Shown: positions 1-64,000 of the stretch, piece by piece
Numbering within the stretch: the first letter of the stretch is position 1
Layout: every line of letters begins with the position of its first letter
Assembly: GCF_963082495.1 (NCBI RefSeq)
Contig: NZ_CAUJAN010000001.1
Span: 487,701 to 551,700 of the forward strand
From: Methanobrevibacter sp. V74
GTDB taxonomy: Archaea > Methanobacteriota > Methanobacteria > Methanobacteriales > Methanobacteriaceae
Length of the DNA: 64,000 nucleotides
Direction of reading: 5' to 3'
The notes under the pieces: generated by a model
Told to the model about the DNA's origin: nothing
Databases searched by the model: none
What the model saw: only the letters and a program-made list of their open reading frames with translations
Translations under genes and position numbers: made by a program

Positions 1-1179
1 TGCGTTGTGGGAAATAGTGTTATTTTCAATTAGGACAAAACCACCATATGTGCCTTCAATATAAATACCACTCTTAGTTGTTGGTTTATAAGAAGGTATT
101 ATGAAATCAATTTGACCTTGTGCTGTGCTGTTAAATATAGTATTATTTATAATTCTCACAGAAGTATTCATATTTTCTTTAATATAAATACCTGCATTAA
201 TAAGGTTGTTGTTTTCAATTGTAATATTACTACCACCTTCTAAAACATAAACCCCATTACCTCTCATATGGAATACAAAATAACTTTTTTTAACTGTTAC
301 AATTTGAGGATCTTTTACGGTATTATTGTAAACACGTCCATTATGTCCGTTACTAAATTTTATACCCCAAAATGACATGTTTACTGTGTTATTATAAACA
401 TTTGAGTATGAAGAATTCTTTGCATTATCAAGTGGTTCATAAAATTTTTCAACATAATTATTGAAAATTTCACTATGAGTACTGTTTTGCATTAAAATAC
501 CATAATGATTACCTGAAGATACTAATGGATCGTTATATTGTCCCCTAATCTTAAATGAAACAACACGATTATTGTTTACATTAAAATAATGTGTATTTTG
601 AATAATAATTCCATAATGATAATATTCACCTATATTATTAAAAGAAACATCAATATTTCTAGAATCTTTTATTAAAATAGCAGTACCAACACCAGATGTT
701 TTATTAAAGATGTTATTATTAATCTTTAAATCTGTAATCGAAGAAAAACTACTGTACATATTTATTTCTAAAAATTTTGAATTTTGAAGTGTTATATTAC
801 TAATACTATTAACATTGGTTATTGCTGTTTTATATCCTTCAAAAGTAGTATTATCGATTAAAATATTGTTTGTTTTTAATGTAATACCAACAATATTATT
901 TGAACCTTTAAGTTTAATACCATTACCTAAAATTTTAACTTCTTTATTTACATTGAATTTGATGTTATTGAAGTTATCTATAGATGTTGTATTAAAAGAG
1001 ACTGTATCACCATCAGAAAGGTTATAACCCATTGCAGAATTATGATTGAATAAATTATTTACATCATTACTAGTCCAATTACTATCAATAGTTATATTAT
1101 TAGCTGAAACAGAACTAATACTCATAATTAAGATAAACAAAAATATTATTCCTAATGTTAACATTTTTTTATTAATCAT
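1..1179 (-). CDS. Adhesin-like protein, beta-helix repeats (3' end outside window)
   Basis: The minus frame is open from an ATG at 1179 to the left edge, 393 codons, with no stop. The N-terminus (MINKKMLTLGIIFLF, then a Ser-Ala end near residue 27) is a signal peptide. The rest is rich in Asn, Ile and Thr with short repeated strands such as NNTISHN and NNTVKDP, the pattern of right-handed parallel beta-helix (NosD/pectate-lyase-like) adhesins that are abundant in Methanobrevibacter. A strong GGGGGTG ribosome binding site lies just before the ATG. The ligand is unknown; surface attachment or wall association is inferred from the family. No C-terminal domain is visible because the gene leaves the window. 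Confidence 0.85.
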   Translation of the reverse strand, partial: MINKKMLTLGIIFLFILIMSISSVSANNITIDSNWTSNDVNNLFNHNSAMGYNLSDGDTVSFNTTSIDNFNNIKFNVNKEVKILGNGIKLKGSNNIVGITLKTNNILIDNTTFEGYKTAITNVNSISNITLQNSKFLEINMYSSFSSITDLKINNNIFNKTSGVGTAILIKDSRNIDVSFNNIGEYYHYGIIIQNTHYFNVNNNRVVSFKIRGQYNDPLVSSGNHYGILMQNSTHSEIFNNYVEKFYEPLDNAKNSSYSNVYNNTVNMSFWGIKFSNGHNGRVYNNTVKDPQIVTVKKSYFVFHMRGNGVYVLEGGSNITIENNNLINAGIYIKENMNTSVRIINNTIFNSTAQGQIDFIIPSYKPTTKSGIYIEGTYGGFVLIENNTISHNA

Positions 1180-1488
1180 ATTCACCCCCTTTTATTAGTT
1201 AGTACATTTCAATAACTTAACTGATATTTTTATAGAACCATCAATTTTAATTGAAAAAAGTTAAAAATATATTAATTAATTTTTTTGAAATGCCCTAAAT
1301 CAGTTATATAAGTATAATAATATTTATAAATTGTGGTTAATTTAAGTATTTTTTAAAAATTTGTCAGGATGGGACATGACTCTCATTAATTTTTAAAATT
1401 TTTTTTCGCTTATTTTTTTCCTTTAATTTTATATACTATGAAGTACAATCTTTTATTATAAATATTAATATTTATGGTTGTTTTATTT

Positions 1489-2924
1489 ATGGTTTTAAAA
1501 GATGATACTATTAATCAGACTATGTTGGTGCCTATGGACTTGAGTAATTTGATTCCTGAAGGTCATCCGTGTTATTTTTATTAAAAATGTGGTTGATCAA
1601 ATTGATTGTTCCGAAGCTAACAAGGAGTTTTTCGTGACAAGCCTGGTGAACCTGCTTATCCTCGTGAAAATGTTGCTTAGGATTGGTTTTGATGAGTGTT
1701 ATTTGATGGTGGATTGTCTTCTCCTAATTGAGAGAAGAACAAGAACTGAATATTGCTTATATGTACTTAGCAGGCATGCAAAAGCCAGTTTATAGGGACA
1801 ATTTTATAAGATTCAAATTGAATTATACCTGATTTAATTGATGAAGCTTTTAAAACAACTTTTAAAGATTTGCAAAAGAAAAAAATCCGCCATTTAAGTT
1901 TTAGATGGAACTAAAGCAAAAACATCTTTAAAAAATAATAACCAATGAACAACAATTAAAAATAATCATGAAAAGAACACTTGGAAGAAAAGTATTATAA
2001 ATTGGATCAAGAAGAAGATTTGGAATTGGGCGATGAATCTGGAAAAATTAGTATTCCTGAATCATATTAACAAACAAAGAAAAATTCCAAGAAACAGTAA
2101 GAGAAAATCAATAAATCCTCTTAAAAATGATGGAGACCAAAGATAAATTGAGAGCTTCAAGTAAAAAAAAACCTCTTAAAACAATCCAGAAGAAAAATCC
2201 TGAAAAAAAAATTTACAAAAAAGCTTGAAACACTCGAAGAAAAGCTTAAAGAATCCTGGAAAAAATGATGTAATTAAGTGTAAATGATCCAGATTCAAGA
2301 TTTTTATGATGGGTGTTCGCCAAAAGTAATTTTTTTGATGCAAATTTTTCTTTGTTTTTGAATTAAAGTAGTTTTAATCAGTTTCAAAAATTAATTTTAG
2401 ATTTTTGGCGGACACCCAGAAAAGAAAAAAAATAGTAAATATTGTCCGAAAAAAAAAACCATTTTTCCAAAGATAATTATCAACTATGATCACGAAATGA
2501 TGACCAATATCCGCCCCCCCATTGGTCAACCACTATAGAAAAAAAGCGAATACCAATACAAAAACAAAACAAGAATCACACATTGAACCAAAGAATGCAA
2601 AAACTGCCCAGTACAAAAATATTGCAGTAAAAAAACAACGATACAGAATAATCAGCGACTATGGAAAACATTTCCCAAAAAAAATAAAAATAAAAATGCA
2701 AAGAAAAATAGAAAACCACAAAAGCCCCCCAAAAAAAATCTACAAAAATACGCTCAAAAAAAAAAAACAGCAGAAACTACCATTTACAAAACATGAAACA
2801 AAACATACACCTAACAAAATTCACAACAACAGACTTAAAACAAATAAATACAGAATTTAAACTATACACAACAAAACACAACTTAAAAAGAACATACAAC
2901 AAAATAAACAATAGAAACAACTGA
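1489..2924 (+). pseudogene. IS1182-family transposase, degenerate
   Basis: Reading across frames gives MVLKDDTINQTMLVPMDLSN, IPEGHPCYF and later fragments that align with the copy at 40889-42428 (DUF772-type N-terminus, DDE C-terminal part). There are many stops and frameshifts. The central part, equivalent to roughly 41690-41965 of copy 2, is deleted and replaced by the MITE at 2311-2417. It cannot encode a functional transposase. The open stretches at 1589-1795 and 2522-2860 are only fragments of this gene or out-of-frame readings. Confidence 0.8.
2311..2417. mobile_element. MITE-like element, copy 1 (107 bp)
   Basis: The ends are GGGTGTTCGCCAAAA and, inverted, GGGTGTCCGCCAAAA. The interior is AT-rich and non-coding. 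A second copy of nearly the same length with the same termini lies at 23531-23639. Here no target duplication is seen and the flanking transposase has lost about 265 bp, which suggests a deletion next to the insertion. Confidence 0.7.
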
Positions 2925-2999
2925 AAAATAAAATTATTGCAAAAAATTTTTAAAATAAAAAATTCTATGAAAAATTAAAAAATTTCATGTCCCATCCTG

Positions 3000-3476
3000 C
3001 TATTGGTTATTGTGGATGTTAATATGAAATCTGTTTGTGTATCTGCTATACATGATAAATCTGATCAATTCCTTTTTTAATATATCGAGGTGAGAATTAT
3101 TTAATTCTTTTAGTTGTTTTTCACTGTATCCAATATTATGGTGCATCGCAGATGCTAGTATCACCTGCCAGTATTGAATATCCTTTATAAAGACCAGGTC
3201 TATCTGGATCATTGTAAATTCCATCAATAAAGTCTTCATTCATGTCTAACATAGCAAATATGATTAAGCAATTTTCTTCTTTGAGAAATATCGGATTTAG
3301 TTAAAGTCATATTTTTATCCTTCTTATCACTTCTAATAAAAATTTATAGCCTCTACAGCAGTCGTTCGACCACAATCATAGAAAGAATACTTAATTATAC
3401 TTCCTAAAGTAGTTTTTCGAATACGAACAAAATGCACTTTTCCATCATCATATTTTATATATTTTCGATTTTTCAT
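3000..3476 (-). pseudogene. IS4-type transposase N-terminal fragment
   Basis: On the minus strand, an ATG at 3476 begins MKNRKYIKYDDGKVHFVRIR. After frameshifts the stretch contains DRPGLYKGYSILAGDTS, which resembles the N-terminal region of IS4-family transposases (the GYSILAGD part). The fragment stops at the right end of the IS1182-like copy at 2999, so its C-terminal half is missing. The 79-residue open frame at 3000-3239 is an out-of-frame reading of the same relic. Family assignment rests on one short motif and is moderate. Confidence 0.5.
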
Positions 3477-3895
3477 ATTTATCCTAATTTATTTCCCAAG
3501 TTTCATCACAAAATATTCCCTGAAATTAAAATCAAACATAAAATAATTTAAACAAATATAAAAACTATTAAAGTAAACACATCCAATTACACATAGCAAA
3601 TTAAACGAATTTAAAACAAAAAAAATAATCAAAAACCCATAAAACAAGTAAAAAAATAAAAAATAAATCATATAAACTAATACAATATCAAATAAAAGAT
3701 TTAAATAAGAAAAATAAGAAAATAAAATACTATAATTAAAAATTAAAAAATAAATTTCTTAAATTAACTGGGTTGATTCAGAACAGTTAATTATTTATAG
3801 ATGATTGTATAGAATCATTATTAATTATTTAAATATTATATTGATTCAATTTCATTTAATTATGAAAATATTAAGATCCGGAGGATTGATATAAA
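3477..3895. other. AT-rich intergenic region with adhesin promoter
   Basis: I see no gene here; short open frames lack ribosome binding sites and composition typical of genes. The right part presumably carries the promoter of the adhesin at 3896: a TATA-like ATTTAAATATTA lies about 60-70 bp before the start, and GGAGG precedes the ATG by about 16 bases. Confidence 0.4.
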
Positions 3896-6007
3896 ATGAT
3901 TAAGAATTTAAATAAAGTTATAATAGTGTTTTTATTTTTAATATTTTTATCTATTTCAGTTGTTTCAGCACAAGACAATGCAACATCTGAAATAGATTTA
4001 AGTGAAAATACTACAATTTTAGAAGTTGAAGATAATGATAGATTAAATGTTGAAATGAACAAAAGCGATTTAAAAGGATCTACTTCAACATTTACTGATT
4101 TGCAAAACATAATCAATGGTGCAAGTTCTGGTAGTACAATAACTCTAAATAAAGACTATACATATGTATTTGGAGATAATGCGATAATAATTAATAAACC
4201 TTTAACTATTGATGGTAAAAACCATGTACTTAACGGAAAATTAGCTACACGAATATTCTGGATAGGTGGCGATCAAGTCACATTAAAAAATATAAGATTC
4301 ATAAATGCTAATAATACTCAAACAGATTGGGGTGGTGCCATTGACTGGTTGGGAGATAATGCTAATTTAGAAAATTGTTACTTTGAAAATAACCACGCAC
4401 GTAAACTTGGTGGTGCTATTTACTTACATGGAACACAAGGCAATATAAAAAACTGCACTTTTAACAATAACCATGCAGAGTATGGTGGTGCTGTTTATTG
4501 GAATGGTAATAATGGTGAATTAAAGGATTGTTCTTTTGTTAATAACCATGCAGAGTATGGTGGTGCTGTTTGTTGGACTGGTGATAATGGTTTTTTAAGT
4601 GCTTGTTCTTTTGTTAATAACCATGCTAAATGGTATGGTGGTGCTGTTTGTTGGACTGGTGCTAATGGTAAGGTAGTGGATTGTTCTTTTGTTAATAACC
4701 ATGCAGATGAAGATGATGGTGCTGTTTATTGGAATGGTGATAATGGTAAGGTAGTGGATTGTTCTTTTGTTAATAACCATGCAGATGGGTATGGTGGTGC
4801 TGTTTATTGGAGGGGTGATAATGGTTTTTTAAGTGCTTGTTCTTTTGTTAATAACCATGCTAAAATGTATGGTGGTGCTGTTTGTTGGACTGGTGATAAT
4901 GGTAAGGTAGTGGATTGTTCTTTTGTTAATAACCATGCTAAAAAATTTAAAGGTAATGTTATTTATTGGTTTAAGTCAGGTGATATATTTGCTTGTACTT
5001 TTAGTGTATTTCGTCCTAAAAATACAAACACTGTTACTGTTAATAACTTAATTTACTACGAAAATAATAATTACAATGTTGATTACTATGAAAATGGTAA
5101 TAAAATCCTTAATAGTGGGATAAATAAGAATATTGCTTTTTCTAATTTAAACAGTGGAAAACACACTATTAAAATGATTTATAAAAAAGATGGTAATGAT
5201 TTGACTAATGATTTAATTATTACTGGTGATTCTTATTTAAATTCTAATAATGTGTATATGTTTTATAATGATGGGACAAAATATAAGGTAAAATTAACAG
5301 ACTACCAAGGAAAACCTTTAATTTATAAAAATCTTCAAATCACAATCAAAAATAAAAAATACAACCTAAAAACAGACAAATATGGCTATGCTACTATACT
5401 TCTCAAACAAAAACCTGGACAATACTCAATAATAGCTAAATTCAATGGAGATAAAGATTATGGTCCAAGCACCTTTAAATCCATGGTAAAAATCTTAAAA
5501 TTCCCCATAACAAAAAATAAAAACATGAATATTTATTTCATGGGTGGAATATTTAAAGTACAAATAATACATGCAAATGGTAAAAATGTAGGCGCTGGAA
5601 AAACAGTAAAATTCACAATATCAGGAAAAACATACAGTAAAAAAACAGACAAAAATGGATATGCAAGCCTAAAAATCACACAAAAACCAAAAACACACAC
5701 TATAACCACAAAATATGGCAAATTCATTACAAAAAATAAAATCACAATCCAACCAGTACTAACAGCAAAAAACATCATAAAGAAAAAAACAAAAACAACA
5801 AAATTCCAGGCAAAACTAGTAAACACAAAAGGAAAACCACAAGCAAAAAAGAAAATAACATTTAAATTCAAAGGAAAAAAATACAAAAAACTAACAAACA
5901 AAAAAGGAATAGCCACACTAAAAATCAAAAACCTAAAAAAAGGCAAATACAACATATACACACAATACACCAAATCAAAAATAAAAAACACAATAACAAT
6001 CAAATAA
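3896..6007 (+). CDS. Adhesin-like protein, beta-helix plus C-terminal Ig-like repeats
   Basis: This 703-residue secreted protein has a signal peptide ending near SVVSAQ (residue 26). A beta-helix region follows at about 60-360, with near-identical repeats of about 25 residues such as CSFVNNHA..YGGAVYW. Residues about 450-703 form three Ig-like repeats, each with a NKNGYA-type turn, ending in a very basic tail without a membrane anchor. That fits binding to the pseudomurein wall by charge, which is inference. GGAGG precedes the ATG. Base use changes sharply at about 5290: upstream codons are T/G-rich (GGT, GTT), downstream almost all A-rich (AAA, ACA). The last 97 coding bases before the final codons are identical to the gene at the right edge of the window, pointing to exchange of a C-terminal cassette. 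Confidence 0.88.
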   Translation: MIKNLNKVIIVFLFLIFLSISVVSAQDNATSEIDLSENTTILEVEDNDRLNVEMNKSDLKGSTSTFTDLQNIINGASSGSTITLNKDYTYVFGDNAIIINKPLTIDGKNHVLNGKLATRIFWIGGDQVTLKNIRFINANNTQTDWGGAIDWLGDNANLENCYFENNHARKLGGAIYLHGTQGNIKNCTFNNNHAEYGGAVYWNGNNGELKDCSFVNNHAEYGGAVCWTGDNGFLSACSFVNNHAKWYGGAVCWTGANGKVVDCSFVNNHADEDDGAVYWNGDNGKVVDCSFVNNHADGYGGAVYWRGDNGFLSACSFVNNHAKMYGGAVCWTGDNGKVVDCSFVNNHAKKFKGNVIYWFKSGDIFACTFSVFRPKNTNTVTVNNLIYYENNNYNVDYYENGNKILNSGINKNIAFSNLNSGKHTIKMIYKKDGNDLTNDLIITGDSYLNSNNVYMFYNDGTKYKVKLTDYQGKPLIYKNLQITIKNKKYNLKTDKYGYATILLKQKPGQYSIIAKFNGDKDYGPSTFKSMVKILKFPITKNKNMNIYFMGGIFKVQIIHANGKNVGAGKTVKFTISGKTYSKKTDKNGYASLKITQKPKTHTITTKYGKFITKNKITIQPVLTAKNIIKKKTKTTKFQAKLVNTKGKPQAKKKITFKFKGKKYKKLTNKKGIATLKIKNLKKGKYNIYTQYTKSKIKNTITIK

Positions 6008-6015
6008 AAAAAAAG

Positions 6016-6048
6016 AATAAGGAACCACCAACACTTCCTTATTTTTTT
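6016..6048 (+). terminator. Hairpin plus T-tract after adhesin
   Basis: AATAAGGAA pairs with TTCCTTATT (6016-6024 with 6035-6043), followed by a run of T. It lies 9 bases after the adhesin stop. Confidence 0.7.
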
Positions 6049-6164
6049 AACCTTTTTTATTATAGTTTTTCTCTAAAAGTTTATACTATTTAGATCATGC
6101 CAATTTTCATAAAATGATTTTTCTTTCTAAATAATTTCATAGAATTTGTTCTAAAATATTTTTA

Positions 6165-7552
6165 TTATAGTTACTAACCAAACTTTTATTATAGATGTCG
6201 GATAAATTATAAAATATGTCTGGAAAATCTAAAATTAATGTTTTTAACAAAATGACAAAAATCGCTTTGGATGAAGAAATCAGCAATTGTGTGGCTTACC
6301 ATAGGTATTATCAAAGGCTAATTGCAGTCAAAATAGTTAGTGAAGGAAATACCATAACTAATGCCGCAAATATATTGGAAAAATCCTACCAAACAGTTCA
6401 CAGATGGATTAAAACATGTGAATCTGATAGGATTAGAAGGTTTAAAACCATCTTTTGGTGGTGGAAGACCATCAAAATTAACTTATGATCAACTAATTGA
6501 ATTAGACAAAATCATTGAAAAAACACCCAATATTTCAATGAAAGACGTACATAAACTTGTTAATGAAAAATTCAATGTAGATTATAGTTTAAAGCAAATA
6601 GGAAAAATTATAAAGAAATTAGAATACAATTTTATATAGCAAAGCATATCCTAAATTTTCAAAATCCCCAAAAGATGCTGAAGAACAGTTAAAAAAAAAC
6701 TTAGAAGAATATAATGTAACAACAAATGATATTATAGTCTTATTTGATGAAGCATCATTCCAAAATGAACCCTATACTCAAAAATCACTATATAAACAAG
6801 GAACAAAACACACACAAACTGTAAATCCATACAAATTCAAAATCAACGCCACAGGATCACTAACAATAAATGTAAATTCAACCATCACAATCACAAATTC
6901 ATCAACAGCACCAGAAATTACAATAGCACTTTTAGAATTAAGAGTAGCAAATACTAACAATGAAAAATACAGTAAAAATATTAAACAAAATAATATCCGA
7001 TGTTAATCTAACTGATGAAGACATAAACAAATTATTAATGGAAAATAACGAAAATAATGAAATTTTTACAGCAAAAATTTTAAAAACATTAGAAAAAATA
7101 TAAAGACAATACCACATCCACAATCGCTAGAATCATTGGAAAAACACTGCAATAGAAAATCCCTCAATAATGTGAAAAAAAGAAGAGAAATAAGAAGAAA
7201 AATAACATTAAACCTATTACAAAAAGAAGACATAATAACAAAAATACAAACCGAACAAAGAATATGTTTAATTCTAGATAATTACAATGTCCACAAATCC
7301 GTATTTATCAAAAAAAAATAGCATTATATCTTAATATTGAACTAATATACCTTCCACCATACTCTCCTCACCTAAATCCAATCGAACAAATATGGAGACA
7401 AATGAAAAAAGAAATAAAACATTATTACCTTAAATCAAAAGAATTTCTACAAGAATTAACTATAAAAACATATAATAAATCGATTTCTGGAACAAAAGTT
7501 CATGACAAATGGCTCGAAACATTTATACCAAAAGTTTAGTAATTAACTATAA
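6165..7552 (+). mobile_element. Decayed IS630-family element
   Basis: The outer sequences TTATAGTTACTAACCAAAC (left) and the inverse of GTTTAGTAATTAACTATAA (right) match at about 22 of 25 positions when the flanking TA is counted. The element is flanked by TA on both sides, as expected for IS630/Tc1-type insertion. It contains a frameshifted DDE transposase. Confidence 0.7.
6216..7539 (+). pseudogene. IS630-family transposase, degenerate
   Basis: Fragments in different frames show an N-terminal helix-turn-helix (ITNAANILEKSYQTVHRWIK), a second DNA-binding part (LKPSFGGGRPSKLTYDQL), the catalytic region (VLFDEASFQNEP) and the classic family block IYLPPYSPHLNPIEQIW near 7350-7400, ending ETFIPKV. 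At least four frameshifts or stops interrupt it, so it is dead. The first DDE aspartate lies in LFDEASF, the second in the region around ILDNYNVHKS, and the last acidic residue in NPIEQIW. Confidence 0.85.
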
Positions 7553-7739
7553 TATAAAATAACTGAATGGTTTACTATACTAGGAGTGTGATTCCCACAA
7601 CATGTTTTAACTTGAATTTATTTTTTAGTTTAGGGGGATTTATCTCAATTAAATTTATACATTAACGATTAATTTAAATATAAATTTAAATAGAATAAGG
7701 ATTATATAATTTTTTTAAAATGATATATTGGGTAAAAAC

Positions 7740-8267
7740 ATGAGTGAAAAAAGTAGAACAAGTGCAATGATTTTATCATTCTTATTTACTGGAATGGGTT
7801 TTGTTTATCTAGGTAATGCCAAGAAAGGCATAGGATTATTTGCTATTGGAGTAATCTGCAATTTACTGGGAATGTTTTTATTTGGTTTTTTTCATTATAT
7901 TTCAATTCTCACATGGATTGTATCCCTTTATCTGACATATAAAGAACCTATTATAACTAACAATGAAATGCCTATTGGTAGAAGACATGTTAACAGGAGA
8001 TCTATTGATAATAGAATCTATTCCAATAGAGTTTATGATGGACCAGCTTCAAGGGAATATGTTAATGATAATTATCATAATGAGGGGTCTCTTCCAAAAG
8101 ACTATTATGTTGATGAGAGATATGAAAGAGTTCATGGCGATGAAAGACATTCTAATATCCGCTATGAAGCTAGAAGCTATGATAATGAGGAACCTGTCAC
8201 CAGGCAATATCATGATAATAGAAAATTTCATGATGAAGACATTATGAGTAGAAGACGTATTAAATAA
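7740..8267 (+). CDS. TM2-like small membrane protein with charged tail
   Basis: I chose the ATG at 7740 (MSEKSRTSAMILSF); an in-frame TTG lies 12 bases earlier. The first 65 residues hold two hydrophobic segments joined by a short turn with GMGFVYLGNAKKGIG, typical of TM2/DUF5683-type small membrane proteins of unknown function. The remaining about 110 residues are hydrophilic and very rich in Arg, Tyr, Asp, Asn and His (RRHVNRRSIDNR, DERYERVHGDERH), probably disordered and cytoplasmic. No operon partner is apparent: a dead IS630 element lies upstream and about 470 bp of non-coding DNA downstream. The function is unknown. Confidence 0.75.
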   Translation: MSEKSRTSAMILSFLFTGMGFVYLGNAKKGIGLFAIGVICNLLGMFLFGFFHYISILTWIVSLYLTYKEPIITNNEMPIGRRHVNRRSIDNRIYSNRVYDGPASREYVNDNYHNEGSLPKDYYVDERYERVHGDERHSNIRYEARSYDNEEPVTRQYHDNRKFHDEDIMSRRRIK

Positions 8268-8740
8268 AATATTGTAAATATTGCACTTTTTATATATTCT
8301 CAAAAATTGATTAAAAAACTCTGTATTAACTTAAAATTAGCTAAAATCGAGCATTTTTCTAATATTTCTTAAAATTCTTATTTTCCTTTAAATCTTACTT
8401 TGCTTTCCTAAATTTTAAATTCGATAATGTACTTTTTGGTATTTTTATCAAAGTTATATTAAAGTTCATGATTTCTGATATCATGAAATCCTGTTTAATT
8501 TGCCTAACTTTTAGATAAATCAGTAGCTTTAAAAATAATTTCCTATGGTAATATTTTTTTATAGGTTAATTCAGGTATACATTACTTCAATGTTTTATTT
8601 TAATATGGTATCAATCTTATTTTTAAAAATTGAACCCATTTAAAACTATTTAGCTAATAAAAAGGTTTATATAAGATATTTAATAAAAAATTTAACTGTA
8701 CGAGATTAAGTTCTCGACATGGTTATGGAGGTAAAATATT
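8268..8740. promoter_or_regulatory. Intergenic region with promoter and hairpin for the wall peptidase
   Basis: No gene is visible. A TATA-like GGTTTATATAAG lies at 8664-8675, about 70 bp before the TTG start at 8741. A 5-bp inverted repeat, CGAGA at 8701-8705 with TCTCG at 8712-8716, falls where the 5' untranslated region would be, and GGAGGT at 8727-8732 is the ribosome binding site. Confidence 0.5.
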
Positions 8741-11332
8741 TTGAACAATAAAATATTGCTCACTTCGATTTTTGTGCTGATTACAGCATTATCTATTGGT
8801 TCAATATATGGAAGTGATGTAAATACTACAGATTCTTATACTACCAATCTAAATGACAGTTATTCACAAGAATTAACTGTTGAGGCATATGAATCTGCCG
8901 TTGATAATGATACATCCGGTGATGTATTACAATCCGATACTTCAAGTAATTTATCAACTAACACTGAGAACAGTAATGTTTTGACAAGTGGTGATAATGA
9001 TTCATCTATTGATGTGTCTAAAACAGTCATTTCTAAAGATGTTACTAAATATTATAAGGGAAGCACTAAATATACTGTAACATTCCTAGATGCTGATGGA
9101 ATTGCATTAAAGAATGTCAATGTTAAAATTACGGTGAATAAGGTTATATATAATAAAAAAACTGATAATAATGGTGTGGCTTCCATAGATATTAATCTTA
9201 AGCCTGGAACATACAAAGTTGTTGCTTCAAATCCAACAACTGGCTATAATTTAACCACTACTTTTAAAATATTGCCTACAATTACTGCAGATAATGTTTA
9301 CAAAGTTTATTTAGACAGTAAGAAATTCACTGCTAAATTTTACAAAAGTAATGGTGACGTATTAGCTAAAAAGTATATCAGATTTGAGATTAATGGTAAA
9401 AAATACAACGTAAAAACAGATAGTAAGGGAATAGCTAAATTATCATTAAAATATCTTAAAAAAGGAACTTATAAAATTAAGGTTTACAATAGGGATGGAT
9501 TGTCTATAACTAAAAATGTTAAAGTTATCAAATCAGCAAAAACATCCTTAACCACGAAAACTTATACTTTCCTTAAAAAGGATTCTAAAAAAATTAAAGT
9601 GAAATTGCGGGATAACTATGGTTATGAACTAAAGGGTAAGGTTGTTAAGTTTAAAATAAATGGTAAAACCTACACGGATAAAACCAATAAATATGGTGAT
9701 GCTGAAATTAAACTACCTTCTTCCATTGGTTCTGGTGCATATACTATTAAGTATAAATTTTCAAAATCTGGATATTATAAAGGATCTAGTGCTAAAAACA
9801 AGGTTTATATTTTACCAAGTAAAACACCTACTTTCACGATTAAAAGTGCAAGAACATTTGGCCATGGTGCAAGAACTCCATTTAAAGTTGCTTTAACTTC
9901 TGGAAGTGTTCCACTTGTTAAAAAAACTGTTATAATTTCTGTAAATAATAATTCATATACAAAAACGACAGACAGTAACGGAATTGTTTCACTTCCGATT
10001 AATTTGGCTATTGGTAAATATACAATATATTACACTAATAAGGCTGATTCTAAAGTTAATGCAAAAACCGGATCTGCAACTATAGATGTAGTTGAAAGAT
10101 GCGCTACTTCTATGTCTTGGAAAAGTCCTAATTCATTTTATCAAGGTACAAAAAGTTGTAAAATATTGTTACTTGACTCTAAGGGTAAAGCTCTTTCAGG
10201 TGAAATTGTTAAATTAACTGTAAATTCAAAAACTTATAGTGCTAGGACTTCTTCAGGAGGTTATGCAACATTTAGTATAAGTTTTGCAATTGGTAATTAC
10301 ACTGCTTCATATAGCTTTGATGGGAATGATATGTCAGCTCCAAGTTCAGGTACAACTAGTCTTGTAGTGAAAAAGATATCATCAGTATCTGTTGCTAACA
10401 TTGTTAAATCAGCAGCTAGTTTAAAATCTTATTATGAACACAATAAGAAATTACCGAGTACGGTTAAATCTGGTGGAATTACTTTTACAGTTCCTGAATT
10501 CTTATATTTGATGAATAAAGCCATTTGTCAATTAGGCAATTCTAATAAAAATGATATTGCATATATCAGTAATGTTAATGCACCTGCCTCTCCATTAGGT
10601 GACGAAATAAATTCGCAAAGTTTATCTAAAGCTAATTTTTTAAAGGTAGCTAATAATGTTGTAAATTATATAACTGATAATAAACAAGCACCTAATTTTG
10701 CTTCATCTGCTGTTGGTAAAATAATATATGATGAATTGGTCGAATCTTCTGCTAGAATTTTAACATTTTATGGAAGCAATAATCGTTTACCAAATTATGT
10801 TACAATTAGTTATACTACAGGCGGATCTTCTAGTTCACAATCTGGCACTGGTTTAAATGAGATAAATACTGAAACTAGTTTAAGCAAATATCTTAAGTCA
10901 ACTACACATTGTGAAGTTGATAATCCAACCATTAAAAAATTAGTAAAATCTTTAACTAGTGGTCTATCAAGCACTTCAGATAAAGCTGAGGCAATATTTA
11001 ATTATGTCAAAAAAACAATTTCCTATAGTTTCTATTATAATACTAAATATGGAGCTGTTAAAACATTGAAATTTAAGACAGGAAACTGTGTAGATCACTC
11101 ACATTTACTTGTAGCAATGTTTAGGACTGCTGATATACATGCTAGATACGTTCATGGTACATGTAAATTCTCAAGCGGAAGTACATTTGGACATGTATGG
11201 ACTCAAGTGTTAATTGATGGTAAATGGACTGTTGCTGATGCAACAAGTTCAAGAAATTCTTTAGGAAGTATTTCTAATTGGAATACCAAATCATTTAAAT
11301 TAAAAGGTATTTATACCGGTATCGAATTCTAA
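8741..11332 (+). CDS. Secreted pseudomurein-binding protein with transglutaminase-like cysteine peptidase domain
   Basis: The start is TTG, set by GGAGGT eight bases upstream. A signal peptide (NNKILLTSIFVLITALSIG) and a Ser/Thr/Asn-rich linker lead into about five Ig-like repeats (residues about 95-540), each with a KTDNNGVA or similar turn. Two pseudomurein-binding-type repeats follow at about 550-700, recognised by YYEHNKKLPSTV, FLYLMNKAI and the second YGSNNRLPNYV. The C-terminal domain (about 715-863) is transglutaminase-like with a visible triad: Cys783 in GNCVDHSHL, His818 in GHVWTQ and Asp833 in ADATSS. The arrangement resembles the pseudomurein endoisopeptidases PeiW and PeiP, so cutting or remodelling of wall cross-links is likely. 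A secreted thioredoxin and CcdA follow, which could keep the active Cys reduced. Confidence 0.88.
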   Translation: MNNKILLTSIFVLITALSIGSIYGSDVNTTDSYTTNLNDSYSQELTVEAYESAVDNDTSGDVLQSDTSSNLSTNTENSNVLTSGDNDSSIDVSKTVISKDVTKYYKGSTKYTVTFLDADGIALKNVNVKITVNKVIYNKKTDNNGVASIDINLKPGTYKVVASNPTTGYNLTTTFKILPTITADNVYKVYLDSKKFTAKFYKSNGDVLAKKYIRFEINGKKYNVKTDSKGIAKLSLKYLKKGTYKIKVYNRDGLSITKNVKVIKSAKTSLTTKTYTFLKKDSKKIKVKLRDNYGYELKGKVVKFKINGKTYTDKTNKYGDAEIKLPSSIGSGAYTIKYKFSKSGYYKGSSAKNKVYILPSKTPTFTIKSARTFGHGARTPFKVALTSGSVPLVKKTVIISVNNNSYTKTTDSNGIVSLPINLAIGKYTIYYTNKADSKVNAKTGSATIDVVERCATSMSWKSPNSFYQGTKSCKILLLDSKGKALSGEIVKLTVNSKTYSARTSSGGYATFSISFAIGNYTASYSFDGNDMSAPSSGTTSLVVKKISSVSVANIVKSAASLKSYYEHNKKLPSTVKSGGITFTVPEFLYLMNKAICQLGNSNKNDIAYISNVNAPASPLGDEINSQSLSKANFLKVANNVVNYITDNKQAPNFASSAVGKIIYDELVESSARILTFYGSNNRLPNYVTISYTTGGSSSSQSGTGLNEINTETSLSKYLKSTTHCEVDNPTIKKLVKSLTSGLSSTSDKAEAIFNYVKKTISYSFYYNTKYGAVKTLKFKTGNCVDHSHLLVAMFRTADIHARYVHGTCKFSSGSTFGHVWTQVLIDGKWTVADATSSRNSLGSISNWNTKSFKLKGIYTGIEF

Positions 11333-11399
11333 ATTTACTTTTTTTTCTTTTTATTTTTTTTATATATCATTTAAATAATATTAATGAACATTATTAAAC

Positions 11400-11819
11400 A
11401 TGAAACATTTAAAATACTTATTGGCAGCCATATTGCTTTTATCTGTACTAATCATATTTGTTAGTGTAGGTGATAATCAAAGTAGTAATGATTTAAATAT
11501 TACAGATAATGTTACGCAAGCTTTAAAGGATGCTAAATTGCAAAATAAATCAGTAATGTTAGTTTTTAGTCAGGATAATTGTTATTACTGTGATTTGTTT
11601 AAAGATGAGGTTTTAGCAAATTCAGATGTTCAAAAACAATTAAATGAAAAGTATATTGTTGTTGAAGCTGATATAAACAAACAAGCATTTCTTGCCAGTC
11701 AGTATCATGTATATGGAACTCCATCTACTGTTATTTTAGACAGTAATGGTGATGAACTTTATAGAATTCAGGGTTATGTTTCACTTAATCAATTTTTAGA
11801 TGATTTAAGGGAGATTTAA
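11400..11819 (+). CDS. Membrane-anchored or secreted thioredoxin-like protein
   Basis: This 139-residue protein begins with a hydrophobic segment (LLAAILLLSVLIIFV), so the thioredoxin fold faces the outside. It has a CYYC redox motif (Cys61, Cys64) and the cis-Pro in YGTPST (Pro108), as in SoxW/DsbD-gamma-like thioredoxins. No ribosome binding site is clear before the ATG. The stop is directly followed by the ATG of ccdA with no gap, so the two are co-transcribed. It probably receives electrons from CcdA and reduces disulfides of extracytoplasmic proteins; the transglutaminase-like peptidase 67 bp upstream, which needs a free Cys, is a candidate client (inference). Confidence 0.88.
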   Translation: MKHLKYLLAAILLLSVLIIFVSVGDNQSSNDLNITDNVTQALKDAKLQNKSVMLVFSQDNCYYCDLFKDEVLANSDVQKQLNEKYIVVEADINKQAFLASQYHVYGTPSTVILDSNGDELYRIQGYVSLNQFLDDLREI

Positions 11820-12419
11820 ATGGAAATTCTTCCATTGATTTCATTTACCACAGGAGTAATATCAATATTGACTCCCTGTATTCTGCCAATTTTACCGATT
11901 TTTGTAAGTGTCAGTCTTAATTTAAGAACAAAGGACATTTTATCTTTTCTATTTGGTTTTATAAGTATATTTATAGCAATAATTTTTTTAACCGGATTTT
12001 TCACATCACTGATATATTCATATATTTCGTATGTTAGAGTTATTTCAGCTATTGTGCTGTTAATGGCTGGGATTTTGATGTTGTTTGATTATTCGTTTAA
12101 TTTAAAATCAAAACAAACTAATAATTCATTTTTCCTTGGTGTTTTAACATCTATTGCATGGGCGCCATGTTATGGCGGATATCTGATATCTTTAATTTCA
12201 TTACTTGTAAGTTCTGCTGATGTTTTTTATGTTGTATTGAATCTTATTGTATACACCATAGGTTTTGCTGTGACATTATTAGTTTTAAGTTATCTAATTT
12301 CAAAAATAGATTTGGAAAAGTTGATTTCAAAAACAAGGCATATTCCAAAAATATTTGCCATACTTATTATTGTTGGATCAGTTTATCTGTTATATAATTC
12401 GTTAATTGTATTTTTTTAG
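11820..12419 (+). CDS. ccdA: CcdA/DsbD-type transmembrane thiol-disulfide reductant transporter
   Basis: This 199-residue polytopic membrane protein has about six hydrophobic segments. The two redox cysteines of the CcdA/DsbD-beta family are present: Cys20 in ILTPCILPILP and Cys117 in WAPCYGGYL. The length matches short CcdA proteins. Known members carry electrons from cytoplasmic thioredoxin across the membrane to an outer thioredoxin-like partner, here the gene that ends one base before this ATG. A role in cytochrome c maturation is unlikely in a Methanobrevibacter, so reduction of surface proteins is the more plausible role. Confidence 0.9.
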   Translation: MEILPLISFTTGVISILTPCILPILPIFVSVSLNLRTKDILSFLFGFISIFIAIIFLTGFFTSLIYSYISYVRVISAIVLLMAGILMLFDYSFNLKSKQTNNSFFLGVLTSIAWAPCYGGYLISLISLLVSSADVFYVVLNLIVYTIGFAVTLLVLSYLISKIDLEKLISKTRHIPKIFAILIIVGSVYLLYNSLIVFF

Positions 12420-12606
12420 ATATTTTAGGCAATAAAACCGAATAATTATTTTGTTTTATCAAATCAGTTCTCTGAGATAGTTTTCAGGCATAATATGCAA
12501 CGTCGGATAATCTTTATTTTTTCACTATTCCCTATTTTAATTGGATAAGTAAGTATATATATTTCAATAAATATAATATATGTTATATTTTATTAGAGGT
12601 GAAATC

Positions 12607-12729
12607 ATGGACAATATGGCTGAAGCAAGAAAAAAAATGCATGAAGTTGAGAAAAAAAGAGAGGAAGAAAAAAAATCTAAAACTAAAAAAATTAGAAATT
12701 TCTTTTTCGGATGTTGTAGAAACAAATAA
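12607..12729 (+). CDS. Small basic protein, 40 residues
   Basis: ATG at 12607 is preceded by GAGGTG (12598-12603) and an AT-rich promoter-like stretch. The product is 40 residues: MDNMAEARKKMHEVEKKREE, a Lys-rich helix, then RNFFFGCCRNK. Charged residues dominate up to a short FFFGCC motif that could sit at a membrane or bind a metal. I do not recognise a family. A longer open frame in another phase (12599-12781) overlaps it but lacks a ribosome binding site, so the short protein is preferred. Confidence 0.5.
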   Translation: MDNMAEARKKMHEVEKKREEEKKSKTKKIRNFFFGCCRNK

Positions 12730-12775
12730 TTTTTCATTGGAAAATTTGGTTTATGCCAAAATTTTTCTAATCTAT

Positions 12776-12910
12776 TTTTAACATTGTAGAAATCCTATGG
12801 AAATTTTTGTTTGTTTTATCTTAATAATCATTTTAAGAGATTTGTTCTTATTTTTAGCATGTTTCCATTAATATTATTTTTCACTTGAACTTTTGCTTTC
12901 GCGGAAATTT
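12776..12910 (+). repeat. Relic related to the left end of the IS5-like element
   Basis: The stretch resembles 43093-43225, the non-coding left end of the IS5-like element: GTAGAAATCCTATGG against TTAGAAACCATATC, and the shared run ATTATTTTTCACTTGAAC. No transposase follows. The remaining bases up to 13183 show no gene. Confidence 0.4.
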
Positions 12911-13183
12911 TTTCATAAAATGTGTGTAATCTCGGTGTGCTATTGCATAATTTCAAGAAATATGCTGTAATTTATCCCTCATAAAAATGGAAGTCAGGAA
13001 TAAAACTATTATTTTAATGAATCAATTTTTACATTATCCTTAATGTTTTGAAAATAAATAGTATTTATTAAAATGTGAATGTATATGGGTTTATCTGTGA
13101 ACTTATTTCTGATAAAAAAAACTATATTTTCAGATATAATTTTATATCATTTTTGACAGATTATAGATTTAGAGGTTATAATT

Positions 13184-14632
13184 ATGAATTATGATGTTAT
13201 TTATATTGGAAGTGGAAATGCAGCTTGGCAAGGCGGTCGTTTTCTAAGAAAAGCCGGACTTAAAGTTTTAATCATTGAAGAAAGTTTATATGGAGGGACA
13301 TGTGCAAATAGAGGTTGCAACTCAAAAGCCATTATAGATTCGCCATATGAAATAAAAGCACTAGCAGATAATTTTGAAGGTTATGGAAAAGCAGGCAACT
13401 TTGAGGTTAACTGGCAGGATTTAATGAAATTAAAACGTAAAAAAATAGCCGGCATGTCAATATTTCTAGATAATAAATTCGATGAATATGATCTTGATGT
13501 AGCCCATGGGAAAGGTATTATTGTAGATGAGCATACTGTAAAAGTAGGCAATAAAGAATTTACAACAGATAAAATTGTAATAGCAACCGGATTAAAACCC
13601 ATAATTCCAGATATTCCCGGAAAAGAATATTTGCATGACAGCAATGATTATTTGGATATAGAAGAGCTTCCAAAACATGCAATAATTATTGGCGCCGGTT
13701 TTGTTGGAATGGAGTTCGCATCAATTATGGCGGAAGCCGGACTTAGTGCCGATGTAATAATTAGAGGGGATATGGCCTTAAAATACTTCCACCAACCATA
13801 TGTACAAAAGGTTATTGAAATTCTAAAGGAGAAAAATATTCGTTTCCACTTTAGAGAAAATGTTTCAGAAATAATAAGTAATGTTGAAATTGAAAATCCT
13901 GAAGCTAAATTATTAAATGTTACAAGTGCAATGAATTCAGATGAATTCTTAAGAGATCCTGAAGCTAAAATTGATAATGTTGCTTATGAAAATGGATTTA
14001 CTGTTAACTGTGAAAGTGGATTAAGCTTAACTGGAGATTATGTAATCTCTGCAATAGGCAGAACTCCTAATGTGGAAGATATAGGTCTTGAAAATGTCGG
14101 ACTGACTTATAAGGGAAGTGGAATTAAGGTAAATGGACACTTGCAAACTGAAGTGCCAAATATATATGCCGCAGGGGACGTTGCAGATGCAAATGTTGCT
14201 AAGCTCGTAACCGTTGCAATACATCAGTCTAAATATCTTGCAAAGGAACTGCTGGGTGAAGCTGATGACATTACATATCCTGTAATTCCTGCAGTAGCAT
14301 ACACCATTCCTAGAATTGGAACTGTTGGAGTGCCGGCTTATGTCGGCGAGGAAAGTGATGACTATGAAGTTCACACAATAAAATATGGAAGATCATACTC
14401 ACCAGTTCTTAAAAACGATTCAACCGCTGAAGCTAAGGTGATTGTTGATAAGGACTTGCAAATTGTAGGTGCTGAAGTATATTCTGCTGAAGCTGAAAAC
14501 ATAGTTAATATGTTTGCATTTATTATTAACAAGAAAATAACCTTGGAAGAGCTTGATTATATGATTTACGCATTTCCTTCAAGTAGTTCTGTATGTTTAT
14601 ATAAATTACACAATATTCATTATGATTTATAG
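13184..14632 (+). CDS. Class I pyridine nucleotide-disulfide oxidoreductase (dihydrolipoamide dehydrogenase/mercuric reductase-like)
   Basis: This is a 482-residue flavoprotein. The FAD-binding motif is GSGNAAWQGG (9-18), the redox disulfide is Cys40 and Cys45 in GGTCANRGC, the NAD(P)H-binding motif is GAGFVGMEFAS, and the second FAD motif is IYAAGDVAD. An insertion of about 40 residues (ENPEAKLLNVTS and following) lies in the middle domain. In the C-terminal dimerisation domain the usual HPT..E catalytic pair is replaced by AFPSSSS, so the enzyme probably does not work as a classical glutathione or lipoamide reductase. GAGGTT precedes the ATG. The substrate is unknown; an oxygen- or thiol-stress role is possible. 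Confidence 0.85.
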   Translation: MNYDVIYIGSGNAAWQGGRFLRKAGLKVLIIEESLYGGTCANRGCNSKAIIDSPYEIKALADNFEGYGKAGNFEVNWQDLMKLKRKKIAGMSIFLDNKFDEYDLDVAHGKGIIVDEHTVKVGNKEFTTDKIVIATGLKPIIPDIPGKEYLHDSNDYLDIEELPKHAIIIGAGFVGMEFASIMAEAGLSADVIIRGDMALKYFHQPYVQKVIEILKEKNIRFHFRENVSEIISNVEIENPEAKLLNVTSAMNSDEFLRDPEAKIDNVAYENGFTVNCESGLSLTGDYVISAIGRTPNVEDIGLENVGLTYKGSGIKVNGHLQTEVPNIYAAGDVADANVAKLVTVAIHQSKYLAKELLGEADDITYPVIPAVAYTIPRIGTVGVPAYVGEESDDYEVHTIKYGRSYSPVLKNDSTAEAKVIVDKDLQIVGAEVYSAEAENIVNMFAFIINKKITLEELDYMIYAFPSSSSVCLYKLHNIHYDL

Positions 14633-14641
14633 TTGTTGGAT

Positions 14642-15364
14642 ATGAAAAAAGAATATATAATTATTACAATACTGATAGTTATAATCTTAATATTTTGTCT
14701 GCTCATTATCACTACTCTTAATAATCAATCAAATTCAAATGGTAAATCCTATAGGGAAACTATAGCGAATAATTCAGATGAACCTGGCAGCGTTGAAGTA
14801 ATAAAAAATATAGGCAATCCAAATTCTAAGAAAATAGCTTATGTGGTTGGAATGCACCCATTAGAACATCTAACCCATGAAACATTAGTTGAAATACTTC
14901 CAAATATGTCCAATCTTAATTATTGTTATGATATTTATGTTATTAATATAACGGAAGATGTTGGCTATTATGGTGATGGGCTGGATAATTATGAAAATCC
15001 AGGTAGACAAAACGGGCAAAATTTGGCTTATAAATATGTATATCCAGAAATTGTAAATGGCGATTATGAATTGGCTGTTGATGTTCATTCAAATATTGGA
15101 GCATACGATTTTAAAACATTTGTATTTTGTCCACTGAAAGAATGTATGGGTGCGGAATATGCAGATAATGTTTCTCAAAACTGTGAAAATATTACATATT
15201 ATGCTCCACAATCAACAACCAGCGGACCTTATTTAACTATTCCATTGAATGAAAATGGAATACCTGCATTTTACTTTGAAGAATATAGCTTTGCCCCTCA
15301 ATATGAAAAAGATAGGCATATGTTAGAATTAATAAATGCAGTGGATAATTTAAACCTTAATTAG
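14642..15364 (+). CDS. Membrane-anchored M14/succinylglutamate desuccinylase-like protein
   Basis: I chose the ATG at 14642, which starts nine bases after the upstream stop; a TTG at 14633 is in frame. A single N-terminal membrane segment (IIITILIVIILIFCLLIITT) places the domain outside. Residues His72 and Glu75 (GMHPLEHL), His149 (AVDVHSN) and Glu213/Glu214 (FYFEEY) fit the zinc site and catalytic Glu of the M14 carboxypeptidase/AstE-AspA superfamily. GRQNGQNLA could supply the carboxylate-binding Arg. No close family is recognised, so hydrolysis of a peptide or acyl-amino acid at the surface is only inferred. It is probably transcribed with the flavoprotein gene. Confidence 0.55.
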   Translation: MKKEYIIITILIVIILIFCLLIITTLNNQSNSNGKSYRETIANNSDEPGSVEVIKNIGNPNSKKIAYVVGMHPLEHLTHETLVEILPNMSNLNYCYDIYVINITEDVGYYGDGLDNYENPGRQNGQNLAYKYVYPEIVNGDYELAVDVHSNIGAYDFKTFVFCPLKECMGAEYADNVSQNCENITYYAPQSTTSGPYLTIPLNENGIPAFYFEEYSFAPQYEKDRHMLELINAVDNLNLN

Positions 15365-15369
15365 GATAA

Positions 15370-16298
15370 TATGGATGGAACTGCTAAACGATTAACACTT
15401 GGAAAAACATGTTAGATGATGTAAACATATCCTTGGAACACCTCAAATAGCCAAAAATGCAATAATGAATTAAATTTTGAAATATTTTTAGTTGATTGCA
15501 ATGAAGAGGAAAAAACAATCTCCTAACAGGGACAATACCTATCAATCTAGATTAAACTTTTCAAAAACCTCAAACTTGAATCAATTGATAGCGGAACAAA
15601 AATTCAGCAAAGCGTTGAACTGATAGATGAAATTCTTAAAATTGAAAATGATTATAAAAACTGGAATCTCAAAGCAATAATTCTAGATAATTTATCGAGA
15701 TATGATGAGTCAATTGAATGTTATGATAAATCATTAATGTTGCATGAATGTGATGAAGTAAAAACAAATAAAGCAAATACATTATATAAATATGCTAAAG
15801 TCAGCTATTTTCCAGATGCTGAATATGAAAAGGCCCTAGATTTGATCAATAAATCATTGGAAATACATCCTGAAGGTGAAGATTTAAGTGAATTTTATTT
15901 TTTAAAGGCGGAGATCTTAGAAGATTTATGGAGCTAGAAGATATTATTTGATTGCTTTTAAGGAATTTGATAAACTAAAAGAGCTGGAAAATCAAATCGA
16001 ATATTTAAATAACACGACAGATACTTTGATAAATATTACTGGAAGCTATTTTTATAATTTTACACCTTCAGAAGGCCTTGTTGTTAGTTTGGTTAGAGAA
16101 GAGGATAATTAACATGATGGTGATGCAATTGCCGTTTGTTTGGATGGTGAAAAAATAGGTTATGTTGCTAACAGCGATTATACATTAATGAGAGGTGCTA
16201 AAAGTGCATCTCAAATTAAAAATAAGGTAAATGAAGGTAGAAAAGCAAAAGTATTATTTGTTTTTCTAGAAGAGTATGTTGTTGCTAAAATTATTTAA
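15370..16298 (+). pseudogene. TPR-HIRAN protein, broken by frameshifts
   Basis: The best open part, about 15560-15937, encodes tetratricopeptide-like repeats (WNLKAIILDNLSRYDESIEC, FLKAEILEDL). After further frameshifts, 16075-16298 gives GLVVSLVREEDN, DGDAIAVCLDGEKIGYVAN and KVLFVFLEEYVVAKII, which looks like a HIRAN domain, a module found in DNA-processing proteins. At least three frame changes or stops interrupt it, so it is a decayed gene unless the sequence contains errors. It converges on the cysteine synthase gene. Confidence 0.6.
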
Positions 16299-16311
16299 TC
16301 TAGCAAAGTGT

Positions 16312-17271
16312 TTAAATTACTTCAAAATCAATTAGCCTTATTCTATTTGAAATTAATTCCGGATTATCATCAATTTCTTCAGATAATTTAGTGGTAATGT
16401 ATTTTTTGTTGTCATCTGGAAAAACAGTAGCCATGGTCATATCATCATTATCCATTAATACTCCAGCTAAAAAATTAGCTCCACTGGAAATGCCAATTCC
16501 CAAGCCAAATTCTTTAGCTAATCTTTTAGACATATTAATAGCATCATAATCATGAATTAAAACAATATCATCAATTAAATCTTTATCAACTATTCTTGGA
16601 ATAAAATCATCACCAATGCCTTCAATTAAATGATTCCCCTTTTCCATTCCCATCTTAAGGATTGATAATGTAGAAGGTTCTAGGGCGAACACTTTAGCGT
16701 TAGGATTATGCTCTTTGATTCTTTTTCCAATTCCCATAAGTGTTCCACCAGTTCCAATGCCTGATATAAAAGCGTTTACTTCAGGGATAGCATCAGTTAT
16801 TTCCTGACCGGTTGTTTCATATTGAGCTTCAATATTTAATTCATTATCAAATTGAAGAGGTCTATATGCATTTGTTTCTTTTGCAAACTTGTCAACAAGT
16901 TCAAGAGCTTTTTTAAATCCACCTTCATCTCTGGATACAAGATGAACCTGAGCACCATACATTTCAATAAGTTTTCTTCTCTCAATTGATACCCAATCAG
17001 GCATGAAAATATGAACTTCATGGCCAAAAAGAGCGCCAATAGCACTGAAAGCAATACCTGTATTTCCACTGGTAACTTCAATTATTGATTGGCCATCAAC
17101 TAAATTGCCGATTTCTTTTTCTTTTTCAATAATGTATAATGCAATTCTGTCTTTTATACTTCCAGAATAATTGTAGAATTCAAGTTTAGTGTAAATACTG
17201 CTTAATCTGCCTTCATATTCATAATTGATTTTTATCAGTGGCGTATTGCCAACTAACTTTCCGATATTCAT
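16312..17271 (-). CDS. Cysteine synthase (O-acetylserine sulfhydrylase family)
   Basis: This PLP enzyme of about 319 residues belongs to fold type II. The PLP lysine is in YSGSIKDR (about residue 40 from the chosen start), the substrate loop is TSGNTG, and the phosphate-binding loop is GIGTGGTLMG. It would make cysteine from O-acetylserine, or O-phosphoserine in some archaea, plus sulfide. I chose the second ATG (17271, MNIGKLVGNTPL) because family members start close to the GNTPL block and GATGAG precedes it; an upstream ATG at 17280 adds three residues. A cystathionine-synthase-like role cannot be excluded. Confidence 0.88.
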   Translation of the reverse strand: MNIGKLVGNTPLIKINYEYEGRLSSIYTKLEFYNYSGSIKDRIALYIIEKEKEIGNLVDGQSIIEVTSGNTGIAFSAIGALFGHEVHIFMPDWVSIERRKLIEMYGAQVHLVSRDEGGFKKALELVDKFAKETNAYRPLQFDNELNIEAQYETTGQEITDAIPEVNAFISGIGTGGTLMGIGKRIKEHNPNAKVFALEPSTLSILKMGMEKGNHLIEGIGDDFIPRIVDKDLIDDIVLIHDYDAINMSKRLAKEFGLGIGISSGANFLAGVLMDNDDMTMATVFPDDNKKYITTKLSEEIDDNPELISNRIRLIDFEVI

Positions 17272-17280
17272 AACTCTCAT

Positions 17281-17608
17281 CCAATTTAATAATAAAATAA
17301 TCTATTGCTATTTATGTAGATGGCCTATAAAATACTTTTTTATTCATTATTTGGAGTTATTTGAAGGAAGTGTTTAATTTGTCCCAATATCATTTAGTTA
17401 TGATTATTTCAACACAATTAAAGAATTTGAAAAAGCATTTTTTAAGATAATGCAGAAATGGAACCTATTTTCATTAGGACAATCATTTATACAACAGAAT
17501 TAGATTTAAAAACTACTACATAATATTAATTTAAAAAAAAGAATTGGATTGAAACACAACCGGTTCCGGCTAAACTGAGTTTAACAAAATTTTTCTAAAA
17601 AAATACTG
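17281..17608. other. Intergenic region without recognised features
   Basis: About 330 bases between two minus-strand genes. I see no open frame with a ribosome binding site. It must hold the promoter of the cysteine synthase gene in its left part, but no clear TATA box stands out. Confidence 0.35.
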
Positions 17609-17632
17609 AATAATTGTTTTAAAACAATCATT
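17609..17632 (-). terminator. Hairpin after LCM-type methyltransferase
   Basis: AATAATTGTTTT pairs with AAAACAATCATT, nearly perfect, overlapping the stop codon at 17632-17634. On the minus strand it is followed by a T-rich stretch. Confidence 0.5.
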
Positions 17633-18411
17633 CATTTTTCTAAAACAGCAATATAATCCATTTTTCTTCTTAAAAATGGTAACCAAGAAACTAACCTGAT
17701 TATTGGTTTATATTTATCCATTCCTTCAAACAAATTCACATCACGAATCCATTTAAAGTTAGAATTAATATTCAGCAATTCAGAACCTTCAGCAACACCC
17801 CACATATATTCAGAATCGGTTTGTTCAAATGATTTAGCCATGTTTTCAAGACAAACCGGAGGCATTATTTCAGCATATATTGTGCAATGTCTGAAATTGT
17901 CAGATATTATTTTTAACATATTTGAAATATCATTCTCTTGCAGATACATGGTTAGGCCTTCAATTATTATTAAAACATTGCCGCTTTCTATTCTAATATC
18001 ATTGGGCCAGCTAGGATCCATTGCAGAGTATGCAAGAGTTTTAACTCTTTCACTATCCCTTATATATTTAAGCCGTAAATTAGCTGAGTTTTCTAAATCA
18101 ATATTATACCATCTTATTAAACCGTTATCGATTCTATCGAATCTTGTATCCATTCCAGAGGCAATATTGATAATTGTTGAGTGTGGATGTGTTCCAATGT
18201 AGTCAGATACCATTTCATCAAGCAATATTGTTCTTGCTATTACGTCATATTTCATAAATCTGTCGTTGTCGGCCAGTGTAAAATCATAATCGATTTTTGA
18301 TACTACTTCTATTGCTTTTCTGTCGTAAAACTTATGGTTCTTTTCTTTTGAATGCTGTGCTTTTGCAAATAATGTTAAAAACATGGTTTTTTCTACGCCT
18401 TCTAAATTCAT
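17632..18411 (-). CDS. SAM-dependent methyltransferase, leucine carboxyl methyltransferase (LCM) family
   Basis: This 259-residue class I methyltransferase has an LCM-type (PpmA/TcmP-like) layout: NHKFYDRKAIEVVSKIDYDF near the N-terminus, the SAM motif IINIASGMDTRFDR, YNIDLEN as the acidic SAM-ribose loop, and VLIIIEGLTMYL. In bacteria such enzymes methylate small-molecule carboxyls or hydroxyls. AAGGAGGT precedes the ATG by six bases. An 18-bp near-palindrome, atttaggcatacctaaat, lies about 60 bp upstream and recurs before the unrelated methyltransferase at 46452. Shared metal-dependent control is therefore likely, and a part in metallophore or metal-cofactor chemistry is possible (inference). 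Confidence 0.8.
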   Translation of the reverse strand: MNLEGVEKTMFLTLFAKAQHSKEKNHKFYDRKAIEVVSKIDYDFTLADNDRFMKYDVIARTILLDEMVSDYIGTHPHSTIINIASGMDTRFDRIDNGLIRWYNIDLENSANLRLKYIRDSERVKTLAYSAMDPSWPNDIRIESGNVLIIIEGLTMYLQENDISNMLKIISDNFRHCTIYAEIMPPVCLENMAKSFEQTDSEYMWGVAEGSELLNINSNFKWIRDVNLFEGMDKYKPIIRLVSWLPFLRRKMDYIAVLEK

Positions 18412-18469
18412 AATTTTACCTCCTTGTTATTTTGGGTCATATAATAGTATATTTAAATACTATATAAAT

Positions 18470-18487
18470 ATTTAGGCATACCTAAAT
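18470..18487. promoter_or_regulatory. DtxR-like operator palindrome, site 1
   Basis: atttaggcatacctaaat differs from a perfect palindrome only at one central pair. The flanking TATA-like TTTATATA on the minus strand puts it at the promoter of the LCM methyltransferase gene. The form (TTTAGG...CCTAAA) resembles binding sites of DtxR/IdeR/MntR-type metal-dependent repressors. The perfect version is at 46418-46435. Confidence 0.6.
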
Positions 18488-18702
18488 TTTCATAATGCTT
18501 AGGACAATAAAATTACAATGGATATTCTTATCAGCAATATTAACAATTAATGTTTTAAAATACTGTCTCCAATTTAATAACACTGTTTTTTTTATAATCG
18601 CTTTAATAATTCTTTTTATAAAAATAAAATTAAAAATATATATAGTAAAAGGAAAATAAAAGTATATTACCAATAAAATTAAAAATATTTTAAGGTTAGA
18701 AA

Positions 18703-19548
18703 ATGAGGGATAATATAAAAATTTTAACTATACAGGACATATCTTGTTTTGGACAGTGCTCAATAACAGTTGCACTACCTATTGTTTCTGCTTTCGGAAT
18801 AGAAACTGCTATTCTTCCATCTGCAGTTTTATCTACACACACATCCGGTTTTACAGGATATACAGTTAGAGATTTAACAGAAGATCTCCCAAATATCAAA
18901 AAACATTGGGAAAGTGAAGGGATCTATTTTGATGCCATATACACAGGATTTATTGCATCAGCAGAACAATTAGATTATATTAAAGACATTATTGATTCTA
19001 GATTAAAACCTGACGGACTCGTGTTTGTTGATCCGGCTATGGCTGACCATGGTGAATTTTATAATGGTTTTGACCAAGATTTTGCAGATAAAATGGCTGA
19101 ACTTTGTAAATTAGGTGATTATATACTTCCAAACACTACTGAAGCCTGTTATATATTGCATAAACCTTGGAAAGAAGAATTTTCACATGATGAAATGTTG
19201 GAAATGGCAAATGAGCTTTCTGATTTTACAAAAAGACATGTTATTCTAAAAGGGGATACTCATAAAGAAGATGAACTAGGAATGGTTATCCTTGATAAAA
19301 AAGAACTTAGTTGTGAAATGGTGTATAATGAAAAAATAGATTATGTATCCCATGGAACTGGGGACGTATTCGCTTCATCTTTTGTAGGATCAACAATGAT
19401 AGGTAAATCTCCAGCTTCAGCAGCAAAAATAGCTGGTGAATTTACTAAACTATCTATTGAAAAAACAATAGGTGATGAAAATCATACCTATGGAGTTAAA
19501 TTTGAACAAGCAATTCCAAGGTTATATGAATTGTTAAAATCATTTTAG
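18703..19548 (+). CDS. Pyridoxal/pyridoxamine kinase (PdxY-like)
   Basis: This 281-residue ribokinase-superfamily enzyme has the pyridoxamine-kinase N-terminal pattern DISCFGQCSITVALP and THTSGFTGYTVRDL. It also has NTTEACYIL and the catalytic anion-hole motif HGTGDVFAS. It would phosphorylate pyridoxal or pyridoxamine with ATP in a vitamin B6 salvage route. The N-terminal sequence is close to what is common in Firmicutes and other gut bacteria, so transfer is plausible but untested. The start is an ATG preceded by TTAGAAA, with no strong ribosome binding site. A strong hairpin follows the stop. Confidence 0.82.
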   Translation: MRDNIKILTIQDISCFGQCSITVALPIVSAFGIETAILPSAVLSTHTSGFTGYTVRDLTEDLPNIKKHWESEGIYFDAIYTGFIASAEQLDYIKDIIDSRLKPDGLVFVDPAMADHGEFYNGFDQDFADKMAELCKLGDYILPNTTEACYILHKPWKEEFSHDEMLEMANELSDFTKRHVILKGDTHKEDELGMVILDKKELSCEMVYNEKIDYVSHGTGDVFASSFVGSTMIGKSPASAAKIAGEFTKLSIEKTIGDENHTYGVKFEQAIPRLYELLKSF

Positions 19549-19577
19549 AATTGTTTAATTATAAAAATAGCAATTAA

Positions 19578-19606
19578 ATCTCTAATTAACTATTAGAGAT
19601 TAAATT
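19578..19606 (+). terminator. Hairpin after pyridoxamine kinase
   Basis: AATCTCTAAT at 19578-19587 pairs with ATTAGAGATT at 19592-19601, a perfect 10-bp stem, followed by a T-rich run. Confidence 0.7.
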
Positions 19607-19753
19607 TTTATAATTCACGCTAAAAAAGAGTTATTTCAGCATCACTAAACAGGAAAATTTGAATTAAAGTCTGTTAATTCGGCTCCAATAAAAAATAATT
19701 TTTTTAACTATAAAATTAAATATAATATTAATACAATTTAAGGTTTTGATATT

Positions 19754-20569
19754 ATGAATATTTTAATATCTAATGATGATGGTATTTTCGCACCAGGGAT
19801 ACTGGCTGCAAAGCAAGCTGTTGAAGATATAGCCAATGTTGTGGTTGTAGCTCCCGATAAAAATAACAGCAGTGTCGGTCGTCGTCTAACATTATTTAAA
19901 CATTTAAAAATTAATTCCTGCAAACTTGATGATGGTAGTTTGGCTTATTCTGTTTCAGGTAGTCCCGCTGATTGTGTTATTGTTGGTTCAGATTATGTAA
20001 TGAACGAAAAGCCTGATTTGGTTATAACGGGAATTAATGCTGGAATTAATATAAGTTGCGATATTACTTCATCAGGTACAGTTTGCGCTGCTTTAGAAGC
20101 AGTTAGTTTAGGCATTCCTGCAATTGCAACTTCATTATTCATAGATCCTAAAACATCATATAAGAAAGATATGAATGGTGAATGGTATGTGGATTATGAT
20201 TTTACTTTAGCAAAGAAAGTTCTCCATGATTTAGTTTTAAAAATAATTAATGACGGATTTCCAAAAGAAGTTGATTTGTTTAACTTAAATGTGCCAACAA
20301 ATTATGAATCGGAAAGTGTTAAAATTACACATTTAGCTCCTAAAATGCTTAATAAAAATGTTATAGATAATAATGATAAGGAAAAAGCGGAAATATTTAA
20401 TTATCCATTGGAAGAGAATCAAAAAAACGACGATTTAATCATGATTACTTCTGGTCTTGTTAAAGAATATGATGAAAATAGTGATGGGTATGCATTAATA
20501 GTTGAAAAAAGACCAAGTTTGACTCCCCTTAATGTTAATATGACTTATCAAGATTTAAAAGATTGGTAA
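19754..20569 (+). CDS. surE: 5'/3'-nucleotidase SurE
   Basis: The 271-residue protein carries the SurE signatures: ISNDDGIFAPGI with the metal-binding Asp8 and Asp9, APDKNNSSVGR, SGSPADCV, TGINAGINISCD and SSGTVCAALEA. SurE enzymes dephosphorylate nucleoside monophosphates and some polyphosphates, with a divalent metal. The start ATG follows a weak AAGGTTT ribosome site. It is a single gene; the next 500 bp are non-coding. Confidence 0.92.
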   Translation: MNILISNDDGIFAPGILAAKQAVEDIANVVVVAPDKNNSSVGRRLTLFKHLKINSCKLDDGSLAYSVSGSPADCVIVGSDYVMNEKPDLVITGINAGINISCDITSSGTVCAALEAVSLGIPAIATSLFIDPKTSYKKDMNGEWYVDYDFTLAKKVLHDLVLKIINDGFPKEVDLFNLNVPTNYESESVKITHLAPKMLNKNVIDNNDKEKAEIFNYPLEENQKNDDLIMITSGLVKEYDENSDGYALIVEKRPSLTPLNVNMTYQDLKDW

Positions 20570-21082
20570 ATAATTAAATTTATGGGATTTTAACACAAAT
20601 ATTCTATTTATAAAACTTTCAACACAAATGCTATTGAAAATTGCATTTCATAAATCAATTTACAGACAAAAATATAATAAATATAAACAATAAAATCGAA
20701 AAAAACCTTCTTGAAAAACCTACCGAAACCATTAAGAAATTATTTCTTTGTCTATGGATTCTGGATTGGCGTGTTATAGACTCCTAGATCTCATTAGTAG
20801 TTGACAGTTCCAATCATTCCGGTATCTGTCTAAATCATCATCAATTATTCCATAAAATTATATTGTGTGTGGCATTCCTTAGACGCTATGAAAAAATAGC
20901 CAATGAAAATCAAACTAAAGAAATTGACAGATGAAATTCAACTAAAAGAAGAGATTATAAAAATTCAGATTTTTAAAAAGAGAGATAATAACAGTTCAGC
21001 TGGCATGTTAAACATGAATGGCGTTGGCGGATTTTTTTTAATTTTCCTCCCATATTGAATCATTAGAAAATTAAATTTAGAT
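20570..21082. other. Intergenic region, no supported gene
   Basis: Five hundred bases with only short, interrupted open frames in all six readings. The composition is gene-like in places (about 20890-20960), which may be the remains of a decayed gene, but I cannot name it. Confidence 0.3.
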
Positions 21083-21255
21083 GGCTCTTTCAAAAACTTG
21101 TGTGATAACTAATTTTTTCGATTAATCTATTCATTAAATTTTTCAAAATAATGGATTAATTAGCGTTAAATTATAAAAATAACTCCAAATATTAAGAAAA
21201 AATTTTTAATAAAAAACTTGCAGATATTTAAATCACCTAAGTTTTTGAAATAGCC
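21083..21255. mobile_element. ISL3-derived MITE, about 173 bp
   Basis: The left end GGCTCTTTCAAAAACTTGTG matches the inverted repeat of the ISL3-family element at 33456-34828. The right end, read inverted, is GGCTATTTCAAAAACTTAGG. There is no coding capacity between them, so this looks like a non-autonomous derivative. The flanks ATTTAGAT and ATTCTTAG resemble each other but are not an exact 8-bp duplication. Confidence 0.6.
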
Positions 21256-21340
21256 ATTCTTAGATAGATATCTATAATAATTAAAAAACAGTTAAATATG
21301 ATAGAAAAGATATTTAACAATAAATTATCAAGTGATTAAA

Positions 21341-21748
21341 ATGGAAATTTTTATTTGGATAATCTTAGCTATTGTATTTTTTTCATTGGAAATGCTCACA
21401 GGCAGTTTTATTTTATTGTGGTTTGGTGTAAGTTCTTTAATTGCGGCTATATTGAATTATTTGCATTTTGATTTTTATACTCAATTTGGAGCTTTTTTAA
21501 TTGTGTCAATAATTTTACTAGCTTATACTAAAAAATTCTCAATTAAAGTTACACCTGAAACTAATAAAAAGACAACCGCTGAGCGATTAATAGGAAAAGA
21601 AGCTAAAGTTATCCGTAAAATTGATGATGAAAACATTATTGTAAAAGTAAGTGGAGAAGAATGGTCTGCTTATGCAAAAAATAATGTGAATATTGGAGAT
21701 ATTGTTAAAGTGTGCGGAATAGAAAGTATTAAACTAATTGTAGAATAG
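21341..21748 (+). CDS. NfeD-like membrane protein
   Basis: This 135-residue protein has two or three hydrophobic segments at the start (IFIWIILAIVFFSLEML, WFGVSSLIAAI, FGAFLIVSIILLAY). A C-terminal OB-fold follows (IGKEAKVIRKIDDENIIVKV, EEWSAYA, IGDIVKV) and is typical of short NfeD proteins. The ATG at 21341 is preferred over the GTG at 21332, because the GTGATT ahead of it serves as ribosome site. NfeD proteins accompany SPFH/stomatin proteins, and the next gene is a broken SPFH gene 12 bases downstream, which supports the call. Confidence 0.85.
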   Translation: MEIFIWIILAIVFFSLEMLTGSFILLWFGVSSLIAAILNYLHFDFYTQFGAFLIVSIILLAYTKKFSIKVTPETNKKTTAERLIGKEAKVIRKIDDENIIVKVSGEEWSAYAKNNVNIGDIVKVCGIESIKLIVE

Positions 21749-21760
21749 AAGTGATTTAAA

Positions 21761-22664
21761 ATGTTTTTAGAAATAATTAATTATAATTATAATTTTAGTT
21801 ATTATAGGTCTTAGATACATTAAAATTCTCAGACCCTATGAAAAAGGTGTTGTTGAAAGACTTGGAAAATATAATAGAACAGTTTCAAGTGGTGTGGTTG
21901 TATTAATTCCATTTTTTGAAAATTTAGAAAAGGTAGATTTAAGGGAACAAGTAGTTGATGTTCCTCCTCAGGAAGTAATTACAAAGGACAATACAGTAGT
22001 TGTTGTTGATTGTGTAATTTTTTATGAAGTTGTAGATGCATTTAATGCCAAATATAATGTAGTTAATTTTTACCAAGCTATTACAAAACTTGCACAAACA
22101 AATTTAAGAAACATAATCGGAGATTTAGAACTCGATGAAACATTAACTTCCCGTGAAATGATTAATGCGGAATTACGTGATGTATTAGATGAAGCTACAG
22201 ATAAATGGGGAAGTAAAGTAGTGTAGAAATACAAAAAATCGAACCTCCACAAGACATTGTAGAAGCAATGAGTAAACAAATGAAAAGCAGAAAGAATGAA
22301 AAGAGCATCAATTCTCGAAGCTGAAGGTTACAAACAGTCCGAAATTAAAAAATCTGAAGGAGATAAACAAGCCGCTATTTTAGAAGCAGAAGGTAAAGCA
22401 GAATCTATTAAAAAAATGGCTGAAGCAGATAAACAAGCTTCAATTTTAAGAGCAGAAGGTGAATCTCTAGCTATTGAAAAAGTATATGCTGCAATTCATG
22501 AAGGAAATCCTGATGATGGCCTTATAGCTATCAAATACTTGGAATCTTTAGAAAAGATTGCTAATGGAAAAGCTTCAAAAGTATTTTTACCATTTGAATC
22601 AAGTGGTGTTTTATCTTCAGTTGCAGGCATAGCTGAACTATTTAAAGATAATAAAGAGGAATAA
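21761..22664 (+). pseudogene. SPFH/stomatin-like protein (QmcA type), frameshifted
   Basis: The reading frames together give a full stomatin-like protein: a membrane segment, [54 protein letters not shown], then after two frame changes (near 22222 and 22287) RASILEAEGYKQSEIKKSEG and a coiled coil, ending LFKDNKEE. A further frame break lies in the membrane segment around 21785-21805. Three single-base faults in a conserved gene could be true decay or sequence errors. SPFH proteins organise membrane microdomains and pair with NfeD, encoded just upstream. Confidence 0.8.
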
Positions 22665-22840
22665 CTTTTATTCTCACATTTTTATTTTTTTCATTTATAC
22701 ATTAATCACCAAATTATCAAAGACATTAAATCACATGTTAGTTATGTATAAGTTATTTTAACTAAAATTTAAGTTATATGCATAAACAATCCCTAAATTT
22801 AAATCGTATTTTTGAAATACTAAAAAAATAAAAAAAATAA

Positions 22841-22863
22841 TATCTAATGAGCAACATTAGATA
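22841..22863 (-). terminator. Hairpin terminator for the minus-strand gene at 22877
   Basis: TATCTAATG pairs with CATTAGATA; on the minus strand it is followed by a long T-rich run. It lies 14 bases beyond the stop of the gene at 22877-23353. Confidence 0.75.
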
Positions 22864-22876
22864 AAAATTAAACAGA

Positions 22877-23353
22877 TTAAATTACTACATCTTTAAAAAT
22901 AGAACCGTCAGTAGATGTAATTATAACTAATTTTCCATCCCTTGCATAATTAAACATGTAAATGTTTGAATTTTCAAGCAAATAACCAGTTTGACCATTG
23001 TATGTAGTTTTATTTCCACCTAAATATCCTGCAAACTCATCATCAACTTTTTGTCCATCATACAAAGCTACAATAATGGAAATAACATCATTATCATCAT
23101 TTGTAAAAGTTTTTCCATTTGATGTGTATGTAATGCCGGCACTGCTGTTAGTTTGATTGTTTATTGCTAATTTTTCATTTTCAGTATAACCTGCGGGAAT
23201 TTGAAAATCAACACCATCAATAGTAACATTTTGAGCTTCTGAAGAATTATCTCCACCAAATAAAGAACCAAAGTCAAATGCAGAAGCTGAACCTAATACA
23301 ATTATAGCCATCAAAAATATTGATAACAAGAACAAAATATATCTCTTCTTCAT
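22877..23353 (-). CDS. Secreted small protein of unknown function
   Basis: The ATG at 23353 (MKKRYILFLLSIFLMAI) follows AGGAGGT by five bases and is preferred over an upstream in-frame start at 23371. A signal peptide ends near GSASA, followed by about 130 residues including TIDGVDFQIPAGYTENEKL and FAGYLGGNKTTYNGQTGYLL. This looks like a small secreted domain seen in Methanobrevibacter species, but I do not know its function. A hairpin terminator follows, so the gene is monocistronic. Confidence 0.75.
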   Translation of the reverse strand: MKKRYILFLLSIFLMAIIVLGSASAFDFGSLFGGDNSSEAQNVTIDGVDFQIPAGYTENEKLAINNQTNSSAGITYTSNGKTFTNDDNDVISIIVALYDGQKVDDEFAGYLGGNKTTYNGQTGYLLENSNIYMFNYARDGKLVIITSTDGSIFKDVVI

Positions 23354-23530
23354 TTTAATACCTCCTAGCATATGCTAATAATTTTGTTAGTATTTATAAA
23401 TAAAGATATATGATTTAGGTCTGTCAAATTAATTATCAGTATTTTTGTTCAATTATACTATACGCTTTGATTATATTGCATAAAAATTTAATTTTTCTTA
23501 TCTAATAGCTGCATTTTTTTATTTTTAACT

Positions 23531-23639
23531 GGGTGTCCGCCAAAAGCAAATTCATCTAGGCAACATTTTCTTTATTTTTTACAATTGAAGCATTATTTGT
23601 GTTTGTCAAAAATTAATTTTTGAGTTTTGGCGGACACTC
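23531..23639. mobile_element. MITE-like element, copy 2 (109 bp)
   Basis: The ends are GGGTGTCCGCCAAAA and, inverted, GAGTGTCCGCCAAAA. The flanks are AACT on both sides, a possible 4-bp target duplication. The interior is non-coding and AT-rich. The other copy is at 2311-2417. Confidence 0.75.
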
Positions 23640-23899
23640 AACTATTTTTTAATTATTCAGGTTAATTCAATTTCTGAATAAACAATCATTATATACTTTA
23701 TTAAAAATTTCTCTTTTAATAATAATTTTATTTATGAATTATCATATGTGAAAATTTAGACAATATAAGTAAAGAAAAGTATTAATAAAATACTGAATAA
23801 AAAAAGCATTATGAGATTATCAAATTGAAAATTAAGAAATTAAATCGAATATACAATTAATCAGATGTAATAAAATAAAAAAAATAAAATTTTTAAATT

Positions 23900-24367
23900 T
23901 TATTTTTCACGTTTAAATATGATGGAACCTGTAACCATGAAAACAGTTAATAAAAGTAGTAACGGATTACCAGTTTGATGTAAAGCAGTTTCTTTTACAT
24001 TTTGCGCATTATCTGTAGAAGGATTATTACTTGCACCTTTATCAGATGAATTTGCACCGAGTAAATCGTCATTTACACTGCTGACATTATCACTACCTTC
24101 TTCATCGTCATCAATAAAGTCTTCAAATTCAGTTTCATTTTCATCTGTGGAATTATTTTCATCGGTTTCATTATCGTCATTTGTTGTATTGGCATTATCA
24201 GAACTTGTATTATTTTCTGGAATTGTTAAATTATCAAAAGATTTTGCAGAAACATCATTATCATATTGCATGATGCTATGGGAATCTATTGCACTAACCA
24301 TACTAATTGAAATGAGGGATAACATAACTATTAATAAAAATCCCACAATTTTTGTGTGTTTTTTAAT
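23900..24367 (-). CDS. Acidic surface protein with TGNP-type C-terminal anchor, ATT start
   Basis: The frame is open from 24415, but the only good ribosome site is GGTGA, four bases before an ATT codon at 24365-24367. Starting there gives KKHTKIVGFLLIVMLSLISI, a normal signal peptide, whereas the upstream ATG adds 16 odd residues. The mature part is short and very acidic (DDNETDENNSTDENETEFED). It ends with HQTGNPLLLLLTVFMVTG and a basic tail FKREK, a membrane anchor of the same form as in the giant adhesin ending at 40723. Cell-wall or membrane attachment is inferred; the function is unknown. Confidence 0.7.
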   Translation of the reverse strand: MKKHTKIVGFLLIVMLSLISISMVSAIDSHSIMQYDNDVSAKSFDNLTIPENNTSSDNANTTNDDNETDENNSTDENETEFEDFIDDDEEGSDNVSSVNDDLLGANSSDKGASNNPSTDNAQNVKETALHQTGNPLLLLLTVFMVTGSIIFKREK

Positions 24368-24424
24368 ATTTTCACCTTTTATTTTTTTTTTTATTAAATT
24401 GACATTATTTGGCATAACTTGCCG

Positions 24425-25017
24425 AAATAATACCTACTTTTTTGTTTAATATTTTTAACTATAAATATTTTTTTAATATAAATCAAATTAATTTTATAAA
24501 AATGTTAATTTTAAATATGGATGTGAGTTTATTTATTTCATCACCGATTTTAGTTTCAGATGTTGCAAATACAATTTTACCATTGGATTAAGAGTTAACA
24601 CTTTAATAAAATCCATGGTACTTTCTATAGTATTGATGATGATACGTATGTGAACAGATTGATTTATAGAAGCCAGGTTGTGGTTGTTATGCTTTGAAAG
24701 GACAAATACTTTGTTCATGGCTGAAAAAAATTCAGTGAAAGAACATGAAGATTCTTATGGCAGGCATCGAAAATTACATGACATAAGAATTCTACTCAAA
24801 GACGTATACAACAATTATCCAAGAACTAAAAAATTCCGAGATATAAAATCTTGTATCTAATTTTTTACTAAACAAATAATTATCATGCTTCTTTTTTATC
24901 TATATTCTGTTTAATTAAAGTTTATAAAAAGGTTTAAATACATAATTAACAAAACCATATTTATACATCAATATAATTTTATAAATTTTTCAAATAAAAT
25001 ATAGGAGGAAATGTGAA
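24425..25017. other. Intergenic region with a possible decayed gene
   Basis: The first part holds the promoter of the minus-strand surface protein. Between about 24660 and 24860 there is a 60-codon open frame (MWLLCFERTNTLFMAEKNSV and on) without a ribosome site that may be a relic; I cannot name it. The right end has AGGAGG at 25002-25007, the ribosome site of the next gene. Confidence 0.3.
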
Positions 25018-25827
25018 ATGAGCATAATTGATTACTTTGCCAGGAATATCGTGCCTAAAATGTATCGTGGAAAAGGTGCTTTCCATCCTGCAGCTACAGG
25101 CGTGCTTGATTTTGGTGTAAAATGTATTCGCGAATATGATGTTAATATTTTTTTTATTCAAGAAGACCGACATCTTATAGCTATTGATGCAGGTTATAGG
25201 AATTATAGTAAGATTATGGAGAAATGCAATAGGATAGGCATTAATCCTGCTAATGTAACAGAGTTGTTTTTGACACATGTTGATCCAGATCATGCCGGCG
25301 GTCTTGATTGTCGATACGATTCCCCATTTAAAAACGCAAAAATATATCTTGGAAAACTGGAGGAAAATTATCTTACAAATACTTGGCATCGCAAGAAAAT
25401 AGGGCCAATCGGATTAAAAAACCCTGTTAAGATTCAAAATAATTATCGTCTTCTTGAAGATGGTGAATCTGTAATGCTTGATGATTTGAAAATTACATCG
25501 CTGCTGGTGCCAGGACATACTTTGGGACATAGCGCTTACATTATTAATGACAATCTTCTATTTACCGGAGACTCCCTTGCCCTTAACGATACTGGAGGAT
25601 ACTGCTTCTTTGACATTTTTAATCTAGACAGTGATTTAAACAAAAAATCCCTTGAAATTCTAAAAGAGCGAATTAATGACTATGATATAAAAGCTGTTTT
25701 TACCTCCCATAATGGATGGACAAAAAATGTACAGCATGCATTTGCCCATATAGATACCATACCTACCCTTTCAAAAGAATATCCTTTTGATAAGACCGCA
25801 CCATATGATTGCTTTGAAAATCCATAA
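25018..25827 (+). CDS. MBL-fold metallo-hydrolase
   Basis: This 269-residue protein has the metallo-beta-lactamase fold: THVDPDHAGG (His87, Asp89, Asp91, His92), VPGHTLGHS (His167), FTGDSL (Asp185) and a late TSHNGW. The canonical HxHxDH motif has Asp89 in place of the second His, a variation seen in other MBL branches such as flavodiiron proteins, so metal binding may differ from hydrolytic members. The substrate is unknown. The ATG follows AGGAGG; the GTG six bases earlier is followed at once by a stop in its own frame, so the ATG is right. Confidence 0.85.
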   Translation: MSIIDYFARNIVPKMYRGKGAFHPAATGVLDFGVKCIREYDVNIFFIQEDRHLIAIDAGYRNYSKIMEKCNRIGINPANVTELFLTHVDPDHAGGLDCRYDSPFKNAKIYLGKLEENYLTNTWHRKKIGPIGLKNPVKIQNNYRLLEDGESVMLDDLKITSLLVPGHTLGHSAYIINDNLLFTGDSLALNDTGGYCFFDIFNLDSDLNKKSLEILKERINDYDIKAVFTSHNGWTKNVQHAFAHIDTIPTLSKEYPFDKTAPYDCFENP

Positions 25828-26209
25828 GCAAAGTTGGAATTGTTGAAAATTTATTTTTATAATTAAGGATAATTTTAATCAATTAGTTTAGATAGATTTA
25901 TTACTTTTTTAATTTGTAATACCTTCATTTTTATTAAAAAATAGCTAATTTCAGTTGATTTAAGTTAAAAATAAAGCTTTTTGTTTGATTGAATATAGTA
26001 ATACATTTATAAAATTATTGAACATAATCTCGGAAAAATCAACTTAATTTTGTAATGTTACAAGAATTATTTTCCAGTATTACTTTTTTTAAAAAAACTA
26101 TGAAAACAGTAATAAGATAATTTTATATCATTATTACTACTGAAAGAAACATAGGCTTGTTTAATTAACTTGTCTATTTTTTATAATTTATTATAGGAGG
26201 AACAAATAA
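25828..26209. other. Intergenic region before the FmdE-domain gene
   Basis: About 380 bases, AT-rich, without open frames worth calling. The right end carries ATAGGAGG (26192-26199), the ribosome site for 26210. A TATA-like TTTATAATTTATTA is close by. Confidence 0.35.
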
Positions 26210-28825
26210 ATGAAACAGCACAGTCTTTATATTATAACATTATTGGTCATATTTTTAGCTATAATGAATAGTGTATCTGCTGAAAATTCGTCTAGTGATT
26301 TGATTTCAGATATTCAATATGATAACAATGTTGATATTAATATTGCTGATGATAATCAAAAGTCTTATCAAAGTGTATCTTCTGATTTGGATGATGATAA
26401 TCTTAAACTAAATGATAATTCTCAAGAGAGCAATAGCATTCTAAAAGGTAATTCCTCATCTGATTTAAAAATATATAAATTAGGTTATGACGTTACACGT
26501 GCTGCAGACAAATTACTTAATTTCTCATCTGCTGATGACATATTAGTGATTACAACTGCAGGTATGACTTGGATTGATAATAAAACTACTGAAAGTGCAT
26601 TAGGAGGAATCGTCGATGCTTCAAACAATTATGTAAGTTATGGTAAAGGTAATATATTAACATTATCTTCCACAAGAAAAGATCCTACCAATATTGCATT
26701 TTTTATTAAAAAGGACAATTCATTAACTATGGCATTTTATAAAAATGGGTCTTTAACTCCGATTTTCTATGGAAATGCAGGTCCAACATTAAGCGCCAGT
26801 GAATGGAAAAAATTACAAAAAGCATTAGGTGATGAAGATGCATATTCATACATTAGTATATCTAATGCATGGTCGGCAGGAATGCCTAATGATGTGTTAA
26901 CTCAAGCTACTTATCATGGACATGTTTGTACTGGTCTTATTAGTGGCCAGGCAATGATTCAAACATTATTAACTTATTATCCACCAAAAGATGAATTTGG
27001 ATTGCCATTAGAACACACTTCCTATTATGTGCTTGGAGTTCCGGGCGGGTCTGAAGATGATGCATTTACATGGTCATTAGACATTACTCCAGGAAAAAGG
27101 GCTTACATAGGTATTGATACCATGGTTAATAAAGCCATGACTGGATTTATCCGATGGAATACAACTTCTAATACTGGGATTATTATTATAATGAGTTATA
27201 ATGAAACTGCAATAAAAGAGAACTTTAAAAAAATATTTGGTTTAAATCCTGATGCCAGTGCAACTAATGACTTAAAATACCAAAACTGGCTTATCAATAA
27301 ATTACATACAAATCCAACCTCACTTGTTACAATGCTTTATGAATTTAAAGGATTGACTAAAGATAATCTTGAATATCTGATGGGATTAGAAATCGGTAAA
27401 GGTAATGTAGTTAAAAGTGCTCATGGTTTGGATATGGATTATATTCTTGGATTAAACTTAACTAAAGCAACTCGTGAAACTAAAGTTAATATTACTGAAA
27501 CAAAATTGAGTGACAAGAAATTAAAACAAATAGGCATAGATGCTTGTAACAAAGCAATTGAATATTTTACTTCACAAGGAATTACTATTAAAAAAGATTT
27601 AACTAACTTCTATGTTTTAACTTCAGCAGGATATGTTAGAATTAATGGCACTCCTACTTCAATGATATTTGATGGTATTTATGAAGTGTTGGGTTCAGCA
27701 TTATACAAAAAAACATTACTTCCAGTTCATACACCTATATGGAAAGATTTGGTATTTGATTTTTATTGGGTAGATGCAAATAATGTTAAAAATGATTCTT
27801 CATTTAGTTTAAAATATGATATTGATAACGATGAATTGGTTATTACAGGCAATACTAGTAAAAACGCAAATTACATTCTTCAGAATGCTATAAAATATGA
27901 CCCTCCATATGATGTATTAATAGGATGGTTATTCCACAATCACGTATGCGGTGGAAGTGCGCCAGGTTATTTAATTGCCGATTATATATATGAAAACTTC
28001 CCTACTAATGAAAATGAATCATATATCTACTTAACAACTAATGCAAATTGTAAAGATGATGTAATTTCAAGAGTTTTAGGTGTATCACCAGGTATGGGGA
28101 CATATTATAATTTAAGATATGATAATAATAAAACAAACTCAACAAATGTAGGTATTGCAATTAAATGGAATAGCAAAACCAAAACTGGAGAATTAATTAT
28201 TATTAACCTTGATAATTGGGGTGCAGGAGCCCTGTTTAAAAAAGGATCCAATATGTATGAAGAATATATTAAATTATATAAAAAAGATTATTCCTCTCCA
28301 AATTTAATTTCCAGACCACAGATTTCAATAACCTCAAGAAAAGAAATTAATGAGGAAATGTTGAACAAAATTATTGGAGGAGCAACAGATACTAAAGAGG
28401 GAAATTCCATTGCATATATTATGGGTCTTCCAGACAAACTTCCAATTAAAAATGAGGAAAACAACAACAATAAAGATAATAAAAAAACACCAATAAATGA
28501 AAACAAAAAGAAAACAGATGGGAAGCTTATAAATAATAGCAGTTCATCTTCAAATTCTATTAATTCTAATACTCCTACAACTGGAACTTATGGAAAATCC
28601 TATGGTGAAGGGTTATCAGTTGGAGTTTCAAAAAATACTATAAATGCAAATAATGAACCTGAAAGTTCAGATGCAAGTTCCAGTGATGGAAAAACTTATG
28701 AAATAAGTAAAACCGGTGCCAATAAAGAAATTAATTCAAACAGCATCGTTTTTGCAATATTGGCAATTATTATTTTAGGCGGTATTGTTGGATATGGTTA
28801 CATTAGAAAAAATAGAAGCAAATAA
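26210..28825 (+). CDS. Extracytoplasmic protein with two FmdE-like domains and a C-terminal membrane anchor
   Basis: The 871-residue protein begins with a signal peptide (SLYIITLLVIFLAIMNSVSA). Two domains follow that resemble FmdE, the zinc-binding formylmethanofuran dehydrogenase subunit E family. The first (about 205-345) has YHGHVCTG with His236, His238 and Cys240; the second (about 540-690) has FHNHVCGG with His576, His578 and Cys580, followed by ANCKDDVISRVLGVSPGMG. A Lys/Asn/Ser linker precedes the anchor IVFAILAIIILGGIVGYGYI and basic tail RKNRSK. Cytoplasmic FmdE is not secreted, so a metal-binding or redox role at the surface is inferred. A hairpin terminator follows, then a His-rich membrane protein. 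Confidence 0.82.
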   Translation: MKQHSLYIITLLVIFLAIMNSVSAENSSSDLISDIQYDNNVDINIADDNQKSYQSVSSDLDDDNLKLNDNSQESNSILKGNSSSDLKIYKLGYDVTRAADKLLNFSSADDILVITTAGMTWIDNKTTESALGGIVDASNNYVSYGKGNILTLSSTRKDPTNIAFFIKKDNSLTMAFYKNGSLTPIFYGNAGPTLSASEWKKLQKALGDEDAYSYISISNAWSAGMPNDVLTQATYHGHVCTGLISGQAMIQTLLTYYPPKDEFGLPLEHTSYYVLGVPGGSEDDAFTWSLDITPGKRAYIGIDTMVNKAMTGFIRWNTTSNTGIIIIMSYNETAIKENFKKIFGLNPDASATNDLKYQNWLINKLHTNPTSLVTMLYEFKGLTKDNLEYLMGLEIGKGNVVKSAHGLDMDYILGLNLTKATRETKVNITETKLSDKKLKQIGIDACNKAIEYFTSQGITIKKDLTNFYVLTSAGYVRINGTPTSMIFDGIYEVLGSALYKKTLLPVHTPIWKDLVFDFYWVDANNVKNDSSFSLKYDIDNDELVITGNTSKNANYILQNAIKYDPPYDVLIGWLFHNHVCGGSAPGYLIADYIYENFPTNENESYIYLTTNANCKDDVISRVLGVSPGMGTYYNLRYDNNKTNSTNVGIAIKWNSKTKTGELIIINLDNWGAGALFKKGSNMYEEYIKLYKKDYSSPNLISRPQISITSRKEINEEMLNKIIGGATDTKEGNSIAYIMGLPDKLPIKNEENNNNKDNKKTPINENKKKTDGKLINNSSSSSNSINSNTPTTGTYGKSYGEGLSVGVSKNTINANNEPESSDASSSDGKTYEISKTGANKEINSNSIVFAILAIIILGGIVGYGYIRKNRSK

Positions 28826-28833
28826 ACAGTAAA

Positions 28834-28864
28834 GTATTTTCACATTTGTGAAAATACAATTTTT
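28834..28864 (+). terminator. Hairpin terminator after FmdE-domain gene
   Basis: GTATTTTCAC at 28834-28843 pairs perfectly with GTGAAAATAC at 28848-28857, loop ATTT, followed by AATTTTTTT. Confidence 0.8.
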
Positions 28865-28882
28865 TTATTAAAGGAGTAGGAT

Positions 28883-29413
28883 ATTATTAATAAAGGATTA
28901 AAATACGTTTTAATTATTATAATAGCAGTTTCAATGGCATTATCTGCATCTTATGCTCATCCTGGGCATGGCCATTATGCAGATGAAGTTACCTCTGAAG
29001 ATGTTAGTCATAGTGATCACCCTTCAAGTGATTCACATGCTAGTTCCAGTAAGAAATCATCATCAAAAAGTTCACCAAACGGTGGAACTTCCCACAGTAG
29101 CTCAAAATCAAACAAAGATTCAAGCTCGGATACTTCAAATTCGGAGTCATCAAATAAACACACTTCATCACAAAACACTGAAAGTTCAAAAAACTCTGCT
29201 GAAATTGTAACTACACAATCTGAAATATCGGACAATGCTCCGGAATCAAATAATACACCGGATAACACAAGTAACACCACCAATGATACAATAGCTGAAG
29301 AAGTGGAAAATACAAACTTGTTAACTCCAACAAACATATTGTTATTCGTTTTGGTTTTCATTGTTGGATTTGGCATGGTTATTTTATTTGATAAATTTAA
29401 AAATCGGCGATAA
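28883..29413 (+). CDS. His-rich, Ser-rich membrane protein with probable ATT start
   Basis: The first ATG (28934) lies inside the signal peptide, so it cannot be the true start. AAGGAG at 28871-28876 is followed six bases later by ATT ATT; starting at the first ATT (28883) gives (M)INKGLKYVLIIIIAVSMALS, a complete signal peptide. The mature protein begins HPGHGHYADEV with further His in SHSDHPSSDSHASS, a likely metal-binding stretch. A long low-complexity Ser/Asn/Thr region follows, then the membrane anchor LLFVLVFIVGFGMVILF and the basic end KFKNRR. It sits next to the FmdE-domain protein, which suggests related surface metal handling. Confidence 0.7.
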   Translation: MINKGLKYVLIIIIAVSMALSASYAHPGHGHYADEVTSEDVSHSDHPSSDSHASSSKKSSSKSSPNGGTSHSSSKSNKDSSSDTSNSESSNKHTSSQNTESSKNSAEIVTTQSEISDNAPESNNTPDNTSNTTNDTIAEEVENTNLLTPTNILLFVLVFIVGFGMVILFDKFKNRR

Positions 29414-29721
29414 TCATCAAATTTATTTAAAGTTTTTTAAGATTAGTTGTAATCTTATAAACTTTATAAAAGAATTTATGGTCTTTTGGGCGATTTTATC
29501 TGTCTTCATTTTTTAAACAGTGTGTTAGGCAAAATCAATTTCCCAGTATTTTATCTGTGTTCAGGATTTTACAAAAAAAGTGATTTTTTAAATCATAGTC
29601 AATATTAAACAGTAGATTGAACCTTTTTTTATAAGTATTGATATTGGTGAATCAATTCTGATGATGGGAATTAATTTATATATGAAAAACTCGAAAGTTA
29701 TGATAAGAAACACTGAATTAG

Positions 29722-29886
29722 TCGGAATATTCAAAACGCCCTATTGCAAAAAAAGTATGGGGAAATGCCAAATATAAAGTTTATTTGAATCTATCCATGG
29801 AAAATAAAATACATGATTTCTGGAAATTGAATCTAGATTTTATTGAGGGATGTAAAGATTGTGAATTCCATTATTATGTTTTATAG
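29722..29886 (+). pseudogene. Possible SPASM-domain (radical SAM maturase) C-terminal remnant
   Basis: A 54-codon open stretch reads KRPIAKKVWGNAKYKVYLNL and ends FIEGCKDCEFHYYVL. The block GCKDCEFHYYV resembles the CKDCEFRYxC cysteine cluster at the end of SPASM domains in peptide-modifying radical SAM enzymes. It has no start and no upstream domain, so it would be a leftover. The rest of the 29414-29952 gap shows nothing recognisable. Confidence 0.35.
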
Positions 29887-29952
29887 CTCATTAGAAGAAA
29901 ATTTGACTAAAAAAACATTATTCAAAGATACTATGTTCTTTAAGTGATTATC

Positions 29953-31497
29953 ATGGTTAATAACTTTTTAAAAAACAATTTAGCAATTTTATTTGGAAAT
30001 GTGTTCTTTAGAATTGGAGGATACATATATAAATTTTTAATGGTATATCTTTTAGATACAGTTTCTTATGGAATTTTAACTGTTGTTTCTCCTTTCCAGA
30101 ATACTCTGCAAGTTTTAGCGGCAGGAGGTTTGCCTCCAACAATAAGCAAATATATTTCCGAGTATAATGCGACTAATAATGAAGAAGAATGTTATAAAAT
30201 CATATTGGTTTCTTTTAAAATTGCAATATTATTAGGAATTCTTTTTGGATTGATAATGGTTTTTTTCATCGCACCAGCTCTTGCAAAAATTTATAAAAAT
30301 CCAATATTATTGGTGCCATTACAATGCATTGGATTAATAGTTCCTTTTAGTGCAGTAGTAGGAGCATTCAGAGGAATATTTCAAGGGGTTTATAAGATGC
30401 AATATATTTTAGTTAGCCGTGGTGTTGAGCAAATCATGATGATACTGTCCTCAATTTTATTGATTATACTTGGGTTTTCAGTCGTTGGAGCATTATTGGG
30501 TACTGTAATTGGATTTTTTTGTTCATTAATTTCAGTTATTTTCATATTGCATAGATATTTTTTTGACATATATAACGGAATATTAAAATTAGAATTAGGT
30601 TTTAAAGAAGAGATTAAGATTGCATACAAAATAATTTCATTTTCCATTCCAGTTATTTTAACAGCTATCTCAGAAATAGGAATATATAGTATTACAACAA
30701 CAATAATGCCATTGTTTATCACTATCAGTGAAATAGGATATTTTGGAATAGCTGAACCAATTGCTAGGCTGCCATTAATGATTTCTAATTCACTATCCAC
30801 AACAATGTTGCCTGTTTCATCAGAAATGATAGCTACAAATAAAAAAGATACGCTTAAAAAATATATCTTCAATGCATTTAGGTATAATTTAATCATAATG
30901 GTTCCAATTTGTTTGTTTCTGATGATTTTTTCTAGAGAAGTACTTTTAGTAATGTTTTTTACAAAACCTTCATATTCAAAAGGAGCAAGTGTTTTATCAA
31001 TATTGACTTTAGGAATGTTTTTTTATTCAATATTCTCCATATCTTCCAGTATGATTCAAGGTTCGGGGAAGCCTAAAGTTTCAATGTATCTTTTGATGGG
31101 TGCTTTTGTTCAAATATTAGTTTTAAGTTTTATATTAATACCTCATTTTGGTGTAAATGGCGGGGCAATTGCTACTGCCTTGACAACACTGACTATATCG
31201 TTAATTTCTTTATTTTATCTGAACAAATTAGTTTCTATTAATTTTAATATTTTATATTATATAAAAATATTATTCGCAGGATTAGTAACCGGAGTTTTTT
31301 TATTAGTTCTGCCTTCAAATATTTTGGGATTTTGTTTGGGATTAATATTCCTATTGCCAGTTTATATTTTAATCTTAATGTTAGTCAAAGGATTTATAGA
31401 TGTTGATTTAGAGATTTTATCAAAATTTGAAAATAAAATACCTGTTAAAAATATCTTTGCAATTTTCAGAAAAATAATAATTAAAGGAATGGATTAA
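29953..31497 (+). CDS. Polysaccharide/lipid flippase of the MATE/MviN-Wzx superfamily
   Basis: This polytopic membrane protein of about 514 residues has roughly 14 hydrophobic segments. The N-terminal part (FFRIGGYIYKFLMVYLLDTV, ISKYISEYNA) and the repeat of the same pattern in the second half (SSMIQGSGKPKVSMYLLMG, GVNGGAIATALTTL) match the oligosaccharide flippase/SpoVB-like family. It would move lipid-linked sugars or wall precursors across the membrane, a role that fits a pseudomurein-coated cell. The ATG at 29953 is preferred over 29944 because GTGATT lies just ahead. The substrate is unknown. Confidence 0.85.
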   Translation: MVNNFLKNNLAILFGNVFFRIGGYIYKFLMVYLLDTVSYGILTVVSPFQNTLQVLAAGGLPPTISKYISEYNATNNEEECYKIILVSFKIAILLGILFGLIMVFFIAPALAKIYKNPILLVPLQCIGLIVPFSAVVGAFRGIFQGVYKMQYILVSRGVEQIMMILSSILLIILGFSVVGALLGTVIGFFCSLISVIFILHRYFFDIYNGILKLELGFKEEIKIAYKIISFSIPVILTAISEIGIYSITTTIMPLFITISEIGYFGIAEPIARLPLMISNSLSTTMLPVSSEMIATNKKDTLKKYIFNAFRYNLIIMVPICLFLMIFSREVLLVMFFTKPSYSKGASVLSILTLGMFFYSIFSISSSMIQGSGKPKVSMYLLMGAFVQILVLSFILIPHFGVNGGAIATALTTLTISLISLFYLNKLVSINFNILYYIKILFAGLVTGVFLLVLPSNILGFCLGLIFLLPVYILILMLVKGFIDVDLEILSKFENKIPVKNIFAIFRKIIIKGMD

Positions 31498-31748
31498 AAC
31501 TATAACATCTATTCCTATTGATGATTTAAATTACGAAATTGTTTATTTTTGAATTCTTCGAATAAAGAATTGTATAATCATATTTAAATAATTCAAAACT
31601 TAAGTTATAAATTATTTTTTGATTAATTTAAGCACTTAAAATTATTTTCATTATAAGCTATCCATTGGCTTTGATAAAAGCAAATATCATGAAAAAACTG
31701 TTTTTGAGGAAATATTTATTTAAAGCGAAATCACAATAGTTTGAAAGG
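31498..31748. other. Intergenic region before the IS4-like element
   Basis: AT-rich with no open frame. It ends at the left inverted repeat of the IS4-like element. Confidence 0.35.
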
Positions 31749-33452
31749 CATTCCTAGAAACTTAAGGTTTTTCTTCTTTTTTTATTCTTAATTTTTTTAC
31801 TAAATTGCTTAGTTTTTACTTATTTTAATTGATTTTATCTGTGCTTATTATGATACTTTATTGAATAGTTTTAATTTACTTATAGTTAGTTTCAATAATT
31901 AAGCATAGTTTGTTTATATATTATTAACTATAAATATTAATATTAGTGATTAAAGTTTTTTTAGTTACTGATTAAGTTAATATGGAGGTGGACTGAGGTA
32001 TTATTTTGATAGATTCATCATAGATTTTTTTAAAATATTCGATTGTTTTGTGTCAAAAAAATATATTACTGAGGCCAATAGATTCATTAGGGAAAGGAAA
32101 ATGAACCAAAAAGATTGTATGGTTTTATATTCTTTCTCAAAGAGGATGTACAGGATTATATTGAATCGATAAGATTTTTCACATTAATGATGAAAAAAAG
32201 ATTTCGAGACGATTTCAAGTCAAGCAATTGGAAAACAAAGAATGTTCATCAACCCACAGGCATTCATCGACTTAAATGAATGTTTTTATTGAGAAATTAT
32301 ATGGATAAATTTTCTGGATTTTACCCGTATACAGTTCCCTGTTGGTGATGAGAATTTGTTACGGGAAAAAAGAATTCGGGCAAGAGTTTCGCTTTTTAGA
32401 TGTTCATTCTAAACATATTTATAACAGCAAAAATTGTTGAAACAACAGTAAAACGAAATAGATCTAGCAAATAGAACACTTAGAAAACATGAAACGTCGA
32501 TTCAACATTTGAAAAATTAATCACCATTTTACGATAGAGGATATTCGTCAATTGAACTAAATGGTAAAAACCATGGATCTAAACTCTAAATTCCATAAAT
32601 ACGACGGCCAAAAAAATGTATTCCAACATCAAATCAAACAAATGAAAACTAATGATGAAATAATAACAATTAATCTAAACAAAATAGCAGATTAAGAAGT
32701 TTTCGTGACAAAAAATTAAAAGAAAAAGCACAGAAAATAGGAAGATTATAAAATCCGAATTGCACTAGTTGATATAGGAAAAAATGAACCATAAAATACT
32801 TGCAACAAATCTAACACCAGAAGAATTCTCAACAGAAGATTTAAAAGAATTATACAGAAAAAGATGGACAGTAGAAAACAGGATTCGACATATTAAAAAA
32901 ATCTAAATCGAAAATCGAAGATTTCAATGGAACAAGAAGAACAATAATCGAACAAGATATTTTACGCACACATATTCATCTATAAACCTAGCAATAACAA
33001 TTAAAAAACATGCAGAAAACCATATAAACACGAACACCAAGAAATAAAGATGAAAAAATCGTTTATCAATCAAATTTCGCAAAAATAACAGGGAACATAT
33101 ACCTGTATATTCTTCGACCTGATTTTTGAAACGAGACAAAAAAGAGAACAAATAATTAATTTCATAGTAAAAGAAGCCTCAAAAGAATTAACCCAAGAAA
33201 AAATAGACGAAAAATATAAAAAAGCACGAAAAGCCCCGGATGTTGAAAACAAACATCCGGGAAACAAGAAAAAAACACACTAAAGACACATTAACTTTTA
33301 GTGCATTAATCTTTTCTTGTTTACCTTTTTGTTCACAATACATATATAAATCTTACGAAAATTCAAATCCTCCTCTAAACGTGATAACACGGTTATTAAT
33401 AATGATAATAATTAAAAATTTCATCTGGAAAACCCTTAAGTTTCTAGGAATG
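31749..33452 (+). mobile_element. Decayed IS4-family insertion sequence
   Basis: Both ends read CATTCCTAGAAACTTAAGG inwards (24 of 25 positions match), with the right end interrupted at 33448 by the target duplication of an ISL3-like insertion. The interior has a frameshifted IS4-type transposase. The distal flank after the ISL3 element continues AGGAATGG. Confidence 0.75.
32010..33283 (+). pseudogene. IS4-family transposase, degenerate
   Basis: Frames joined across many breaks give KYITEANRFIRERKMNQKDC, LTPEEFSTEDLKELYRKRWT, VENRFDILKKSKSKIEDFNG and TIIEQDIFTHIFIYN, the conserved Y-(2)-R-(3)-E-(6)-K neighbourhood of IS4 transposases. It ends in KARKAPDVENKHPGNKKKTH. More than five frame changes or stops are present. 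The open frames on the minus strand across 32924-33267 are shadows. Confidence 0.8.
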
Positions 33453-33455
33453 TCT

Positions 33456-34828
33456 GGCACTTTCAAAAACTTGTGTGATTTGAATTTTCACTAGTTTTTG
33501 AGTCACGAAATTTTTTCGTTCTATTTTTTCTTTATTTTTAATTTAAAAGTAGTAAAATTAATATATAAGGTGGAACTTAAATATTAATATGATTAATAAC
33601 AATATTAAAGCTCCATATGAATGTATGGAGTTAAAAGAATATAAACTTTCCGATTTTATTCCAGAGTTTTTTCTGAATTCCGTCAATCTGATGATCTTTC
33701 TCGATTTGGTTGTGAAAATATTTTGCTGATAATCTATATTAGACTGGAAAAAAGAGGTAAAACTTATTTTTGAAAAATAGAATTAGTATTTGTCCAAGTT
33801 GTAAATCAAAAGATGCTGTTAAAAATGGAACTTATGAAAGAAAACTAATTTTTTTAAGAATTGGAGAACAAATGTGCACTATTCAAAAATATAAATGCAA
33901 AAAAATGCGGTAAAGTCTTTTATACAGATTTTATCTTCACTTGTTTATTCTAATTCTAATATTACATTGCCTGTTGTTGATTGTATTGAGAATTTGTATC
34001 AAATTTATGGAGCTGGACTCCATAAAATACGATTTGACTTAAAACAACAACACAACATCGAAATCTCACATCAAAGCATAGAAAACATATTATTAAACTC
34101 AAATTATCAATTTAACCATGAAAATTGGACTTATTTATGGTTTATTACTTATTCGACAGTCTTTGAGTCAAAATTAATGGAATTTGGAATTATATTTTAG
34201 CATTATTCGACGTTAAACTAAATACTTTAGTTTCAGTCAAATTAGTCGAATCAGAAGATTCTAAGACCATTTATCAATTCTTAAACGAATCCCTAAGAAA
34301 TCAAAAGAAAATATCAATATGAACATGATTTAAAACACGAATATCGAGAAGCAATAAATAAATTAAAAGTAAAACATCATTTCTGCAAATTTCATGTAAA
34401 ACAAAACACAAACAAAAGATTTAAAGACTATTTCAACAAAAACCAACTAACAGACGAAGAAAAAGAAATCTTAACAGATTTAAAACAAGATATTTATAAA
34501 ATATTAGATGCAGAAACACTCAATGATGCTAAAAAAACTACGAGATATTTTGATTGATAAAAAAATACCCTCAAAACAACTTCACAAACAAAATTCTATG
34601 GAAATTCATCATTCCTTACTTTAAAAAATTAACGAACCACCTTGAAAACACGAATATTCCATCTACGAACAATAAAATCGAAAATATATTCCAAAAAGTA
34701 TTCCCAAAACACATAAAAAGAACAATGAAAATAGAATTAGGTCTTTTAAGCCGATTCATGCTAAAACTAAATTATTGGAACATAAAAAATGAAAACAAAA
34801 AAAAATCACACAAGTTTTTGAAAGAGCC
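33456..34828 (+). mobile_element. ISL3-family insertion sequence nested in the IS4-like element
   Basis: Inverted ends are GGCACTTTCAAAAACTTGTG (left) and GGCTCTTTCAAAAACTTGTG (right). The 8-bp sequence GAATGTCT flanks both sides (33448-33455 and 34829-34836), an exact target duplication as usual for ISL3. The target was the right inverted repeat of the IS4-like element. The transposase inside is broken. Confidence 0.85.
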
Positions 34829-34838
34829 GAATGTCTAG
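33589..34838 (+). pseudogene. ISL3-family transposase, frameshifted
   Basis: An ATG at 33589 follows AAGGTGG. The joined frames give a zinc-finger N-terminus (CPSCKSKDAVKNGTY and KYKCKKCGKVFYTD), then TLPVVDCIENLYQIYGAGLH, a stretch ending IKNENKKKSHKFLKEP that runs into the right inverted repeat. There are at least four frame changes. The pattern matches ISL3 transposases with an N-terminal zf-ISL3 and a DDE domain. Confidence 0.75.
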
Positions 34839-34896
34839 GAATGGATAATATTATATATGTTAAAATATAAAAAATAATAATTAATGTGGTTTTAAA

Positions 34897-35529
34897 ATGT
34901 TTTTATTAAATAAGCTTTTTGTAACAAATAATAATTGTAGTAAGCATATCATTAAAAATACACATACTTTTAACAATACATATAATGAATCAATTTACAT
35001 CTATGTCCCTAAAAAAACTACAATCTTCAATAAAACTATTAAAAACATTAAGAACAAAGTTTATAATGGGAAAATATTTAATAATGCCACATTAACCAAC
35101 GTTCAAAAAACTTTTATTTATAATATAAAAGTTAATAGAAACCCATTTTACTTTTTACCAAATCATAACTCAGCAATAATTAATTGTAGGGAGGGGAAAC
35201 ATCATGTTAATCTCCACCCTAAGCTATGGGATATAGATAATGTAATTAATAATGTTTTGAATATAAACTTTAGAGCTTTTATTAGCTTAACTTATTTTAA
35301 TTATTTAAATGTTTATATTATCTTAAATAAAATTAAATCTTTTTTAAGTAATTTAAATGTTTTTTCAGTTAATACAAGTAAACATACTAATATAAAGTTC
35401 AATAATGTGGATTTAACTATTATTAAAAATCTTCCTTTTACAGATAAGATGATTACTTTGGTGTATAATAAAATGTGTTTTAGGTTCTATGGTTTATTTA
35501 AAAAATTAAAATGTGAGGTGTGTAATTGA
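34897..35529 (+). CDS. Hypothetical protein upstream of and overlapping the giant adhesin
   Basis: This open frame of 210 codons (MFLLNKLFVTNNNCSKHIIK) is Asn/Lys/Ile-rich with internal patterns such as NKTIKNIKNKVYNGKIFNNA. I recognise no domain and no signal peptide. No ribosome site is evident before the ATG. Its stop TGA overlaps the TTG start of the adhesin (TTGA), and the adhesin's GAGGTG ribosome site lies within its last codons, the arrangement of translationally coupled genes. It may be a real small gene, a decayed adhesin N-terminus, or a fortuitous frame. Confidence 0.45.
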   Translation: MFLLNKLFVTNNNCSKHIIKNTHTFNNTYNESIYIYVPKKTTIFNKTIKNIKNKVYNGKIFNNATLTNVQKTFIYNIKVNRNPFYFLPNHNSAIINCREGKHHVNLHPKLWDIDNVINNVLNINFRAFISLTYFNYLNVYIILNKIKSFLSNLNVFSVNTSKHTNIKFNNVDLTIIKNLPFTDKMITLVYNKMCFRFYGLFKKLKCEVCN

Positions 35530-35939
35530 TTAAAATAAATCGTAAATTAATAATCTTAGCTTTAATTATACTTATATTTTATATTGGAATAACAAGTATT
35601 TCTGCTGCTAGTTTTGATGATGTTCAAGATAAAATTGACATAGCTACTAGTGGCGATGAGGTTTATTTAGAAAATACTACCTATGATGGTAGTGGTATGG
35701 AAATTACTGTCAATAAGGATCTTACGATTCATGGTGGTAGTGCTATTGATCATAATAAAAAATCTACTTTGGATGCAAAAAGATTAAGTCGTATATTCGA
35801 TGTTACAGGTAACCATAATGTTTCATTTATTAATCTAATTCTAATTAATGGTAAAGCAAACAATAATAATGGTGGTTCAATCACTATTTCAAATAGTAAC
35901 TTTATTTTAATAAATTGTACTTTCATAAACTCATCCACT

Positions 35940-37940
35940 ACGGGTGATTCTTATAATGGTGGAGCTATATATCATAATGGTGCTGGTAGTTTTAGTGTTG
36001 TTAATTCTAGTTTTATAAATTCTTCAACTAAAGGTCAAAATTCTCATGGTGGAGATATATATCATAGTGGTGATGGTATTGGTAGTGTTGTTAATTCTAG
36101 TTTTGTGAATTCTTCAACTAAAGGTCAAAATTCTCATGGTGGAGATATATATCATAGTGGTACTGGTAGTTTTAGTGTTGTTAATTCTAGTTTTATGAAT
36201 TCTTCAACTAATGGTCAAAGTTCTCATGGTGGAGCTATATTTAATTATGGTGCTGGTAGTTTTAGTGTTGTTAATTCTAGTTTTATGAATTCTTCAACTA
36301 ATGGTCAAAGTTCTCGTGGTGGAGCTATATCTCATAGTGGTACTGGTAGTTTTAGTGTTGTTAATTCTAGTTTTATGAATTCTTCAACTAATAATATTAA
36401 TTCTCGTGGAAATCTGGAGCTATATTTCATAGTGGTGATGGTATTGGTAGTGTTGTTAATTCTAGTTTTGTGAATTCTTCAACTAAAGGTCAAAATTCTC
36501 ATGGTGGAGCTATATTTAATTATGGTGCTGGTAGTTTTAGTGTTGTTAATTCTAGTTTTATGAATTCTTCAACTAATGGTCAAAGTTCTACTGGTGGAAC
36601 TATATATCATAATGGTACTGGTAGTTTTAGTGTTGTTAATTCTAGTTTTATAAATTCTTCAACTAAAGGTCAAAATTCTCATGGTGGAGATATATATCAT
36701 AGTGGTGATGGTATTGGTAGTGTTGTTAATTCTAGTTTTGTGAATTCTTCAACTAAAGGTCAAAATTCTCATGGTGGAGATATATATCATAGTGGTACTG
36801 GTAGTTTTAGTGTTGTTAATTCTAGTTTTATGAATTCTTCAACTAATGGTCAAAGTTCTCATGGTGGAGCTATATTTAATTATGGTGCTGGTAGTTTTAG
36901 TGTTGTTAATTCTAGTTTTATGAATTCTTCAACTAATGGTCAAAGTTCTCGTGGTGGAGCTATATCTCATAGTGGTACTGGTAGTTTTAGTGTTGTTAAT
37001 TCTAGTTTTATGAATTCTTCAACTAATAATATTAATTCTCGTGGTGGAGCTATATTTCATAGTGGTGATGGTATTGGTAGTGTTGTTAATTCTAGTTTTG
37101 TGAATTCTTCAACTAATGGTCAAAGTTCTCATGGTGGAGCTATATTTAATTATGGTGCTGGTAGTTTTAGTGTTGTTAATTCTAGTTTTATGAATTCTTC
37201 AACTAATGGTCAAAGTTCTACTGGTGGAACTATATATCATAATGGTACTGGTAGTTTTAGTGTTGTTAATTCTAGTTTTATGAATTCTTCAACTAAAGGT
37301 CAAAATTCTACTGGTGGAACTATATATCATAGTGGTACTGGTAGTTTTAGTGTTGTTAATTCTAGTTTTATGAATTCTTCAACTAATAATATTAATTCTC
37401 GTGGTGGAGCTATATTTCATAGTGGTGATGGTATTGGTAGTGTTGTTAATTCTAGTTTTATGAATTCTTCAACTAATGGTCAAAGTTCTACTGGTGGAAC
37501 TATATATCATAGTGGTGCTGGTAGTTTTAGTGTTGTTAATTCTAGTTTTATGAATTCTTCAACTAATGGTCAAAGTTCTACTGGTGGAACTATATATCAT
37601 AATGGTGCTGGTAGTTTTAGTGTTGTTAATTCTAGTTTTATGAATTCTTCAACTAATGGTCAAAGTTCTCATGGTGGAGCTATATATCATAATGGTGCTG
37701 GTAGTTTTAGTGTTGTTAATTCTAGTTTTATGAATTCTTCAACTAATGGTCAAAGTTCTCATGGTGGAGCTATATTTAATTATGGTGCTGGTAGTTTTAG
37801 TGTTGTTAATTCTAGTTTTATGAATTGTTCTACTATGGGTGCTAGTTCTTCTGGGGGAGCTATATATGCTAATGGAGGTAATTTTAGTGTTGTTAATTCT
37901 AGTTTTGTGAATTCTTCAACTACTAATGTTAATTCTCGTG
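35940..37940 (+). repeat. Tandem beta-helix repeat array of the adhesin, about 90-93 bp units
   Basis: About twenty copies encode FSVVNSSFMNSSTNGQSSHG with GGA(I/T)YHNGAG or IFNYGAG. Many units are identical over tens of bases. A block around 36011 recurs in the same unit order at about 36646, an offset of 635 bp (630 plus the five extra bases at 36411), showing a higher-order duplication. Confidence 0.85.
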
Positions 37941-38410
37941 GTGGAGCCGTTTATATGGAATCTAATGCTAATTTAACTAACAATATTTTTATTGGAAGTT
38001 CTGCTATTGCTAATGGTGGAGTTATATACAATGCAGGTACTCTCTACTTAAAAAATAATACTATGGAAAATTCTACTGTAAGCAATCCAAATGGAGGTAG
38101 GGAAATTTACAATAATAATGTTGTTTATATTGCAAATTTAACTTACTTAGATAATACAACTATTAATGTAATCTATGGCCATAATATTGAACTATGGGCA
38201 AATATTACAGATGATATGGGCAACACAATCACAGGAAAAAATATAAATTTCATAATCGAGGGTAATAATTACAATGCAAATGCTATTGAAGGATTAGCAA
38301 AAATTAATTTCAATGCAATTCTTAACCCAGGAGTATATACTGTTCATGGAAATTATTCTGGTCATGGCAATAAGCCCATTATCCTTAAAAATGGCACTCT
38401 TATTATTAAT

Positions 38411-40204
38411 GCAATTGCTGATTTAACCATAACTAAAACTGTTAATGTTACTAATGCTAATTATGGTGAATACTTATCATATACAATAACTGTATTTAAT
38501 AACGGACCAAACAATGTTACTGGTGTTATTGTTAATGAAAAATTACCTGATGGACTTGTTTATGTTAGTGATAATGGTAATGGTAAATATGATCATATTA
38601 CTGGTCTTTGGACTATTGGTAATCTAACAGTCAATGATAATGTTGCTCTTGTTATTACAGTTCGTGTAAATAAGATAGGAAACATTATTAATGTTGTTAA
38701 TGTAACTGCTAATGAGTATGATAACAATACTGTGAATAATAAGGCTAATATTACTGTTCTTATTAATGCAATTGCTGATTTAACCATAACTAAAACTGTT
38801 AATGTTACTAATGCTAATTATGGTGAATACTTATCATATACAATAACTGTATTTAATAACGGACCAAACAATGTTACTGGTGTTATTGTTAATGAAAAAT
38901 TACCTGATGGACTTGTTTATGTTGTTAGTGATAATGGTAATGGTAAATATGATCATATTACTGGTCTTTGGACTATTGGTAATCTAACAGTCAATGATAA
39001 TGTTGCTCTTGTTATTACAGTTCGTGTAAATAAGATAGGAAACATTATTAATGTTGTTAATGTAACTGCTAATGAGTATGATAACAATACTGTGAATAAT
39101 AAGGCTAATATTACTGTTCTTATTAATGCAATTGCTGATTTAACCATAACTAAAACTGTTAATGTTACTAATGCTAATTATGGTGAATACTTATCATATA
39201 CAATAACTGTATTTAATAACGGACCAAACAATGTTACTGGTGTTATTGTTAATGAAAAATTACCTGATGGACTTGTTTATGTTAGTGATAATGGTAATGG
39301 TAAATATGATCATATTACTGGTCTTTGGACTATTGGTAATCTAACAGTCAATGATAATGTTGCTCTTGTTATTACAGTTCGTGTAAATAAGATAGGAAAC
39401 ATTATTAATGTTGTTAATGTAACTGCAATTAATGAGTATGATAACAATACTGTGAATAATAAGGCTAATATTACTGTTCTTATTAATGCAATTGCTGATT
39501 TAACCATAACTAAAACTGTTAATGTTACTAATGCTAATTATGGTGAATACTTATCATATACAATAACTGTATTTAATAACGGACCAAACAATGTTACTGG
39601 TGTTATTGTTAATGAAAAATTACCTGATGGACTTGTTTATGTTAGTGATAATGGTAATGGTAAATATGATCATATTACTGGTCTTTGGACTATTGGTAAT
39701 CTAACAGTCAATGATAATGTTGCTCTTGTTATTACAGTTCGTGTAAATAAGATAGGAAACATTATTAATGTTGTTAATGTAACTGCTAATGAGTATGATA
39801 ACAATACTGTGAATAATAAGGCTAATATTACTGTTCTTATTAATGCAATTGCTGATTTAACCATAACTAAAACTGTTAATGTTACTAATGCTAATTATGG
39901 TGAATACTTATCATATACAATAACTGTTAAATTTAATAACGGACCAAACAATGTTACTGGTGTTATTGTTAATGAAAAATTACCTGATGGACTTGTTTAT
40001 GTTAGTGATAATGGTAATGGTAAATATGATCATATTACTGGTCTTTGGACTATTGGTAATCTAACAGTCAATGATAATGTTGCTCTTGTTATTACAGTTC
40101 GTGTAAATAAGATAGGAAACATTATTAATGTTGTTAATGTAACTGCTAATGAGTATGATAACAATACTGTGAATAATAAGGCTAATATTACTGTTAAAGT
40201 AAAC
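38411..40204 (+). repeat. Five near-identical DUF11 repeats, 357-360 bp
   Basis: Units begin at 38411, 38768, 39128, 39488 and 39845. Each encodes ADLTITKTVNVTNANYGEYL and the rest of a DUF11-type Ig-like domain. Copies 2, 3 and 5 differ from copies 1 and 4 mainly by a single in-frame 3-base insertion each. A diverged sixth domain runs from 40205 to about 40560. Confidence 0.9.
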
Positions 40205-40723
40205 CAATTAGTTGATTTAGTAATCACAATAAGCTCTAATAAAAAAACAGTTTATATTGGAGATGTGGTTATTTGGGCAATCAAAGTCAAAAACAACGAC
40301 CCATGCGATGCTATAGATACATATGTATTGAGTAAATTACCATCAGGATTTAAATATATTAGCAGTTCAACAAACAAAGGATCTTATGATAAAAAAACTG
40401 GAAAATGGAACATTGGAAACCTATCAAAAGGAAAAAGCGTAACATTAAAAATAATTACAAAAGCAACAAGCACTGGTAATTATACCATGATTGCTTCTGT
40501 AAATAGTACTGTTAATGATACTAACTCTTCCAATAATCTGGATAATGCTACAGTTAAAGTAATTAAAAAAGAAAACAAAAATCCTGAACATAATAATACA
40601 AAACCAAATAAAAGTATAGTTAGTACTTCAAATCATTTAAAAAGTACTGGTAATCCTTTGTTAATGGTTTTACTTGCATTATTATTTATTTCAGGAAATA
40701 TCATAAGAAAATATAAAAAATAG

Positions 40724-40768
40724 CTAGAATTATTTTATAATTCTAGTTACTTTTTTTTTTTTTTTTTT
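40724..40768 (+). terminator. Strong hairpin and T-run after the giant adhesin
   Basis: CTAGAATTAT pairs perfectly with ATAATTCTAG around a TTT loop (40724-40746), directly after the stop TAG, followed by TTAC and a run of 18 T. Confidence 0.9.
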
Positions 40769-42498
40769 GAGGATGTGACACGAAGTCACAATTTTTTCTA
40801 ATTTTAATTGACTAATTTTCCTTTAATTTTATATACTATGAAGTACAATCTTTTATTATAGATATTAATATTTATGGTTGTTTTATTCATGGTTTTAAAA
40901 GATGATAATATAAATCAGACTATGTTGGTCCCTATGGACTTGCGAAATTTAATTTGATTCCTGAAGATCATCCTTGCTATTTTATTAAAAATGTGGTTGA
41001 TTTAATTGATTGTTCGAAAGCAAACCAGGAATTTCGTGGAAAGCCTGGTGAATTTGCTTATCCTCGAGAATTATTGCTCAGGCTCATTTTAATGAGCGTA
41101 TTTGATGGAGGATTGTCTTCAAGAGAAATAGAAAGAAAAACAAGAACTGACATTGCATATATGTATCTTGCAGCAATGGAAAAACCATCCTATCGGACAA
41201 TTGCGCGATTTAAAGTCGATTATGCTGATTTAATCGACGAAGCATTCAAAACAACCATCAAAATTGCAAAGGAAAATGATTTAATAAAAATCCATCATTT
41301 GAGCTTGGATGGAACTAAAATCAAAGCAAAAACATCAATTAATAAATTAACTGATGAAAACCAAATTAAAATCATGAAAGAACACCTTGAAAAAAGTATT
41401 GAACTTGATCAGCAAGAAGATGATGAACTCGGAGATGAATCTGGAAATTCAGTTCCAGAATCATTAACAGACAAAGAAAAATTCAAAGAAACAGTAAAAG
41501 AAATTCAAAAATCTTCTAAAAATAATAGAAACAAAGATAAATTGCGTTCTTCAAGTTTAAATCTTTTAAAACAAGCAGAAAAAAATCCAGAAAAAGTTTT
41601 AAAAAAACTCAATGAACTCGAAGAAAAAGTAAAAGAATCACCAAAAGATGTAATCAGCATTAACGACCCTGATGCTCGCTTGATGATGAATAAAAAAGGC
41701 AAATGGGAATGGGATTACAATGCACAAATCATTGTGGATGAATACAAAGGAATAATCCTATCTTCATACATTACACAAAATCCAACAGACCATTTCGAGC
41801 TTATTCCATCAATAGAACAATTAGAAAACAATTTAACTGGAATCTATGATGAATTGCCTTCCAATTTCCAATTCAGTGCTGATAATGGATATTCAACTGA
41901 TGAAAACACAACCTATCTTGAAGAAAAAGGCTTAGAAGGATACATATTCCCCAGAAAACTCTCAAGAAAAGAAAAAAATATAATCTGTGGGAAAAACCAT
42001 TCCAAAAAGACAATTTCTGCTACGATGCAGAAATTGAAACCTACATCTGTCCTTTGGGAGAAATTTTATATCGAAGACGAACATATGAATACAAAAACAA
42101 ACAAAGAATAACTTATTGGACTAATGAATGTAAAAACTGTGTTATGAAAGAAATCTGCTGCAAGAAAAAGAATTACAGAACAATTCAAGACTATGGCAAC
42201 CCTTCCAAGATTAGAATGCAACGGAAAATGGAAACAGAATGGGCACAAAAAATCTACAAAAAACGATCAAAAACAGCAGAACTACCATTTGCACACATAA
42301 AACAAAACATGAAACTCCATGAATTCACAACAACCGGAATAAAAAACACAAATACAGAATTCAAATTATATACAATCGGACACAACCTAAAAAGAATATA
42401 CAACGAAATAAACACTAAAAACAACTAAAAATAAGAAAAAATATAAAAAATCTAAGTATAAACACAAAATTCAATTAAAAATTTTGCGTCACATCCTC
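40769..42498 (+). mobile_element. IS1182-like insertion sequence, best preserved copy (copy 2)
   Basis: The ends are GAGGATGTGACACGAA and, inverted, GAGGATGTGACGCAAAA. It lies directly after the T-run of the adhesin terminator. It is a relative of copies 1 and 3, with more diverged ends, and contains a transposase with two frameshifts. Confidence 0.8.
40889..42428 (+). pseudogene. IS1182-family transposase with two frameshifts
   Basis: The protein starts MVLKDDNINQTMLVPMDLRN at 40889. A 5-bp near-duplication (AATTT at about 40945) shifts the frame. The main frame 40954-42111 holds the DUF772-like N-terminal domain (RELLLRLILMSVFDGGLSSR), HHLSLDGTKIKAKTS with the first catalytic Asp, and YNAQIIVDE plus FSADNGYST of the DDE domain. 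A second frameshift near 41990 moves the C-terminus to the frame of 42054-42428 (YWTNECKNCVMKEICCKKK, PFAHIKQNMKLHEF). As it stands it is inactive, though only two changes separate it from a full gene. Confidence 0.85.
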
Positions 42499-42513
42499 TT
42501 TTTTAAATGTTAA

Positions 42514-43092
42514 CAGGATGGGGACATGACTCTCATTAATTTTTAAAATTTTTTTCGCTTATTTTTTTCATTTAATTTTATATATTATGAAGTATAATCT
42601 TTTATTATAGATATTAATCTTTATGGTTGTTTTATTTATGTTTTTAAAATATGATACTGTTAATAAGACTATGTTGGTGTCTATGGACTTGAAAAATTTG
42701 ATTCCTGAAGGCCATCTGTGTTATTTTATTAAAAATGTGGTTGATCAAATTGATTGTTCCGAAGCTAACAAGAAGTTTTCGTGATAAGCCTGGTGAACCT
42801 GCTTATCCTCGTGAAATGTTGCTTAGGATTGGTTTTGATGAGTGTTTTTGATGGTGGATTGTCTTCTCGTGAAATTGAGAGAAGAACAAGAACTGATATT
42901 TTCTTATATGTACTTTAGCAGACATGCAAAAGCCAGTTTATAGGACAATTTTAAGATTCAAATTGGATTATGCCTGATTTAATTGATGAAGCTTTTAAAA
43001 CAACTTTTAAAGATTTGCAAAAGAAGGAAGATTTAATTAAAATCCACCATTTAATTTTTAGATGGAACTAAAGTAAAAGCAAAAACATCTTT
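42514..43092 (+). mobile_element. IS1182-like element, truncated copy 3
   Basis: It begins CAGGATGGGGACATGACTCT, nearly the same as copy 1 (1365), 16 bases after the end of copy 2. It is cut at about 43092 by the IS5-like element; no right end is found beyond 44403. Confidence 0.75.
42638..43092 (+). pseudogene. IS1182-family transposase, 5' fragment
   Basis: The start is MFLKYDTVNKTMLVSMDLKN; then IPEGHLCYFIKNVVDQIDC and fragments up to DGTKVKAKTSLKN. Several frameshifts are shared in position with copy 1, so copies 1 and 3 are closer to each other than to copy 2. The last part is lost at the IS5-like junction. Confidence 0.75.
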
Positions 43093-44403
43093 AAAAAACC
43101 TTTTAGAAACCATATCAAAATTTATGGTAACATCGAATTTATTTAGTTGTTTTGTCTAAATAAGCCATATAGATTCTTTATTTTTAATTTTAACATGTTT
43201 TTTATTCATTATTATTTTTCACTTGAACATGTACTTAGCAAAAAAATTTTCCAAAAATGCTTAGATTTTGATTTTAAGCGATTTTATTGCTTTAATTTTT
43301 TTACACTTGAAATATAATTTACTATTATCCAAATTATGCGATAAATAACTATATATAGTAAAATGGAGAATATATATTAATATGAAGACAAAAATAAAAT
43401 ATTCTCCATATTTATTATTTGAATTCAAGACAGTTAAACCTTTTGGATTTTGGACTTAAAATTAACAAATGAAACTCCAGAAGAAAAAACTATTTTCCAT
43501 TGCTAAACATGAAAAAATATGCTGTTAAAATTTTGTTGAATTAACCTATAACTATTTCCAGATGGATTTTTCCAAAGTATTTCCTGTGATTACAGGCAAT
43601 CTATTATGTACAATCAGCCCCGCAATTATTCACTATTTTAGCAATGAAAACCTATTTAAAGACAACCTATCGCGAAATAATTGAATGTTTGGAGCTTATA
43701 GATAAAATAAGAAAATGCCTAGGTCTTAATAAGCTACCACACTTCACAACTATTCAAAAAAATTCTTTGTAAAAGAATGTCAGACACCATAATTAAAAGA
43801 TTTAAATGACTTAATTAATTTTTATGCATCCATCAGAATGTAAAATTAGTTGCCATGGATGGAACAGGAACACACAAGCGACTATGCTGATAAAATTATT
43901 ATGCACATAATAATAGGCAAATCACGAAAAAGCTTACATTAAAAACCAATATTGCAATCAAATGTTGACACACGAATGATCCTAAAATTACGCAGCAAAT
44001 AAAAGTCCAAAACATGATACACAATTCGCATTACCTTCAATTAGACAATTAATACCATACAAACCCCCTATTACATACTAGCAGACAAAGCATATGATTT
44101 CCGAAAATAAGAAAAATGCATAAAATGAAGAAGTAGGATCATTCGACCAAATACCATTAAAAAAAAGGTGCGACAACAGGACATTATAGATTAAATAGTG
44201 CTACAATCTTCTGGCATGATGTCTATGCACGAAGAATGAATGTTGAAAGCGTGATTTCTGTAATAAAAAGAAGGATTTAATGGCATTAATTTTAGTAGAA
44301 ATACAAGACAATAGAATAAAGAAACAAAACTCAAAGATGTATTATATAACATTTACAGAGCCATACAAGTTTTTTAGAAGAGGGTTTCTACAAGGTTAAA
44401 AAA
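43093..44403 (+). mobile_element. Decayed IS5-like insertion sequence
   Basis: The left end, AACCTTTTAGAAACCATAT, resembles the inverted right end AACCTTGTAGAAACCCTCT. The interior has a long non-coding leader, then a frameshifted transposase. Related left-end sequences without a transposase occur at 12776 and 47666. Confidence 0.6.
43382..44398 (+). pseudogene. IS5-like transposase, degenerate
   Basis: The fragments include MDFSKVFPVITGNLL, HFTTIQK, DGTGTH (first catalytic Asp), DVDTRMIL, YILADKAYD (second Asp region) and KDVLYNIYRAIQVF at the end. This order is that of IS5/IS1182-group DDE transposases. Many stops and shifts make it inactive. Confidence 0.65.
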
Positions 44404-44672
44404 TAATTACCTTTTTTCTTTTTTTTATACAACCTCCGATTATTTTGATTTAAATTCTAAATTTAATTTTATATAACAGACGGGCAATGAAATTTATGAA
44501 TATTTCCCAATTTTTAACCTAGCATTATAATTGAGCAACGGCTTTCGTTGAATTTCTTTCAAAACTCAATTAAAAAATGGGGTACTGAAATTCAAAAATA
44601 ATTAATTTTGGCGGATTCATAAATGGGGTTATTTAGAAAGTTTTAAAAATCTATAAATTTATATACAATATT
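44404..44672. promoter_or_regulatory. Intergenic region with permease promoter
   Basis: No gene is visible. A TATA-like AATTTATATACAA lies just before the permease ATG (44655-44668), and no ribosome site is evident, so the transcript may start very close to the ATG. Confidence 0.35.
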
Positions 44673-45947
44673 ATGAATTTAAAATACAATATTGAAGACA
44701 AACTTCCAAAGATGGAAATGTTTCTTTATGGTATTCAGTGGCTTGCAGTTACAATGCCTATAATATTGATAATTGGAAATGTGGTAGGTAATATAATTCC
44801 AGGTACAAATACAGTATTTTATATTCAAAGCTTATTTTTAATGATCGGTCTTGCACTGTTACTACAAATAAGTTTTGGGCATAAACTTCCAACTATTTTA
44901 GGTCCTGCAACTGTATTATTGATAGCGGTTCTTGCAACAATGGATCAAGGAATGGGGTCAATAAATTTTTCATTTGTAATAGGTGGTGTCCTTTTATCTA
45001 TCCTAGCTTTTACTGGAGCAATTAAACATATTCAAAAGCTTTTTACATCTAGAGTCATAATTGTTATACTGCTTTTAATAGCTTTTACGTTAACTCCAAC
45101 TATTTTAAATCTGATTTTAGTTGATAATGGTGTGTCCTCATCATTAAATTATGTTTTTGTTCTAGCAAGTTTAGTTATAGTTTTAATTGTAAGCAGACAT
45201 TTAAAAGGTTTGTGGAACTCAACACTCCCATTATGGATAATGTTATTCGGAAGTGCAGTTTATTACTTGATTTTCAATCCAACAAATTTTGGAAATCTAA
45301 ATCTTTCGCTAATAGCTGTTCCAAATATACATCCTAACTTAGCGGTTCCAGATATTGGAATAATTTTAGCTTTTATTATCTGCTTTTTAGCTTTAACTAT
45401 AAATGATATTGGTTCAATACAAAGTATAGGTTCTATTGTTAATCTTTCTGAAATGGAGAAAAGAATAAAAAATGGGCTGGGAGTTACAGGTATAATGAAT
45501 GTTTTTTCAGGAATTATAGGAGTTATTGGTCCGGTGAATTATTCAATGACTCCTGGAGTAATAGCTGCAACCAGCTGCTCATCAAGATATCCTCTTTATA
45601 TAACTGGAACTGCACTGATCTTAATTGCTTTTTCACCATTTTTAGTGGCTGCAATAAGTTTAATACCTTCACCAATTATTTCAGTGGTCTTGATATATAT
45701 TATGACTGCACAAATTGGAGCGGCTATTCTTTTAGCTAAAGAAAATAATTCTTTCATTGACATGGACGATGGAATAATTGTTGGCTTGCCTATAATTTTA
45801 GCTACCATCATTACTTTCTTACCTGACACATTAACAAGTCAATTGCCATTGTTAGTACGTCCATTATTATGTAATGCATTTGTTATGGGCGTGATTTTTG
45901 TTTTGTTATTGGAACATTTTGTATTTAAAAATCAGAACAATAATTAA
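44673..45947 (+). CDS. NCS2-family nucleobase permease (uracil/xanthine type)
   Basis: This 424-residue membrane protein has about 12-14 hydrophobic segments. It matches the NCS2 (UraA/XanP) family: YGIQWLAVTMPIILIIG near the start, LPTILGPATVLLIA, the central LTINDIGSIQSIGSIVN and GPVNYSMTPGVIAATSCSSR. The typical family contains Glu and Asp in these blocks for substrate and proton; here NDIGS and SMTPG occupy those places, so the exact substrate cannot be stated. It is likely a proton- or sodium-coupled importer of uracil, xanthine or a related base. Confidence 0.85.
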   Translation: MNLKYNIEDKLPKMEMFLYGIQWLAVTMPIILIIGNVVGNIIPGTNTVFYIQSLFLMIGLALLLQISFGHKLPTILGPATVLLIAVLATMDQGMGSINFSFVIGGVLLSILAFTGAIKHIQKLFTSRVIIVILLLIAFTLTPTILNLILVDNGVSSSLNYVFVLASLVIVLIVSRHLKGLWNSTLPLWIMLFGSAVYYLIFNPTNFGNLNLSLIAVPNIHPNLAVPDIGIILAFIICFLALTINDIGSIQSIGSIVNLSEMEKRIKNGLGVTGIMNVFSGIIGVIGPVNYSMTPGVIAATSCSSRYPLYITGTALILIAFSPFLVAAISLIPSPIISVVLIYIMTAQIGAAILLAKENNSFIDMDDGIIVGLPIILATIITFLPDTLTSQLPLLVRPLLCNAFVMGVIFVLLLEHFVFKNQNNN

Positions 45948-46417
45948 TTGATTTAGCATCATTATCACTGATTTTGGAAGCTATAAAAACAATGAAATGG
46001 ATTTGGTAGTCATGGTTTTGGAAAAATTACTTTAATCCCACTTCAAAACTAATATTAAAATTCAATTTTTATATTTTCCGTCATTAATCCAAAAACAAAT
46101 CGTGTACAGGAGTTATTAAATATTAATGCTTCTTCATCTTCACTAGCTCCCATAAGTATGCTAGTTAGATTTTCATGCCCTAAATACTGTGGGCATCATT
46201 TATTCCCTTTTATATCGATATTCATGTTGTGCATCTCTTTATTTTACCATGATTTTTAATTTAGTCTATTCAATGAGGATACAATTAAACAATACCTGTA
46301 TCGGATTTGGACATCTTTTAGATTATGCAATTAGATAATCTGTGCTGATTGTTATTTTAAGAATCCAAATGAAGAATTTTATAGAATATAGCAAATATTT
46401 TTATATGATGAAATTAA
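45948..46417. other. Intergenic region between permease and methyltransferase
   Basis: About 470 bases. Apart from the minus-strand relic at 46055-46195 I see nothing that codes. A TATA-like TTTTTATATG at 46399-46408 precedes the operator at 46418. Confidence 0.35.
46055..46195 (-). pseudogene. C-terminal gene relic, unknown
   Basis: A 46-codon minus-strand stretch open between stops reads CPQYLGHENLTSILMGASED and ends FVFGLMTENIKIEF. The composition looks like a former coding end, but it has no start and no recognisable family. Confidence 0.3.
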
Positions 46418-46435
46418 ATTTAGGTATACCTAAAT
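46418..46435. promoter_or_regulatory. DtxR-like operator palindrome, site 2 (perfect)
   Basis: atttaggtatacctaaat is a perfect 18-bp palindrome, ending 16 bases before the ATG at 46452 and just downstream of a TATA-like TTTTTATATG. A repressor bound here would block the transcription start. It matches the site at 18470-18487 at all but one position. Confidence 0.65.
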
Positions 46436-46451
46436 ATCGATGGTGATTTTA

Positions 46452-47444
46452 ATGGATGAAAATATTAAAAAACTGGTCAAATATTCCTATTTGAATATGT
46501 ATTCTCATGTTTTAATAGCCGCATTAGATTTGAATTTATTTTCAAATTTAAAAGATTTCAAAACTAGTAGCCAAATAGCTAAAATGATGGATCTGCATGA
46601 GGACAATACAAAATATTTCCTAAATGCATTATACAGTATGGATTTTATAACTAAAAATGATGACAAATATAAAAATACTAACGCTACATCAAAATATCTT
46701 ATTGAAGACAGTCCATATTATATGGGCAACTTAATAAAAATTTTTTCCAAATTAAATGATTTTTCTAATGTAGATATTCAAAATCTAGTTAAAAATGGCC
46801 CCGATGAAAATTTTCAGTCTGGAGATGACGTTTCATTTGAGGAATTTTATAATGAGTTAAAGGATTCAGAAACAGGAATTCGTCAAGTTGAAATAATAGA
46901 CATTGTAAAAAATCTTGAGGAATATCCAAAAATAAAAAATATACTTGATTTAGGATGTGGAGCTGGACTTTTAGGTTTGGCAGTTGTAGCATCAAGAGAA
47001 GACATTACAGCTACATTATTTGACATGCCGCCGATGGCTAGTTTAATAGAGGAATGCATATCTGAAAATAATCTTGAAGACAGAGCTGAAATAAAACTTG
47101 GAGACTATAAAACAGATGATATAGGTTCTAATTATGATTTAATATTTGCAATTAATACATTAAGCCTTGCTAAAAGCGACATGGAATCAATTATCAAAAA
47201 AATTCATGATAGCTTAAATGATGGTGGAGTATTTATTGCAATTTCAGATGAAGTAGAAAGTGATTTTTCAAAACCTAAAGAAATAATTGTATCCTGGCTT
47301 CCATATGTCCTTAATGGAATGAATTATTATTTGATAAAGGATCACGTCAGGAATATTGCATTAGATGTTGGGTTTGAAGAGATTAAAGTTGAAGAAAGAT
47401 TTTTGTCTTCAGGACCTATGAGAATAAATATATTTAAAAAATAA
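46452..47444 (+). CDS. SAM-dependent methyltransferase with N-terminal dimerisation domain
   Basis: This protein of about 330 residues has an N-terminal winged-helix dimerisation domain (SHVLIAALDLNLFSNLKDFK, TSSQIAKMMDLHEDNTKYFL) and a Rossmann methyltransferase domain with ILDLGCGAGLLGLAV. That is the layout of plant-type or acetylserotonin-like O-methyltransferases (Methyltransf_2). I chose the ATG at 46452 because GGTGAT precedes it; an ATG at 46440 is in frame. A perfect DtxR-like palindrome overlaps its promoter, so metal limitation probably induces it. The substrate is unknown; methylation of a metallophore or cofactor is inferred from the operator shared with the LCM methyltransferase. 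Confidence 0.82.
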   Translation: MDENIKKLVKYSYLNMYSHVLIAALDLNLFSNLKDFKTSSQIAKMMDLHEDNTKYFLNALYSMDFITKNDDKYKNTNATSKYLIEDSPYYMGNLIKIFSKLNDFSNVDIQNLVKNGPDENFQSGDDVSFEEFYNELKDSETGIRQVEIIDIVKNLEEYPKIKNILDLGCGAGLLGLAVVASREDITATLFDMPPMASLIEECISENNLEDRAEIKLGDYKTDDIGSNYDLIFAINTLSLAKSDMESIIKKIHDSLNDGGVFIAISDEVESDFSKPKEIIVSWLPYVLNGMNYYLIKDHVRNIALDVGFEEIKVEERFLSSGPMRINIFKK

Positions 47445-47665
47445 TGCAAAATATCATTAGACTAAATTGAAATCCCCCCTTCAATTGTAAATACTAATTT
47501 CATTGTTTAAGGATTTTCAACTTAGTTGGTTAGTTTCACGAGTTTTTGAAATTATTTGTACTTCTTGCTAACTCATTATTCAGTAGCAAGTTAATAGGTA
47601 TTTTTGGGTTTTTCAATTTCAATTATTTCGTTGCTGGTTCTATATAAACAAGTAGGAATTATAAA

Positions 47666-47760
47666 ATTAAACCTTGCAGAAACCATGTTAAAATTTAGAG
47701 GAGTATCCGAATTTTTAGTTTGTTTTATTTATATAATCATTTATTTAAATATTGTTTAAA
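47666..47760 (+). repeat. Relic related to the left end of the IS5-like element
   Basis: AAACCTTGCAGAAACCATGT followed by AAAATTTAGAGGAGTATC and TAGTTTGTTTTATTTATA resembles the left end at 43093 (AACCTTTTAGAAACCATAT, TTTAGTTGTTTTGTC). No transposase is present. The rest of the gap 47445-47926 has no gene. Confidence 0.4.
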
Positions 47761-47926
47761 TTGTTCAATGAATTCATTTGTTGATTTTTGTATAAAATAG
47801 TTTTTTTTAATTCTTGCATTTTCGTAAATATGAACTTTTCTTTTTCATCAATCTTGTTTATTTTACCTCATATTAAAATACAACTTCAATATAAAATAAT
47901 ATTAACAATAAATTGATGTGAATATA

Positions 47927-48628
47927 ATGAGTGAATATTTTAAATTTGAAAATAATAAAAGAGATTTTCCTTACTATAAGCATAATCCAGAACTTTCAAA
48001 AACAGCTTGGTTTGTATTATTATTAATGGTTCCTGTTTCATTTTTAGTTTATACTCTGCTCAGCGAAAAATCGGAAATTATTGGAAGTTTAGCATTTTGT
48101 TTAGTTTTATTAATACCTTTAATGTATTATTCCAAATGGGATTTTTCTTTAATGTTTTATAAGCCAACAAAAAGTGAAATTAAACTTGCTTTTCTCCTTT
48201 TTATTGGTTATTTAATTTATGCAACAGTTGTTGGAGAAATTTTAGAAGTTTTAATCCATACCCCCTCAGTTGTTGGTGGGGATTCTGCTGTTGTAAACTT
48301 AGAAACATTTAGTTCATTAATCTTCTCAATGATGGCTGAAGAATTAGTTAAATTTATCCCATTCATGTTTTTTATGAGATTTATCTTCAAATATAGTCAT
48401 AATCGTAAATTATCCGTAATCATATCTATGATTATTGTTTTAATATTTTTTGGATTGCTACATTATGATCCTGCTACAACATCATTGATTTCTATATTAT
48501 TAATTCAGGGGCTGGGTTCTATATTTGAGTTATACGGTTATATTAAAACTAAAAACATATTAGTTTCATATTTAAGTCATCTTTTAACTGATGGGGTGAT
48601 TTTTTTATTAATATTGATAGGAGTTTAA
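47927..48628 (+). CDS. CPBP-family intramembrane metalloprotease (CAAX/Abi type)
   Basis: This membrane protein of about 233 residues has seven or eight hydrophobic segments. The CPBP signature is visible as MAEELVKFIPFMF (the EE motif, with Lys where Arg is usual) and FGLLHYDP (FxxxH). Members of this family cleave within or near the membrane, or act in bacteriocin self-protection. The ATG at 47927 is preferred over a GTG at 47918, with GATGTGA as a ribosome site. It lies 90 bp before the nicotianamine synthase gene but no functional link is known. Confidence 0.8.
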   Translation: MSEYFKFENNKRDFPYYKHNPELSKTAWFVLLLMVPVSFLVYTLLSEKSEIIGSLAFCLVLLIPLMYYSKWDFSLMFYKPTKSEIKLAFLLFIGYLIYATVVGEILEVLIHTPSVVGGDSAVVNLETFSSLIFSMMAEELVKFIPFMFFMRFIFKYSHNRKLSVIISMIIVLIFFGLLHYDPATTSLISILLIQGLGSIFELYGYIKTKNILVSYLSHLLTDGVIFLLILIGV

Positions 48629-48719
48629 AAGATTATTTAAATATATTGTTGTGATGAGAGTTAAGATTATAAACTCAAGTTATCAAATATTACAATAAAG
48701 TTTATATTTTGGTGATATG

Positions 48720-49539
48720 ATGAGTTGTTATAAATATTGGGGCAAACTTGAAGAAATTGCTGATAAATTATCATCATGGTGATTTAGATAAATATGGTGA
48801 TTCTGCATTAGACAATGTGGATATTAATGATATTATTGAAATTTTAGATGATGTTGAAATCATTGCTCATGACAGAACAATAGATTTTGATTCTGCAAAG
48901 CACATTCTTGATGATGAAAAGATGAATAAAGCTTTAAAATTAATTAGAAAATTTTATGTTTATATTGGTGCAAGACTTGAAACAGAAAATGCATTGGAAA
49001 TTTTAAAATCTGAAAATGTTGATGAGACTTTAGATTCATTTCAATTCTATGATCGTTATGTTGGACTATTAAATAATGAAAGTCAATTAGCTAAATTTAA
49101 TGAAAATAAAACATTTGTATTTTTAGGGTCTGGTCCTCTTCCAATAACTTTAATCATGTTTAATAAATTATTTGGATGCAAATGTATCGGAATTGAACAG
49201 CAAGAAAATGTTGCCGAACTTTCAAGAAAAGTTTTAAAGAAATTAGGACTTGAAAATGAAATTGAAATTGTAGTTGGGGATGAAACTGTCATCAAATCAT
49301 TAGAATATGATATTTTAATGGTTGCCGCTTTAGCTGAACCAAAAGAAAGAGTATTTTCAAATATCTGGCAATATGTCGATGAAGGAACTCCTGTTATTTA
49401 TAGAACTTATACTGGAATGAGAGCGATTTTATATTCTCCGGTTTTAGATAAGGATACAAGAGGATTCCATAAAGAAGTAATGATACTTCCAACAGGCAAT
49501 ACAAATAACACTTCTGTTTTAATTAGAAAAATTCTTTAG
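48720..49539 (+). pseudogene. Nicotianamine synthase family protein, frameshifted near the N-terminus
   Basis: ATG at 48720, four bases after GGTGA, begins MSCYKYWGKLEEIADKLSS, matching the N-terminus of the Methanothermobacter enzyme MtNAS; a +1 frameshift at about 48775 moves the rest to the frame of 48748-49539. That part has IAHDRTIDFDSAKHILDDEK, the SAM-binding FLGSGPLPITLIMF, GDETVIKSLEYDILMVAALA and IYRTYTGMRAILYSP, all conserved in the family. The known enzyme joins aminocarboxypropyl groups from SAM to make a nicotianamine-like metal chelator. A single-base change separates this from an intact gene, so a sequence error is possible. Confidence 0.85.
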
Positions 49540-49590
49540 TAGTTCTGTCCAATGACTGATTTTTTAAAATTTGTGATGGTTTATTTAATG

Positions 49591-49626
49591 TTCGAAGTGC
49601 TTACACTTAAAATAGTACACTTCGAA
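49591..49626. other. Inverted repeat after nicotianamine synthase gene
   Basis: TTCGAAGTG pairs with CACTTCGAA, 9 bp, around an 18-base loop, 52 bases after the stop. No T-run follows, so a structured 3' end or a protein-binding site are both possible. The rest of 49540-50107 has no gene; AAAGGAG at 50095-50101 serves the next start. Confidence 0.45.
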
Positions 49627-50107
49627 AATATATTTTCCATAAATTGGTATTCTTTTAATGATATTTTGATGGAAAAGTCAGTTAATTATTAATGGTTTTT
49701 ACGTAAATGTATTGTTTTTACTTGTGTTGATCTTAATTTAAATAAGTGTTGCATTTATTTTTCATGTATTTTCATATGTTACATGCATGGTCACCTAAAC
49801 CAATGGTGTGTTTTCCATTATTATTTTGCTTTTAAAACATTCCAAAAATCAAGAACCTAATCCTAATCCTCCATATTAATTAAACCTGTTTTCAGAAGGA
49901 TTAATTTTTCTTGTTTTTTTTATTTTGTTGAAATATCTGTGGATTTTGTACAAAATACTATTTTTATGGTCGTTTTCTAGATACATAAGATTTAATTGTG
50001 AAATTGAATACAATTTCATTTATATTGATGATTAAATAGTTTAATAAATATTAAGTATAATAAGTATTATATTATAATAAAACATTTATATATAAAGGAG
50101 ATAAATT

Positions 50108-51451
50108 ATGAAAACAAAATATGATGTAATTATCATTGGATTTGGGAAAGCTGGAAAGACACTTGCAGCGAAACTTAAAAAAGATGGTAAAAATGTTGCA
50201 TTAATTGAAAAAGACGCAAATATGTATGGTGGAACTTGTATCAATGTAGGTTGTATTCCTTCAAAACGACTAATAACTGATGCTTCAAATTCCCCAAAAG
50301 GGGAGTTCTCTGTGAAAGCGGAATATTACAGAAATGCAATTGAAGAGAAAAAAAAGTTGACGGCAGCACTTCGTAAAGCTAATTATGAAAAATTAGTTCA
50401 GGCTGGCGTAGATATTGTAGACGGAATGGCATCTTTTAAAAATGAAAATCAAATTAGTGTTCAAACTAATGATGACATAATAAATATTGAAGGAGAACAA
50501 TTTGTCATAAATACAGGATCTGTTCCGGTTATTCCTAAAATAGACGGAGTAACCGAAAGCAAAAATGTATATGTTGCTGAAACAATCATGAATTTGGAAG
50601 AGTTACCACATTCACTTACAATTGTTGGTGGGGGATATATTGGACTCGAGTTTGCTTCCATGTATGTTAATTTTGGAAGCAAAGTAACAATCATCCAACG
50701 TGGAAACATATTTCTTCCGAAAGAAGATGAAGATATTTCTGCATCCATTCGTGAAGTACTAGAAGAAAATGGAATACAAATTATCACAGGAGCAAAGACA
50801 ACAGAAATTCAGGACGGAACACTTTATTATGAAGCCAATGGAGAATCTCATGTTTTGAAAGGCGATGCAATCCTACTAGCAACTGGACGCAGACCAAATA
50901 CCGATGGACTGGGCTGTGAAAATGCAGGAATTGCTCTTACTGATAAGGGTGCTGTTGAGACAGATGAACATTTAAGAACTAATGTAAAAAATATCTGGGC
51001 TACAGGAGATGTCTGTGGAAACCTTCAATTTACATATATTTCACTGGACGATAGTCGGATCGTTTTGGATGACATGGAGGGGAATGGTAAACGCACGACG
51101 GAAAATAGAGGTGCATTTTCTTATTCTGTATTTATTGACCCTCCGTTTTCACGTGTAGGGATGAGTGAAAAAGAAGCAAAAAATGCACAAATTGAATATA
51201 GTGTAGGTAATCTTCCAGTAAACTCAATTCCAAAAGCAAAAGTTCTTCGAAAGACAGAAGGAATGCTTAAGGCAATAATTTCACAAGATGGAACAATTTT
51301 AGGTGTAGAGCTCTTTTGTGTAGATTCTCCAGAAATAATCAATCTGATTAAACTGGCAATGGATTATCAGTTAAAAGCTGAGGTAATCGGAGATTTCATA
51401 TTCACACATCCAACAATCTCAGAGAGCCTAAATGATCTATTTTCAATATGA
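50108..51451 (+). CDS. Class I flavoprotein disulfide reductase (mercuric reductase/RclA-like)
   Basis: This 447-residue protein has GFGKAGKTLA (FAD), the redox pair Cys44 and Cys49 in GGTCINVGCIPSK, the NAD(P)H motif VGGGYIGLEFAS, IWATGDVCG, and a complete C-terminal HPTISE (His434, Glu439). Unlike the flavoprotein at 13184, it keeps the catalytic His-Glu pair. The length and layout fit the short mercuric reductase/RclA-like group, some members of which reduce hypothiocyanous acid or act in oxidative stress. No mercury-binding N-terminal domain is present. AAGGAG precedes the ATG. Confidence 0.85.
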   Translation: MKTKYDVIIIGFGKAGKTLAAKLKKDGKNVALIEKDANMYGGTCINVGCIPSKRLITDASNSPKGEFSVKAEYYRNAIEEKKKLTAALRKANYEKLVQAGVDIVDGMASFKNENQISVQTNDDIINIEGEQFVINTGSVPVIPKIDGVTESKNVYVAETIMNLEELPHSLTIVGGGYIGLEFASMYVNFGSKVTIIQRGNIFLPKEDEDISASIREVLEENGIQIITGAKTTEIQDGTLYYEANGESHVLKGDAILLATGRRPNTDGLGCENAGIALTDKGAVETDEHLRTNVKNIWATGDVCGNLQFTYISLDDSRIVLDDMEGNGKRTTENRGAFSYSVFIDPPFSRVGMSEKEAKNAQIEYSVGNLPVNSIPKAKVLRKTEGMLKAIISQDGTILGVELFCVDSPEIINLIKLAMDYQLKAEVIGDFIFTHPTISESLNDLFSI

Positions 51452-51744
51452 TGTGAGATGTAATGAGTAGATTAATCTTTAAGAAAATAAATGTAGTTTT
51501 TGTTGATAAAAATAAATATTTTTGAATAAATCTTAATTTAAAGTTAGGTTCAAAGCCTATAGAAGTAGATGATTAATAAATTTTAGTGTATGTTGCTAAT
51601 AATGATTTCGTATTCTCACTATTAATCCTGTTGACAATATTATTTTAGTGGATGTTAGTTCAATAGAGGCGGTGGGGGTATCTTATCAATGCTGAAAAAA
51701 AAAAAAAAATGGGGGAATTAAAATTTTCACTATTTTTTAATTTT
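51452..51744. other. Low-quality region next to the adapter artefact
   Basis: No supported gene. The stretch 51660-51745 contains GCGGTGGGGGTATC and a run of 15 A followed by GGGGG, unlike the surrounding composition, as expected from low-quality read ends. It may not truly neighbour the adhesin. Confidence 0.5.
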
Positions 51745-54700
51745 TGTCTCTTATATACATCTGAAGCTGCCGACGAAGGCTTTGGTGTAGATCTTTGCTG
51801 TCCTCCTGTCTTTTTAAAAAAAAAAACAACCCCTGCCGTCGTTCCGCCTCCTTGTGTCTCAGTTTTAACCTTAAATGTTTTCTTATTGAATTTTAAAGTA
51901 ACTTTTTTATATTTCAAATATTTATTATTTACTTTTTTCAATGAAATTCTAATTTTAATTGATTTTGCAGACTTTTTCACATTTAAGTTCTTAGCATATA
52001 TAACACTTTTAACAGTTATTTTTTTAGCTATTCTAATACTTCCATAACTTACTACAACAGCATATACTTTGGGAACTAAAGATAATTTAATAGAAGCATA
52101 TCCATTACGATCAGTTACAGCATTATAAGGTTTTTTGTTAATATATATGATAATTTTTTTTCCAATCAGAGGCATTGAACCTTGAGTTAATCTAACTTTA
52201 AACTCTGCATCACTGCTATAAAAGATAGTTAAATCATTAGCAGATAAAATTATTTTTGGAACAATAACAGTAATCATCTTACTGGAACTATTATATATCT
52301 CATCGCCAGAATAAGATACAAAAACCTGATAACTATTTGGAACTAAATTTTTAACAACAATACTTGCATGACCATTTATTAATTTGGAATTATAAGTATG
52401 ATTGTTAATTGTTACACTTAAATTTCCACTAGCATTTGCTAAGTCTAAACTAAATGTTGAATTACCATCAAATTTAATTAAATCACCAATATCAACTGCA
52501 GATCTAACAACAAATCTAACAGGAACAGTTTTTTGATTAAATCTCATATCACCGCTATAAGTTACATTTAACTTATAAATCCCCGGTCTTAAATTAGATA
52601 TTACTTTAGTAATTTTGCCATCAATTATAACTTCGTTGTAGTTAACCCCATTTAATGTAAATAAAACATTACCGGTAGTTTGATTATCTAAAGTAATGCT
52701 GAGTATTGCATTATTGCCTTGGGCAATATTAACTGAAACATTTAATTTAGAATCTTTTAAATTAGCATAGGTTAATGCAATAGCTTTATTGTCACTGGAG
52801 GTTATGTATATTAAACCATTTTTATCCATTATTGGATTGCCGGTTAAATTATATCCTAAATAGGATTTATATAAAATATTTCCATTAGAATTCATGGCAT
52901 AAAATACTTTATTTGAAGCAAAGTATAATGTTCCATCACTACCAATTAAAATACCTGATGTAATTTTCAAATCAGAAATTTTACTTTCTTTACCAGTAGT
53001 CAGGTTATAATTATATAATGTCCCTTTAGAATTAACATGATACAACCCATGTTCATTATCCAATACTAAATGATTTCCAACACCATTTGTGACCTTTGTT
53101 TTCCAGAGTTGAGCACCGGAACTTTTAAATGCAACGATACTGTCTCCCAAAACACAATAAACAATATTGTCATTGCTGATTACTGGGCGAACATTCATAA
53201 AATTACCAGATTTAATGGCATTTATTTTAAGAGTTTTTGCATTGATGATTGTAAATCTATTTTCCGCTAAAACAACAATAATCTCATTACTGACAGTAGG
53301 GCTAGCTAATGGTTTTGAATTTCCTATGCTGATTAAAGTTGGTTCTCCACCATTTTCCCACATTTTATATGGAACAATTACTAGTTTATAATCATTAGAA
53401 CCAGTTTGATATTCACTTACAATATATAAATTCGCGTTTGAATCAATGATTGGAGCAAATAAACTGGATCCCTGATAAATATTGGAGTTTCCGTATTTTT
53501 CACCACTGCTTTGGTTTATAAAGTATAATGTATCACCAGATTTTGGTGTGATAATCACATCACGTCCAATAGCAACACCTGAAAAATTACCTATTACATA
53601 ATTATTTGAATAACACCATAATTCTGTAGTTCTGTTAAATGAGTAAATTTTAGATGCCGTTACTACATAGAGATTACCTTCACTGTCAATTGCAAGATCT
53701 CCAATAATTGTATCATTAATTGGAATAACAAATGCTACCTCACCATTAGTTGTAGATTCATGTGAGGATTGACCATTGTTTTGAGGGTTTCCACCTTCAC
53801 CCGCCCATTGAGGTGTTGGATATTCTAAAACACTAAATGAAGTAGATTTGGAAACTGTATTATAATTATTACCATTATAAATGGCAACATATTCATAATC
53901 TCCAATTGCTAAATCTGGAATTATATATGTAATTTCACCAGAATATGGAATATTAATTACTTTTCCATCAATTGTAAAATTACCTTTGATCTTTGGAGGA
54001 ACTTTAATAATAATTTCTGCGTTCTGACCAATTTTGACATTAATAGATGTAATATTAAATGTTAAATCTGCTTTATTAATTGTAAAAGTATTACTTTTAG
54101 TTAAGTTAAAGTAGGTGTTGTCCCCAGTGTAGAAAACATCAATGTTTTTGTTAACTCCTGCTTCTAAACCGTAAATTAAAACCTGAGCAATACCTCCAAC
54201 AACGCTTGAAGTGTTAGATACTCCATCAATACTGACAGTTACATTACCTGTTGCATCATTATTTAAAACTATGTTGATAATGGCAACATCTCCATATGTA
54301 ATGTTTTCTGCATTAATGTTCATTGTTGCATTTAAATTGTCAACTTCGATTAATCTAGAAACTTGGCTTGGGAAATATTTATCATCACCGTTATAAACAG
54401 CTTTGATTAAATAATCACCTCTTGGAACTTTTACCATAGTATAATTTGCAAAGGAATTATTCAATATTAATATTTGCTCATTCCCATTGATTGAAAGAGT
54501 AATATTGCCAGTTGCACTATTTGTAGTTGTAATTGTTAAATTAATATCTTCCCCTACTTCAATAGCACTAATATTTAGTGTAGTTGTTGACTCATATCTT
54601 TTTACTTTAACAGAAGAGCTAACTTCTTCTGACACATACTTTTTATCACCAGAATAACTAACTACCACATTATAAGTATTGGCTTTTAAGTTACTAAATG

Positions 54701-57326
54701 TAAATAAGACAATGCTTGAATTGATAACTTTGTTTTGAGAAATGTCTCCGACGGTAACAGTAATATTGCCAGTAACATCTTTTGGAAGATGAACTTGAAC
54801 TGATAGATCATCACCGTACATAATATCATTGGTAGTTAAAGATATGTTTGGATTTGATTTTAAAAATTCAAATGATACATTAGTTTTAAAACCATTATAT
54901 TCAGCAATTAAAACACCATCACCAAAAGCAGTTAATGTGTAAATTACATTAGAATTAACATATGTTGTGTTTTTATCAGATGTGCCATTTAAAGTAAGAA
55001 TATTTAAAATAATCTCTGGTAAATTATTATATTTTGTAGAATTATTTAAATAAAAAGCAAAGTAAATTGTTGATGCATGATTATTTTCCAAGGCATAAGC
55101 ACTTGCTGTTGCATTTAAAGTTATATGATTATTGATGTTTAAATCAGGTAAAGCATTACCCCACCAATTATAATCTAAGCTAATATTATTTGTATTTCCT
55201 TCAATGATTTTAGAATTATTTAGTAGAATAGAATTCTTAATAGATGCAAATCCATTATTGTAAATGAGAACTCCATCATTATTTATGAAAATTGATTTTG
55301 AAATATCGCTGTGTTTTCCATTAACGATTTTGTCTGCATGATTATCTTTAAAAATACAGTTATTAACAACTAAATTACCATTTGCCTGATTAATAAAAGT
55401 GTTAACATTTAAATTATTAATATTCATGTTTTTTAAGGTGAATTTATTTGTATTAACAATAAATGAAGTAGAATTAGTTAATGTTGCATTACCTTCACCT
55501 TTAATTGTTACTTCATAATCAATATTTATGTTATCTTCACTGTAATTACCATCTAGAAGAATAATATTTTGACAATTACTTGCAAGTTCTAATGCTTTTT
55601 TAATTGTACTTACTGGTGTATCTCTTGACAATCCATTATTATTGTCGTTACCTAAGGTTTTAGAGACAAAAATATAATCACGGGTGCTGACAATAGTAAC
55701 ATTATTAGATAATCTGTTGGATATTGTAGGAATCACATAAACGTTACAGATATCATAATCACCAAAATCAACCGTGAAAATAGTTGAATTTACCGTTTTA
55801 ACATATTTATTATTCATATAAACATCAAATAATGTCTTATTCAGAATATCCTTATCATAACGGTTAGGAGTGGCTAAACTTATATTAATTTGTAAAGTGG
55901 CTTGTTCTTTACCTTCGCTTAACTTAGTAAGATTCAAAGTAGAAAATACAATGGAATTACCATAATAATAATTGTTAGAAATATTTAATATGGTGTTTTT
56001 TACTCTAACATTTAACACATCACCATGTTTAGTGTGGTTAATAAAAGAATTGTTTACAATAATAATGTCTGGAGATCCATATAACTCCACATCAAAAGCA
56101 GATATTGCAGTACCATAAGCAGCAGAATTAGCAATAAATGTAGTATTTAATACAGTGAGTGAACCAGCATCCATTAAAGCAATAGCTCCACCAAATCCCA
56201 AATCATTAGATAATGGGTCTGTTGACCAACAATTGTTGGCATTTTTCTTAAATAATGAATTTTCAATATAAATGTGTGGTTCACTAATATATTTACATGC
56301 ACCTATTGCACCACCACCTGAATTTGTAGTACAATTATTACCTACAAAAGTAGAATTATAAATTTGTAAGTAACCATATGTGTATAATGCACCACCATTC
56401 CAACCAGCTACGTTATCTGTGAAATTGGAATTATAAATTGTTGTGTTTCCACCACCATGAGTATGTATTGCTCCAGCCCACCAATAAGACCTATTTTTAA
56501 AAAATGTAGTATTATAAACAGTCAACTTACCACAATTATTAATACAACCTGGTTCGGTTCTTGCATAATTATTTTCAAAATAACAATTACGGACAGTCAT
56601 ATTTGTAGATTTCACACTATTTGGATCATAAATACCAATAACTCCATAACCACTAGTACAATTTACAAAACTACAATTATCTATAATTGCCTGTCCTTTT
56701 TTGAGATGAACAATAGTGGCATGACCCCAGTTTGCATTTATATCATGAAAATAACAATTTTTAATAACATTTGTTAATTTACCTCCCATTTGAATAAAAA
56801 TAGCATCAGGTTGGAAATATGAATATATCCATTTAAATGTTATATTATCTAATGTTAAACTTTTACGAACATCATTTTCTACAATAATTGCAACATATTC
56901 AATTTGAGTTGGATTAGATGAAGAATCTCCAAAGTATGAACCCTCACTTCCAATAATTTTCACATTATTTTTAATTTTTATTTGATAATTGGGATTACTT
57001 GGATCAGTTGGGTAAAAATTTGTATTTTCTTTTAGTTTTAAAACATAGTTTTTATCATTTAAAGAACAATAATATTGTAATTCATCCCAATTATTAACTA
57101 CAATAATATCATTAGTGCCTCTAGTTTGTTCATTGGGAGAGGCTTTGAGTACATTATTATCATTTAAATTATTTTTGTCTAAATCAACAGTATCATTAAC
57201 TGTTTCTATTGGAGAGTCAAAATCTGTTGATGTAATATTAGTATCTTCAATTTCATTTGCAGAAACATTACTTAAAACTAAAATCAGCGCAAAGAAAATT
57301 AAGATGAAAAAAAGTTTTTTATTCAA
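51660..57326 (-). CDS. Very large adhesin with beta-helix, Ig-like repeats and a PQQ-type propeller; 3' end unreliable
   Basis: The start is TTG at 57326, set by GAGGATGTGA just ahead; it gives (M)NKKLFFILIFFALILVLSNV, a signal peptide. A beta-helix region follows (about 70-540 from the start), with HTHGGGNTTIYNSNFTDN, then several Ig-like domains (YDVVVSYSGDKKY and similar YSGD or YNGD blocks). Residues about 1180-1510 form a PQQ-like beta-propeller (DSEGNLYVVTASKIY, GSDGTLYFASNKVFYAMNS). Further Ig-like domains end in KKVTLKFNKKTFKVKTE. After that the frame reads through adapter sequence (AASDVYKRQ), so the true C-terminus, from about 51865 on, is missing. The adhesin ending at 57391 lies directly upstream. 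Confidence 0.85.
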   Translation of the reverse strand: MNKKLFFILIFFALILVLSNVSANEIEDTNITSTDFDSPIETVNDTVDLDKNNLNDNNVLKASPNEQTRGTNDIIVVNNWDELQYYCSLNDKNYVLKLKENTNFYPTDPSNPNYQIKIKNNVKIIGSEGSYFGDSSSNPTQIEYVAIIVENDVRKSLTLDNITFKWIYSYFQPDAIFIQMGGKLTNVIKNCYFHDINANWGHATIVHLKKGQAIIDNCSFVNCTSGYGVIGIYDPNSVKSTNMTVRNCYFENNYARTEPGCINNCGKLTVYNTTFFKNRSYWWAGAIHTHGGGNTTIYNSNFTDNVAGWNGGALYTYGYLQIYNSTFVGNNCTTNSGGGAIGACKYISEPHIYIENSLFKKNANNCWSTDPLSNDLGFGGAIALMDAGSLTVLNTTFIANSAAYGTAISAFDVELYGSPDIIIVNNSFINHTKHGDVLNVRVKNTILNISNNYYYGNSIVFSTLNLTKLSEGKEQATLQINISLATPNRYDKDILNKTLFDVYMNNKYVKTVNSTIFTVDFGDYDICNVYVIPTISNRLSNNVTIVSTRDYIFVSKTLGNDNNNGLSRDTPVSTIKKALELASNCQNIILLDGNYSEDNINIDYEVTIKGEGNATLTNSTSFIVNTNKFTLKNMNINNLNVNTFINQANGNLVVNNCIFKDNHADKIVNGKHSDISKSIFINNDGVLIYNNGFASIKNSILLNNSKIIEGNTNNISLDYNWWGNALPDLNINNHITLNATASAYALENNHASTIYFAFYLNNSTKYNNLPEIILNILTLNGTSDKNTTYVNSNVIYTLTAFGDGVLIAEYNGFKTNVSFEFLKSNPNISLTTNDIMYGDDLSVQVHLPKDVTGNITVTVGDISQNKVINSSIVLFTFSNLKANTYNVVVSYSGDKKYVSEEVSSSVKVKRYESTTTLNISAIEVGEDINLTITTTNSATGNITLSINGNEQILILNNSFANYTMVKVPRGDYLIKAVYNGDDKYFPSQVSRLIEVDNLNATMNINAENITYGDVAIINIVLNNDATGNVTVSIDGVSNTSSVVGGIAQVLIYGLEAGVNKNIDVFYTGDNTYFNLTKSNTFTINKADLTFNITSINVKIGQNAEIIIKVPPKIKGNFTIDGKVINIPYSGEITYIIPDLAIGDYEYVAIYNGNNYNTVSKSTSFSVLEYPTPQWAGEGGNPQNNGQSSHESTTNGEVAFVIPINDTIIGDLAIDSEGNLYVVTASKIYSFNRTTELWCYSNNYVIGNFSGVAIGRDVIITPKSGDTLYFINQSSGEKYGNSNIYQGSSLFAPIIDSNANLYIVSEYQTGSNDYKLVIVPYKMWENGGEPTLISIGNSKPLASPTVSNEIIVVLAENRFTIINAKTLKINAIKSGNFMNVRPVISNDNIVYCVLGDSIVAFKSSGAQLWKTKVTNGVGNHLVLDNEHGLYHVNSKGTLYNYNLTTGKESKISDLKITSGILIGSDGTLYFASNKVFYAMNSNGNILYKSYLGYNLTGNPIMDKNGLIYITSSDNKAIALTYANLKDSKLNVSVNIAQGNNAILSITLDNQTTGNVLFTLNGVNYNEVIIDGKITKVISNLRPGIYKLNVTYSGDMRFNQKTVPVRFVVRSAVDIGDLIKFDGNSTFSLDLANASGNLSVTINNHTYNSKLINGHASIVVKNLVPNSYQVFVSYSGDEIYNSSSKMITVIVPKIILSANDLTIFYSSDAEFKVRLTQGSMPLIGKKIIIYINKKPYNAVTDRNGYASIKLSLVPKVYAVVVSYGSIRIAKKITVKSVIYAKNLNVKKSAKSIKIRISLKKVNNKYLKYKKVTLKFNKKTFKVKTETQGGGTTAGVVFFFKKTGGQQRSTPKPSSAASDVYKRQKLKNSENFNSPIFFFFSALIRYPHRLY
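51745..51860. other. Illumina Nextera adapter artefact embedded in the assembly
   Basis: The plus strand reads TGTCTCTTATATACATCTGA, AGCTGCCGACGA, then an 8-base index-like AGGCTTTG, GTGTAGATCT, a degraded P5 part and a run of A. This is the order of a Nextera read-through, with a few mismatches. The minus-strand translation contains AASDVYKRQ, a peptide well known from adapter contamination. Confidence 0.93.
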
Positions 57327-57366
57327 AAAAATCACATCCTCAACATTTTTTATAAAAAAAATATTG

Positions 57367-57387
57367 GAAGAGTATTTTCTACTCTTC
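57367..57387 (-). terminator. Hairpin terminator between the two minus-strand adhesins
   Basis: GAAGAGTA pairs with TACTCTTC; on the minus strand it is followed by CAATATTTTTTTT. It follows the stop of the 57391-60057 gene and precedes the TTG start of the next, so they are separately transcribed or attenuated. Confidence 0.75.
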
Positions 57388-57390
57388 TTT

Positions 57391-60057
57391 TTATTTAACA
57401 TTTATTTTGATTGTTTTGTTGCTTTCTTTGTATGTTTTGTCTCCTTTGAATTTAATTTTTGCTGTATATTGTCCTTTTTTGTTCAGTTGGATTTTAAATG
57501 TTGCTGTCCCTCTTTTGTTTATTTCTGCTTTGTAGGTTTTACCTTTGATGGTTAGTGTTATTTTTTTGCCCGCTTTGAGGTAAGTTTTACCATCAATTGG
57601 ATTTTTAACCGTGTTTAAAGTGACTGTTATTTTTTTAGTTTTTGTTTTAACTTTAAATATTTTGTTGGTTGCTTTGATTGTGGTTGTTTTTTTGTTTAGT
57701 GTTATTTTGGAAAATTTCACAGGTGCAGCATTGTAGTTGTTGTCTCCTGAGAAGGATATTATGCATATGTATTTGTTAGCATTTGCTAAGTTGATTTGTA
57801 TGCTTGCTTTACCGTTGTTATCAGTTTTTATGTTGTATATTACATTGTTTATAACAATTTGGACGATTTTATTTGCTATTGGATTGCCATTAACATCTTT
57901 TAATATTGCATAAAAGATTGCTCCACGTTCACCGGCATAGTAATCATTAGCAAGACCAACAAATTCAGATCCAACATCCACTAAAGCATCTGCCTTTTTA
58001 ATAGTTAAATTAATGTTTTCGCTTGTTTGTATGTAATTACCATTAACAAGAGTGGTTAATTCAACAATATATTTGCCAGAATCTAAAGTGTTAATTACAA
58101 CTTCAGAAGGATTTCCAATTGTTTTTAAAACTTCAACACCATCTTTTAAGACTCTAACACTAACACCAGTGGCATTAACTGTATTAACTGGAATTACAAT
58201 GTTTTGACCGTAAATAAATTCCATATCCTCAGCACTTATTGATGAAGTGCTTTTCTCAACATTAACATTATCAATTTTTTCATTTGAAGTGTATTTATCA
58301 GATCCGCTGTATGAAATATTAACTGGATAATTAGTAGCATTTAAATTACTAAAACTAACAACTATGGTTTGATTTGCATCTAAAACCCTTGTTTCATTAC
58401 CAAATTTAATTGTAACTGTACCCACCACATCTTCTGGAAGTTCAATAGATATAACTGCATTTTCACCAACAACAACACTGCTAGGAATAATGGTGTTGAA
58501 AACATAATCACTAATTTTAGAAACGGTTAAAGTAGTAGTATTAAACCCATGAACTCCCATACCATTTAAGGTAACATTAACAGTATAGATTCCTTCTTTT
58601 AAAATATCTGGGATAATATAAGCAAATGAACTGGAATTATTAACAGTTAAATTGTAGGTTTTGTTATATTTATCATTATAAACGACAATACTAACAGTAC
58701 CATTCAGTACTTGGGAGAAATTACCTGTAATCTTTTGTTCCTCACCATAATAAACACTCAAAGGATTTAACAGCATATTAGTATTGTTAAATTCTAAATT
58801 GATTATTGCCTTATTTAATTTTGCAGTTATTTTATGTTCAGTGGAATTTGTATTGTAAATAACTCTAAATGTGCCATTTTTTAAAATAGCAGTTTCAGAA
58901 ATATTTCCAGTCATTGAAGATAATTGAACAATCATATCTCCTAAGTTTTCAATTCCATCGGTTGTGCTATCGTTCCACATTAGTTTTCCAATAATTTCAT
59001 AAGTATTATCGTCAATGTAATTTTCAGAAACTGAAAATATTGCATATCTAGTAAGTGGAACTACATATCCATCTACCCAAGAACCTCCAGAATTTACTGC
59101 ATAACCATGTGCTGGGAACATGTAAGAAGGTATTTCATTTTGTCCAAACCAAATACTATCAAATGAATTATTTTTAGTAGTAACTATCACGCCACTAGTT
59201 AAACCCCCCAATAAAGTGCAATATTCAAATTGCATACCATTAAGAACCGAAGTTATGTAACCGTTATTTACTTTACATTTGATTAGTTTTATATTTTCAC
59301 TGTTATCAAAAATAGGGCTTGCTTTATACATATTGAAAGTACAATTATTAAATACTCCTATATTAACCCTACTTTTATATTGATAAAATGGAAAAAAAAC
59401 GTGCAATCCTGGACTGTTATCATCCAATCCCCATCCACTTCCATCAAATATAAGATTTGAATAGGTAAAATTTACTAACGGTCCTGTTAAACTAATTCCC
59501 GTAATTAGGGGATTGCTAAAAATTGTAGCCCAATTTAAATCAGCATCAGTTATATTCAAACTCTTAATAACTACATTTCCCATTCCCTGAATTTTTAAAT
59601 TACTCGTATTAAACTTTAAATGAGAATCCAGTACATAGCTTCCTTCAAAAATATTTAAAGTTACTTTATTTTTTCCATCACTAACATTTGCACAAGCTAA
59701 TTTCAGTGTTGCAAATGGGTTTTCATATGATCCATTACCTCCATCTGAGGTGGTGTTTTTACCAACATATATAATATACTCTTCATCTGAAACATTACGA
59801 TTAGAGGATTCTTCACTTTCTACATCATCATTTTGAGAATTTTCTAATAAATTATCAGCAGCATTTGTACTTTGATTTAAAATAGGTTCTGTGTACTTTT
59901 CGCATGTTAAATTATTTTCTGAATTGGAAACATCATCCATGTCTCCATCATCATCAGACACATCAACATCTACATCCATTGCACTAGCTGCACTAATACA
60001 ACAAAGCAAAAGAGCAAATATTGTTAAAAACATTATTACTTTTGTTTTTTCAATCAT
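57391..60057 (-). CDS. Adhesin-like protein with beta-helix and Ig-like domains
   Basis: The ATG at 60057 (MIEKTKVIMFLTIFALLLCC) follows GGTGA by five bases; a further ATG at 60069 is in frame. After the signal peptide comes an acidic stretch (MDVDVDVSDDDGDMDDV). A pectate-lyase-like beta-helix follows at about 95-330 (NPFATLKLACANVSDGKNKV, LNIFEGSYVL), then about four Ig-like domains (PVNISYSGSDKYTSN, CIISFSGDNNYN). The C-terminal domain is basic (YLKAGKKITLTIKGKTYKAE) and ends TIKINVK with no membrane anchor, suggesting wall binding by charge. A 26-bp palindrome lies 21 bp upstream of the start. Confidence 0.87.
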   Translation of the reverse strand: MIEKTKVIMFLTIFALLLCCISAASAMDVDVDVSDDDGDMDDVSNSENNLTCEKYTEPILNQSTNAADNLLENSQNDDVESEESSNRNVSDEEYIIYVGKNTTSDGGNGSYENPFATLKLACANVSDGKNKVTLNIFEGSYVLDSHLKFNTSNLKIQGMGNVVIKSLNITDADLNWATIFSNPLITGISLTGPLVNFTYSNLIFDGSGWGLDDNSPGLHVFFPFYQYKSRVNIGVFNNCTFNMYKASPIFDNSENIKLIKCKVNNGYITSVLNGMQFEYCTLLGGLTSGVIVTTKNNSFDSIWFGQNEIPSYMFPAHGYAVNSGGSWVDGYVVPLTRYAIFSVSENYIDDNTYEIIGKLMWNDSTTDGIENLGDMIVQLSSMTGNISETAILKNGTFRVIYNTNSTEHKITAKLNKAIINLEFNNTNMLLNPLSVYYGEEQKITGNFSQVLNGTVSIVVYNDKYNKTYNLTVNNSSSFAYIIPDILKEGIYTVNVTLNGMGVHGFNTTTLTVSKISDYVFNTIIPSSVVVGENAVISIELPEDVVGTVTIKFGNETRVLDANQTIVVSFSNLNATNYPVNISYSGSDKYTSNEKIDNVNVEKSTSSISAEDMEFIYGQNIVIPVNTVNATGVSVRVLKDGVEVLKTIGNPSEVVINTLDSGKYIVELTTLVNGNYIQTSENINLTIKKADALVDVGSEFVGLANDYYAGERGAIFYAILKDVNGNPIANKIVQIVINNVIYNIKTDNNGKASIQINLANANKYICIISFSGDNNYNAAPVKFSKITLNKKTTTIKATNKIFKVKTKTKKITVTLNTVKNPIDGKTYLKAGKKITLTIKGKTYKAEINKRGTATFKIQLNKKGQYTAKIKFKGDKTYKESNKTIKINVK

Positions 60058-60077
60058 TATTTTCACCATTTGATTTA

Positions 60078-60103
60078 TTTAAATATCAATATTGATATTT
60101 AAA
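60078..60103. promoter_or_regulatory. Perfect 26-bp palindrome upstream of adhesin
   Basis: The left half TTTAAATATCAAT is followed directly by its inverse ATTGATATTTAAA, with no spacer. It lies 21-46 bases before the ATG at 60057, where the transcription start or 5' leader would be. A binding site for a dimeric regulator is likely; the AT-rich sequence could also form a cruciform. Confidence 0.55.
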
Positions 60104-60724
60104 AAAAACTATTAATCCATTCCAAAGAAAGAAGAACAAACCAATATGGACAATTCATACTCAATAATATAATGAAGCTATATTTTTCAAACTTTAACAA
60201 CATATAATTATTAAATACAAATTTAAATAAAATTACTTATATTTTATTAAAATTTACTTTAATTTAATATAAATGAACTTTATTTAATAAAATTTTTACA
60301 AATTTGAATATATAAATGTTTCTAAATTAATTTCATTTCTGGAAATTTAAGATTTTTCCCGATGAAATTTTTTAATCAATATTAGCAACATAAGTTGTTT
60401 TGAATTATGGTTTTGGTGTTTAAGGTGATTTTCAATAGTTCTTGATTTAAGATTTTTAATTAGCAAATTTTAATAATACATATTTAATTAATATTGTTTT
60501 CCTAGGAAAATGGAATTTGGAAACTGCAATTGAATTTCATTTATTTAATCGTGAGAAAATATTGATTTAATGAAATAAATAGGATTTTAAGAAATAGATG
60601 AATAATGCAATGAAAATAAGTGGTTCTAGATACCTATACTGATAAAGAAGTATACAGAGAAAAATACTGTAAGCAAAAACGATTCCATTGATGTGAATTT
60701 TCTATTGTGCAATAAGGGATACAT
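60104..60724. other. Intergenic region without recognised features
   Basis: About 620 bases of AT-rich DNA. Short frames occur, but none with a ribosome site. The left side must carry the adhesin promoter; the right side is the 3' flank of the ATPase gene. Confidence 0.35.
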
Positions 60725-61910
60725 TTATTGTGGATATCTGCCTCTTGTTTCATGTTTTATTTCTAACCATCTTTTCAACATGATATCTGATAAATAATAC
60801 TTTCCATCAGCGGAGTATTCTATTATTCCCTTATTACTGAGAATATCAAGATACTTTGTTAATGTTACCTTTGAATAAGTTACATTATTAAGTATTGTAG
60901 TCCAATCCATTTCACCTTTTTCTACAAAAAGTATAATTAATTCTTTTTCCATGTCGGTTAAAGTTCCCCAAACACTTAGCCACAATAGTGCAATGTTATC
61001 TATATTTAATTTAAATGATTCTTTAATGATTTCATTTGTACATACCATGTTATTTGGCAATATATTGCAAAAACTATTAATATATGATGGAATTCCTCTA
61101 GTGCACTTATAGAATCGTTCAAATCCTTCTTCACTAAATTTAATGTTGTTTGATTTTTCGTCAATATAGTTTTTTGTCTGTTCTTTACTAAATTCATTTA
61201 TATTCAATTGAAACATTCGTCCACCAAAAGCACCGGTTTGTCCATTAATCATCCCTATAATTTCAGATGTGTTCGATACACTTCCTGTGAATATATAACT
61301 GACATTGTATTGCTTTTGGGCATAACTACGAATTAACCAAAAAAACGCTTCAGGATTTTCGAGGGTTTTTAATAATTGAAATTCATCTACAACTATTATA
61401 AAACCCTTAATTTCCTCTATAGAATCGACAATTTTTTGAGGCAATTCCATAACATATTTGCTTAACTTATTATAATTATCTTCAATAATGGGAATAGGCA
61501 AATCCCGCAAGTTGGAATTATTAAAGTTATAATTCTTTAGTTTTAATTGATTAAAAGTATTGAATAATTTTTCTCTAGCATTTTTAAATGTATTGGTGTT
61601 TTTATCTATGCTTTCCTCTATTAAACATAAAAATTCTTTTATAACTTCTTCTTCAGATAGTTTTCCTTTTTGTCGTCCGTAAATATCTGACAAATCAAAT
61701 ATATGTTGTTAAAAACATGTCAGGCTGATTTTTTAATAGTTTTTTTAATAGTGATGTTTTTCCTATTCCTCTATTTCCAGTGATTAAGAATTGATTTGGA
61801 ATTCCATCTTCCAACATTGCTAAATTTGCATTTAAAATTTTTAATTCATGATTTCTGTTATAAAAATACTTATCAATATTTTCGGGCATAACTATAGGCA
61901 TGTATTTCAT
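60725..61910 (-). pseudogene. Archaeal-type AAA ATPase (ATPase_2 family), frameshifted
   Basis: The ATG at 61910 follows AAGGA; the first 71 codons hold NRNHELKILNANLAM and the Walker A motif GNRGIGKTSLL (about 44-54). A single-base shift at 61695 separates this from the rest (FDLSDIYGRQKGKLSEEEV), which has Walker B FIIVVDEFQLL, an arginine-finger-like TRGIPSYINSF and a C-terminal winged helix (TDMEKELIILFVEKGEMDWT). The layout is that of the archaeal ATPase_2 (PF01637) family, many of which are linked to mobile or defence regions with unknown targets. The 65-bp spaced palindromes upstream are probably its regulatory or binding region. Confidence 0.8.
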
Positions 61911-61967
61911 TTGAATCCTTCCCCAGCATTTAATATTAATTAATATATTATTTAATTATATAAATAA

Positions 61968-62109
61968 TTAACTAGTTAATTATAGCTTAACTAACAAAAT
62001 ATCAATTTACAAAAAATATAATGAAACAAAAATTAACTAGTTAAGTATGACTTAACTAACAAAATATCAATTTACAAAAAATATAATGAAACAGATCTTA
62101 ACTGGTTAA
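61968..62109. repeat. Iteron-like 65-bp direct repeats with TTAACTAGTTAA palindromes
   Basis: TTAACTAGTTAA occurs at 61968-61979 and 62033-62044 and TTAACTGGTTAA at 62098-62109, exactly 65 bp apart each time. A half-site, CTTAACTAAC, follows the first two, and the spacer ATATCAATTTACAAAAAATA is the same in both units. The array lies about 60 bp upstream of the ATPase start. Confidence 0.8.
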
Positions 62110-62423
62110 AACATCAATGAAATTCATGAAAAAATGTATAATTTTATTTAATCATCATCTGGTTCATCTAATTTTTTTATCTTCCAAAGTTAAAGTCAAA
62201 TTCAAACTAATAAGCAAGTATTAAAATTGTTGAATACATATCAAACCCCATATCATCCTGAACAACTGCATTAACAATTAAGAAGTTTTGATTATTAATC
62301 TAATTATCATCAAACAATACATCTTAAGTTTCAAGGAATGCTTTTACACTTGATAAACTTGGCAGTTTATATATTAAAAAATACATAAATCAGTATATAA
62401 GTTAAGTAATGGAGGTTTTTCAA
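62110..62423. promoter_or_regulatory. Intergenic region with promoter of the dehydrogenase
   Basis: No gene is visible. GGAGG at 62411-62415 is the ribosome site of the next gene; an AT-rich stretch ATATATTAAAAAATACATAA near 62369 is the probable promoter. Confidence 0.4.
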
Positions 62424-63359
62424 ATGAGTATGAAAAAAATCGTTGTCGCAGGTGGAGGAGTGCTTGGAAGTCAAATTGCACTCCAAACAGTTTACTGTGG
62501 ATTTGATGTTACAATTTGGCTTAGAAGTGAAGGATCTATTAAAAGAGCTCAACCAAAACTTGAAAGGTTTAAAAACATCTATGTTGACACTCTTGAAAAA
62601 ATGAAAACAGATGCAGGCGCATACTGTAGAGGATTATCTAAAAAAGCAGATTTGAGTTCTGAAGAATTAGATGCTTTAAAAGAACAAGTACAAAATGCAT
62701 ATGATAACTTGAAATTAACAACAAGTTATGAAGAAGCAGCAAAAGATGCGGATTTAATTATTGAGGCTATTTCTGAAAATCCAGAGCAAAAAATCGCATT
62801 TTACCAAGAATTAGCAAAATACCTTGAAGATAAAACAATAATTGTAACAAATTCTTCAACGTTGCTTCCATCAATGTTTGCCGAATATACTGGAAGGCCT
62901 GAAAAGTACCTTTCATTACACTTTGCAAATACAATTTGGGCTAATAATACTGCTGAAGTAATGGGGCATCCTGGAACTGAACAAAAATACTATGATGAGG
63001 TTGTTAAATTTGCTGAAGACATTAACATGGTTCCTTTAAAACTTAAAAAAGAACAACCTGGTTATATCTTAAACTCACTTTTAGTTCCATTCTTAAATGC
63101 AGGTCAAGCATTACTTGCAAATGATGTAGCAGACCATGAAACAATTGATAAAACTTGGATTTTAGCAACAGGTGCTCCTGCCGGACCATTCCATATTTTA
63201 GATATTGTGGGACTTGAAACAGCATATAATATTGTCATTATGAATCCCGAATCAAAAGATCCTGAAACTACACCTGGAAAAATTGCTAAAATGCTTAAAG
63301 AAAAAATAGATGCCGGTGCAACTGGTATAAATACTGGAAAAGGATTTTATGAATATTAA
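62424..63359 (+). CDS. 3-hydroxyacyl-CoA dehydrogenase family protein
   Basis: Starting at the ATG at 62424 (MSMKKIVVAGGGVLGSQIAL), eight bases after GGAGG, the protein has about 311 residues. The Rossmann NAD motif is GGGVLGSQIA, followed by DADLIIEAISENPEQK, the catalytic His region LSLHFANTIW (usually HFFNP), and the C-terminal domain with KKEQPGYILNSLLVPFLNAG. It would oxidise or reduce a 3-hydroxyacyl-CoA with NAD. Methanobrevibacter lacks beta-oxidation, so the physiological substrate is unclear and acquisition from gut bacteria is plausible but not shown. An upstream ATG at 62409 overlaps the ribosome site and is unlikely. Confidence 0.85.
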   Translation: MSMKKIVVAGGGVLGSQIALQTVYCGFDVTIWLRSEGSIKRAQPKLERFKNIYVDTLEKMKTDAGAYCRGLSKKADLSSEELDALKEQVQNAYDNLKLTTSYEEAAKDADLIIEAISENPEQKIAFYQELAKYLEDKTIIVTNSSTLLPSMFAEYTGRPEKYLSLHFANTIWANNTAEVMGHPGTEQKYYDEVVKFAEDINMVPLKLKKEQPGYILNSLLVPFLNAGQALLANDVADHETIDKTWILATGAPAGPFHILDIVGLETAYNIVIMNPESKDPETTPGKIAKMLKEKIDAGATGINTGKGFYEY

Positions 63360-63574
63360 TCCTTTTTCATTCTTCTTATTTTAATTATTTCAATAGAACA
63401 TATTAAATTCAAACCTGTTGGTGTTTTAGATAATTTATTTAAGAAATTCCTACAGTTAATAGTCATTCTAACTTTATCTTTTAAGTTTTCACCTTCATCA
63501 ATTCCAACTGAACTTAATTGAAATTCATATTTATCTTCACCAACACTAGTTGCTCTTGAAACATCAATAAATTC
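63356..63574 (-). pseudogene. Minus-strand coding remnant, 72 codons
   Basis: An open stretch reads EFIDVSRATSVGEDKYEFQL, GENLKDKVRMTINCRNFLNK and ends IEIIKIRRMKKD. Its stop overlaps the stop of the dehydrogenase gene on the other strand. It has no start codon near its left end, and a stop lies two codons upstream. The composition is coding-like, so it may be the end of a broken gene continuing from 63660-63806. Family unknown. Confidence 0.4.
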
Positions 63575-63659
63575 TTTTTAATTTTTTTTATATGCTAAAA
63601 TGAGTTAAATTGTGATGAGGGAGATTGTTTTATATTTATTTCCAGCGTATACTTTAATT

Positions 63660-63806
63660 TTAAAGTTTAACTCCAACCATTGGTTTGGAATCTTTAGTAA
63701 CTTTTATTTGGAAATATTTCCCACTATCACTACCAGTACTTGCTGGGGCCAATTCAATTAATACTGGATGTTTTTCAGTTGAAATATTAAAATACTTTAA
63801 TATTGA
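63660..63806 (-). pseudogene. Minus-strand coding remnant, about 49 codons
   Basis: The open stretch contains NISTEKHPVLIELAPASTGS and YFQIKVTKDSKPMVGVKL, which has the look of an Ig-like domain from a surface protein. It is not continuous with the neighbouring adhesin end at 63894. The link is inference. Confidence 0.35.
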
Positions 63807-63875
63807 TTATAAGAATAATTATGCAAGATTTTAACATGTGGAAACAATTTATTTAAGTTTTAAAAAAAAGTTAAA

Positions 63876-63897
63876 ATAAGGAATTTAGATTCCTTAT
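63876..63897 (-). terminator. Hairpin after the right-edge adhesin
   Basis: ATAAGGAAT pairs with ATTCCTTAT; on the minus strand it overlaps the stop of the adhesin and is followed by a T-rich run. Confidence 0.6.
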
Positions 63898-64000
63898 ATT
63901 TTTATTGTTATTGTGTTTTTTATTTTTGATTTGGTGTATTGTGTGTATATGTTGTATTTGCCTTTTTTTAGGTTTTTGATTTTTAGTGTGGCTATTCCTT
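63894..64000 (-). CDS. C-terminus of an adhesin-like protein (5' part outside window)
   Basis: The minus frame from the right edge reads GIATLKIKNLKKGKYNIYTQ and ends KSKIKNTITIKI, a basic Ig-like C-terminus. The 97 bases 63904-64000 are identical to 5904-6000 of the adhesin at 3896-6007 on the other strand. It ends without a membrane anchor. Confidence 0.85.
   Translation of the reverse strand, partial: GIATLKIKNLKKGKYNIYTQYTKSKIKNTITIKI

Follow-up and report, generated by a model that had tools for sequence, protein, structure and literature searches.

An Illumina Nextera adapter lies inside an adhesin-like gene in the window, that is, in the whole 64,000-nucleotide stretch of Methanobrevibacter DNA analyzed here. 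This is very probably an assembly artefact in which an untrimmed Nextera read tail replaced about 39 codons of the gene, both flanks being parts of that same gene. The genome, rated 99.97% complete, comprises 2,299,297 bases and 15 contigs; the window occupies positions 487701-551700 of contig C1, up to its right end, and the named relatives were all Methanobrevibacter at 11 of 11 loci.

Adapter Sequence in the Window

Ungapped comparison of positions 51744-51813 with the Nextera P5-side read-through adapter gave a match at 50 of 62 non-index positions. This score lies about 10.6 standard deviations above all placements in the window, where the runner-up among 127,862 placements, counted over both strands, scored 30 (mean 15.3, standard deviation 3.3). 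The first-pass annotation had claimed that the Nextera elements follow one another here with few mismatches and had proposed a comparison with the Nextera adapters; that comparison returned this long ordered match, and the order is present as it had been described. On the plus strand, AT-rich DNA up to 51743/44 is followed by the adapter parts, a poly-A run, a GC-rich tail, and clean adhesin coding sequence, as follows:

51693..51729, minus strand: putative 3' untranslated region belonging to the adhesin-like gene, on the left side of the artefact (together with the gene end, resembles sequence found where homologous adhesin genes terminate in other genomes of the genus)
51730..51744, minus strand: probable true end of the adhesin gene, with KIKK codons and a TAG stop in a frame that differs from the called ORF (sequence, and spacing compared with homologues)
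51744..51762, plus strand: Nextera mosaic end, 17/19 (sequence match)
51763..51776, plus strand: Nextera P5-side primer part GAAGCTGCCGACGA, 13/14 (sequence match)
51777..51784, plus strand: i5 index AGGCTTTG, one mismatch to the reverse complement of S508 (index comparison)
51785..51794, plus strand: P5 flow-cell part GTGTAGATCT, 10/10 (sequence match)
51795..51813, plus strand: degraded P5 end, 10/19 (sequence match)
51816..51826, plus strand: poly-A run of 11 bases (read from the letters)
51827..51860, plus strand: GC-rich tail to about 51860, probably sequencing noise (adapter match no better than in shuffles)
51861..57401, minus strand: true coding portion of the adhesin-like gene, with Big_3_5 and PQQ_2 (ORF, domain and homologue comparison)

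Base 51744 can be assigned to the gene end or to the adapter. The GC content of 51744-51860 was 45%, versus 28% window-wide. The minus-strand ORF that runs through the adapter contains the peptide SSAASDVYKRQ. AASDVYKRQ had been put forward as a recognized sign of this contamination; the peptide is indeed there, but a full-text literature search returned 0 papers for it.

The mosaic end by itself is weak evidence. With up to three mismatches it was found once in the window, where shuffles gave a mean of 0.02 (2 of 100 shuffles with a match); 12 of its bases with up to one mismatch matched the genome 8 times and the reversed control 17 times. A 16-base part of the P7 adapter, with up to three mismatches, matched at two other adapter copies alone (C2 and C4, described below), both exactly, and its reversed control matched 5 times, while the control for the long P5 pattern gave 0 and 0. 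A 31-base P7-side pattern with up to three mismatches had 0 matches in the genome, but a longer BLAST query did recover copies. Since reversed controls can be commoner than the short adapter parts, these parts prove nothing, and the weight rests on long ordered matches and on the other copies. The degraded state of the adapter, increasing toward its end, counts against the artefact reading.

Further candidates around the adapter were rejected. The tail at 51825-51861 was no convincing additional adapter (89 of 500 shuffles were equally good), a second adapter at 51656-51730 reached a best score that 30 of 500 shuffles also attained, and no hairpin was found at 51688-51732 (z −0.28).

Adhesin-Like Gene and Its Probably Overwritten C-Terminus

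The affected gene is predicted to encode an adhesin-like protein, named so by type, in which a domain search detected Big_3_5 above cut-off and PQQ_2. Homologues were found in 60 of the 60 genus genomes searched. The called ORF (51660-57401, 1913 residues) reads on through the artefact in a frame different from that of the probable true stop. Twenty non-self homologues were printed, with some genes represented twice because two collections contain them. In 18, the protein extends a further 42-43 residues beyond the site at which the window sequence departs from the homologues; the remaining two (L067 and L011) were aligned at an internal repeat, and a second L011 alignment ends like the others. 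Extraction of distinct C-termini, with a pattern that permitted 36-46 residues, yielded 16; KT is followed by 43 residues in 15 of them and by 42 in L013. A conserved C-terminal stretch of adhesin-like proteins is therefore hidden by the artefact at this gene.

The length of the hidden part was compared with the homologues. Between the last good codon (51863-51861) and the minus-strand AAA ATT AAA AAA TAG (51744-51730) lie 116 bases, and 39 codons, or 117 bases, are expected between the last good residue and the KIKK-stop. This comparison shows an apparent overwriting of about 39 codons, almost length for length. The C-terminus had been described as unknown, which held for these roughly 39 codons, but the final four codons and the stop, reading KIKK, seem to be present at 51744-51730 in another frame.

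A consensus that blended true and adapter bases was also considered and rejected: the 13 adapter mismatches (index included) matched 15 homologues at 0.42, against 0.37 in shifted registers, a shift of +2 gave 0.56, and the tail reached 0.36 at best.

Left Flank of the Adapter

A query covering 51452-51862 was searched against 67 genomes of the genus, the own genome included; as is usual for AT-rich DNA, every one of the 67 had a match at E up to 1. The six best non-self matches (E 9.6e-8 to 3.4e-5) covered query positions 234-301, i.e., window 51685-51752, and are likewise AT-rich and short. It is therefore their location at gene ends that gives them weight. Five of the six (L077, L078, L079, L080, and L082) fall at the end of an adhesin-type gene reading KFKK, KIKK, or NVKK, the L079 gene end being a reading of printed DNA and the adhesin-like character of L079 and L080 resting on visual inspection. 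At the DNA level, the sixth match (L081) likewise ends in KIKK-stop. In G052, G046 (C140), and G037 (C1), the distance from the aligned adhesin end to the start of the matched 3' DNA is 126 bases, compared with 125 in the window, and the relative orientation is the same. Among the matches listed, no copy of the adapter part was found in the 66 other genus genomes.

Judged by this likeness, the simplest view of the left flank is that the same adhesin-like gene really ends there, in which case the tail replaced true bases. The earlier suspicion of a false join to the left is thus probably wrong, as the flank matches sister adhesin 3' ends in the same orientation and with a spacing as if nothing long had been inserted.

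Further Adapter Copies in the Genome

The genome contains four Nextera copies, one P5-side copy in the window and three P7-side copies recovered by BLAST with the full P7 adapter:

C1:1908-1983: P7-side copy, 79%, degraded, inside xseA
C2:75-151: P7-side copy, 99% over 76 bases, at the contig start, in a Csm6/Card1-like gene
C4:247563-247639: P7-side copy, 99% over 76 bases, in a licD-family gene

At E up to 10, the full P7 query hit four places, namely these three copies and the mosaic end in the window. The full P5 query hit the window copy and five fragments of at most 20 bases, two of which are mosaic ends of P7 copies. The C2 and C4 copies are exact apart from one inserted base each and have a common index, CTCTCTAC, which is N707. 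The index of the C1:1908 copy says little because it has four mismatches to N707, the nearest of 12 indices, and five to the next. The index in the window is nearest to S508 among eight, with one mismatch, the next being at five; among random 8-mers, a fraction of 0.0033 would lie this close to one or another of the eight i5 indices. The names S508 and N707 are those used in PMC7589761. A poly-A or poly-T run follows each of the four copies, and at C2 the contig starts with noise beyond the poly-T. One barcoded library explains all four copies. The first-pass proposal of a read-through artefact is strongly supported by these four copies, two of them near perfect with a common i7 index.

The flanks of the P7-side copies were also analyzed. 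Both flanks of C1:1908 match Exonuc_VII_L, at the overlapping profile positions 1-174 and 161-314, and both flanks of C4 match LicD, at 1-106 and 161-227, with about 54 profile positions missing over about 134 bases. By these profile matches, the partners at both internal P7 copies look right. The gene broken at C2 matched Csm6 HEPN (E 1.3e-14), and Card1 CARF was just below cut-off. The profile overlap at xseA looks more like an insertion than an overwriting and, together with the missing positions in licD, confines the length-for-length overwriting to the adhesin site.

The mosaic end is exact in none of the four genome copies, the changes falling within bases 11-16 and, in the window copy, also at base 1. 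In C2 and C4, the sole deviation is the inserted base within mosaic-end bases 11-16, a different one in each. In scans of viral_contigs that required exact primer and flow-cell parts, the mosaic end was exact in 119 of 124 P5 and 122 of 128 P7 matches, among the matches listed, where two of the 11 exceptions show no mosaic end. C2 and C4 are the genome copies that have the same parts exact, and both deviate in the mosaic end. A tentative reading, drawn from very few copies and with overwriting shown at one site only, is that the genome copies might be survivors of an adapter filter that removes exact matches, so that error-bearing reads pass, replace true bases, and create false pseudogenes. 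If so, these would escape exact-match screens.

Comparison with Known Adapter Contamination

The window copy resembles Illumina Nextera or Nextera XT read-through in that mosaic end, P5 primer part, index, P5 end, and poly-A stand in library order, and the P7-side counterpart with N707 occurs elsewhere in the same genome. It differs in lying inside a contig and a gene and in carrying errors, whereas the viral_contigs matches are mostly at locus ends (among the matches listed, at most 100 bases separate 123 of 124 P5 and 125 of 128 P7 from an end of the fetched locus). BLAST of 51744-51813 at E up to 1e-3 matched 29 records in a phage set of 50,697 and 9 in a plasmid set of 72,556. The one matched record that was inspected, Escherichia phage vB_EcoM_WFK (MK373775.1; L320, 400-469), was deposited as a "complete genome" and has a Nextera P5 adapter, an index, and poly-A inside a gene; the annotation splits its long tail fibre gene into two pieces and places a hypothetical protein across the adapter. 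Unlike the window copy, that of WFK has an exact mosaic end, two flow-cell mismatches, and another index. PMC6120340 reports Nextera XT and Trimmomatic for two Methanobrevibacter genomes, M. thaueri with 39 contigs and M. woesei with 10. No paper on the present case was found in the literature on adapter contamination, as judged from listings.

Other Features of the Window

Several features away from the adapter were recorded. At 38405-40174, five head-to-tail DUF11 units of 357 bases show no substitution over their shared length, and a single in-frame insertion of 3 bases occurs, at differing places, in each of copies 2, 3, and 5. Since short reads by themselves can hardly resolve such an array, either a hybrid assembly or a misassembly of the array is possible. 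The overlapping ORFs 35526-36473 and 36470-40723 share the same repeat text and have the appearance of a single gene that a frameshift has divided, and a transposase at 40954-42428 is split over two frames (DUF772/DDE_Tnp_1, then DDE_Tnp_1_6). A nicotianamine synthase-like gene lies at 48748-49539 (NAS, E 2.1e-21), with a methyltransferase gene nearby (46440-47444).

Origin of the Adapter Stretch and Alternative Explanations

Reads of short inserts run into the adapter and then into poly-A and noise beyond the adapter end. In the window, a read of a short Nextera fragment would have run past its insert end at about 51743-51744, through the P5-side adapter with its index and P5 end, and on into poly-A and noise. 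Left untrimmed, this tail would then have entered the consensus and displaced the codons near the 3' end of the adhesin-like gene, presumably where true coverage was low; the two flanks would be truly adjacent.

Alternatively, the artefact could include a false join, as the first-pass annotation had it, with unrelated contig ends glued together via the adapter tail. Adapter copies can occupy contig ends, as at C2:75-151, and a close orthologue (86-87%) of the oxidoreductase, present in two of 59 other genomes (G010 and G012), has no adhesin downstream there, a gene order that is uninformative for the join. The orientation and spacing of the sister adhesin 3' ends matched by the left flank, and the finding that the flanks of C1:1908 and of C4 each match a single family, make such a join unlikely.

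A real insertion in cellular DNA, such as a Tn5/IS50-type end or a transposon-mutagenesis construct, could account for a mosaic-end-like sequence. The IS50 ends that occur in nature are not identical to the mosaic end, and such an insertion would have to bring primer, index, and flow-cell parts in library order followed by poly-A, as well as P7-side copies with one library index elsewhere in the genome. The window has a single mosaic-end match with no second facing end, and no transposase was seen among ORFs of at least 60 residues at 51452-51862, so that this origin is extremely improbable. Chance similarity in AT-rich DNA finds support solely in the mosaic end being no commoner than its reversed control, and its probability is negligible given the distance of the adapter score from all other placements and the other adapter copies, which contradict it. 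Replacement of gene sequence by an untrimmed read tail is the best explanation.

Implications

The feature is an ordinary data error, with no biology in it. A genome rated 99.97% complete still has adapter within its contigs, and the adhesin-like, xseA, licD-family, and Csm6/Card1-like genes look truncated or frameshifted at the adapter and would be taken for pseudogenes falsely. Anyone relying on this assembly would be misled about gene loss, the C-termini of adhesins, or unusual patches rich in GC.
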